IMG/VR virus record: IMGVR_UViG_3300001472_000009 | Location: 27,015-60,746 of that record | Reading direction: 5' to 3' (one strand) | Length of the DNA: 33,732 nucleotides | Source of the DNA: a virus | Part shown: positions 1 through 33,732 of the stretch, piece after piece | Layout of the letters: the number at the start of each line of letters is the position of its first letter | How positions within the stretch are numbered: position 1 is the first letter of the stretch | Translations under genes and position numbers: made by a program | Notes under the pieces: generated by a model | What the model saw: the letters and a program-made list of their open reading frames with translations, nothing else | Told to the model about the DNA's origin: nothing | The model's database searches: none

Positions 1-14
1 AAGGCTAAAACATA

Positions 15-236
15 ATGACTTTAGAGCAACAGTTAAACAGATTAAAAGTATTATCAGGTATATATAAACCATATCTACCAGAAGAAACTCAACAAGAGAA
101 CATATCTTATACTGGTACTGAAAAATCTAAACTTCAAAAGAAGCATAATATACAGCCAGGCACAGATGAATGGTTTAAATTATGGTTTGCAAAGCCTCAC
201 TTAACTGGCGAAAGACCTTTTGGGGATAAACAATGA
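15..236 (+). CDS. Small marine T4-like phage protein, function unknown
   Basis: A 73-residue hydrophilic protein with no signal peptide or membrane segment. Its C-terminal half (around HNIQPGTDEWFKLWFAKP, residues 45-62) has the look of a conserved small protein that I associate with marine T4-like phages, but I cannot name a family. It overlaps the next gene by four bases (ATGA), so the two are probably translationally coupled and co-transcribed. The ATG at 15 is close to the window edge, so an upstream promoter cannot be judged. It is accepted as real because the frame is continuous, the coupling is tight and the composition is protein-like. Confidence 0.7.
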   Translation: MTLEQQLNRLKVLSGIYKPYLPEETQQENISYTGTEKSKLQKKHNIQPGTDEWFKLWFAKPHLTGERPFGDKQ

Positions 237-1579
237 AGATAAAAGATATATTACAAAAAGGTAGAGAACGTAGGTTTAGAGGACCACGTAAACCTCGTCT
301 TAAGCAAGTAGGATTTCATAAGAAATTAAAAGGTTTGTTAGATGGAAAATTACGAGAAGATAAGAATACACACTTAGACCATGCAGAAGAACTAGTATTC
401 ATGCATGGCACAGAAGGGCTGAAACGTGTTGTAAACACTTTCAGTAAACTACTAAACACACTTGATGGACAAGGTGGCGGCGATGCTATCACTACGAAAT
501 GGGATGGTTCTCCAGCAGTATTTTGCGGAACAGACCCATCTGATGGACAATTCTTTGTAGGCACAAAAGGCGTATTCGCAAAAACACCAAAATTAAATAA
601 ATCACAAGCTGACATTGAAAACAATCACCAAGATACTACTAAGAATGGTGAAGAAGTAAGTAAAGCAGGCTTAAGAAATAAGTTATCAGCATCATTAGAG
701 TATCTAAAAGATTTAGGTATTGAGGGTGTTATACAAGGTGATTTATTATTCACTAAAGGTGACTTGAAAACTGTTAATATAGATGGCAAATCTCATATTG
801 CATTTAAACCAAATACAATCTCATATGTTGTACCAGCAGATAGCAAAACAGCAAAAGAAATGCAGTCGGCTGAAATAGGTATTGTGTTTCATACAAGTTA
901 CACAGGCGATAGTTTAGCAGATATGAAAGCATCATTTGGTTATGATTCAAGTAAACTTAAGTCTTCATCTAAAGTTTGGTTTACTGATGCACGTATTAAA
1001 GATGTATCAGGACAGGTACAACTAAAGCAAGAAAATGTTGCAAAGATTAAACAAGCAATTAAAGAATTAGCTTCAATGAAAATTGATGCAGATACTTTCA
1101 AAGCAATTAATCAAAAGATAGGCGCTATTGACTTAGTACAAGCTATTAAGGCACATGCAAACTTGCCGATACGTACTGGTCAAGCATTAGAACCAGATGT
1201 AACTAAATTTGTTAAAGAGTTTTTACAGGGTTTAAATAATAAATTAGATAAAGAAATCAGCGGTTTAGCTACAGGACCTGAAGGTAAAGCAGGACAGGCT
1301 AGATTACAAACAAAGGATGCATTATCTAATGTCATAAATACATATGAGACACAAATTGCAGAAATGTATCGTGCATATCTTAAAGTTGAAGCAGTAAAAA
1401 TGATGTTTCAGCAAAAGATGAAGAACATTAAAGCAATAGACAGTTTCATTGAACAACCAGACGGTTCATTTAAAGTTACAGATCCAGAAGGATTTGTTAT
1501 TGTTGACCATGTGGGTAGAGCAATGAAGATTGTAGATAGATTAGAGTTTAGTGCGGCAAACTTCGCACCAAGGGATTAG
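233..1579 (+). CDS. Ligase/nucleotidyltransferase-fold-like phage protein (DUF6267-like)
   Basis: A 448-residue soluble protein. The N-terminal 40 residues are strongly basic. Residues 86-97 read TTKWDGSPAVF, which matches motif I (KxDG) of the ATP-dependent DNA/RNA ligase and capping-enzyme superfamily, with K89 as the candidate nucleotidyl-lysine. An FVGTKG segment (about 108-113), an EGVIQGDLLFTKG segment (about 164-175) and HIAFKPNTISY (about 178-188) could be the later motifs. I recall the family as DUF6267 in marine T4-like phages; that name is from memory. The C-terminal half is helical and charged. The start overlaps the upstream stop. A ligase or nucleotidyltransferase activity is inference only; a catalytically dead structural homologue is also possible. 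Confidence 0.7.
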   Translation: MKIKDILQKGRERRFRGPRKPRLKQVGFHKKLKGLLDGKLREDKNTHLDHAEELVFMHGTEGLKRVVNTFSKLLNTLDGQGGGDAITTKWDGSPAVFCGTDPSDGQFFVGTKGVFAKTPKLNKSQADIENNHQDTTKNGEEVSKAGLRNKLSASLEYLKDLGIEGVIQGDLLFTKGDLKTVNIDGKSHIAFKPNTISYVVPADSKTAKEMQSAEIGIVFHTSYTGDSLADMKASFGYDSSKLKSSSKVWFTDARIKDVSGQVQLKQENVAKIKQAIKELASMKIDADTFKAINQKIGAIDLVQAIKAHANLPIRTGQALEPDVTKFVKEFLQGLNNKLDKEISGLATGPEGKAGQARLQTKDALSNVINTYETQIAEMYRAYLKVEAVKMMFQQKMKNIKAIDSFIEQPDGSFKVTDPEGFVIVDHVGRAMKIVDRLEFSAANFAPRD

Positions 1580-1583
1580 TTAG

Positions 1584-1781
1584 ATGTTAAGTAAGAAATG
1601 CAAGTTGCACCTAGAAGAAGTAGGAGAGACACGTTGGCAACATTTTGCACATGCAATGTGGGTCTCTTGGCAATTAGAAAAAGCCGCTTACGCATGTTTT
1701 GTACATGCAGTGGCACCACGTTGGTTCACTACATACGCTAGTGATAAATGCAATGAAGTATTGCAATCGAGGAAAAAATAA
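1584..1781 (+). CDS. Small DUF6356-like membrane-associated protein
   Basis: A 65-residue protein starting four bases after the previous stop. The pattern L-EEVGETRWQHFAHAM followed by a hydrophobic stretch and FVHAVAPRWFTTYAS fits the DUF6356 family as I recall it: small proteins with a histidine-containing first helix, one or two hydrophobic helices and a conserved H-x3-P. No function is known for the family. Its stop overlaps the start of the next gene (TAATG), which points to coupled translation. The family name is from memory and should be confirmed by a profile search. Confidence 0.65.
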   Translation: MLSKKCKLHLEEVGETRWQHFAHAMWVSWQLEKAAYACFVHAVAPRWFTTYASDKCNEVLQSRKK

Positions 1782-2554
1782 TGGAACAGTATAAAGGCAA
1801 GTTACAGTTAGTTAATACGTTTACAGAGAGTAGGCTGTTTAGAACAAAACAAAATCAAAATAAAACAAATGTAGATGATGCGGCAGAATTAGCATTTTCA
1901 TACATGATGATTTTGAATATGTTTAATAAAGACTATGAATTTGCTCCGTTGGCAGGCGAGTACGCAGGTAGAACAATGGCGTTTCGTAACTTTGATTATT
2001 TTAGAACAAGTGCAACAGATTTATATGTAATGATTAATAGATTAATCGGCAAAGAAGTCAATGACGATGATCCAAGAGATAAGATTGCATTAAATCGTAT
2101 TAGTCTAAAAAGACAAGAAGCGATACGATATTTAGACCATATAAAATCAAATAAGTCTGAATCAGGATTTGAACAAAGAATGTTACTAAGATTTCAAAGA
2201 GATTTAAACATACAAGATGGAATGCTTAAATCTATGAGAAGATTAATAGGTGATTGGGATAATTTAAGTCAAAATCAAAAAGCCCTAGTTACTACTAGAA
2301 TGATGCAATATCTACGTAGAAAAGCAATGCGTAGTGAGTTGATGCCAGCGTTACAGAAGTTCCAAAAGCGTGGAAACTATGTAGTTAATGATAAAAAAGA
2401 TACTAAAAAGAACATTTGGGACAGCCCAATTACTAAAGCAGGCGCGGCTATCGGTGCAATTTATGGTGCAGGTAAGCTAGGAAAGGCTTTAGGCAAGACT
2501 TCTTATCAAGATGGTCGTAATATTGGTGGAAAATTTCAATCCCGAGGCAAGTAA
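1781..2554 (+). CDS. Conserved phage protein, probably virion-related, function unknown
   Basis: A 257-residue, mainly helical, charged protein with many Arg, Met and Gln residues. It ends with a Gly/Ala-rich stretch (residues about 218-238) that could insert into a membrane or pack as a glycine-zipper helix, followed by a basic tail. It overlaps the preceding stop by one base and closes an operon-like run from position 15. The gap that follows carries a late-type promoter for the next gene. Context suggests a virion or assembly role, but I do not recognise the family. Confidence 0.6.
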   Translation: MEQYKGKLQLVNTFTESRLFRTKQNQNKTNVDDAAELAFSYMMILNMFNKDYEFAPLAGEYAGRTMAFRNFDYFRTSATDLYVMINRLIGKEVNDDDPRDKIALNRISLKRQEAIRYLDHIKSNKSESGFEQRMLLRFQRDLNIQDGMLKSMRRLIGDWDNLSQNQKALVTTRMMQYLRRKAMRSELMPALQKFQKRGNYVVNDKKDTKKNIWDSPITKAGAAIGAIYGAGKLGKALGKTSYQDGRNIGGKFQSRGK

Positions 2555-2577
2555 ACGCCCCATTTTTTGCAAAAAAT

Positions 2578-2586
2578 GATAAATAA
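2578..2586 (+). promoter_or_regulatory. Late-type promoter box GATAAATAA
   Basis: GATAAATAA lies 60 bases upstream of the ATG at 2646. It resembles the T4 late promoter -10 element TATAAATA and recurs through the window as GATAAATA[CA] before virion-type genes. The predicted leader can form an AGCAT/ATGCT hairpin upstream of the GGAG ribosome site. Confidence 0.55.
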
Positions 2587-2645
2587 AAGCATAGAGCAAT
2601 ACAATTTTATAATGCTCAGGATAATATCTATTTAGGAGAACTAAA

Positions 2646-2909
2646 ATGGCAAAAGTACATGAAACATATTCAGCAGGTCAATTCCTTACTGGTAACTTAA
2701 ATCACTTCACAGTGACAAAGACTGGTATGGCGGCAGGCGACATGAAAGCAGTAATCGAAGGTGCAGGAACACGTGCTACAGTAGTACTAGTTGGTGCAAT
2801 CGATGGTAACGATGTAAGAATCGCAGTAGAAAACAATGGCGCATGGGATGCCGCTGGTTTAGACGCGGCTCTAGGCTCAGACTTTACAGTAGCCGACTTC
2901 GCATACTAA
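2646..2909 (+). CDS. Small abundant-type virion protein A (paralogue of the next gene)
   Basis: An 87-residue protein with a strong ribosome site (TTTAGGAGAACTAAA) and its own late-type promoter. It ends at an exceptionally good terminator. The N-terminus MAKVHETYSAGQFLTGNLNHFTV aligns with that of the next protein (shared M-A-[KR]-[VI]-H, SAG, L-[TS]-GN-[LI]-N), so the two appear to share an N-terminal domain. The rest is beta-rich, Gly/Ala/Val-rich and acidic, as expected of a head-decoration or tail-accessory protein. Monocistronic expression with three hairpins in the 3' region suggests high mRNA stability and high copy number. The virion role is inferred. Confidence 0.7.
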   Translation: MAKVHETYSAGQFLTGNLNHFTVTKTGMAAGDMKAVIEGAGTRATVVLVGAIDGNDVRIAVENNGAWDAAGLDAALGSDFTVADFAY

Positions 2910-2921
2910 TTTTTACCCCCC

Positions 2922-2987
2922 TGGACTTAACAGTCCAACCCACACTTTGCGTGTATTTAAAAAGACCCTCTATGAGGGTCTTTTTTT
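2922..2987 (+). terminator. Strong intrinsic terminator preceded by two hairpins
   Basis: Three successive hairpins follow the stop: TGGACT/AGTCCA (2922-2937), CACAC/GTGT (about 2941-2954), and AAAAAGACCCTC/GAGGGTCTTTTT (2959-2985) with a 3-base loop and a run of seven T. The last is a textbook rho-independent terminator. The first two may protect the mRNA 3' end. Confidence 0.9.
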
Positions 2988-3010
2988 ACCTCTAAATTAC
3001 CTACAGTTTT

Positions 3011-3019
3011 GATAAATAC
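3011..3019 (+). promoter_or_regulatory. Late-type promoter box GATAAATAC
   Basis: GATAAATAC lies 38 bases before the ATG at 3058. The leader holds a perfect A/T inverted repeat, AAATATAAA (3029-3037) against TTTATATTT (3039-3047), directly before the GGAG ribosome site. Confidence 0.6.
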
Positions 3020-3057
3020 ATATAACAGAAATATAAATTTTATATTTGGAGAAAAAT

Positions 3058-3450
3058 ATGGCAAGAATACACGGAGCCGCTAGTGCTGGTGAAAACTTAT
3101 CAGGTAATATAAACTTTTACACTTTATATGTAAAAGGTTTAGACATTACGTCAACTGAAAGCGTAGCAGACCAGACACAACAAAACTTTGATGATGTTAT
3201 TAACTTAATTTCATTGGTTGCTCAACCAATCATCATGAATAATCCAATCGCAGTTACACTTGATGGGCTAGCACCGTCGTTAACAGGTTCAGGATTTTTA
3301 TTTAAATTTGCAGTAGAGCATGGTAGAGTATTTGAAAGAAACGGAGATACAACTTCCGTTCTTAAAGAATTATTTGAAGGCGTAACTATTGATGGTGTCA
3401 CATTAGCAGACACTAGTAATATTGAATACGTCATGTCAGACATACTATAA
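3058..3450 (+). CDS. Virion-type protein B (N-terminus shared with the 2646 protein)
   Basis: A 130-residue protein counted from the ATG at 3058. That start is chosen because GGAG (3048-3051) sits six bases upstream; the in-frame TTG at 3046 overlaps this site and is rejected. The N-terminus MARIHGAASAGENLSGNINFYTL parallels the 87-residue protein upstream. The remainder is beta-rich with no transmembrane segment or signal peptide. A late-type promoter precedes it, so a structural role (decoration or fibre-associated) is the best guess. It is followed after 15 bases by the nitroreductase-like gene, probably in one transcript. Confidence 0.7.
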   Translation: MARIHGAASAGENLSGNINFYTLYVKGLDITSTESVADQTQQNFDDVINLISLVAQPIIMNNPIAVTLDGLAPSLTGSGFLFKFAVEHGRVFERNGDTTSVLKELFEGVTIDGVTLADTSNIEYVMSDIL

Positions 3451-3465
3451 TACTAGGAGTTTGTT

Positions 3466-4137
3466 TTGGATTGGATTGACTTAATAGAATCCAGAGTACA
3501 AACCACTACTTGGGATTTAGAAAAAGAAATTACAAAAGAGACAGTTGAAACTATTATGGATGAAGTCCATAAACGTTCAGCATCCAAACAAAATTTAGTA
3601 AGATACGAAATTCAAATATTCGATTGGTCAGATACAGATTTTAGAAATCATTTTAATGAACTTTGTATCAGAGAACCATATAAAACACCAGTAGAATATA
3701 ATACTCAGGTCTTAGCACCTTGGTTAATCATATTAAAACGTAGAGAAGGAATACATTGGAATAGAGCAGGTGACCTTACTTCTGACTATCCTGATATAGA
3801 TTATTCAACACAACTTTATAATAGGTTCGTACCAAGTGCTATGGAAACTGGCATAGCATCAGCTAACATAATACTATCAGCTAAAGCAAAGGGATTGGAT
3901 ACTGGGTATTGTCAGTGTTTTAATTGGAATTACGAACATTCAAATGTTATAAAAGAGAAGTTGGGTATAACTGACCCAAATGACGTATATGTATCTATAG
4001 GCTTAGGGCACGGTTCTTCACTAAAAAGAACACTCAATCTACATACAAATCAATGGCATAATACTTTTGCACATGTTGGAAGCATGTGGGAAAAAGAACC
4101 TAAGCCAAATAAAGAAGATTATATTAAATTCGCATAA
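3466..4137 (+). CDS. Nitroreductase-fold-like protein
   Basis: A 223-residue protein with a TTG start, supported by TAGGAG about seven bases upstream; no ATG fits. Residues about 125-142 (METGIASANIILSAKAKGLD) match the nitroreductase-family helix that normally reads GxAxxNLxLAAxxxGL, and the later DPNDVYVSIGLGHGS segment matches the usual strand ending in G-x-G. The FMN-contacting Arg motif near the N-terminus is not obvious. The family reduces nitro compounds, quinones or flavins with NAD(P)H. Activity here is uncertain, and a structural role for a degenerate fold in a virion-gene neighbourhood is possible. Confidence 0.55.
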   Translation: MDWIDLIESRVQTTTWDLEKEITKETVETIMDEVHKRSASKQNLVRYEIQIFDWSDTDFRNHFNELCIREPYKTPVEYNTQVLAPWLIILKRREGIHWNRAGDLTSDYPDIDYSTQLYNRFVPSAMETGIASANIILSAKAKGLDTGYCQCFNWNYEHSNVIKEKLGITDPNDVYVSIGLGHGSSLKRTLNLHTNQWHNTFAHVGSMWEKEPKPNKEDYIKFA

Positions 4138-4156
4138 AAACTTTCTGAATTAAAAT

Positions 4157-4165
4157 GATAAATAC
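4157..4165 (+). promoter_or_regulatory. Late-type promoter box GATAAATAC
   Basis: GATAAATAC lies 42 bases before the ATG at 4208. A short GGGA/TCCC hairpin (about 4172-4188) sits in the leader ahead of TTTTGGAG. Confidence 0.6.
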
Positions 4166-4207
4166 AATCAATGGGATTATAGTTTCCCTAGTTTTGGAGT
4201 TAATATT

Positions 4208-4465
4208 ATGGCAGGAATTGATAGTAAATTAGCACAGTTAGAGACAGAGAGTTTAGAAACTCATGTTGCTGTTGCACATGAACGATTTAAAAATCTGGAT
4301 ACAAGTATTGTCAGACTAGAAGGCATAGTTGAAAAAAATGCCGCTGAAACTAAAGAAGGTCTTTCCGAACTTAAGAAAATTATTATCTGGGCAAGTTCTA
4401 CATTATTTGCTACAATGTTACTAGCATTACTTACTTCTGTTTTTGGTAAAGGAATGGGATTATAA
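4208..4465 (+). CDS. Coiled-coil protein with C-terminal membrane anchor (XhlA-like)
   Basis: An 85-residue protein whose first 60 residues form an amphipathic heptad pattern (LxxLExxSLExHVAVAHERFKNLDTSI), followed by one transmembrane helix at about residues 60-79 (IIIWASSTLFATMLLALLTS) and a short GKGMGL tail. This layout matches small haemolysin XhlA/holin-accessory proteins, so a role in lysis or membrane anchoring is plausible but unproven. GGAG lies eight bases before the ATG. The stop overlaps the next start (TAATG). Its own late-type promoter fits a late function. Confidence 0.6.
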   Translation: MAGIDSKLAQLETESLETHVAVAHERFKNLDTSIVRLEGIVEKNAAETKEGLSELKKIIIWASSTLFATMLLALLTSVFGKGMGL

Positions 4466-4743
4466 TGCAAGTATTTGAAGTTCTACAGCCAATAGAAGAA
4501 GCTAAACTAGTTTATGCTAGAAAAGGTAGACAGATTGTACGTAAGTATAGATGTTCATCTGGCAGATTAAAAGGTAAAACTGTATCAAGTCCGACATCTT
4601 GTTTTAAGCCGGTTGATATTAAAAAGAGATTTACTCTTGCAAGAACTAAGGCCAAATTAGGATCAAGACTAAAAAGAAAATCAGCAATGACAAGAAGAAT
4701 GAACCCAGCAAGTAGACGTTTAAAAACGTTGAATAAAAGGTAA
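4465..4743 (+). CDS. Very basic small phage protein
   Basis: A 92-residue protein with an extreme Lys/Arg content. The segment KYRCSSGRLKGKTVSSPTSCF (residues about 28-48) contains two conserved-looking cysteines, and the C-terminal half is almost purely basic (LGSRLKRKSAMTRRMNPASRR). I recall similar basic proteins near structural genes in marine T4-like phages. Nucleic-acid binding, for example an internal head protein packaged with DNA, is a reasonable inference. It overlaps the upstream stop and is followed after 12 bases by the next gene with an AGGAGG ribosome site. Confidence 0.65.
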   Translation: MQVFEVLQPIEEAKLVYARKGRQIVRKYRCSSGRLKGKTVSSPTSCFKPVDIKKRFTLARTKAKLGSRLKRKSAMTRRMNPASRRLKTLNKR

Positions 4744-4755
4744 GAGGAGGCTATT

Positions 4756-5646
4756 ATGGATTTAAAAAATAAGATTGAAAGGTCTATGAAAACAGAAAGT
4801 ATAAATGATAAGATTGCCGACATTGCAGATTTAGTTGGTGAGAAAGAAGAAATTGTACGTGATAGATTAAAGACTTTAGATTTCAGACAGTACATTGAAC
4901 TTGTTAAAGCAGTTAGAGAAACAGAAATGGAAACTGCTAGAAGTATATTAGGTCTTGGTATTGAAGAAGCAGAAGAATACTCAGACCAACAAATTAAGAT
5001 GGCATTTGGAATTTTAAATGATCCAAGATACAAACAAGGCAATTACTCAGGTGCACATGCGGCTATTGAAAAAGTTGCAAAAGGATTAGCAAGTCACCCA
5101 AGTGTAGCAAATGCACTTAGACGAGCAAACGAATCAGAAGAACAAATTGCAGAAGCAGAATATGAGTATGATGGCAAAGTTGCACATATATCTCAAGATG
5201 AATTTAAAAAAGTACATAGTGATTTTAAAAATGATACACCAGGCGAAGAACGTATGGTTATTTTAGATCCAGAAACAGGCGGAACAATTTCAGTACTAGT
5301 ACAATTTACTGATGTAAATGAATACAATCAAGGCGGAACAATGTCTCCGGGCGAAATGCGAGGAGCTCAAGCTCAATCACAAGCTCAATCAGGGCAAGAT
5401 GCGTCCCCACAAAATAAAACTAAAAAAGCACAAGCAATGCAACGATTAGGTAAAAAGAATCTAGGTGGTGCAACTGCACAACAGGCGGCAGATGCATTAG
5501 ATAAAGCAGGACAAGGCAAAACGCTTACACCAATTCAACGTAAAGCAATGGCCCAACAAGCGGCCTCAGTTGACCAGTTAGCGGCAGACCCAAAAACTGC
5601 AACACAGTTTAGAAATTTATTAAATAAACTGAACCAAGGGAAATAG
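4756..5646 (+). CDS. Phage protein of unknown function with helical N-terminus and Gln/Ala-rich tail
   Basis: A 296-residue protein. Residues 1-120 are helical and acidic, including a segment DPRYKQGNYSGAHAAIEKVAKGLASHP that looks conserved. Residues about 130-195 are probably beta-rich. The C-terminal 100 residues are low-complexity Gln/Ala/Lys repeats (AQAQSQAQSGQ, then KAQAMQRLGKKNLGGATAQQAA). The gene has an excellent AGAGGAGG ribosome site. Composition and position fit an internal virion or scaffold-like component, but I do not recognise a family. Confidence 0.6.
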   Translation: MDLKNKIERSMKTESINDKIADIADLVGEKEEIVRDRLKTLDFRQYIELVKAVRETEMETARSILGLGIEEAEEYSDQQIKMAFGILNDPRYKQGNYSGAHAAIEKVAKGLASHPSVANALRRANESEEQIAEAEYEYDGKVAHISQDEFKKVHSDFKNDTPGEERMVILDPETGGTISVLVQFTDVNEYNQGGTMSPGEMRGAQAQSQAQSGQDASPQNKTKKAQAMQRLGKKNLGGATAQQAADALDKAGQGKTLTPIQRKAMAQQAASVDQLAADPKTATQFRNLLNKLNQGK

Positions 5647-5650
5647 TTTT

Positions 5651-5845
5651 ATGAGATTACAAGAAGTTTTAGGCGGAATTTACGTAATGATAACTGAGGA
5701 AGAAAGCGATTTAGTGCTTAAATATTTCTCAGAAAATTCATACGTACATGAAACGCAATTATCTGACAGAGAACAGGTAGTTGCAGAAAGACTATCACAC
5801 AAAGGCGTGATTGTACCTTCATTAAGAGGGTACAGGGCTGTATAA
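5651..5845 (+). CDS. Small phage protein, winged-helix-like size, unknown
   Basis: A 64-residue acidic protein starting four bases after the previous stop, with no strong ribosome site, so translation is probably coupled. The sequence (MITEEESDLVLKYFSENSYVHETQLSDREQVVAERLSHKGVI) has the helix-helix-helix-strand rhythm of a small winged helix, which is only a suggestion. The next gene begins 11 bases downstream behind ACGGAGG. Confidence 0.55.
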   Translation: MRLQEVLGGIYVMITEEESDLVLKYFSENSYVHETQLSDREQVVAERLSHKGVIVPSLRGYRAV

Positions 5846-5856
5846 CGGAGGACAAA

Positions 5857-6498
5857 ATGACTGGACCAAGTAGAGCAGATGTAGGTGCAATGGCAAATCT
5901 TCTTAAAGCTATGAATGGCGATAAGAGTGGATTAAAAGCACAGGCAGAAGCAAGACAATCTCAGGGTGGGAACGAGACTGTAGATGTAAGTCCCGGTGTA
6001 AAAACTGCGGATATTAAAGCGATGGAAAACATTATGAGAAATTTCCAGAGTGCTACATCAAACGTTGCGGCAAAAGTTGCAACTACAATTAATGAATCAA
6101 AAAAAACCGAAAAAGGAGTACAGGTAGGTATATATTCTGTAGAAAAAACTCCCGACACATCATTTAATATTTTAGATAGCAGAACAAATGATACTCTATT
6201 TGAAGATTTGAGAGCATATGAAACAGCATATGTGATTGTACATCATTTAAATGAAGGTAAAAAGATTAATTCACAAGAGGTAACAAACGTTATTTCAACT
6301 AATGCAGTATTCGAAAAATTCTATTTCGATGCTTTACAGCATAAGAATACTTATAAACAAGCAAAGAAGCGTGGTGATTTCGGCAAAATGGATATTGCAG
6401 AAGCTAGATTTAGTAGAGCAAAAGCAGAAGCCTGGAACGCAAAAAAGCAAGTAAATGAGATATTTGAGGCTGTGTCTAATCAAAAACCACTAATTTAA
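5857..6498 (+). CDS. Phage protein of unknown function, two-part architecture
   Basis: A 213-residue protein with an excellent ribosome site (ACGGAGGACAAAATG). The first 85 residues are low-complexity and helical. From about residue 85 a folded region begins (VQVGIYSVEKTPDTSFNIL), continues as an alpha/beta stretch and ends in a basic helical tail (KNTYKQAKKRGDFGKMDIAEARFSRAKAEAW). No membrane segment is seen. It closes the operon-like run from 4208 and is followed by a late-type promoter. No family is recognised; a virion role is likely from context. Confidence 0.6.
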   Translation: MTGPSRADVGAMANLLKAMNGDKSGLKAQAEARQSQGGNETVDVSPGVKTADIKAMENIMRNFQSATSNVAAKVATTINESKKTEKGVQVGIYSVEKTPDTSFNILDSRTNDTLFEDLRAYETAYVIVHHLNEGKKINSQEVTNVISTNAVFEKFYFDALQHKNTYKQAKKRGDFGKMDIAEARFSRAKAEAWNAKKQVNEIFEAVSNQKPLI

Positions 6499-6506
6499 TT
6501 TAAAAA

Positions 6507-6515
6507 GATAAATAC
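6507..6515 (+). promoter_or_regulatory. Late-type promoter box GATAAATAC with adjoining inverted repeat
   Basis: GATAAATAC sits 37 bases before the ATG at 6553. Overlapping its end is a perfect 9-bp inverted repeat, ACATAATAT (6514-6522) against ATATTATGT (6529-6537), with a 6-base loop. A late transcript starting near 6521 would carry only the 3' arm. Confidence 0.6.
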
Positions 6516-6552
6516 ATAATATAAACACATATTATGTAATGGGGCAATTACC

Positions 6553-7389
6553 ATGAGAAGTACAAACTTTTTTAAGACAGATACAATAATGATATCGTCA
6601 AAACTAAATGAGTATCTTAAGTCAAACTTTAACTATTCAGTTGAAGGAGATTTAAAATCATTAAGCGAGGCTAAAGATAAGCTGGAAGCGGCTAAAAAAG
6701 CAATGCGTTCAGACTATCAAAACCGTGAGTATGTAGAAACTATGATGATGCTAGAAACAGTAAAATCATTGTTAAAAGCACACAAAGAGCAATCACTAGA
6801 CGAAGGTGGAAAACACAAGTATGTCAGTGATGCACAACGTAAAGCAGTTCACGCCAAGAAGGCCGAAGAAAACACTAAAACAAAGGAACCAAAAATGGAA
6901 AATACAGATAAAAAATCTGCCGAGGTTTCTAATGAAAATTTAGAAGACAGTCTTTTAGCACAGTTGAATAAACTACTAGAAGGTGATGCGGCTGAGGCTG
7001 AAATTACAATGGCGGCACGTGGTATCGTAGATGAACTACAAGACGTTATCGAAAAATTAGGCAAAATTCAAAACGACCAGATAGGACCACTATCTGATGA
7101 AATGGCTTACACACATGGACCAGAACAATCAGAGACATTTAAATCTTCTGTTGATTCAGCAATCTCTAGTTTACTAGATACGGCTCGTTCAACTAAAGAT
7201 GCAGTAAATAATGCGGCTCTAGTTCTTTCAGGTGAAGCACCGGCAGGAGATATGGCACCAGCAGACAATGAACTTGGTGGCGATATGCAAGATGATATGG
7301 AAGATGATATCACGGCAGACCTAGCAGGTGGTGATGAGTCAGCATCAGGTGAAATTGATGAACCATTAGGCCGTGCAAAAAGAGACTAA
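6553..7389 (+). CDS. Acidic helical phage protein, function unknown
   Basis: A 278-residue protein. GGGG at 6541-6544 lies eight bases before this ATG; an alternative start at 6589 has no better site. The first 110 residues are helical and charged (YVSDAQRKAVHAKKAEENTKTKEPKM), the middle is an acidic helical region, and the C-terminus is strongly acidic (NELGGDMQDDMEDDITADLAG). Acidic, disordered tails of this kind occur in scaffold and internal head proteins, but no family is recognised. The following genes at 7392 and 7715 are almost contiguous, forming a three-gene late operon. Confidence 0.6.
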   Translation: MRSTNFFKTDTIMISSKLNEYLKSNFNYSVEGDLKSLSEAKDKLEAAKKAMRSDYQNREYVETMMMLETVKSLLKAHKEQSLDEGGKHKYVSDAQRKAVHAKKAEENTKTKEPKMENTDKKSAEVSNENLEDSLLAQLNKLLEGDAAEAEITMAARGIVDELQDVIEKLGKIQNDQIGPLSDEMAYTHGPEQSETFKSSVDSAISSLLDTARSTKDAVNNAALVLSGEAPAGDMAPADNELGGDMQDDMEDDITADLAGGDESASGEIDEPLGRAKRD

Positions 7390-7391
7390 TA

Positions 7392-7715
7392 ATGAAACTT
7401 TCAAGTCTGTTAAGTGAAGATGCAAACTACAATGCACAGATGCGTAATGATATAAATGCGTATCTAGTGAGATTAAAAGCAAATGATATTGGTACCGTTG
7501 GTACTGATATGATGGTTGACGAATTGACAGATATGGGGTACAGTGTTACTCCAGAAAGTTTAGTTGATATGTTAGCTAATAGCAAATATGTTAGCAAAGT
7601 AACAGTTGATACTATTGATTTAGCTGGAGCCCCATCCGGTAAAACTGATAGTGATGAAGACGGTGAGAAAGTTAAAAAACTTGCTATTAAAACAGCGAAG
7701 AAGAGGATAAAATAA
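7392..7715 (+). CDS. Small phage protein, unknown
   Basis: A 107-residue protein starting two bases after the previous stop. Residues about 15-75 are an alternating helical region with a pattern (LVRLKANDIGTVGTDMMVDELTDMGYSVTPESLVDML) reminiscent of small helical adaptor domains. The tail is acidic then basic (KTDSDEDGEKVKKLAIKTAKKRIK). Its stop overlaps the next start (TAATG). No function is assigned. Confidence 0.6.
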   Translation: MKLSSLLSEDANYNAQMRNDINAYLVRLKANDIGTVGTDMMVDELTDMGYSVTPESLVDMLANSKYVSKVTVDTIDLAGAPSGKTDSDEDGEKVKKLAIKTAKKRIK

Positions 7716-8158
7716 TGGGCTTAATTATTAAAGGCGAACACAAAATTATTTCTAAAAAAGAAATGCAAGATAAGGTTGCTCAGGAAATAGAAAATAACGT
7801 TCAAGATGGAACTGAAAAACTGTCTGATTCTCAAAAAGAAATTCGTAAAGAAATCGCTAGTGCAAAAAGACATCGTGAATTTATGCAAAGAGTTGCAGAT
7901 AAGAAAGCGGTATCTACTAGAGAAGAACGTAAGATTGTTGAGAAAGAAGTTATCGAAACACCTGAGATTATTGTAGAAGCAAGAGCAGAAAAAGAAGCAG
8001 TATTGGCTTCTAAATCTGTATCACTTGCACAAAGACCAGATTTTGATTCAATGACTAAAAAAGAAATAGATATGTGGGCTGATGAAAATCTAGGTTTAAC
8101 ACTAGACCGTAGAAAAACAAAAGCTGATTTAATCAAACAAATCAACGAAAATCTATAA
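7715..8158 (+). CDS. Coiled-coil protein with C-terminal Rho-N/SAP-like helix-turn-helix
   Basis: A 147-residue, highly charged protein. Residues 15-110 are long helix and coiled coil. The last 35 residues (MTKKEIDMWADENLGLTLDRRKTKADLIKQI) fit the helix-extended-loop-helix pattern of Rho N-terminal or SAP-like nucleic-acid-binding domains, in which K-x-x-L-I-x-x-I closes the fold. Nucleic-acid binding is therefore an inference from pattern only. It overlaps the preceding gene by one base and ends at a late-type TATAAATAA box. Confidence 0.6.
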   Translation: MGLIIKGEHKIISKKEMQDKVAQEIENNVQDGTEKLSDSQKEIRKEIASAKRHREFMQRVADKKAVSTREERKIVEKEVIETPEIIVEARAEKEAVLASKSVSLAQRPDFDSMTKKEIDMWADENLGLTLDRRKTKADLIKQINENL

Positions 8159-8162
8159 ATAA
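8154..8162 (+). promoter_or_regulatory. Possible late promoter box TATAAATAA
   Basis: The exact T4 late consensus TATAAATA overlaps the stop codon of the upstream gene and lies 38 bases before the nuclease start. Because it sits in very A/T-rich sequence it could be chance. Confidence 0.35.
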
Positions 8163-8165
8163 TAC

Positions 8166-8194
8166 TTGCATTGTTTGAATTTTTGTAGTATACT
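8166..8194 (+). promoter_or_regulatory. Sigma70-type promoter for the nuclease gene, leaderless configuration
   Basis: TTGCAT (8166-8171) and TATACT (8189-8194) are separated by 17 bases. The ATG at 8201 falls seven bases after the -10 box, at the expected transcription start, so this mRNA would be leaderless. The box TATACTATAAGTAT is nearly repeated at the 31006 promoter (TATACTATGAGTAT). Confidence 0.65.
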
Positions 8195-8200
8195 ATAAGT

Positions 8201-8890
8201 ATGCTAAATGAAAAATTCAAATATGAACCAATGGAGCGTGTTAATGTAGATGGCTCACGCCATTATCAAACACCTGGAGGCAAGCCATTGCCAAGTGTAA
8301 CTACAGTACTAGATGCACTTAAAGATAAAACAGCAATATATGAGTGGCGTAAAAGAGTAGGCGATGAAGAAGCAAATCGTATTATGAAACTTGCCACAGG
8401 CATAGGTACTCAAGTTCACTTACATGTCGAAAAATTTATACTTGATGAAGATAGACCAAATGGTACAAATCTTATTCATCAAATGTCAAAAGAATTATCA
8501 AACATTATTATTGAAAAGGGACTCTCAAACGTAGATGAAGTTTGGGGCACAGAAGTTCCTTTATACTATCCCGGATTATATGCAGGTACTACGGATTGTG
8601 TTGGCGTATGGAAAGGCAAACCTGCTATCATTGATTTTAAGACTACTCGTAAACCAAAAAAGCGTGAATGGATTGATGATTATTTTTTACAAGGTGCCGC
8701 ATATTCAGCCGCACATAATGAAATACATGGAACAGATATCAAAACTATCGTAATCATGATGATTGGTTGGGATGAAGAAGCAGACAATAAAGGCAATTAT
8801 CAAGAATTTGTTGTAGAAGAAAACGAATTTAGCAAGTATTCACTGCAATGGGCCAACAAGGTTCAAGAGTATTTTGATAAATACATGTAG
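8201..8890 (+). CDS. PD-(D/E)XK nuclease, exonuclease-like
   Basis: A 229-residue protein of the YqaJ/Cas4/RecB-type PD-(D/E)XK superfamily. The core is visible: a conserved E in WGTEVPLYYP, then GLYAGTTDCVGVW with the metal-binding Asp, then AIIDFKTTRKPKK supplying the D-x-K pair, and a downstream Gln/Tyr motif (FLQGAAYSAAHNE). Such enzymes degrade or trim DNA ends in a metal-dependent way, and phage versions act in recombination, repair or host-DNA breakdown. The start at 8201 is preferred because MLNEKFKYEPMERVNVDGSRHY looks like a complete N-terminus and the sigma70-type promoter ends immediately upstream. That promoter type suggests early or middle expression, unlike the late genes on either side. 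Confidence 0.8.
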   Translation: MLNEKFKYEPMERVNVDGSRHYQTPGGKPLPSVTTVLDALKDKTAIYEWRKRVGDEEANRIMKLATGIGTQVHLHVEKFILDEDRPNGTNLIHQMSKELSNIIIEKGLSNVDEVWGTEVPLYYPGLYAGTTDCVGVWKGKPAIIDFKTTRKPKKREWIDDYFLQGAAYSAAHNEIHGTDIKTIVIMMIGWDEEADNKGNYQEFVVEENEFSKYSLQWANKVQEYFDKYM

Positions 8891-8906
8891 TAACTAGGAG
8901 TTTTAG

Positions 8907-9692
8907 ATGGCTACAACTAATGTTAAAATTTTACTAAGACGTGGACTAAGAGAAGAAATTAGTGCAGACACCCTTGAAACGGGAGAAATGGGATTTGCTT
9001 ATGATACCAATCAATTATATGTTGGTATTGACTCAGCAATAAATGAACTTATATTTGACCCATTTGCAAATGCACAAGCAGTCGTACAGTCTTGGTTAGA
9101 TAGTGCGGATAACCCAGAACCGGGACTAAAAATTGATGAAGATTTAGTTATTCGTCAAGTACAGGATGTGGATGCACTTATAGTCGCAATGGAAGGTTCA
9201 AGTACACCTTTTAATGTGCATGAGTATGCACGTGCAAGACGTAACGTTGAAGTCGTAACAGAAAACTCTTTCAATCAAATGTTCGCAGACCAGCATTTAC
9301 AATCGCTAGATGCATCAACTGGTAGGCGTTCTAGTCTATTTAAAAAAGAATTAACAACAACAGCAGGTACATTTCTACGATACCTTAAAACCGATTGCAC
9401 ATCTTTCTTTGTTGATTACTCACTCAAACAAACAAACAATGTTAACACATATGTAAGAGTGGGACAAATAAAAGTAATTAATGGTGTCCCTCAAGGTATC
9501 AACCAAGTAAAACTTAGTGATGATAACACAGAAATCTGGCAAGATGATGGTGATAGTATCGCAGACGCAGATGAATTTTCAAATATTAATTTTACTGCGG
9601 AAATCGATGGTGATGATATAAAGTTCAATTATACACAACTTTCAGGATATCAGACAGAGATAAGTTTTACAGTTAAACGATGGACAATGTAA
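8907..9692 (+). CDS. Tail-fibre/structural protein with Mtd-like N-terminal domain
   Basis: A 261-residue protein. Residues 4-42 (VKILLRRGLREEISADTLETGEMGFAYDTNQLYVGID) match the N-terminal module of the phage major tropism determinant and many fibre proteins, which typically read RRGT, a GE-x-GF/Y step and DTxxLxxG. The middle is helical, with a long beta-rich C-terminal region (residues 150-261). It is likely to sit on the virion, in a fibre or baseplate-attached element. TAGGAG lies about eight bases before the ATG. The adjacent 146-residue gene starts two bases after its stop and may be a partner or chaperone. Confidence 0.65.
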   Translation: MATTNVKILLRRGLREEISADTLETGEMGFAYDTNQLYVGIDSAINELIFDPFANAQAVVQSWLDSADNPEPGLKIDEDLVIRQVQDVDALIVAMEGSSTPFNVHEYARARRNVEVVTENSFNQMFADQHLQSLDASTGRRSSLFKKELTTTAGTFLRYLKTDCTSFFVDYSLKQTNNVNTYVRVGQIKVINGVPQGINQVKLSDDNTEIWQDDGDSIADADEFSNINFTAEIDGDDIKFNYTQLSGYQTEISFTVKRWTM

Positions 9693-9693
9693 T

Positions 9694-10134
9694 ATGCAAG
9701 ATAAAGCTACTTTGCTTTATGAGTGGCGACAAATTAGACTAAAACTACAAGAAAACTTCTCAGAAAAGCAATTACAAGAAACTATGGATTGGTTCGCTAG
9801 TCTAAAACCAGCAGTCCATGGATTTAATTATGACGATATGTACACTTGGCCAGATATATGGGAATATATCAATGAAGGTTGGTATACACTAAGTGGAAAT
9901 GGACTAGCATCTTACTATACTTTAGATTTTGCTTACCCAGATAAAGATACTCAACTTTGGTTAGTACATGATATATTATATGGAGATATGTATTTGGTTA
10001 CATATATCGATGGATACATAGTCAATAGGTCAGGTGGAAAACTATGTAAGTATGAAGAAAACAAAAAAGACTTGCATATCATGAAAAAATTTGATAAAAT
10101 AGAGATTATTTCGACACTTAAGGATCGGAAATAA
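9694..10134 (+). CDS. Unknown phage protein next to fibre-like gene
   Basis: A 146-residue, Trp/Tyr-rich soluble protein (YEWRQIRLKLQENFSEKQLQETMDWFASL, then YDDMYTWPDIWEYINEG). It starts two bases after the fibre-like gene, so translation is coupled. The small size, aromatic content and position directly after a fibre-type gene are consistent with a fibre assembly or capping factor, but no family is recognised. The end overlaps a late-type AATAAATAC box at 10130-10138. Confidence 0.55.
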   Translation: MQDKATLLYEWRQIRLKLQENFSEKQLQETMDWFASLKPAVHGFNYDDMYTWPDIWEYINEGWYTLSGNGLASYYTLDFAYPDKDTQLWLVHDILYGDMYLVTYIDGYIVNRSGGKLCKYEENKKDLHIMKKFDKIEIISTLKDRK

Positions 10135-10153
10135 ATACATATATAATTAACTA

Positions 10154-10162
10154 CATAAATAC
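10154..10162 (+). promoter_or_regulatory. Late-type promoter box CATAAATAC
   Basis: CATAAATAC lies 10 bases before the ATG at 10173, and a second copy (AATAAATAC) is at 10130-10138. The nearer box would give a leader of only a few bases, so the distal one is the more usable promoter. Confidence 0.45.
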
Positions 10163-10172
10163 GAGAAAGCAA

Positions 10173-10478
10173 ATGTTAAAAACAAAACAATATAAAGAAG
10201 GCGATATAGTTACAATAGTAATGACTGGTGGACAGGAATTACTAGGGAAGTTTGTTAGCGAAAGCGGTACAGATTTTATCGTTAAAAAACCATTGACTTT
10301 GGTCTTTGGTAAACAGATTTCGTTTCAACCATTCACTGTTACAGGTGATAGTGAAGGCGAAGTTGTTCTACGTGACGATAAAATAGTTTCAGTTTTGAGA
10401 ACAAACAAAGAAACAACAAAGGCATACCAGTCTGCAACAAGTGGATTAGTAACGCCGGACAAAGGATTAATTACGTAA
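10173..10478 (+). CDS. Sm-like (LSm fold) phage protein
   Basis: A 101-residue protein. Residues 9-46 (EGDIVTIVMTGGQELLGKFVSESGTDFIVKKPLTL) follow the Sm1 strand pattern, with a G in the bent second strand and a hydrophobic strand 3, as in the Sm-like domains I recall from T4-like cyanophages. No Sm2 RNA-binding motif is evident, so RNA binding is not demonstrated. Its stop overlaps the start of the PAAR gene (TAATG). In this position it may be a virion assembly protein rather than a riboregulator. Confidence 0.6.
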   Translation: MLKTKQYKEGDIVTIVMTGGQELLGKFVSESGTDFIVKKPLTLVFGKQISFQPFTVTGDSEGEVVLRDDKIVSVLRTNKETTKAYQSATSGLVTPDKGLIT

Positions 10479-10783
10479 TGCCAGGAGCCGCAAGAACAAC
10501 AGATGCAACAACTAACCACCCACCATGTGGGCCTGGTAAGTGTGATATGGGGTCTGATAATGTCATTATCAATGGACTAAATGCATTTAGAGTTACAGAC
10601 AAAGATACACCGCATGGTAAACCTTTAGGTGATCCTCTAGTCTGTGTACCACATGTAACACCTCTTGTCTCAGGATCTCCAAATGTAATTGTTAATGGTA
10701 GACAATTAGGTAGAATTGGTGACCCATTTTCATGTGGTATCGTAGTAGCATCAGGTTCGGGCAATGTCATTATAAATGGTTAG
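10478..10783 (+). CDS. PAAR-domain spike-tip protein
   Basis: A 101-residue protein with the PAAR repeat pattern: MPGAARTTDATTNHP, then GSDNVIINGLNAFRVTDKDTPHG, then SPNVIVNGRQLGRIGDPFSCG and a final SGNVIING. Conserved His and Cys residues (H14, C17, C22, H46, H59 and the C in FSCG) supply the metal site that sharpens the cone at the tip of the baseplate spike. It corresponds in role to T4 gp5.4. It is a strong marker that the phage has a contractile tail. It is coupled to the Sm-like gene and is followed after 10 bases by the large structural gene. Confidence 0.85.
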   Translation: MPGAARTTDATTNHPPCGPGKCDMGSDNVIINGLNAFRVTDKDTPHGKPLGDPLVCVPHVTPLVSGSPNVIVNGRQLGRIGDPFSCGIVVASGSGNVIING

Positions 10784-10793
10784 GATTTAAATT

Positions 10794-12524
10794 ATGGCTA
10801 GTGAAGCAGAAATCGAAAGACTATATCAAGAGTTTGTAAATAGAGGTGGAGGACAATTTACGTTCTCTAACGTAAACACTACGCCTGCTCAGTATTATAG
10901 TGCAACATCTTCTGCATCATTGACACCAGGACAACAAGCGGCTCTATTAGCAAAACAAGAACAATTTAACAGGCAATCTGCATTGTCAACTATTGCTAGT
11001 GAGTTAGCAGGAAACAATTTTTCTAATCCTTATATAGCAAGAGCCGATAATAGTACAGGTATTATTCAGAACTTTGCTTTAAATCCAACATTAGCAAACG
11101 TAACTGCATTAGCAGGTGCATTCGGTTCATTCAACGCAGTTGAACAGACAGCTATATTTGCCGGTATATTAGAACTTACTGGTGTTGATATGGGTAATGT
11201 AATTAAAATATTAGGTATAGGTGCATTAGGACTTGCATTATTTTCTTCTTTAAAAAATCACACAGCAGGACAAATGACAGACTTGCCAAAAACTTTATCA
11301 GATGCAAGTGCATTGGCAGGAATGAATTCACAGTTTGGTGAGCAAAAAGATAGTTGCTCATTTTTTAATGAGATACTAGGAGTATTAAGTGGAGCATTCG
11401 ATGGTTCAATGGATTTCATTGATACTGCTTTCGAAAAGTTAAATGGATTTTTACAACAAACAGGTATATCAGGAATTATAGACCAAATCACAAGTGCTAT
11501 TAGTGGTGCAGGTGGAATTATAGGTGATGTAATTAATGCAGTATCAGGTATTATAAATTCAGCAACATCAGTAATCAGTGGTGTATTGGGACAGATAGGA
11601 AGTCTAGTAGGAAAAGTTACAAATGCAATAGCAGACGTAGTAAATCAAATCGCAAAAGAGGCAGAAAAACTTTTAAATTTAGCAACAGAATTAGCTTCAA
11701 AGGCATTAGCTTTAGCAATGGCGGCCGCTTCATTAGACCCATGTCAAATGGCAGTCATACTTAATACAGGAAGTAATGATATGAAAGGCGCAGTAGATAA
11801 ACTGACACAGCCTATGGATACACTTTCTTCTATTCCGACAACAATAGATAGTAGAGCCGATGCAGGTACAGTTATGAAAACTATGGACCAAGCAAAGCAA
11901 GAGGCATCACAGGCACCAGGCGTCCCACAGTCTCCATTTACTGATACTGCTAAACTACATCAACCATTAGATGCATATTTGCATAATCTGTTTAATGAAG
12001 TTACCGGTATATTTGGTGACACGTTTGATACGATTAAGAATGCAGTAGGTGGTTCTGTAGTTTCAACTGCATCTAGTACTGGATCACTTGCCTCATCTTC
12101 TAATGCAAAACCTAATAAACAAACAACGACTATATCAAGCGATGCGTGGAGACAATGGCAGGGAACTTTTTCAAATACATTATTAGGATTAAAAAGAGAT
12201 ATCAAACATCTTAAGATGTTTATACAACAGGCTATTAATACTAAAACATTCTCTACAGAAGAATTGAAGAAACAAGCAATCATACTTTCAGAAACATTAG
12301 CAGAAAATGAAACTGCGGTATCTGCCGAGTTAAAAAGTGCAAATAGTCAACTAGTATATGAATCAGATGGTAATAAGTTTAGAATTGATAGTTTAGAACA
12401 AAACAAACTAGCACTTTTAAATTCTAAAGTTGCACCACATACACAAAGATTAATAAATCGTGTACAAAGAAGTTACGCAGATTCAGTAACACAGTGGAAT
12501 TCAATAGACCAGAATGTTAGATAA
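10794..12524 (+). CDS. Large virion-type protein with long hydrophobic/amphipathic helices
   Basis: A 576-residue protein. Residues about 100-150 are hydrophobic (FAGILELTGVDMGNVIKILGIGALGLALFSSL), and residues 195-310 are an alternating Gly/Ile/Ser helical region (SGIIDQITSAISGAGGIIGDVINAVSGIINSATSVISG) typical of membrane-active or tape-measure-like segments. The C-terminal 120 residues are charged helices. Its place after the PAAR gene suggests a baseplate or spike-associated protein, perhaps involved in membrane penetration. No enzyme motif is seen. The stop overlaps the next start (TAATG). Confidence 0.6.
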   Translation: MASEAEIERLYQEFVNRGGGQFTFSNVNTTPAQYYSATSSASLTPGQQAALLAKQEQFNRQSALSTIASELAGNNFSNPYIARADNSTGIIQNFALNPTLANVTALAGAFGSFNAVEQTAIFAGILELTGVDMGNVIKILGIGALGLALFSSLKNHTAGQMTDLPKTLSDASALAGMNSQFGEQKDSCSFFNEILGVLSGAFDGSMDFIDTAFEKLNGFLQQTGISGIIDQITSAISGAGGIIGDVINAVSGIINSATSVISGVLGQIGSLVGKVTNAIADVVNQIAKEAEKLLNLATELASKALALAMAAASLDPCQMAVILNTGSNDMKGAVDKLTQPMDTLSSIPTTIDSRADAGTVMKTMDQAKQEASQAPGVPQSPFTDTAKLHQPLDAYLHNLFNEVTGIFGDTFDTIKNAVGGSVVSTASSTGSLASSSNAKPNKQTTTISSDAWRQWQGTFSNTLLGLKRDIKHLKMFIQQAINTKTFSTEELKKQAIILSETLAENETAVSAELKSANSQLVYESDGNKFRIDSLEQNKLALLNSKVAPHTQRLINRVQRSYADSVTQWNSIDQNVR

Positions 12525-13222
12525 TGATAGGCATTTTTGGTGATAGTTTCGCCCACGAATTTAATAATAAAGTAGCACCGGGTTGGCCAACCCATTTATC
12601 CAGACTATATAACGAGAAAGTTGAAAATCATAGTTGGTATGGTACCTCTTTATCTTATTCATATAGAAAATATTTAGAAACTGATGTATTGAAATATTCT
12701 AAATTAATTTTTATATGTACTGAGCCTGGACGTCAGCATCTTATCGATACAAACGGTAAAGAATTATTATATAATAATCAGACATGGAAAACATCTTATG
12801 ATTTAAATTATCATCCTGAAATGCAAGAAAAGTTTGATATAAACGAAGACGATAGTACAAACAAACAAGTGTTAAAAGCGGCAGAATTAATGAATGCATG
12901 GTTTCCTGAAACTTGGAACTTTTTAGAAGAAGTTATAAAACGTGACGTAACAAGAACACACTCTAATTCTTTAGTTATGAATATAATGGATTTATCTAAT
13001 ATTACAAATTTAGATGTTAATGGAAATTTAATGATTGATTACATAGAATCAAAGGAACTAGGCAGAACATGTCATTTGAGTAAGAAACAAAACGTAGAAC
13101 TAGCTGGATACATTAAAAGATATTTTGATAACAGATTTGATATACATAATACTTTTAATAATGTAGAAAGATATTACACAAAAGCAAACACATTGAATGA
13201 AGCAGGATTAATAAGAATATGA
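12524..13222 (+). CDS. SGNH-hydrolase-like protein (short form)
   Basis: A 232-residue protein whose N-terminus MIGIFGDSFAHEF matches block I of SGNH/GDSL hydrolases (G-D-S nucleophile at residues 6-8). The WYGTSLSYSY segment (about 38-47) may be block II, and KLIFICTEPGRQ the central strand. A clear C-terminal D-x-x-H is not obvious, so activity is uncertain. Such proteins in phages may deacylate or deacetylate surface glycans. It starts a run of three overlapping genes, the next two being degenerate SDR-like proteins, hinting at a shared surface-glycan or tail-associated role. Confidence 0.6.
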   Translation: MIGIFGDSFAHEFNNKVAPGWPTHLSRLYNEKVENHSWYGTSLSYSYRKYLETDVLKYSKLIFICTEPGRQHLIDTNGKELLYNNQTWKTSYDLNYHPEMQEKFDINEDDSTNKQVLKAAELMNAWFPETWNFLEEVIKRDVTRTHSNSLVMNIMDLSNITNLDVNGNLMIDYIESKELGRTCHLSKKQNVELAGYIKRYFDNRFDIHNTFNNVERYYTKANTLNEAGLIRI

Positions 13223-13845
13223 ATACAACTTGGGTATTTGGAGAATCATCTGAATTTTCTAAAAAATTGATAGAAGAAGCAAACAAAAAAGATGATACTG
13301 TTTGTACATTTGGTAGAAGATGTACAGACTATAAAGATATAGCATTATTTCTTAAAAAGTATTATAAAGACCAACCAACAAAAATTATTATAAATGCTAA
13401 AACTGATTTTGAATTAGAAGATACTAGGCATGCAACAGATATTACCTTTAAATATATTACACCAATACAAACTATAAGTTTTCTTGCAGACATTCTTAAT
13501 TTTATAGGGGAAAAGGCATCAGCTAATAGACTGCCTGTGACAGTTGTGTATATTACAAGTTCAGCTACAACAAACAGCAATCAAAGCCGTAAGACACTAT
13601 GGCGATTAAGAGAATATATAGGGTTAAGACATATACAACAGGCGGCTATGTCAGCATGTGATACAAGATATATGCAAGTATTAGGGGTTAGTCCATCATA
13701 TATGGACAACTCAAATATTGATTTATATTCGAAACAAGTAATAGATATATTATACAATCCACCAGAAGTAAGAAGAGGATTAGCTGATTTGCATTTCCTT
13801 GATAAAGGATGGATAAGTTTATACGGATTAAAATTTCATGAGTAA
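13219..13845 (+). CDS. Degenerate short-chain-dehydrogenase-like protein, copy 1
   Basis: A 208-residue protein with the Rossmann-like order of SDR enzymes: TTWVFGESSEFSKKLIEEA at the N-terminus in place of the glycine-rich loop, KIIINAKTDFE in the NAG position, VTVVYITSSATT for the catalytic-Ser strand, and YIGLRHIQQAAMSA where SDRs carry Y-x3-K. The catalytic lysine is replaced by arginine and the N-terminal glycine motif is largely lost, so it may not be a normal oxidoreductase. It overlaps both neighbours (ATGA with the previous gene, eight bases with the next). The next gene is clearly a paralogue. Confidence 0.6.
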   Translation: MNTTWVFGESSEFSKKLIEEANKKDDTVCTFGRRCTDYKDIALFLKKYYKDQPTKIIINAKTDFELEDTRHATDITFKYITPIQTISFLADILNFIGEKASANRLPVTVVYITSSATTNSNQSRKTLWRLREYIGLRHIQQAAMSACDTRYMQVLGVSPSYMDNSNIDLYSKQVIDILYNPPEVRRGLADLHFLDKGWISLYGLKFHE

Positions 13846-14461
13846 AGTTTGGTTATTTGGAGAAACATCTGAGTTTTCACAATCAATATTAAAAGAATTA
13901 AAAAATAAATCAGATGATATTCAAACATTTGGTAGAAGTAATATATCTTATAATGATCCTGTTATAGAACAGATTAATCTAAGTAAATTCCCACCCGATA
14001 AAATTATTATAAATGTGAATTTAGATTGGAATAAGGGTGAAATAAAATACAGTGATAGATGGGAAAAACCTTTAACAATTATAAGTTCTATTTCAGAATT
14101 ATTGAGATATTGTTATATAGAAACATCTAAAAATATAACAGTAGTATATGTAACAAGTTCAGTAACAATTCAACCATTAAATGATAAAGATTTTATTAAC
14201 TGGAAAGATTATATTTCTATACGACATACTCAGCAAGCCATGTGGTCTGCATATGATTCAAAAAAACTTAAAGTATTAGCAGTTAGTCCTGCTAATTTAG
14301 ATGATAATAATAGAAAAAAGTATGCAGAAAGATTAGTAGAAATTGCTTATAATCCACCAATAGATAGAAAATCTATAATAGATTTAAGTTGGTACGGTGG
14401 ATGGAAAAACAATGGTTACGAAAAAAATGAATGGCGTAATCTTTACGAAATTGATAAATAG
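13838..14461 (+). CDS. Degenerate short-chain-dehydrogenase-like protein, copy 2
   Basis: A 207-residue paralogue of the preceding protein. Shared positions include W-[VL]-FGE-[ST]-SEFS at the N-terminus, TFGR, KIIIN, VVY-[IV]-TSS, YI-[GS]-[LI]-RH-[IT]-QQA and YNPP. It too has Arg where SDRs have the catalytic Lys. The gene overlaps copy 1 by eight bases, as expected of a local duplication under tight packing. The stop codon is part of the late-type box GATAAATAG. Function is unknown; a heterodimer of the two copies is an attractive possibility. Confidence 0.6.
   Translation: MSKVWLFGETSEFSQSILKELKNKSDDIQTFGRSNISYNDPVIEQINLSKFPPDKIIINVNLDWNKGEIKYSDRWEKPLTIISSISELLRYCYIETSKNITVVYVTSSVTIQPLNDKDFINWKDYISIRHTQQAMWSAYDSKKLKVLAVSPANLDDNNRKKYAERLVEIAYNPPIDRKSIIDLSWYGGWKNNGYEKNEWRNLYEIDK
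14453..14461 (+). promoter_or_regulatory. Late-type promoter box GATAAATAG ending at the upstream stop
   Basis: GATAAATAG is followed four bases later by the ATG at 14466. The same arrangement, GATAAATA[GC]ATATATGCG, recurs at 30018-30034. Transcription from it would start about at the ATG, giving a leaderless message. Confidence 0.45.
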
Positions 14462-14465
14462 ATAT

Positions 14466-15155
14466 ATGCGTATAGAAGAAATCATAAAATCTGTAGAAGA
14501 AGGTATTAATGACCCTCATATATTTAAAGCAGTATTCATGGCTGGCGGCCCTGGTTCAGGAAAGTCATTTGTTGCTAAAAAGTTCCTTACAGGAACAGGT
14601 TTAAAGATGGTTAATTCAGACGAAATATTTGAACACCTAATGAATAAAAACAATTTACCATTAGAACCAGATACTATTGTTTCGCCACAAGGTAGAGAAC
14701 AAAGAGATAGAGCCAAAGTACTAACACAGAAACGTAAAAATACTTATATTGATGGACGTTTGGGTTTAATTATTGACGGTACTGGCAAAGACGTAATGAA
14801 GATTGGTAAAATTAAAGAAGAACTAGCAAAAATCGGTTATGATAATATGATGCTATTTGTTAACACAAGCGAAGAAGTAGCACAGGATCGTAATACTCAA
14901 CGTGCAAGAAGTATCCCAACAGAACTAGTAACAAAAATGTGGAAACAAGTACAAGATAACATTATGAAGTTTCAACAAATGTTTAGTGCAGGACGTTTCT
15001 TTGTTGTTGATAACTCTGGCGGATTAGAAGATCCAGAAAGAGCAGAAAATTTTACAAAAGTTAATAAGTCTATTGATAAATTTCTTATTCAACCACCAAC
15101 TAAGCGTCAAGCTAAACAGTGGATTGAAGACCAAAAAGCCAAACGTTCAAGTTAA
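14466..15155 (+). CDS. P-loop kinase, zeta-toxin/polynucleotide-kinase type
   Basis: A 229-residue protein counted from MRIEEIIKSVEEG at 14466. This start is chosen over the upstream in-frame ATG at 14397, which lies inside the previous gene. Residues 21-39 read KAVFMAGGPGSGKSFVAKK, a Walker A loop, followed by MVNSDEIFEHLM (the D of an NSD motif as in zeta-toxin and AAA_33 kinases), LIIDGTGKD (Walker B-like) and an arginine-rich lid (AQDRNTQRARSIPTE). Family members phosphorylate nucleic-acid ends, small molecules or UDP-sugars. The substrate cannot be told here. I recall kinases of this type as frequent in marine T4-like phages. It ends just before a strong sigma70-type promoter. Confidence 0.75.
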   Translation: MRIEEIIKSVEEGINDPHIFKAVFMAGGPGSGKSFVAKKFLTGTGLKMVNSDEIFEHLMNKNNLPLEPDTIVSPQGREQRDRAKVLTQKRKNTYIDGRLGLIIDGTGKDVMKIGKIKEELAKIGYDNMMLFVNTSEEVAQDRNTQRARSIPTELVTKMWKQVQDNIMKFQQMFSAGRFFVVDNSGGLEDPERAENFTKVNKSIDKFLIQPPTKRQAKQWIEDQKAKRSS

Positions 15156-15158
15156 GGC

Positions 15159-15187
15159 TTGACATTTCCCAACAAATATAGTATTAT
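15159..15187 (+). promoter_or_regulatory. Strong sigma70-type promoter
   Basis: TTGACA (15159-15164) and TATTAT (15182-15187) are spaced by 17 bases. The start would be about 15194, 18 bases before the glycosyltransferase ATG, with AAAGGTG as ribosome site. Confidence 0.75.
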
Positions 15188-15211
15188 AGTATATAACTTT
15201 AAAGGTGAATA

Positions 15212-16066
15212 ATGGCTAATAGTGTAATCGAAAACTTTCAAAACTATCGTAAAGATATTGACATGGAGTTTATACAAAAAACTCATGTACATTACTGTAC
15301 ACCTTGTTATGGTGGACAAGTGACAGAACCTTACTTCCGTAGTTGGACTAGGGCACATATGATGTTTACAAAATATCAAATACCTTATTCAGTTACAACA
15401 AGTGCAAACGAATCTTTAATATCAAGAGCAAGATGTCATATGGTAGCTTACTTTATGGCAAACCCAAAAGCAACACACATGATGTTTATTGATGCTGATA
15501 TTAACTTTGATTCATTAGATATATTACATATGTTGCAACATGATAAAGACATTGTTGTAGGTGCATATCCAAAGAAAGATTTAGATTGGCGAGGAATAGA
15601 ACGTAAAGTTTTAGGAGGTCGTGCAGATACTTTGGAACAGATACAACGAGCAGGTGCCAATTATGCATTAAACTTTGATTGGGAATTACAAGAAGATAAT
15701 ACACGTAAAATAAAAGCTAAAGATGGTTTAGTAAAGTTGCGTGATGCGGCAACTGGATTTATGTTGATTAAACGAGAAGTAATTGAAAAGATGATTGCCT
15801 CATATCCAGAGTTGTATTTTGAAAATGATTTAAATTTAGATGAAGAATTTGCTAAGTGGACTTATCTGTTTTTTGATTGTATGCATGAACAAGATACTAA
15901 AAGATATCTATCAGAAGATTATGCGTTTTGTCGTAGATGGCAAGCATTAGGTGGAGAAGTTTGGTTAGACCCACTAATCAATTTAGACCATATAGGACAT
16001 TTTACTTTTTCTGGAAATGTCGGTAAAATATTTCAACACGATTCTTCAATCGAGGATGATACATAA
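15212..16066 (+). CDS. GT-A-fold glycosyltransferase
   Basis: A 284-residue protein. The early strand is HVHYCTPCYGGQVTEPYFRSW, the metal-binding DxD motif lies in HMMFIDADINFDSLD (about residues 90-104), and later DAATGFMLIKREVIEKM and a SEDYAFCRRWQALGGEVWLDP segment provide the acceptor-side Asp typical of GT2/GT-A enzymes. It probably transfers a sugar from a nucleotide-sugar to DNA, glycan or protein. It is expressed from its own strong sigma70-type promoter and terminates at the hairpin at 16072, so it is probably monocistronic and early or middle. Confidence 0.75.
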   Translation: MANSVIENFQNYRKDIDMEFIQKTHVHYCTPCYGGQVTEPYFRSWTRAHMMFTKYQIPYSVTTSANESLISRARCHMVAYFMANPKATHMMFIDADINFDSLDILHMLQHDKDIVVGAYPKKDLDWRGIERKVLGGRADTLEQIQRAGANYALNFDWELQEDNTRKIKAKDGLVKLRDAATGFMLIKREVIEKMIASYPELYFENDLNLDEEFAKWTYLFFDCMHEQDTKRYLSEDYAFCRRWQALGGEVWLDPLINLDHIGHFTFSGNVGKIFQHDSSIEDDT

Positions 16067-16071
16067 GAAAT

Positions 16072-16097
16072 AAAGAGGGCCTAAGCCCCCTTTAAGT
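16072..16097 (+). terminator. Bidirectional intrinsic terminator between convergent units
   Basis: AAAGAGGGC (16072-16080) pairs with GCCCCCTTT (16085-16093) across a CTAA loop, with one A-C mismatch. TTT precedes AAGTTTT on the plus side, and TTTATTT follows on the minus side. It ends the glycosyltransferase and the minus-strand small-gene operon. Confidence 0.75.
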
Positions 16098-16098
16098 T

Positions 16099-16263
16099 TT
16101 ACTCACCGTTAATGAATTTTAGTTCTTCATCTGTATAAGGCCACATAGTATTTTCCTCTTGTTGTTTAGTTCGTTTAGATTTTTTATCTAATATTCCTCT
16201 ACCAGAGTCATCAGATAAAAATATTGTTGATATCAATAAAGTAATGACAGCCGTTTTAATGAA
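16099..16263 (-). CDS. Small membrane-anchored protein without a standard start codon
   Basis: An open minus-strand frame of 54 codons after an upstream in-frame TAG: a hydrophobic N-terminal helix (KTAVITLLISTIFL), then SDDSGRGILDKKSKRTKQQ and MWPYTDEELKFINGE at the end. It looks coding throughout, yet has no ATG or GTG upstream of the helix. The codon directly before the frame listed here is AAG, ideally placed seven bases after AGGAG. The only standard candidate is a TTG at 16236 (inside the helix, no ribosome site). A second possibility is translation of just the last 15 codons from the ATG at 16146, which has AGAGGA eight bases upstream. It follows the 41-codon gene directly. Confidence 0.5.
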   Translation of the reverse strand, partial: FIKTAVITLLISTIFLSDDSGRGILDKKSKRTKQQEENTMWPYTDEELKFINGE

Positions 16264-16264
16264 C

Positions 16265-16390
16265 TTAGGCTATCTCCTGGTCATCACACATCAAACTTTT
16301 TGCTTGTTTGTGATAACCTTGTCTTGCTAATTCACTTGCCGCTCTCATACGACCAATATGTTCAAACCATATCATAAATCTTTTAAACAT
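16265..16390 (-). CDS. Tiny marine-phage protein (41 aa)
   Basis: A minus-strand ORF of 41 codons whose ATG overlaps the stop of the upstream tiny gene (TAATG). The protein MFKRFMIWFEHIGRMRAASE followed by LARQGYHKQAKSLM has the helical repeat feel (RAASELARQGYHKQAKSLM) of a short helical-hairpin protein I associate with marine T4-like phages. A membrane-proximal aromatic N-terminus is present. Function unknown. It is accepted because of overlapping start/stop signals on both sides and a conserved-looking sequence. Confidence 0.6.
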   Translation of the reverse strand: MFKRFMIWFEHIGRMRAASELARQGYHKQAKSLMCDDQEIA

Positions 16391-16542
16391 TACACCCACC
16401 CTTTTAAATTCTTATTCATTAAAACTCTTTGTCTGCGTTCTAAATCTTGCAAATCATGTGAGTTTGCAAGGTAATCATACTCTATTTGTGCCTGTGTTCT
16501 AGGTCTTATTACATTCCATACTTTTTTTACTAACTTAATCAT
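16390..16542 (-). CDS. DUF3563-like small protein (50 aa)
   Basis: A minus-strand ORF of 50 codons with TAATG overlaps at both ends. The central segment EYDYLANSHDLQDLERRQRVL matches the DUF3563 pattern as I know it (YLA-x-x-x-D-x-x-DLE-R-R), a short family in proteobacteria and phages with no assigned function. It is part of the four-gene minus-strand operon. Codon use is like its neighbours. Confidence 0.65.
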   Translation of the reverse strand: MIKLVKKVWNVIRPRTQAQIEYDYLANSHDLQDLERRQRVLMNKNLKGWV

Positions 16543-16739
16543 TAATTTCTTTTCGCCTTTACATTATTGTGCACCGCACCGATATTCTTTGGTCCAACAC
16601 CTGTTTGGATCATTGTGTCATAGGCATATTGCCAATCTTTTTTGTACTCTGTTTTAGCCCATGTTTCGAATTCTGCTTCTCTACGACCTGGTCGGGCCGC
16701 AAAAACACTCATAAGGCCATTGAAAAAATTCAACGTCAT
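16542..16739 (-). CDS. Small phage protein (65 aa), first gene of the minus-strand operon
   Basis: A 65-residue minus-strand protein with a good ribosome site (ACGGAGAACGTAAAATG). Sequence features: MTLNFFNGLMSVFAARPGRREAE, then WAKTEYKKDWQYAYDTM and a C-terminal basic end. No membrane helix or known domain. It leads a coupled series of tiny genes expressed from a T4-late-like box about 125 bases upstream. The plus-strand ORF across the same bases is a shadow. Confidence 0.65.
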   Translation of the reverse strand: MTLNFFNGLMSVFAARPGRREAEFETWAKTEYKKDWQYAYDTMIQTGVGPKNIGAVHNNVKAKRN

Positions 16740-16861
16740 TTTACGTTCTCCGTATTAAATAAATTTTTGTTATGCTTGAGGACAGCAATACCCTGAGTCT
16801 TTTCTCAGTGTCAACGGTCTTTCCCAGTCGCCAATACAAAATAGAACTTTTGTATCACTTA

Positions 16862-16869
16862 TATTTATA
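16862..16869 (-). promoter_or_regulatory. Late promoter box TATAAATA (minus strand)
   Basis: Exact T4 late consensus on the minus strand about 125 bases upstream of the first tiny gene. The leader would contain the ATACAAAA/TTTTGTAT and CTGAG/CTCAG hairpins. Confidence 0.5.
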
Positions 16870-16984
16870 TAAATATAACAGAAAAAACAAGGGAAATACA
16901 GTGTTTTTTAGACATTCCCGGTATGTCTAAAATGCAGGGCTTGTATATAAGTTGCATAACTTCACAACATAGTCAAAATAGCTA

Positions 16985-17013
16985 TTGATTTATTGTATTA
17001 AATGTGTTATCAT
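16985..17013 (+). promoter_or_regulatory. Possible sigma70-type promoter for the yggX operon
   Basis: TTGATT (16985-16990) and TATCAT (17008-17013) are 17 bases apart. An alternative TTGTAT/TTATGT pairing lies eight bases downstream. The match is weaker than at the other sigma70-type promoters here. Confidence 0.4.
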
Positions 17014-17043
17014 TGTTATGTAATATTACAAAAAGGAGATATA

Positions 17044-17328
17044 ATGCCAAAAGTTTTGTGTGCAAAATATAATGAAGAATTACCCGGATTAGAAAAGGCA
17101 CCTTTTCCTGGAGAAGCAGGAAAACGGGTACTAGAAAATGTTTCAGAAAAAGCATGGAATGAATGGTTAAATTTTCAAACTATTCTTATTAATGAAAATA
17201 GATTAAACCTAATGGACGAAGGCGCTAGAAAGTTCTTATCAGATAATAGAGATAAATTCTTATATGAGCCTGGTGAACTTGCAATGCCTGAGGCTTATAG
17301 AGATCCTAATATTCCTGATTTGAGATAG
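17044..17328 (+). CDS. yggX: YggX-like Fe(II)-trafficking / oxidative damage protection protein
   Basis: A 94-residue protein counted from the ATG at 17044, which has AAAAAGGAG about six bases upstream; the longer frame from 17002 is rejected. It aligns by eye with E. coli YggX (91 residues): the Cys near the N-terminus (VLCAKY), then PFPGEAGKRVLENVSEKAWNEW against [20 protein letters not shown], then QTILINENRLNLMD against QTMLINEKKLNMMN. YggX protects Fe-S clusters and labile iron from oxidation. It is unusual in a phage and is most typical of beta- and gammaproteobacteria, which hints at host lineage. A 2OG-Fe(II) oxygenase follows 12 bases later, so iron-linked functions are grouped. Confidence 0.85.
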   Translation: MPKVLCAKYNEELPGLEKAPFPGEAGKRVLENVSEKAWNEWLNFQTILINENRLNLMDEGARKFLSDNRDKFLYEPGELAMPEAYRDPNIPDLR

Positions 17329-17340
17329 AAAGAAAGTAAA

Positions 17341-17952
17341 ATGCATTTAAGTATTATTAATAAAGATTATCCTGTATGGGAATTAACTGAATTTGATTTG
17401 CCAGAATTAGCGACAGACAGTCTATTAGATACTAGTGTAGCAAATGTGTTACAAAATAATAGTAAACGTGAACCTAATCATTTAGATTGGGATAATCCAA
17501 CTCACTTTCATTTTAAAGAACGTTGGTTTACACATACTAATAAAATACAGAAGTATTTAAAGTCTGAACGTGCATATGAAGAATGTACTGAACTATTACA
17601 TATGTGGCCTAATAGATTTGAAAGGTTTGAATGGGGACAGGGTGAAAAGTCAATACAAATAATTCATGATAGGTCTGGATTTAAAATGACACCTCACATA
17701 GATAATAGAATGGTTATTGGAGTAGTAATTATTAATTTGCAAGATAACCCAAAAGATTCGGGAACTACATTTCATAAAGAACCAATAGTTTCTAGTCCAT
17801 GGTATAACGGACCAACAAAAAAGGGAACAGGTGTATTCTTTTTAAATAATTGGAATTCGTGGCACAGTATTGAAAACAACGGTGATGATAGACTTATTGC
17901 TTATGATGTAATGCCTTTAAGTAATATGTTTTCTGGACCATTCTCAGGATGA
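17341..17952 (+). CDS. 2-oxoglutarate/Fe(II)-dependent oxygenase-like protein 1
   Basis: A 203-residue protein with the facial-triad pattern of 2OG-Fe(II) oxygenases: MTPHIDNRMVIG gives H119-x-D121, and WNSWHSIENNGDDRLIAYDV gives the distal H175 with the 2OG-binding Arg at R184. The double-stranded beta-helix region spans about residues 105-195. Phage members often hydroxylate proteins, nucleic acids or small molecules. The substrate is unknown. It lies directly after yggX and its stop overlaps the next ATG (ATGA), so the three are one operon. Confidence 0.7.
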   Translation: MHLSIINKDYPVWELTEFDLPELATDSLLDTSVANVLQNNSKREPNHLDWDNPTHFHFKERWFTHTNKIQKYLKSERAYEECTELLHMWPNRFERFEWGQGEKSIQIIHDRSGFKMTPHIDNRMVIGVVIINLQDNPKDSGTTFHKEPIVSSPWYNGPTKKGTGVFFLNNWNSWHSIENNGDDRLIAYDVMPLSNMFSGPFSG

Positions 17953-18350
17953 AGAAATTAGTTTGGAAAGTACATCTAACAGCATCAGATGTTAATGCTG
18001 GTGGGACAGTTAGTGGTGGTAGATTATTTGATATGGCAGATGTTTCTGCTTATACAATGATTAATGAAACGTTTACTAGTATTAGACCAGATTTGTCAGT
18101 TGTAACAAATGGTGCAAATGTAAAATTTATTGCGCCTGCACATGCTTATGGATTTGTAGAATCTTTTGCAGAAATAGTTGAAGTTACTCCCGCAAAGATA
18201 AATGTACTTATTACTATGAATTATAGACAAAATAAAAATTTAGATTGGTATAAATGTTTTGAGGGCATATTCAGTTTCACTTGTTTAAATGCTGATACTC
18301 GTAAAGTTTATAAAATGACAAAAGAGGATATGAATGAAATTCAAAGCTAA
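17949..18350 (+). CDS. Hotdog-fold acyl-CoA thioesterase-like protein
   Basis: A 133-residue protein. Residues 8-34 (VHLTASDVNAGGTVSGGRLFDMADVSA) match the YciA/4HBT-type signature H-x-x-x-x-D-x-N-x-x-GT-x-x-GG-x-L-x-x-x-D, with D28 or D31 region as the catalytic acid candidate. The following VVTNGANVKFIAPAHAYGFVESFAEIVEV strand pair and C-terminal strands fit a single hotdog domain. It would hydrolyse acyl-CoA or a related thioester. In this neighbourhood of epimerase and glycosyltransferase genes a role in acyl-sugar or lipid metabolism is conceivable. It overlaps both neighbouring genes. Confidence 0.7.
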   Translation: MKKLVWKVHLTASDVNAGGTVSGGRLFDMADVSAYTMINETFTSIRPDLSVVTNGANVKFIAPAHAYGFVESFAEIVEVTPAKINVLITMNYRQNKNLDWYKCFEGIFSFTCLNADTRKVYKMTKEDMNEIQS

Positions 18351-19254
18351 AGTATTAGTAACAGGTGGCGCAGGTTATATAGGCACAGAATTGGTTAAAC
18401 AATTACTTGACAATGGATATGATGTAACAATATTAGATAAAAAAGAAAAGCCTGAATTAACTAGTAGAGTAAAATATATTCAAGGAGATTTACAGAATGC
18501 CGCACGTTGCGTTATGGCATGTGCAGGTCAAGAATTTGTTATACACCTAGCGGCTAAACCTCGTATACCAGAGAGTTTTATAAACCCTGATGAATATTTT
18601 GATAATAATGTTACTGGTACACGTAACATACTAACAGCCGCAAGTGCAGTTGGTGTAAGAAAGTTTGTATTTGCTAGTAGTAGTTCTATCTATGGTAATA
18701 ATCAAACACCTCACAAACCGTATCATAAACCTGATCCACTAAACTATTATGCAATGACAAAAATATTTGGTGAGCATTTGTGTAAACAATATAAAAACAT
18801 GTTTGGATTGACATATAACATATTACGTTTCTTTACAGTGTATTCAGAAAATCAACCAAACTCTAATACTGGTGGATTAATGATAGGTAAATTTGGTAGA
18901 CTTGCTAAAGAAGGAAGTCCGCTAACAATACACGGAGACGGAGAATATAAAAGAGATTACATACATGTTTCTGATGTAGCAAAAGCATGTATTTCAAGTA
19001 TTGAGTCAAAAGTAAAAAATGAAATATTTAACGTTGGAACAGGAACTAATATTTCAGTTAATAAAGTAGTAGACATTATAAGAGAGTTTAAAGATGTTAA
19101 TGTAACACATGAAGAAAATCCAAGAGGTTATGCAAAAGATACATTAGCTGATGTAAGTAAAGCAAAGAAATTATTAGGGTGGGAAGCTAAAATCAATCAA
19201 GTAGAAGGAATAAGACAAACGTATAAGGAGATATTTAATGAACAAACCGATTGA
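18334..19254 (+). CDS. NAD-dependent sugar epimerase/dehydratase (extended SDR)
   Basis: A 306-residue extended SDR. The dinucleotide motif is VLVTGGAGYIGTELV (about residues 7-21), the acidic residue after strand 2 is in TILDKKE, FASSSSIYGNN gives the catalytic Ser, and YYAMTKIFGEHL gives Y-x3-K. A GEYKRDYIHVSDVAKA segment and FNVGTGTNISV complete the UDP-glucose 4-epimerase-like pattern. It probably epimerises or dehydrates a nucleotide sugar for surface or virion glycans. AGAGG before ATG 18334 supports this start, which overlaps the thioesterase gene by 17 bases. Confidence 0.85.
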   Translation: MKFKAKVLVTGGAGYIGTELVKQLLDNGYDVTILDKKEKPELTSRVKYIQGDLQNAARCVMACAGQEFVIHLAAKPRIPESFINPDEYFDNNVTGTRNILTAASAVGVRKFVFASSSSIYGNNQTPHKPYHKPDPLNYYAMTKIFGEHLCKQYKNMFGLTYNILRFFTVYSENQPNSNTGGLMIGKFGRLAKEGSPLTIHGDGEYKRDYIHVSDVAKACISSIESKVKNEIFNVGTGTNISVNKVVDIIREFKDVNVTHEENPRGYAKDTLADVSKAKKLLGWEAKINQVEGIRQTYKEIFNEQTD

Positions 19255-19561
19255 ACCTATTAGAGAAAAATTAGATGAAAAGATTAAACAACTTAACTCT
19301 AGTAGAGTATTTAAAAAGGTTACACCTAAATATGATTTATCTTGGTACGTAAAATGGGTTGCATCTGTATTAATATTGATTGCAACTTGTGCCAGAGCAA
19401 CAGGCACTATCCCACAAGTAGATTTGTGGTTTGGATTATTTGGGACAATGGGTTGGTTTTGGGTAGGAATGTTATGGCATGATAGAGCATTGATAATGCT
19501 TAATGGTGTTCTTATTACCTTAATTTTTTCAGGTCTTTTAAATTTCTATTTTGGTGTTTAA
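19238..19561 (+). CDS. Small integral membrane protein
   Basis: A 107-residue protein with a charged cytosolic N-terminus (about 45 residues) and three hydrophobic segments: VKWVASVLILIATCARA (about 47-63), WFGLFGTMGWFWVGMLW (about 72-88) and LIMLNGVLITLIFSGLLNFYF (about 92-106). It overlaps the epimerase end by 17 bases. A resemblance to a small phage membrane family (DUF6552 as I recall) is unverified. Function unknown. Confidence 0.65.
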   Translation: MNKPIEPIREKLDEKIKQLNSSRVFKKVTPKYDLSWYVKWVASVLILIATCARATGTIPQVDLWFGLFGTMGWFWVGMLWHDRALIMLNGVLITLIFSGLLNFYFGV

Positions 19562-19563
19562 AT

Positions 19564-19677
19564 ATGTATTGGGTATGGTATAGAAAATTAAGAAAAGAAG
19601 GATATTCTTGGTGGAACTGTTTGCTATGGGCTAGATATAATAATAAATACTACGACCAAGATGGAAATTATAAATGA
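19564..19677 (+). CDS. Tiny Trp/Tyr-rich protein (37 aa)
   Basis: A 37-codon ORF (MYWVWYRKLRKEGYSWW, then NCLLWARYNNKYYDQDGNYK) that fills the gap between the membrane protein (two bases upstream) and the next gene (ATGA overlap). It has seven tyrosines and five tryptophans. No family is recognised. It is accepted because of exact packing on both sides. Confidence 0.55.
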   Translation: MYWVWYRKLRKEGYSWWNCLLWARYNNKYYDQDGNYK

Positions 19678-20525
19678 GAAATGTAACAGAATTGTATTGC
19701 CTATCTGATGATATTAATAATTTCATTGCACATATGGTATTATATAATGAGACAACTAATAGTCTAATCTTATCTCAAGGCAAATGCTTGAAAGAAAAGT
19801 CTTCATTTATTTTCATTAAAGATAAGCAAGAAAGAAAGATAAAATTACATTCTGATATCGGACTTAGAGCCGATGATTGTTGGAACTGCGGAGTTGAGTT
19901 AGTTAATTCTTATAGACGCCTAGGGTATTCAGGCAATAAGTGGTATTTAGATAAATTAAGACATGATTATCCTCGGGCTTGGGGAATGTCTCAGGCTTTC
20001 CTAGCAGGCAAGCATTTATGGGTTTGTGAATTTGTTGAAAAGTATAAACTTAAACCGGGACATAAAAGTAGACTTGCAGTAGTAAATGACTTATGGGAAA
20101 ATATAGGGCTATATGACATATCAAAGTATTTGTATACATTTATGGGCTTTGAAGAAGAAATGGATAAATGGATTACTAACTGTATCAAGTTACGATATAT
20201 GCTTATTATGAATGCAGGTATAGATCCAATTAGTATAACATATTATCATCCATTGGTTCATTTTAAAAATCTTAAAATTCCAGCTGGAATAAATTTTAAA
20301 ACATTGACAATTAATACAAATAAAGAAAAAGATACAGAATTGTATGCTGATACATCTATAGATTATAAAGATTTATTTATTGAACCAAAATCAGAAGCTA
20401 TTAGAGAATTATACAAACATTTAAGAAATGAAGAAACATTTGATGCTAAACCTAATTACATAGTTAGTAAGTTTAAATCTTATCATCTTATAAGTTTAGG
20501 ATTATTAGAAGATGCCAAAAAGTGA
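19674..20525 (+). CDS. Unknown phage protein (283 aa)
   Basis: A soluble 283-residue protein coupled to the tiny gene before it and overlapping the next by 14 bases. Readable features: a DDCWNCGVELVNSYRRLGYSG segment with two cysteines (residues about 63-83), KLKPGHKSRLAVVNDLWENIGLYDISKYL (about 125-153) which resembles the KPGH-x-R pattern also glimpsed as HPGNTRM in the 25266 protein, and a beta-rich C-terminus. I recognise no family. It may belong with its neighbour as a two-protein unit. Confidence 0.55.
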   Translation: MRNVTELYCLSDDINNFIAHMVLYNETTNSLILSQGKCLKEKSSFIFIKDKQERKIKLHSDIGLRADDCWNCGVELVNSYRRLGYSGNKWYLDKLRHDYPRAWGMSQAFLAGKHLWVCEFVEKYKLKPGHKSRLAVVNDLWENIGLYDISKYLYTFMGFEEEMDKWITNCIKLRYMLIMNAGIDPISITYYHPLVHFKNLKIPAGINFKTLTINTNKEKDTELYADTSIDYKDLFIEPKSEAIRELYKHLRNEETFDAKPNYIVSKFKSYHLISLGLLEDAKK

Positions 20526-21438
20526 TAAACTAAAATTACTCATAATAGGACCTGGCGCGGCCAGTAATTTTATTAGTTCAAGAATAATAAGTGCAGATAC
20601 AATACAAATCGATTCAGATACTAATGAATATTATAATGTGAGAGACTACAGTGAAATGACTGATTCAGCATTATTAGATTATATCAATAAAAATACAGTT
20701 AAGAAACCACACACTATTCATAGTTTAGAACGTGTTGCTAAATTATTAGATTCATTTGATTGGGAAACAGGAGAGCATAATTCTACTGTGCAAGGACATG
20801 AATATACTATCGCAGTAGAGAAAATTAAAGAATCGTGGGAAACATGTGAGCATAACAGAATGGCAGTTTTTTGGCTTGAATCACTCTACAAAGGCATGTA
20901 TCAGTTTAAAAATATTAGTAAGCATATTGATATTTTAAATAATGCTGATTGGTGGAAAGAAGCAGAGAGATTCATATTTGATTGGCAAATTGCAGGATGG
21001 TCAATGCACTATAAAGAAGATAGTAAGTTGCATTCTATCGAACATTATTTAAGTAAAAATGAAAAAATAAATGATAAAATGGCAGAAATAGTCAACATAG
21101 GGGTGTTACATGTAGACGGAACTACTACGTCCTTTATCACAGATATACTAAATATGAAACATATGTCTGAGAATATTAAAAATAATTTACCGCCGGTATC
21201 TACATCATTGCGTCCAAATACATATGAAATGGGCTGGGCTGATATAATATTTGATTATAAGAAGTTGTTCTTTTATAATGATCCTAAAGAACTATATAAT
21301 TTATTTAACTTTTTTGATAAGGGTAAATACTTTAAAGATAATGAGAAAAAAGAAATAAACGCATTTCGTGATTACCATATAAGAAACGTAAACTATTATG
21401 TTGATAATTGGGAACAAATGAGCGAGGAGGCTAAATGA
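20512..21438 (+). CDS. Unknown phage protein (308 aa)
   Basis: A 308-residue protein with a possible nucleotide-binding start (KLKLLIIGPGAASNFISSRII, residues 6-26), then a mainly helical, Trp-rich body (WETCEHNRMAVFWLESLYKGMYQF, then WWKEAERFIFDWQIAGWSMHYK). A P-loop GxxxxGK[ST] is absent. It overlaps the gene before by 14 bases and its stop overlaps the peptide deformylase ATG (ATGA). No family is recognised; an activity such as sulfotransferase or glycosyltransferase cannot be supported. Confidence 0.55.
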   Translation: MPKSDKLKLLIIGPGAASNFISSRIISADTIQIDSDTNEYYNVRDYSEMTDSALLDYINKNTVKKPHTIHSLERVAKLLDSFDWETGEHNSTVQGHEYTIAVEKIKESWETCEHNRMAVFWLESLYKGMYQFKNISKHIDILNNADWWKEAERFIFDWQIAGWSMHYKEDSKLHSIEHYLSKNEKINDKMAEIVNIGVLHVDGTTTSFITDILNMKHMSENIKNNLPPVSTSLRPNTYEMGWADIIFDYKKLFFYNDPKELYNLFNFFDKGKYFKDNEKKEINAFRDYHIRNVNYYVDNWEQMSEEAK

Positions 21439-21950
21439 CAGTTTTAACACTGATTGATGAAACAGACAAAAGACTAAGACAAGTATGTACTAAACACAAG
21501 ATAGATGATGCTACAGAAAAGCTAGTATATGATATGATTGTAACTATGCAAGATAATGATGGTATTGGTCTGGCGGCACCACAGTTAGGTGTTATGGAAC
21601 AGATATTTGTCATAGGCCATAAAGATGCAGGGTTTGTTGTTTGTATAAACCCAAGTTGGACTCCAACTACAGATGCCAAGTTAGAAAAGTTTGTAGAAGG
21701 CTGTTTAAGTTTTCCGCATTTAGCATTGAATATAGAAAGATATAATCAAGTACATTGTACATTTACTAATTTGCAAGGTGAAATACAAACTCGTTTATTT
21801 AATGGAGTATGGGCTCAAGCAGTACAGCATGAACATGACCATTTAATGGGTATAACATTTGATAAAAGAGCAAAGACAAGTCAACTAAGCAGAGCATTAG
21901 CAAAACGTAGAGAGAAATTAAAAAGAATTCAAAAGAGAAGCAATGATTAA
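21435..21950 (+). CDS. def: Peptide deformylase
   Basis: A 171-residue protein with all three deformylase motifs: GIGLAAPQLG (residues 43-52), EGCLSFP (88-94, metal ligand C90) and QHEHDHLMG (131-139, ligands H132 and H136, catalytic E133). The enzyme removes the N-formyl group from nascent proteins at the ribosome exit. Phage and cyanophage deformylases are known and are usually short at the C-terminus; this one has a basic tail (SRALAKRREKLKRIQKRS). It forms part of a translation and protein-turnover theme with the tmRNA and ClpX genes downstream. It overlaps both neighbours. Confidence 0.95.
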   Translation: MTVLTLIDETDKRLRQVCTKHKIDDATEKLVYDMIVTMQDNDGIGLAAPQLGVMEQIFVIGHKDAGFVVCINPSWTPTTDAKLEKFVEGCLSFPHLALNIERYNQVHCTFTNLQGEIQTRLFNGVWAQAVQHEHDHLMGITFDKRAKTSQLSRALAKRREKLKRIQKRSND

Positions 21951-22861
21951 TGGACTATTCTAACTATACATTATTAAGTGTAGGATGTAGTTTTACATTT
22001 GGGCAGGGCACTATTGCTGATTATAAAGGTGGACCCAACGAAAGAAAAGTTTGGCATAAAGCATGTAATGAACTTTCTTATACTTCACATGTTGGTAAAC
22101 GTTTAAAGTTTAAAAAGGTTGTTAACTTAGGTACGCCTGCAGGTAGTAATGAACTTGCATTACTTAATATGAATACTTGGTTAGACAGAAATAAAGGCGA
22201 GAATGTTTTTATATTATTCAGTTTAGCTGATCCACAAAGAGAAATATTCTTTCCTAAAGTAATAGGTTTAGGTGATACTACTACTCCTAACAGTAATGGA
22301 CTAGAAGTATTCAATTCATCACATCCGCTTGGCATTTCAAAAAAGGCACTGGAAGTGTTTTATACAGAAATTAATACTGAGGTTACTATGACATTTAAAA
22401 ACTGGTTATTTAGAAAGCAACTAAGTTCAGTATTGAAGTATAGAAACTTACCACACTTAGTATTTCATTCATTTGATCCTATGGATATCAGAATTACTAA
22501 ACTAAGAAAGCAATTTAGAATGGCCCAAGGATCAACACATTGGCATGATTTAGATATTATACCAAACTTTGTAGAGTGGATGAAAACAATAGAAGATGAA
22601 CCTACTTTTGATAACTATCTAAGTATTAATCGAATTAATGCTCTTAGTAAAGATGTATTTGGAAAAGCAATCAATAAAGATATATACAAAATAGAAGACT
22701 ACTTACATACTGTATGTAAGACACATAAAGAAGCGTTTTTTAAAGACCGTGATAGATATGCAGTAAAGCACCATATGTCATGGCATGACGGTAGTCATTA
22801 CAATGCAACCGCTCAGAGGATACTGGGACAGCTATTGGTATCACAAATAGCACAAAAATAA
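21950..22861 (+). CDS. SGNH/GDSL-type hydrolase-like protein
   Basis: A 303-residue protein. Block I is LLSVGCSFTFGQGT (S at residue 14 as nucleophile in GCSFT form), block II KVVNLGTPAGSNELAL (Gly and Asn), and the C-terminal catalytic pair is in MSWHDGSHYNATAQRI (D-x-x-H). The central insertion (residues 100-250) is large. This form is common in phage genomes and is thought to act on acyl or acetyl groups of glycans, though the substrate is unproven. Its start overlaps the deformylase stop. Confidence 0.7.
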   Translation: MDYSNYTLLSVGCSFTFGQGTIADYKGGPNERKVWHKACNELSYTSHVGKRLKFKKVVNLGTPAGSNELALLNMNTWLDRNKGENVFILFSLADPQREIFFPKVIGLGDTTTPNSNGLEVFNSSHPLGISKKALEVFYTEINTEVTMTFKNWLFRKQLSSVLKYRNLPHLVFHSFDPMDIRITKLRKQFRMAQGSTHWHDLDIIPNFVEWMKTIEDEPTFDNYLSINRINALSKDVFGKAINKDIYKIEDYLHTVCKTHKEAFFKDRDRYAVKHHMSWHDGSHYNATAQRILGQLLVSQIAQK

Positions 22862-22925
22862 CTAAAGAATCAACTAAATACAATAGGGTATGGTATTATA
22901 TTATACCCTAAATAAGGAGATTAAT

Positions 22926-23087
22926 ATGATGAAATGGATAAAAGATAGAACCAAAGAAAGAACATCATGGGATGGTGCAGTTTGTATTGCACTAGGACTT
23001 ATGATTTTATTCATGGCTCCATTGGCAAAAATAGCGGCAGGCCTTGCCGTTGCTTGGGGAGTTTGGACAATCTGGAAATCAGAGTAA
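22926..23087 (+). CDS. Small membrane protein (53 aa)
   Basis: A 53-residue protein with a charged N-terminus (MMKWIKDRTKERTSWDG) and two hydrophobic stretches (AVCIALGLMILFMAPLA and IAAGLAVAWGVWTIW). The start at 22926 has AAGGAG six bases upstream; the longer frame from 22890 lacks this. Holin-like size but not diagnostic. An upstream GGGTAT/ATACCC inverted repeat (about 22887-22910) may regulate it. Confidence 0.6.
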   Translation: MMKWIKDRTKERTSWDGAVCIALGLMILFMAPLAKIAAGLAVAWGVWTIWKSE

Positions 23088-23098
23088 GATTGTGAAAT

Positions 23099-23143
23099 TT
23101 TCTGTATGACACCTTAGTTAATCTTTGGTGTCATGCACAGAAA
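23099..23143 (+). other. Stable two-part hairpin in the leader of the small-gene run
   Basis: TTTCTGT (23099-23105) pairs with ACAGAAA (23137-23143), and ATGACACC (23106-23113) with GGTGTCAT (23127-23134), with a two-base bulge. There is no T-run after it, so it is not a standard terminator. A second hairpin AGTAAC/GTTACT follows (about 23157-23179). Confidence 0.6.
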
Positions 23144-23211
23144 CATACCTAGAGATAGTAACTGTATTCGATGGTTACTTCAAAACTATAGTAAATCATA
23201 TGAGGCATTAA

Positions 23212-23463
23212 TTGGAAAATACTATACCACCTAGACTAATACTCTTGTCTGAATTTTTAGACCAGGGCAAACGAAAAGAACAAGAAATAAGCTACTACGA
23301 AAAGGAACTAGCAAAGATTACAGAAAAACTATATTGGCTACGTAGAGAAAAAGATTTAACAGAAACAATTATCAATATAATCACCCAAGAAAAAGTTGTC
23401 GATATTAAAGAAGAAATGGAAAAAAGATATATAGAAGAAAAAGAAAGTAAAGAAGAAAGCTAG
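23212..23463 (+). CDS. Small coiled-coil protein, TTG start
   Basis: An 83-residue acidic protein (LLSEFLDQGKRKEQEISYYE, then LAKITEKLYWLRREKDLTETII) that is helix and coiled coil almost throughout, ending in Glu/Lys repeats. TTG is the only fitting start, with ATGAGG about eight bases upstream. No family is recognised. It is first in a run of three small genes to 24135. Confidence 0.55.
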   Translation: MENTIPPRLILLSEFLDQGKRKEQEISYYEKELAKITEKLYWLRREKDLTETIINIITQEKVVDIKEEMEKRYIEEKESKEES

Positions 23464-23479
23464 AATATAGGGGAATCAT

Positions 23480-23761
23480 TTGAGTACAATAAATAACATA
23501 GTCAATTTGCAAGGCATAAGTCAAAATATGCCTTTCAATACTATCACATTTCCCAACAGTGAGAATATTAATCCTCCTGTTAAGAAAGAGGCGAGAAGGG
23601 TCGTAGAACCTTCTACGAGAAACGATGTAAGTATGGAACTACTTAGACAATGGCATGAAAAGAGGTATGTCTTTCAAATGATTTTACATGATGAAAGACT
23701 TAGAGCATATGTTAATGATGAAATTGAGCAAGGCAGAATTGTGGATATTGAGGTAAAGTAA
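23480..23761 (+). CDS. Small phage protein (93 aa), TTG start
   Basis: A 93-residue protein starting with TTG behind TAGGGGAA. The N-terminal half is polar and probably disordered (LQGISQNMPFNTITFPNSEN), and the C-terminal half is helical (MELLRQWHEKRYVFQMILHDERLRAYVNDEIEQG). The stop overlaps the next start (TAATG). Function unknown. Confidence 0.55.
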   Translation: MSTINNIVNLQGISQNMPFNTITFPNSENINPPVKKEARRVVEPSTRNDVSMELLRQWHEKRYVFQMILHDERLRAYVNDEIEQGRIVDIEVK

Positions 23762-24135
23762 TGTTATTTTTATTCTATCTTACAGTTAGCTTAATCGTTA
23801 CCTCAGGATTAATTATATATTTCAGAGAACATTTAAGAAAACAGATTGGCTGGTATTTACTAGGAATGATAACGTTTATGGTCGTTACAAATTTTAGTGA
23901 ATACTGGTGGATGATGTTTATAAGTTTGGTAGTTTTTCTTCAAGTTCCACCATTTAGTGTTGAAGAAAAACTACTCAATAAGGCCGCTAATTCGGACAAT
24001 AGGTTCAAGAGGTGGCAACGGAAGAAAGGTAAATTAGTGCAATTTCTAGTATATATTTTAGGATTAATACTAGCGAGTGCATTTGTTACTTGGCTTGCGG
24101 GAGATGGAAATATCCATTTCATTTTAGTAGGATAG
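23761..24135 (+). CDS. Multi-pass small membrane protein
   Basis: A 124-residue protein with hydrophobic segments at about residues 2-20 (LFLFYLTVSLIVTSGLIIY), 29-46 (IGWYLLGMITFMVVTNF), 48-63 (WWMMFISLVVFLQVPP) and 93-113 (VQFLVYILGLILASAFVTWLA), with a basic loop between the third and fourth. Unknown phage membrane protein; a lysis or superinfection role would be speculation. It ends just before a strong sigma70-type promoter. Confidence 0.6.
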   Translation: MLFLFYLTVSLIVTSGLIIYFREHLRKQIGWYLLGMITFMVVTNFSEYWWMMFISLVVFLQVPPFSVEEKLLNKAANSDNRFKRWQRKKGKLVQFLVYILGLILASAFVTWLAGDGNIHFILVG

Positions 24136-24136
24136 C

Positions 24137-24152
24137 TATTGACATGTCAATA
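24137..24152. promoter_or_regulatory. Perfect 16-bp palindrome overlapping a -35 box
   Basis: TATTGACA joined to TGTCAATA is a perfect 16-bp palindrome that contains the TTGACA -35 element of the promoter for the secreted protein gene. It has operator geometry for a dimeric repressor or activator. Confidence 0.5.
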
Positions 24153-24168
24153 CAACCTATGTTATAAT
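24139..24168 (+). promoter_or_regulatory. Strong sigma70-type promoter
   Basis: TTGACA (24139-24144) and TATAAT (24163-24168), spacing 18, both consensus. It drives the secreted protein gene at 24227, with a leader of about 50 bases and an AAGGAGG ribosome site. Confidence 0.85.
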
Positions 24169-24226
24169 ACAGAATATGATGCACAATTCGTGTGTTTTAT
24201 TGTTTAATAAACTTAAGGAGGATGTA

Positions 24227-24580
24227 ATGAAAACATCAATTATTGGACTGCTAGTCGCAGTCTTTTTTTCTGCAAACGCAATGGCAGAAGAATCAAATGT
24301 AACAACAAATATCGATTGGTCTTTAAAACTTGAAAGACAAGTAGAAGCACAAGCCAACACAGGCGAACTAATGGGTACTATGGCTGTTTTTGGACTAGAC
24401 GTATCAGCAGGCGGTCTATGGAATATTGACAAAACAGGTGAAGACTTTATTGACATGAATAAAATTATGTTGAATGCAAGTCGTTCATTGTCTGACAATG
24501 CAAGTGTCTATATAAAGAATGATTTTGATACTGATTGGGATAGAACTGAGTCAACTATTGGTCTACAGCTTACATTTTAA
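24227..24580 (+). CDS. Small secreted, beta-rich outer-membrane-type protein
   Basis: A 117-residue protein from the ATG at 24227, chosen because AAGGAGG is seven bases upstream and because it begins the signal peptide MKTSIIGLLVAVFFSANAMA with an AMA-E cleavage site. The mature part alternates short beta strands (NIDWSLKLERQVEAQ, then MGTMAVFGLDVSAGGLWNI) and ends in GLQLTF, with a terminal Phe as in outer-membrane barrels. At about 97 residues it is too small for a full 8-strand barrel, so it may be a fragment-type or oligomeric barrel. Expression from a consensus sigma70 promoter suggests early alteration of the host envelope. Confidence 0.7.
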   Translation: MKTSIIGLLVAVFFSANAMAEESNVTTNIDWSLKLERQVEAQANTGELMGTMAVFGLDVSAGGLWNIDKTGEDFIDMNKIMLNASRSLSDNASVYIKNDFDTDWDRTESTIGLQLTF

Positions 24581-24584
24581 TTTG

Positions 24585-24613
24585 TTGACAAAAACACCAC
24601 TATAGTGTATAAA
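24585..24613 (+). promoter_or_regulatory. Promoter of the tmRNA gene (sigma70-type, with late-type box)
   Basis: TTGACA (24585-24590) and TATAAA (24608-24613) are 17 bases apart. The -10 also reads TATAAATAT, matching the late-type box, so both modes of transcription are possible. The start would be about 24619. Confidence 0.75.
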
Positions 24614-24618
24614 TATAG

Positions 24619-24905
24619 ATGTTAACGTTGAAGCAACGTAGACACATACTGGACTGGGGGGCAGTACCCCACAGCTCCACCATAATTACTTTGTAGCGTA
24701 AAAACTACAAATTTACGGCATAGAGTAATTATGATGGGGCTGATATAGGATCGACAGGTGTGAAAGTGAAGTGGAGTTGACCGAGTGACTTCGTTATTGG
24801 TCAAAAACTATAATTGCAAACGCAAATTATCAGCCAGAAATGGCAATGGCGGCCTAATTTAGGCACGTAGGGGTTGGTGACTTACCTGGCAACAGAAAAG
24901 TCATG
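24619..24905 (+). ncRNA. ssrA: Permuted two-piece tmRNA (ssrA)
   Basis: The acceptor piece comes first. It ends with a T-arm TGGGG/CCCCA (24655-24659, 24667-24671; 7-base loop GGCAGTA), then CAGCTCC and ACCA, with the CCA end at 24680-24682 encoded in the DNA. After a spacer (24683-24735) the coding piece starts with GGGGCTG (24736-24742), which pairs fully with CAGCTCC as the acceptor stem, and continues GATATAGGATCGACAGG like the tmRNA 5' end. Pseudoknot 1 is visible: GAAGT/ACTTC (24768-24772, 24788-24792) and TTGACC/GGTCAA (24777-24782, 24799-24804). The tag frame from GCA at 24816 reads ANANYQPEMAMAA then TAA (24855-24857), in a GCCTAA/TAGGC hairpin. The gene order is the circular permutation typical of alphaproteobacterial two-piece tmRNA. 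The 3' limit is approximate. Confidence 0.92.
24683..24735 (+). other. tmRNA intervening segment with processing stem
   Basis: The ends CATAATTACT (from 24681) and AGTAATTATG (to 24733) form a 10-bp stem that brings the acceptor end and the coding 5' end together. Inside, TTTGTAG/CTACAAA and CGTAAA/TTTACG are two mutually exclusive hairpins. This segment is expected to be cut out to give two RNA pieces. Confidence 0.75.
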
Positions 24906-24934
24906 TTTTATTTAGGAGTGGGTATTAATATCAT

Positions 24935-25273
24935 ATGGCATATGTAGTTACAGAGGATTGTATCAAATGTAAATACACAGATTGTGTAGAAGTTTGTCCA
25001 GTTGATTGTTTTTATGAAGGTGAAAATATGCTTGTTATTAATCCAGATGAGTGTATTGACTGCGGAGTATGTGAACCGGAATGCCCGGCAGAAGCTATAA
25101 TACCCGATACGTCCCCAAAATTTACACAACGACTATATGATATCAATGATAAATGGTCAAGAGAATGGCCAGTCATTACAGAACAAAAAGACCCCTTACC
25201 GGATGCTGATAAACTAAATCCAGCTATGGGATACACAGAAGATAAAGTAAAGTTGTTAGACGAATATGACTGA
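24935..25273 (+). CDS. fdxA: 7Fe ferredoxin (FdxA type)
   Basis: A 112-residue ferredoxin with the FdxA N-terminus [21 protein letters not shown]. Cysteines 9, 12, 17, 21, 25, 40, 43, 46 and 50 provide the [3Fe-4S] and [4Fe-4S] ligands, in the second motif as [11 protein letters not shown]. The C-terminal half ([17 protein letters not shown]) is the usual FdxA extension, and length is normal (about 107-112). It transfers electrons at low potential; a phage copy could feed a reductase, oxygenase or radical enzyme of the host or phage. The nearest purine-rich site (AGGAG) is 16 bases from the ATG, further than ideal. It follows the tmRNA with no separate promoter seen, so it may be co-transcribed. 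Confidence 0.92.
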
Positions 25274-26216
25274 TGAGACTGACCATCTATGGCGTGAAGC
25301 GCCTCACTGGTATCACTATAATTTAAAATCTTTTGAACATTATCTTAAGATAACAAAACTTGCAGATGCAGATGCAAATCAAAAGACTTGGGCATATTGC
25401 GGAACATTAAAAGATGTATGGCATAATCTTTTTGGATTTGATGAAGATGGTATTCGTGCTAACATACATGGTAGTATTGTAGAAATTATAAATGAATTAT
25501 TTTCTAAAAGTAATAAAGTTTGGAGTAATGAAGATTGGCTTACTACTGAACATTCACGTGATGATTTATTAACTAAGCCAAATGCTTTTTATCACATATT
25601 AGAAGAATTAAGAAGTGGAAAAAAGATATATGACCCTATAAATTTAGTATGGTTTCCTGATTGGTTTATGCCTGGTATAGTAGAGCATCAACAACCTATA
25701 AAACCTGTAACTAAATTTCAACCTAAATTTAAAACAGGCGTTGCACATACAAGATGGTTAGCTGAGTTAAGTGATATGCGGTACATATGTTTTAATGATG
25801 ATATAAGTGCAGGAAGATGGCAATTACATCCCGGTAATACAAGAATGCAGTTAGCAAATGTATACGACGGTGTAGTAAATTGTATTATAACAGATTACTC
25901 AAATGGTTATATAAAACAATTTTACCCAATGATTGATGAACTACACTTACATGATTTTAATGTAACAAATAGAAGTTTATCATTAGGTTGGACAGGAAAA
26001 AACGGATATTGTCCACGTTCAATCAATAGCACAATATCTCCTAAAAATGTAATAGCTAAATATAGAGAAGTACAAGGATCTGCTATAACAGTAAACTTAG
26101 CGAAACCTACTACTTATATGCCTCCTCGTTGTTTTGAGAAGATAGGCAATGAAGTAAAAGTAAATGGTAGCACAGTACTCAGAAATAATAATGGACTTTG
26201 GGAGTTAGTATTATGA
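25266..26216 (+). CDS. Unknown phage protein (316 aa)
   Basis: A soluble 316-residue protein that overlaps the ferredoxin end by eight bases. The N-terminal region is rich in Trp and His ([20 protein letters not shown]). Residues about 175-215 ([39 protein letters not shown]) look like the best conserved part; HPGNTR is somewhat ParB-nuclease-like but not convincing. The C-terminus ends in short strands. Tight coupling with ferredoxin and a 2OG-Fe oxygenase suggests membership of the same pathway; no function is assigned. Confidence 0.55.
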
Positions 26217-26764
26217 TAATGACTAAAAAAGATTATGGTTATCCTGTTTGGATAGTAGATGATGTGTTTGTATCAGGGCTTGAAGATAAAGTATTGGCAC
26301 AAGCTAATGATTTACCATTTGTACCAATGGTAGGCAAAAGAACAGACAAGACAGGTAAAAGAAATTGGATGAATCAATATACAGGCAAAGATTGGCAAGC
26401 ATTTGAAGAAGTGTGTCAATATTTTGATAGTACATATATGAAAGAAAAGTTTAGTAAGGTATGTGAAAAAGACTTTACTAAATTAGGTACAAGAATAGAA
26501 CTATGCAAAGATGCAAAAGGAAGTTGGTTACATAATCACTTTGATGATAAAGCAAAGCTATTTACTTTACAAATCTATTTAACAGACACAGACACAAGTA
26601 CGAGTTTTATGAAGAAGGATACACCTGCTAGAAAAAATTCAGGTTGGTTTTTTGCAAACACAGGAACTGAACTACACGGATTAAGTGCATTGACACAAGA
26701 TAGAATAAGCATTATTGTAAACTATTGTGATGAGTCATGGATAGATAGGTCTGTAATTGTATGA
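26213..26764 (+). CDS. 2-oxoglutarate/Fe(II)-dependent oxygenase-like protein 2
   Basis: A 183-residue protein from the ATG at 26213, chosen because GGGAG lies eight bases upstream and the ATGA overlaps the previous stop; an in-frame TTG at 26198 is less likely. The triad reads H109-F-D111 in LHNHFDDKA, H155 in TELHGLS and R164 in QDRISIIVNYC, as in the prolyl-hydroxylase-like 2OG family. Two unrelated-looking members of this superfamily in one window, with YggX and ferredoxin nearby, form an iron-dependent enzyme theme. It overlaps the FkbM gene by four bases. Confidence 0.75.
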   Translation: MIMTKKDYGYPVWIVDDVFVSGLEDKVLAQANDLPFVPMVGKRTDKTGKRNWMNQYTGKDWQAFEEVCQYFDSTYMKEKFSKVCEKDFTKLGTRIELCKDAKGSWLHNHFDDKAKLFTLQIYLTDTDTSTSFMKKDTPARKNSGWFFANTGTELHGLSALTQDRISIIVNYCDESWIDRSVIV

Positions 26765-27483
26765 AATATAAAAACAGTAACCAGAGGACTAAAGACTATC
26801 TAGCTAGGTTTGATAAAAATAAAGTTTTACAAAATTTGGTTGGTACTGATACTCCTATAATTATAGATATCGGTGCTAATATTGGACAAACTGTAGAAAA
26901 GTTAAAGACTATATGGGAAAAATCAGTAATACATTCTATAGAGCCTTTGCCGGACGCATATGAAGAACTATACTTGACAAAAGGTAAATTACCCGGTGTT
27001 TATGTATATAATACCGCTATTGGTTCAATAAATGGTTGGCAAGAATTTAATGTTAACAAACATCAACCTATGCTCAGTGGATTTTATAAATTGAATTCAG
27101 ATAGTAAAGATAGTATTGCTATCAACAAACCAGAGAAAGCACATAAGAATTTCTTACAATCTGAATCTATGCAATTTCCAGTGACAACGCTAGATAGATT
27201 TACAAGTGAAAATAATATAGATAACATAGATATACTTAAAATGGATGCTCAAGGAGCCGAACCAGAGATATTAGAAAATGGAATTGAAACACTAAAGAAT
27301 ACCCGAATCGTTCTTACTGAATTGTCATTTTATGACTTATATGAAAAGCAGTGTAGTTTCTACGATATTGAGAAAACGTTGATTCCCTTGGGATTCGAAC
27401 TATTTGATATCGCACATATCAGCAAAAACCCAATGAATGGTCGTACAGATTGGGCAGATTTAATTTATATCAAAAAAAATTAA
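26761..27483 (+). CDS. FkbM-family SAM-dependent methyltransferase
   Basis: A 240-residue Rossmann methyltransferase. Motif I is PIIIDIGANIGQTVEKL (residues about 31-47) and the acidic post-motif is VIHSIEPLPDAYEEL. Later VTTLDRFTSENNIDNIDILKMDAQGAEPEILENG is diagnostic of FkbM (the LKMDAQGxE step). FkbM enzymes methylate sugar or polyketide hydroxyls. With the glycosyltransferase and epimerase it suggests glycan tailoring. It ends the operon begun at ferredoxin. Confidence 0.85.
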   Translation: MKYKNSNQRTKDYLARFDKNKVLQNLVGTDTPIIIDIGANIGQTVEKLKTIWEKSVIHSIEPLPDAYEELYLTKGKLPGVYVYNTAIGSINGWQEFNVNKHQPMLSGFYKLNSDSKDSIAINKPEKAHKNFLQSESMQFPVTTLDRFTSENNIDNIDILKMDAQGAEPEILENGIETLKNTRIVLTELSFYDLYEKQCSFYDIEKTLIPLGFELFDIAHISKNPMNGRTDWADLIYIKKN

Positions 27484-27491
27484 AAAAAGAC

Positions 27492-27520
27492 TTGACAATA
27501 CCGAATCATTATGCTATATT
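27492..27520 (+). promoter_or_regulatory. Strong sigma70-type promoter for the structured RNA
   Basis: TTGACA (27492-27497) and TATATT (27515-27520), spacing 17, right after the methyltransferase stop. No ORF of any size with a ribosome site lies between it and the terminator at 27778. Confidence 0.8.
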
Positions 27521-27526
27521 AATAAC

Positions 27527-27835
27527 ATAAGCATCAGAGAGTTTAGCGACTTAATGATTGTAGTGCAAGGAAGAGGCCTTTACCAGAGGGTCGAACTTGA
27601 CTAGCTAGGGGTGGTACCCAGGTTCAAAGCTGAGAGGCCAAGAGTCACATCGCTCTACCGAGCGGAACTAGGTTCCCTTATTTCAGATGGTATCTGTGTT
27701 ATGGGGTTGTAGGTATAACCGAATCCTACCTACTTTGCTTATATTTTATGATTGCAATACCAAGCAATCAAAAATTAAGAGACGGTTGGCAAACCATATT
27801 TTTACTCACTTTCATTCAGCCAACTGTCTCTTTTT
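27527..27835 (+). ncRNA. Unidentified highly structured RNA (about 300 nt) with own promoter and terminator
   Basis: There is no open frame here, but many helices: GGCCTTT/AGAGGCC (27575-27581, 27633-27639) enclosing GAACTTG/CAGGTTC (27593-27599, 27619-27625) and a GGGT/ACCC hairpin. Then CGCTC/GAGCG (27651-27664), GGAAC/GTTCC (27664-27676), CAGAT/ATCTG (27684-27696), GTAGG/CCTAC (27709-27729) and GATTGC/GCAATC (27750-27769), closing at the terminator. GC content is well above the surrounding genes. It lacks the RNase P core, SRP loop, tRNA and tmRNA signatures I know. A regulatory RNA or a structured phage RNA of unknown class is the best description. Confidence 0.75.
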
Positions 27836-27837
27836 TT
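27778..27837. terminator. Bidirectional intrinsic terminator
   Basis: AGAGACGGTTGGC (27778-27790) pairs with GCCAACTGTCTCT (27819-27831), 13 bp with one G-U pair and a 28-base loop, followed by seven T. On the minus strand it is followed by TTAATTTTTG. It ends the structured RNA and the convergent aaRS-like gene. Confidence 0.9.
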
Positions 27838-28663
27838 ATTTCCCTAACTTATCTAATGCTGAAATCATTCTAGTCATACCGATTCCGCCACCTACTCTTG
27901 GGAAGAAATCAAACTCTAAGAATTTTTCTAGTTCTGCTTCTACTCTTTCTTTAGAGAATAGTTTGTATAGTAATTCTGAATATTCACCATTTGCTATTGT
28001 GTGAAAAGTATCTCTCATCATTGCTACATCACATGAACGTTCTGCGGATCCAATAGTTTCCATTCCACCTAATATTACATCTATTTTCTTACTTGTAGCT
28101 CCACCTTCATTTCTACTCATATTCCAGAACGGAGATGTCATTTCAGGAAAATCTGTAATCATCGTTGAACCGAATTCTTCAAACATTTTAGTTTCGTGTT
28201 CTGCTTCCATTTCTATTGTTGGTTCTAAGTTATAGTGCTTTTGCCAATCAGCATATGTTCTTTCTTCTGGTTTAGAAAACATTAGATATTCACATAATTC
28301 ATATTCCATCTTTTTCAAATCATCAATGTCACCTGGCATTTCAAATTCAAACATTGGGAAGATTATATCATGTCTACCCGGAATAGCATTTGGTTCTTGT
28401 CTATAGGACGTGGAGACACAAAAAAAGCCCTTACTATCGGGCTTAGAGAGTAATTCGTGTTCTAGCCACATTTGGCCTGTTTGGGGAAGTGGCCAGACCT
28501 GGTCTGCATAGTTATATGTTGCTACATTGAACGGGTCTTCACATGCCGCTAATATAGATAATCTGTTTTGGGTATGGACTTCTAAAAATCCTTTATCCAA
28601 AAAAAATGACCTTAAAAGGCCAACTGTTCTTGTAAATTTATCCGGAGATATTAATTGTGTCAT
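27836..28663 (-). CDS. Class II aminoacyl-tRNA-synthetase-like catalytic domain (Asp/Asn type)
   Basis: A 275-residue minus-strand protein counted from MTQLISPDKF at 28663, with AAGGAAAAG about eight bases upstream; the longer frame to 28762 is low-complexity. It has class II motif 2 (VSTSYRQEP, then GRHDIIFPMFEFE) and motif 3 (VGGGIGMTRMISALDKLG), and the general look of AspRS/AsnRS or the related asparagine synthetase A (about 330 aa). No OB-fold anticodon-binding domain is present; the protein begins straight with the catalytic core. It could activate an amino acid to make asparagine or to modify a protein or small molecule, rather than charge tRNA. It is expressed from a minus-strand late-type box. 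Confidence 0.75.
   Translation of the reverse strand: MTQLISPDKFTRTVGLLRSFFLDKGFLEVHTQNRLSILAACEDPFNVATYNYADQVWPLPQTGQMWLEHELLSKPDSKGFFCVSTSYRQEPNAIPGRHDIIFPMFEFEMPGDIDDLKKMEYELCEYLMFSKPEERTYADWQKHYNLEPTIEMEAEHETKMFEEFGSTMITDFPEMTSPFWNMSRNEGGATSKKIDVILGGMETIGSAERSCDVAMMRDTFHTIANGEYSELLYKLFSKERVEAELEKFLEFDFFPRVGGGIGMTRMISALDKLGK
28418..28444 (-). other. Terminator-like hairpin inside the aaRS-like gene
   Basis: In the minus-strand message AAGCCC pairs with GGGCTT around an 8-base loop and is followed by seven U, within the codons for KPDSKGFF. It has the full form of an intrinsic terminator in a coding region and could attenuate the gene; codon constraints make chance possible. Confidence 0.45.
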
Positions 28664-28736
28664 TTTCTTTTCCTTTTTGTTATCCAAAAAAAAATATAGC
28701 CAAAAAAAATTCTGGTATTCGTTTTTTGTATTGCTT

Positions 28737-28745
28737 TTATTTATC
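28737..28745 (-). promoter_or_regulatory. Late-type promoter box GATAAATAA (minus strand)
   Basis: GATAAATAAAAGC on the minus strand, 74 bases before the aaRS-like start. It has the same extended form as the box at 2578 (GATAAATAAAAGC). Confidence 0.5.
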
Positions 28746-28771
28746 AAAGTTATCAACAACACAATTAAAAA

Positions 28772-28800
28772 TTGTATTGATTTATGTTTAATTATATGTT
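28772..28800 (+). promoter_or_regulatory. Sigma70-type promoter for the phosphate transporter
   Basis: TTGTAT (28772-28777) and TATGTT (28795-28800), spacing 17. The start near 28807 gives a leader of about 100 bases. No convincing Pho box (CTGTCAT repeats) is seen. Confidence 0.5.
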
Positions 28801-28812
28801 ATCTTAATAAAT

Positions 28813-28895
28813 ATGAACGTAACAATGGTGTTACTCCCAGGCAATAGTCGAGCCTGGTTCATTATGTGAGCAACGTGGTAAAGACGTTAAGCAGA
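28813..28895 (+). promoter_or_regulatory. Three-way-junction RNA leader of the phosphate transporter, riboswitch-like
   Basis: ATGAAC (28813-28818) pairs with GTTCAT (28857-28862) and encloses two hairpins, GTAAC/GTTAC (28819-28834) and CAGGC/GCCTG (28838-28856), giving a compact three-way junction. A further hairpin AACGT/ACGTT lies at about 28871-28887, just before the weak ribosome site. It is a plausible ligand-binding or thermosensitive leader; I cannot match a known class. Confidence 0.6.
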
Positions 28896-28907
28896 AAGAG
28901 ATAAAAA

Positions 28908-29870
28908 ATGGACGCATTAACTTTATGGATGGCAATAGGATTTCTATTTGCCGCATATTCAGTAATCGCAAACGATTCAGTACAAACTCTTGGTACTTGG
29001 ATTGCATCAAATAACGAAAAATTTAATTGGAAGATAATGTGGGGAGCCGCAAGTTCGGTACTGCTTTATACTTTGTGGTATGGTTGGTATACTAATGGCG
29101 GAGATATTAGTTACGGACGATTAAACAAAATTCCATTTCAAGAAATACAATGGTATCATGCCGCCGCACCAGGCTTACTATTGATATTAACAAGAATAGG
29201 TGTACCAGTGAGTACAAGTTTCTTAGTGCTAAGTGCATTTGCTAGTACATTTGTATTAGAAAAGATGCTAGTCAAATCAATGATGGGTTATGCAGTTGCG
29301 GCTGTGGCGGCTTATATTATTTGGATAGGAGTTACTAAGATACTAAACGAAGCAAAGCCTGTTAAAGAAGAACACAAGAAAGCATGGCGTGTAGCACAAT
29401 GGGTAACAACAGGCTTTTTATGGTTCACTTGGCTATCACATGACATGGCAAATATTGCAGTATTCTTGCCAAGAGAAATACCTTGGGACTTAATGGTGCT
29501 AGTAAGTGCAGTGTTTGTAATAGGACTAGGATATATGTTCCGTGAAGGCGGAGGTAAGATACAAAACATTGTAATTGAAAAGCACAACACAAGATATGTA
29601 CGTTCAGCAACTATTATTGATTGTGTATACTTTCTAATACTATTGTTCTTTAAAGAAATAAACGATATACCTATGTCAACAACATGGGTGTTTGTAGGTT
29701 TACTTTGTGGACGTGAACTAGCTATGGCAACTATGACAGGCAAAGAAAAGTTTAAAACAGTATTTCCTTTGATTACTAAAGACTTTATCAAAATGATGAT
29801 AGGTTTGGGTGCATCAGTAGGTGTAGTTTTAGCAATTCATTATGTAATTGTACCAAATGGGTTACACTAG
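28908..29870 (+). CDS. PiT-type inorganic phosphate transporter (PHO4 family)
   Basis: A 320-residue membrane protein with about eight to ten hydrophobic segments. It has the inverted-repeat signatures of PiT permeases: SVIANDSVQTLGTWI (residues 18-32; GANDVANAFGT in cellular members) near the N-terminus, IGVPVSTSFLVLSA (97-110; GVPVSTTH) and, in the second half, WLSHDMANIAVFLPRE (175-190). A central hydrophilic loop (KPVKEEHKKAWRVAQW) separates the halves. At 320 residues it is shorter than bacterial PitA (about 500). A phage phosphate importer would relieve P limitation during DNA synthesis. The leader is structured. Confidence 0.8.
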   Translation: MDALTLWMAIGFLFAAYSVIANDSVQTLGTWIASNNEKFNWKIMWGAASSVLLYTLWYGWYTNGGDISYGRLNKIPFQEIQWYHAAAPGLLLILTRIGVPVSTSFLVLSAFASTFVLEKMLVKSMMGYAVAAVAAYIIWIGVTKILNEAKPVKEEHKKAWRVAQWVTTGFLWFTWLSHDMANIAVFLPREIPWDLMVLVSAVFVIGLGYMFREGGGKIQNIVIEKHNTRYVRSATIIDCVYFLILLFFKEINDIPMSTTWVFVGLLCGRELAMATMTGKEKFKTVFPLITKDFIKMMIGLGASVGVVLAIHYVIVPNGLH

Positions 29871-29878
29871 ATAAATAA
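29870..29878 (+). promoter_or_regulatory. Late-type promoter box GATAAATAA after the transporter stop
   Basis: GATAAATAA overlaps the transporter stop codon. It is followed by about 110 bases without an ORF and then a terminator, so it probably makes a short RNA. Confidence 0.5.
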
Positions 29879-29883
29879 CTTTA

Positions 29884-29995
29884 TAGAACACAACTAATAA
29901 GTACGACCAAATTTATAAGTATGTCGGACACTGCGTAACACATTCTGACATTCCACATAACAATTTTTGGAGCCCATTCTTCGGAGTGGGTTTTC
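29884..29995 (+). ncRNA. Candidate small RNA between late promoter and terminator
   Basis: It contains a hairpin ATGTCGGA/TCTGACAT (29921-29928, 29944-29951) and the cUUCGg-capped terminator at 29971. No ORF longer than five codons starts in it. Alternatively it is just a late promoter whose product is cut short by the terminator. Confidence 0.5.
29971..29994 (+). terminator. Intrinsic terminator with UUCG tetraloop
   Basis: AGCCCATTC (29971-29979) pairs with GAGTGGGTT (29984-29992) around a TTCG loop closed by C-G and is followed by TTTT. It separates the transporter and sRNA region from the next gene. Confidence 0.85.
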
Positions 29996-30017
29996 CATTT
30001 GTATCTGTGACATAAAT

Positions 30018-30026
30018 GATAAATAC
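30018..30026 (+). promoter_or_regulatory. Late-type promoter box GATAAATAC next to a start codon
   Basis: GATAAATAC ends four bases before the ATG at 30031. The context GATAAATACATATATGCG matches the one at 14453. Expression from it would be nearly leaderless. Confidence 0.5.
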
Positions 30027-30030
30027 ATAT

Positions 30031-30966
30031 ATGCGTTATTCAGATATCATAGAAGGCAAACTTACAGGAGGGGATCTTTTAAAGGATCGTCAAAGGTTAG
30101 CCAACTTTATTAAAAAATACGAAACAGGTCAACCATTCGTAGCAGTGGGTGGTGACACTCCTACAATTAAATTAAAAAAAGATGATGAAGTTTTAAAAGA
30201 TTTAAAACAAGGTATTTTTCCTGCATCATTTGAAACAGTAGATGGCAAAATAATAAGACTTTCAGGCTTAGAAAAAACAAGTGAGTTTGGAGGCAGAGGC
30301 GCTGGATTTTCAACACGTGATGAAGATGCCGCACTTGGTAGTATTAATCAAATGTTTGCAAAATTAAAAGGTAATGAATCAGAAATACCTTTGGTTATAG
30401 GTAACAGAACAGTTAATGTTGCTAAGTTTGTTACAACACGTGGAACACCTAAATCTGATTTTCATGCAGTGGATGCCTCAGGCAATGAAGTTGCTTGGGT
30501 ATCTCATAAAAAAGGTTCTAAAGCAAAAGATTTTGGACAATGGGGTGGGGTATCGGATAGAGAACTTGCTATTGTTTATAAACATGCACCAGAAATTAAA
30601 GATGAAGTAGATTCATTTGTACAAGCACTTAGAAAAATATCTCCAAATGAAGAATTCCCTAAAGGATCAACCTTTGCCAGAAAACTAAAAGATGGTAGAC
30701 TACGTGGTATTGCTATTTATGGTGTTGGTTGGGGCGGAAAAACAGGACCTCAGAACGTAGATTTAGTACTACAAGGTGACCCACAGTTTGACGGTAATCG
30801 TTTAGTTGCTACAGGGTCTGCACATGCAAACAAAGAAAGACTTGAAGGCGATTTTGAACCAGTATTAATGGCTAGATATTCAAGCGATAGAAACAATTTT
30901 GGTATTAAAGGCGCACGTGTAGGAGTTTATCCTGCAGGCGGCAGAAAAGTAACAAAATATATCTAA
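30031..30966 (+). CDS. Nuclease-like phage protein, tentative
   Basis: A 311-residue protein starting MRYSDIIEGKLTGGDLL, chosen at 30031 because this N-terminus resembles those of other phage proteins here (compare MRIEEIIKSVEEG at 14466). The ATG at 30016 would add five residues and overlap the promoter box. Residues about 140-175 (PKSDFHAVDASGNEVAWVSHKKGSKAKDFGQWGG) have a D-x(n)-[SH]-x-K pattern reminiscent of restriction-endonuclease-like folds, so a DNA nuclease is a guess. A Gly/Trp-rich segment (GIAIYGVGWGGKTGPQNVDLVLQGDP) follows. Unknown family. Confidence 0.55.
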   Translation: MRYSDIIEGKLTGGDLLKDRQRLANFIKKYETGQPFVAVGGDTPTIKLKKDDEVLKDLKQGIFPASFETVDGKIIRLSGLEKTSEFGGRGAGFSTRDEDAALGSINQMFAKLKGNESEIPLVIGNRTVNVAKFVTTRGTPKSDFHAVDASGNEVAWVSHKKGSKAKDFGQWGGVSDRELAIVYKHAPEIKDEVDSFVQALRKISPNEEFPKGSTFARKLKDGRLRGIAIYGVGWGGKTGPQNVDLVLQGDPQFDGNRLVATGSAHANKERLEGDFEPVLMARYSSDRNNFGIKGARVGVYPAGGRKVTKYI

Positions 30967-31005
30967 AAATCCCTATATTATCTCACTTTTTTATCTATTA
31001 AAAAC

Positions 31006-31034
31006 TTGACAGAACCACCTTTATCCTGTATACT
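31006..31034 (+). promoter_or_regulatory. Strong sigma70-type promoter
   Basis: TTGACA (31006-31011) and TATACT (31029-31034), spacing 17, for the envelope protein at 31068. It shares TATACTAT[AG]AGTAT with the promoter at 8189. Confidence 0.85.
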
Positions 31035-31067
31035 ATGAGTATATTAATCAAAAGAGAGGTTTATAAA

Positions 31068-31583
31068 ATGAGAAAATATATTATTGCGTTGATTGGTTCT
31101 GTTATGTTGTTATCTACAACTGCAAATGCCAATACAACTAGAGTACAAGTTGAAACTATCTCAAGTAATGCTATTACGCAACAAGTAGTTCAAAAAACAC
31201 CTTCACAACAATGTAACATAGTTGATGTACCTATTTACAGTACACAAAACAATGCTAGTTCAGGTGATGTATTATTTGGTGCTATTATTGGTGGTGTAAT
31301 AGGTAATCAGTTTGGTAAAGGTAAAGGCAACGATGCGGCTACGGCTTTAGGTGCTATTATTGGTGCAGATGCGGCTAATAAGAAAAAATCTTCACAGACT
31401 ATTGTAGGTTACAAGCAAGTACAACAATGTAACGTAATCTATATTGAAACAGTTACAGATAAGGTTGTAGGATATAATACTACATTCAGAGATAATAACG
31501 GACAAACATATGTGTATCAGACTGGTTCACAATGGAAAGTCGGTACTATTGCATTCTTAAACGTTACAACAACACTAAATTAA
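31068..31583 (+). CDS. Exported glycine-zipper envelope protein
   Basis: A 171-residue protein from the ATG at 31068, preceded by AGAGAGGT; the in-frame ATG at 31035 lies before this site and is rejected. MRKYIIALIGSVMLLSTTANA is a signal peptide with an ANA cleavage site. Residues about 72-103 (VLFGAIIGGVIGNQFGKGKGNDAATALGAIIGA) are a glycine-zipper two-helix motif, as in the Rickettsia 17-kDa antigen and SlyB families. There is no lipobox cysteine. Two Cys lie in the mature part (QQCNIVD and QQCNVIY). The host-type signal and the strong early-type promoter suggest modification of the host envelope, for instance in superinfection exclusion. Confidence 0.75.
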   Translation: MRKYIIALIGSVMLLSTTANANTTRVQVETISSNAITQQVVQKTPSQQCNIVDVPIYSTQNNASSGDVLFGAIIGGVIGNQFGKGKGNDAATALGAIIGADAANKKKSSQTIVGYKQVQQCNVIYIETVTDKVVGYNTTFRDNNGQTYVYQTGSQWKVGTIAFLNVTTTLN

Positions 31584-31630
31584 ATACTAAATCAGTACTA
31601 AGCTATACGAAAGTATAACGTAGAAGTTAA

Positions 31631-31682
31631 ATTCTCCTTCCTATTTAGATAAATACAGATGAGGTCTACTAAGAAGGAGAAT
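31631..31682 (+). promoter_or_regulatory. Inverted repeat sequestering the Shine-Dalgarno, with a late promoter in its loop
   Basis: ATTCTCCTTC (31631-31640) is the exact complement of GAAGGAGAAT (31673-31682), which carries the ribosome site of the gene at 31686. The late-type box lies in the 32-base loop, so only transcripts from upstream would carry both arms. An extra TATAC-GAAA-GTATA hairpin lies at 31604-31617. Confidence 0.75.
31648..31656 (+). promoter_or_regulatory. Late-type promoter box GATAAATAC
   Basis: GATAAATAC lies 29 bases before the ATG at 31686 and inside the loop of the inverted repeat. Its transcript would start near 31662, omitting the 5' arm. Confidence 0.65.
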
Positions 31683-31685
31683 ATT

Positions 31686-33236
31686 ATGTTATTTCCAATT
31701 ATCACCTTTGCTACGGCTATTGCGATAGCTTTTATAGCCGCGTGGTTTTCAATCGTCGGACTTATGGCGATTTTTGCCGCCTCAGCAATACCAGTAGCAT
31801 TAATGGCAGGTTCACTTGAAGTCGGCAAACTTATTGCCGCCTCATGGGTGTACCGTAATTGGAAGAGGGCTCCATTTCTATTAAAATTTTATTTGACAAT
31901 AGCAGTTGTCGTATTGATGTTCATCACTAGCATGGGTATTTTCGGTTTCTTATCGAAAGCACACCTAGAACAAGCCGCTCAGGGAACGGCTAACATTGCC
32001 AAGGTTGAACGTATTGATAACGATATTATCAGGTTTAATTCAATAATAGAACGTACTGAAATCAAGATAGCTAAACTTGAGAATGAAACTAGTGATGATT
32101 CATCAGATGTCAATGCACAGATTGATGCAGAGCAAAAACGTATGGATAATGCGTATGCTCGTATTCAGCCTGCGATTGATGAACAGTTAAACATCATTAA
32201 ACAAGAACAGAAAGGTTCTGAGGACCAAGTAAAGTCGTATACTGACCAGATTAATCGTATTGACGATACTTTAGCTAAGATACAATCTTATGCTGAAAAT
32301 GTCGATAATCCAGATAATGTGAAAAAGATACAGGCTATGATTGGTACGAAAGTAGATGGAAAATACGGATATATTACTGCTGGCAAAGTTACTAAGTATA
32401 TTGAGAAATCAAATGCTGATAAAGAAAAACTAATTGCTATTGTAGAAGATATTCGTAATTCAGTAAACACAGATATTATCGACCAGGCACGTGAAGAAAT
32501 AAAACGTTTACGTGGTATGGCAGACAGAGAAATTCAAAATGCACAAGATAATATTAATCGTCTACGAAATGTGTTAACACAAGTAGGAGAAATTGACAAT
32601 ACAGATGAGATAGATACTTTAGTTTTAAAGGTGTCAAATACGGAGCAGGAAATCGAAGTTCTTTATGATGAGAAATTCGAATTAGAAAGTGAAGTTAGAC
32701 AACTTGAAGCAGAAGTAGGACCAATCAAGTATATTGCAGAATTAATATATGGAGAAACTAATCCCACTATTATTGATTCGGCTGTACGTTGGTTAATTAT
32801 CGTCTTTATTTTTGTATTTGACCCATTGGCTGTTATTCTGTTGATTGCGGCAAACTATAGTTTTGCTAATAGAAACAATAATGAAGGCAGACAACAAGAA
32901 ATGTTTGAAGGACTTTTTCACAAAAATGAAAAGAAAACGCTTGACAAAACGACCTCAATGAGCGATAATAAAGATATTGATTTAAATACAGAAACGAATG
33001 AAACTGTTGATGAAATCAAAGATGAAATTAAAGATGAAGAAGTTATAGAAAATATGGAAGAAGTTAAATCAGAAGATAAAAAGACTGGCGGTGTATATTT
33101 AGACCCAGCCGAAATTGATTTAAAGAACATTGATGAGAAATCATTAAAAGAAATTAAATCAAAAGTAGAAAGGGAAATAAATACTAAAGCAGAGAAAAGG
33201 TCTGGCTGGTTAGATGATTTAAGTAATGGTAAATAA
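31686..33236 (+). CDS. Large membrane protein with central coiled coil
   Basis: A 516-residue protein from the ATG at 31686 (AAGGAG eight bases upstream; the frame from 31659 is rejected). Three N-terminal hydrophobic segments (about residues 2-20, 24-42 and 67-89) are followed by a long charged coiled-coil region (about 100-355). A fourth membrane segment (about 366-392, WLIIVFIFVFDPLAVILLIAANY) and an acidic, disordered tail (DEIKDEIKDEEVIENMEEVK) complete it. I recall similar large membrane coiled-coil proteins in marine T4-like phages, function unknown. The architecture fits an envelope-spanning scaffold. Translation appears controlled by the sequestering repeat upstream. Confidence 0.7.
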   Translation: MLFPIITFATAIAIAFIAAWFSIVGLMAIFAASAIPVALMAGSLEVGKLIAASWVYRNWKRAPFLLKFYLTIAVVVLMFITSMGIFGFLSKAHLEQAAQGTANIAKVERIDNDIIRFNSIIERTEIKIAKLENETSDDSSDVNAQIDAEQKRMDNAYARIQPAIDEQLNIIKQEQKGSEDQVKSYTDQINRIDDTLAKIQSYAENVDNPDNVKKIQAMIGTKVDGKYGYITAGKVTKYIEKSNADKEKLIAIVEDIRNSVNTDIIDQAREEIKRLRGMADREIQNAQDNINRLRNVLTQVGEIDNTDEIDTLVLKVSNTEQEIEVLYDEKFELESEVRQLEAEVGPIKYIAELIYGETNPTIIDSAVRWLIIVFIFVFDPLAVILLIAANYSFANRNNNEGRQQEMFEGLFHKNEKKTLDKTTSMSDNKDIDLNTETNETVDEIKDEIKDEEVIENMEEVKSEDKKTGGVYLDPAEIDLKNIDEKSLKEIKSKVEREINTKAEKRSGWLDDLSNGK

Positions 33237-33253
33237 TAAAGAAAGCATAAACA

Positions 33254-33732
33254 TTGTCAGATAAAAAAGATTATCATTGTTCATTTTGTGGAAAGCACAA
33301 GAATGAAATTAGTACATTAATTGCAGGTCCGGCAACGTATATCTGTAATGAGTGTATTGACCTATGTCATTCTATTGTACATGAACGCAAGGATGTAACT
33401 AAAAAATCTAAAACTGTAAACAGTGACACTCCGACACCTGATGAAATTAATGAGTTTTTGAATGCTCATGTAATTGGTCAGGAAGAAGCTAAAGAAGTCT
33501 TGAGTGTGGCTGTTTACAATCATTATAAAAGAATTTCACAACCAGAAGACGATGATGTAGAATTAGAGAAATCTAATGTAATGATGCTTGGTCCTTCTGG
33601 TACAGGTAAAACACTCTTAGCGAAAACAATCGCAAAGTTTTTAGATGTTCCTTTCGCACAAGTTGATGCGACCACATTAACAGAAAGTGGCTATGTAGGT
33701 GAAGATGTTGAGAATGTAATTCAACGTTTACT
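33254..33732 (+). CDS. clpX: ATP-dependent unfoldase ClpX, 5' part (truncated by the window)
   Basis: The frame opens with TTG at 33254 and runs off the window end after about 159 codons. A C4 zinc-binding domain is present (C9-x2-C12 and C31-x2-C34, then a cysteine in DLCHS), then the AAA+ core with [14 protein letters not shown] (about 70-83), Walker A GPSGTGKT (113-120) and [13 protein letters not shown], a strong ClpX signature. ClpX unfolds SsrA-tagged and other substrates for ClpP. The start is inferred because the second residue leads [11 protein letters not shown], as in cellular ClpX; no strong ribosome site is seen. It follows the membrane protein by 17 bases. The ClpP-docking loop lies beyond the window. 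Confidence 0.92.

Follow-up and report, generated by a model that had tools for sequence, protein, structure and literature searches.

A divergent, probably free-standing branch of the manA RNA family in marine T4-like phages

The window analyzed here (the whole stretch of 33,732 nt, part of an 89-kb virus contig) contains a promoter, a series of short helices and a terminator, which had been read from the letters alone as a free-standing gene for an undescribed structured RNA. The question is which RNA this is, and whether it acts on a neighboring gene or in trans. Structured RNAs have been reported in cyanophages (wcaG, glnA) and in pelagimyophages (glutamine riboswitch) (PMC9964418, PMC9004378). 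The wcaG RNA (RF01761) and the glutamine riboswitch (glnA RNA) are, like the RNA of the window, structured RNAs of marine phages, but they are reported as leaders and neither matched it. Another RNA, manA, was described as a marine and cyanophage RNA with a probable role in cis-regulation, perhaps as a riboswitch (Weinberg et al. 2010, PMC2864571). Since 2010 this riboswitch candidate has remained unexplained, and our literature search found no functional work on manA after that paper and no ligand.

The RNA unit in the window is composed of a promoter, a folded RNA and a terminator (Table 1), about 310 nt in all. As originally predicted, the promoter is of the consensus type (TTGACA-17-TATATT), with 11 of the 12 consensus bases, a spacer of 17 and a TG preceding the -10. 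The predicted 13-bp terminator was also recovered, with one G-U pair in its stem, a 28-nt loop and seven T; an automatic terminator scan had missed it because the loop limit of the scan was 8 nt. The region 27515-27837 folds at -92.9 kcal/mol (z = -2.95), and none of 100 shuffles folded as low. No plausible gene overlaps the RNA, in agreement with the absence of an ORF noted originally; the one listed ORF (27687-28004) is antisense to the gene at 27836-28762. Taken with the covariation of helices P0-P9 described below, these results upheld the view of the locus as a free-standing gene for a structured RNA, with a promoter and a terminator of its own. The RNA is preceded by a FkbM-type methyltransferase gene, which ends at 27483, and the gene that follows is convergent, which leaves the RNA without a cis target. 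The product of this convergent gene is short (308 aa), with weak similarity to aspartate-tRNA ligase or to asparagine synthetase A; a class-II tRNA-synthetase-like gene recurs beside the RNA in the lineage of the window, separated from it in two loci (L172 and L327) by a tRNA gene sequence. The whole 89-kb record holds one manA match with the Rfam model, and across 7.8 kb it is identical to part of a 187-kb contig that bears a T4-type major head protein.

When positions 27400-29000 were compared with Rfam at E up to 1, only manA (RF01745) was returned, over the full length of the model and at 58.1 bits against a gathering cut-off of 55.2 (E about 1e-13), a narrow margin. No match to tmRNA, RNase P, SRP, 6S or tRNA was obtained at the RNA with Rfam and ARAGORN, as the original prediction had held; its further claim that the element is undescribed falls, a known family covering it. 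A covariance model built from sequences of the window type (class II), termed R1, found canonical (class I) manA in 32 of 41 class I loci along its whole length (positions 1-179), with E values from 6e-7 to 1e-13. Because R1 detects class I end to end, the two classes form one family, and the RNA of the window represents a divergent branch of manA, an orphan family already known. It shares with manA the full-length covariance-model match, the helix order P1 to P9 and the marine phage setting, and the canonical members of T4-like cyanophages also carry their own promoter. It differs in its score (58 bits, where most canonical members in viral contigs reach about 140-198), in an additional outer helix P0, in a 4-bp P3 with an ACCA-containing P3a hairpin where canonical members have a UGAAUAAACUU arm, and in a terminator placed directly behind the RNA, with no regulated gene. 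The weak Rfam score, together with the 12 of 34 class II representatives that go undetected and the 11 more that score below the cut-off, could be taken as signs of a family unrelated to anything known, but with the full-length match, the reciprocal detection of class I and the matching helix order such a family is extremely unlikely. The Rfam type of manA is Cis-reg, and the window lacks the corresponding 5′ UTR location upstream of a regulated gene. Cis-reg is an annotation and not a part of the model, and therefore this counts against the label and not against homology. The free-standing architecture is at odds with the current cis-regulatory label of manA, and the interest of the locus lies there.

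The fold was analyzed in two alignments, A1 with 50 distinct relatives and a nested 63-pair structure (P0-P9), and A2 with 40 diverse sequences and 48 pairs. In A1, where the search pattern GTGCAAGNAAGAGNCNNTTACCAGANGG makes its own columns invariant by construction, 90.5% of the cells were paired, against 77.0% in shuffled and at most 49% in slid alignments, 43 of the 63 pairs had double changes, and the covariation score was 0.405 vs 0.157. In A2, 96.8% of the cells were paired (78.1% shuffled, at most 50% slid), with double changes in 38 of the 48 pairs, 323 double-change cells vs 90, and a covariation score of 0.549 vs 0.193. The homologue search and the check for compensatory changes that had been proposed thus came out in favor of a conserved fold. 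Helices P3 and P3a were re-tested with an unconditioned pattern, because of the columns fixed in A1; in all 121 loci the two strands of P3 are complementary, and its sequence takes four forms (CAAG, CAUC, CUAG and CCAG). P0 is 90.3% paired in A1, with A-U changed to U-A in nine sequences and C-G to U-A in three, and P2 is 100% paired in both alignments, with double changes in three of its four pairs. The upper part of P1 is paired in 52% of A1, its shape varying among sequences. In A2, P4 is 99.6% paired with double changes in all six pairs (the window has a C-A mismatch at 27605/27667), P5 100%, P6 99% (upper part 90%) and P7 94.3%. The original prediction of short helices, a nested GGCC stem among them, held in that P0-P9 covary, but these are not necessarily the helices listed then, and the 5′ GGCC (27575-27578) pairs in P3a with 27588-27592. 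The additional hairpin P10 is replaced in one locus by the compensatory GATTAC/GTAATC (L182), and kept with other sequences in L391 and L327. A kissing loop between P3a (ACCA) and P5 (UGGU) was unsupported, the P5 loop being UUGU or UAGU in 11 loci with ACCA unchanged.

Table 1. Features of the RNA locus and its surroundings in the window.
Feature	Position	Strand	Remarks
Permuted tmRNA, alphaproteobacterial-type	24572-24906	+	Rfam, ARAGORN; upstream of the RNA
Sigma-70-type promoter	27492-27520	+	-35 TTGACA 27492-27497; -10 TATATT 27515-27520
Structured core P0 to P9, about 216 nt	27527-27742	+	Alignments A1, A2
P0, 5′ strand AUAAGC	27527-27532	+	Pairs with 27737-27742; beyond the 5′ end of the Rfam model
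Hairpin P1	27533-27558	+	A1: 99.5% paired, double changes in 3/4 pairs
Rfam manA RF01745 match	27542-27739	+	Model 1-192 of 192
P2, 5′ strand GUAG, closing the central multiloop	27560-27563	+	Pairs with 27730-27733
P3 CAAG/CUUG and hairpin P3a, ACCA in loop	27566-27599	+	P3: 27566-27569 with 27596-27599
P3a	27575-27579 with 27588-27592	+	A2
P4, enclosing P5, P6 and P7	27601-27671	+	P4: 27601-27606 with 27666-27671
P5, P6, P7	27608-27619, 27621-27646, 27651-27664	+	A2
Stem P8 and upper stem P8a (27684-27696)	27675-27706	+	A2: 97.5%, 92.2%, 90% paired (helices 9-11)
Hairpin P9	27709-27729	+	A2: 100% paired
P0, 3′ strand GCUUAU	27737-27742	+	A1
Additional hairpin P10 UGAUUGC/GCAAUCA	27749-27770	+	Lineage of the window only
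Intrinsic terminator and T-run	27778-27837	+	Stem 27778-27790/27819-27831
28-nt terminator loop AAACCATATTTTTACTCACTTTCATTCA	27791-27818	+	Loop conserved, stem changes (lineage of the window)
Class-II tRNA-synthetase-like gene, convergent	27836-28762	-	phrog_29758

Three pattern scans of marine viral contigs, which are related and not independent samples, gave at least 119, at least 119 and 93 class II stretches. Exactly one class II copy was present in each of 24 records of 62-268 kb, and class I occupied 39 places in 39 phage records. The only cultured carrier of the window type found was Pelagibacter phage Mosig EXVC030M, and the assignment of a SAR11/alphaproteobacterial host rests on Mosig (SAR11) and on the alphaproteobacterial-type tmRNA. 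Class II occurs commonly in marine viral contigs, but Rfam misses most of it, so that annotations of these phages omit it. Among the 34 class II representatives 11 passed the Rfam cut-off and 23 scored below it or were missed; the RF01745 model, which under-detects this class, could be extended or split. Pattern matches in bacterial genomes were mostly due to chance, and the three that were tested with the Rfam model were all negative. In the Vibrionaceae family manA was present in 6 of 198 genomes (L400-L405), one copy each, in the intergenic spacer that separates a histidine-phosphatase-like gene from one for a small membrane protein.

Promoters and terminators were then compared across the loci. 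In these consensus-based counts, whose shuffles preserve base composition only, promoters with at least 9 of 12 consensus bases were found at 103 of 121 class II loci vs 53 in shuffles (of the 103, 79 have a spacing of 17 and 80 the -10 TATATT), promoters with at least 10 of 12 at 83 of 95 class I loci vs 10.6, and terminators in 45 of 65 distinct class II 3′ flanks vs 4.0. In a larger set 82 of 121 distinct class II flanks had a terminator, among them 23 of the 25 in which the next ORF is on the opposite strand, as given by a simple ORF caller with some ORFs possibly spurious. Class I had few terminators, about 15 of 79 vs 4.3 (the window-type locus L110 having been removed from the list). 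T4-type late promoters behind the terminators were not enriched with the motif used (5 of 53, vs 5 in shuffles). The neighbors of the RNA changed from locus to locus. A T4-type major head protein lies upstream of 32 class II loci, and class I is located in cultured cyanophages after gp23 or before gp32, talC, purL, carbamoyltransferase or hypothetical genes; in P-TIM68 the gene that follows it is convergent. The same-strand downstream genes fell into 12 protein clusters in 49 cases for class II and 26 in 68 for class I and had no function in common. RNAs over 96.5% alike had different terminators and were located after gp23 or next to unrelated genes; as the terminators differ completely among such near-identical RNAs, no fixed antiterminator pairing can exist. 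No terminator was found in class II loci before gp32 (0/9), rubrerythrin (0/5) or peroxiredoxin (0/3), where 22-105 nt separate the RNA from the start codon.

These data bear on the published view of manA as a cis-acting riboswitch or leader (PMC2864571), in which the core would serve as an aptamer and the expression platform would be a hairpin or start site located downstream, the window then representing an attenuator that has lost its target gene. The terminator-less loci before gp32, rubrerythrin and peroxiredoxin agree with it, and so do the many class I RNAs located 5-60 nt before a gene. An expression platform coupled to the aptamer, as expected of a riboswitch, was however not found: the terminators are exchanged and the window has no downstream gene. 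This exchange among near-identical RNAs, together with the convergent gene in the window, constitutes the strongest case against a transcription-attenuating riboswitch, and the varying distance between RNA and gene, the lack of a common function downstream and the single copy per record also speak against a leader, so that we consider it an unlikely explanation. The class II loci before gp32, rubrerythrin and peroxiredoxin stay leader-like, and there a cis role is possible. One fold could also have two uses, as a trans-acting RNA in most phages and as a leader that in addition regulates the next gene in the minority formed by these loci. The split is clean, in that an intervening terminator is never present before these three genes and is present in most other loci, but a missing terminator is also expected from operon co-transcription or processing, as in the tandem with tmRNA described below, and a double use appears to us doubtful, with perhaps a modest chance of being correct.

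We consider it probable that the window, from a marine T4-like phage, carries a free-standing gene for a non-coding RNA acting in trans, namely a class II manA. The family membership, the covarying fold, the dedicated promoter and terminator, the single copy per record and the changing neighbors were all observed here, and its own promoter, its own terminator and the absence of an overlapping gene are what is expected of a free-standing phage sRNA gene. Host-type RNA polymerase would transcribe the RNA from the sigma-70-type promoter to the terminator, the transcript predicted from the sequence being of about 310 nt. The compact core, in which many unpaired bases are fixed (GUGCNNNGAA, the ACCA loop and the GUNGU loop), may then bind a putative protein or RNA partner during infection, and by analogy with phage tmRNA or sRNAs the RNA might act in trans, not by switching a neighboring gene. 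Several observations count against this free-standing reading, namely that about a third of the class II loci are without a detected terminator, that a leader role is possible in those 22-105 nt before gp32, rubrerythrin or peroxiredoxin, that class I has few terminators, that manA was classed in 2010 as cis-regulatory and as a possible riboswitch (PMC2864571), and that no trans partner or target was found for the terminator loop in the phage record.

This loop is peculiar to the lineage of the window. In L172, L327, L391, L229 and the window the loop ACCATATTTTTACTCACTTTCATTTCAT (26-28 nt) is kept and the 13-16 bp stem is rewritten with pairing retained; L182 is also among the loci with a conserved terminator loop. 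A conserved loop on a rewritten stem has the look of a presented binding site, possibly a candidate one. The transcript of this lineage could accordingly be imagined as a base-pairing sRNA with the 28-nt loop as its seed, for which the conservation of ACCATATTTTTACTCACTTTCATTTCAT speaks. However, the best duplexes of the loop with the 89-kb phage record, antisense targets included, were no better than those of shuffled loops, the terminators of the other class II members are short and of the UUCG type, and the loop could instead bind a protein or reflect shared descent, all of which makes a seed function quite improbable. An exact repeat of ACTCACTTTCATT at 17500 is no more than chance would give.

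In relatives the RNA is linked to a tmRNA. In all 15 loci where ARAGORN detected a tmRNA, it was located upstream of the RNA and on the same strand, and in 10 of 10 class II loci without a regular promoter a permuted tmRNA was found immediately upstream, again on the same strand. From the end of the tmRNA to the Rfam-defined start of manA there are 2-13 nt in nine of these ten loci; in the tenth (L345) a manA-like RNA follows the tmRNA but scores below the cut-off. The tandem loci are L307, L316, L320, L330, L331, L337, L341, L345, L367 and L375. Permuted tmRNA (RF01849, RF04321) resembles the putative trans-acting RNA studied here in being a single-copy, structured, trans-acting phage RNA, to which it is linked upstream, but it has no sequence or structural match to the manA-type RNA. 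The tandem suggests a tie with translation and provides a concrete functional lead. An obligate partnership was ruled out, since most class II contigs are without a tmRNA, and therefore a tie of the RNA to translation is not claimed. We propose only tentatively, at slightly less than even chances, that the whole manA family is a single-copy trans-acting RNA gene and not a cis-regulator, which would be spread widely among marine T4-like phages (those of SAR11, cyanobacteria and others), would also occur in some Vibrionaceae chromosomes, and would possibly be tied to translation. If manA is a free-standing phage RNA, seeking a ligand with control over the next gene would be the wrong experiment.

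Two further elements of the window were recorded. The ARAGORN tag of its tmRNA is ANANYQPEMAMAA. The leader at 28800-28905 of the gene at 28908 matched nothing in Rfam at E up to 1; it is possibly another structured leader, and its GAGCAACGTGGTAAAGACGTTAAGCAGAA and CCAGGC..GCCTGG hairpin are common to the window and L182.
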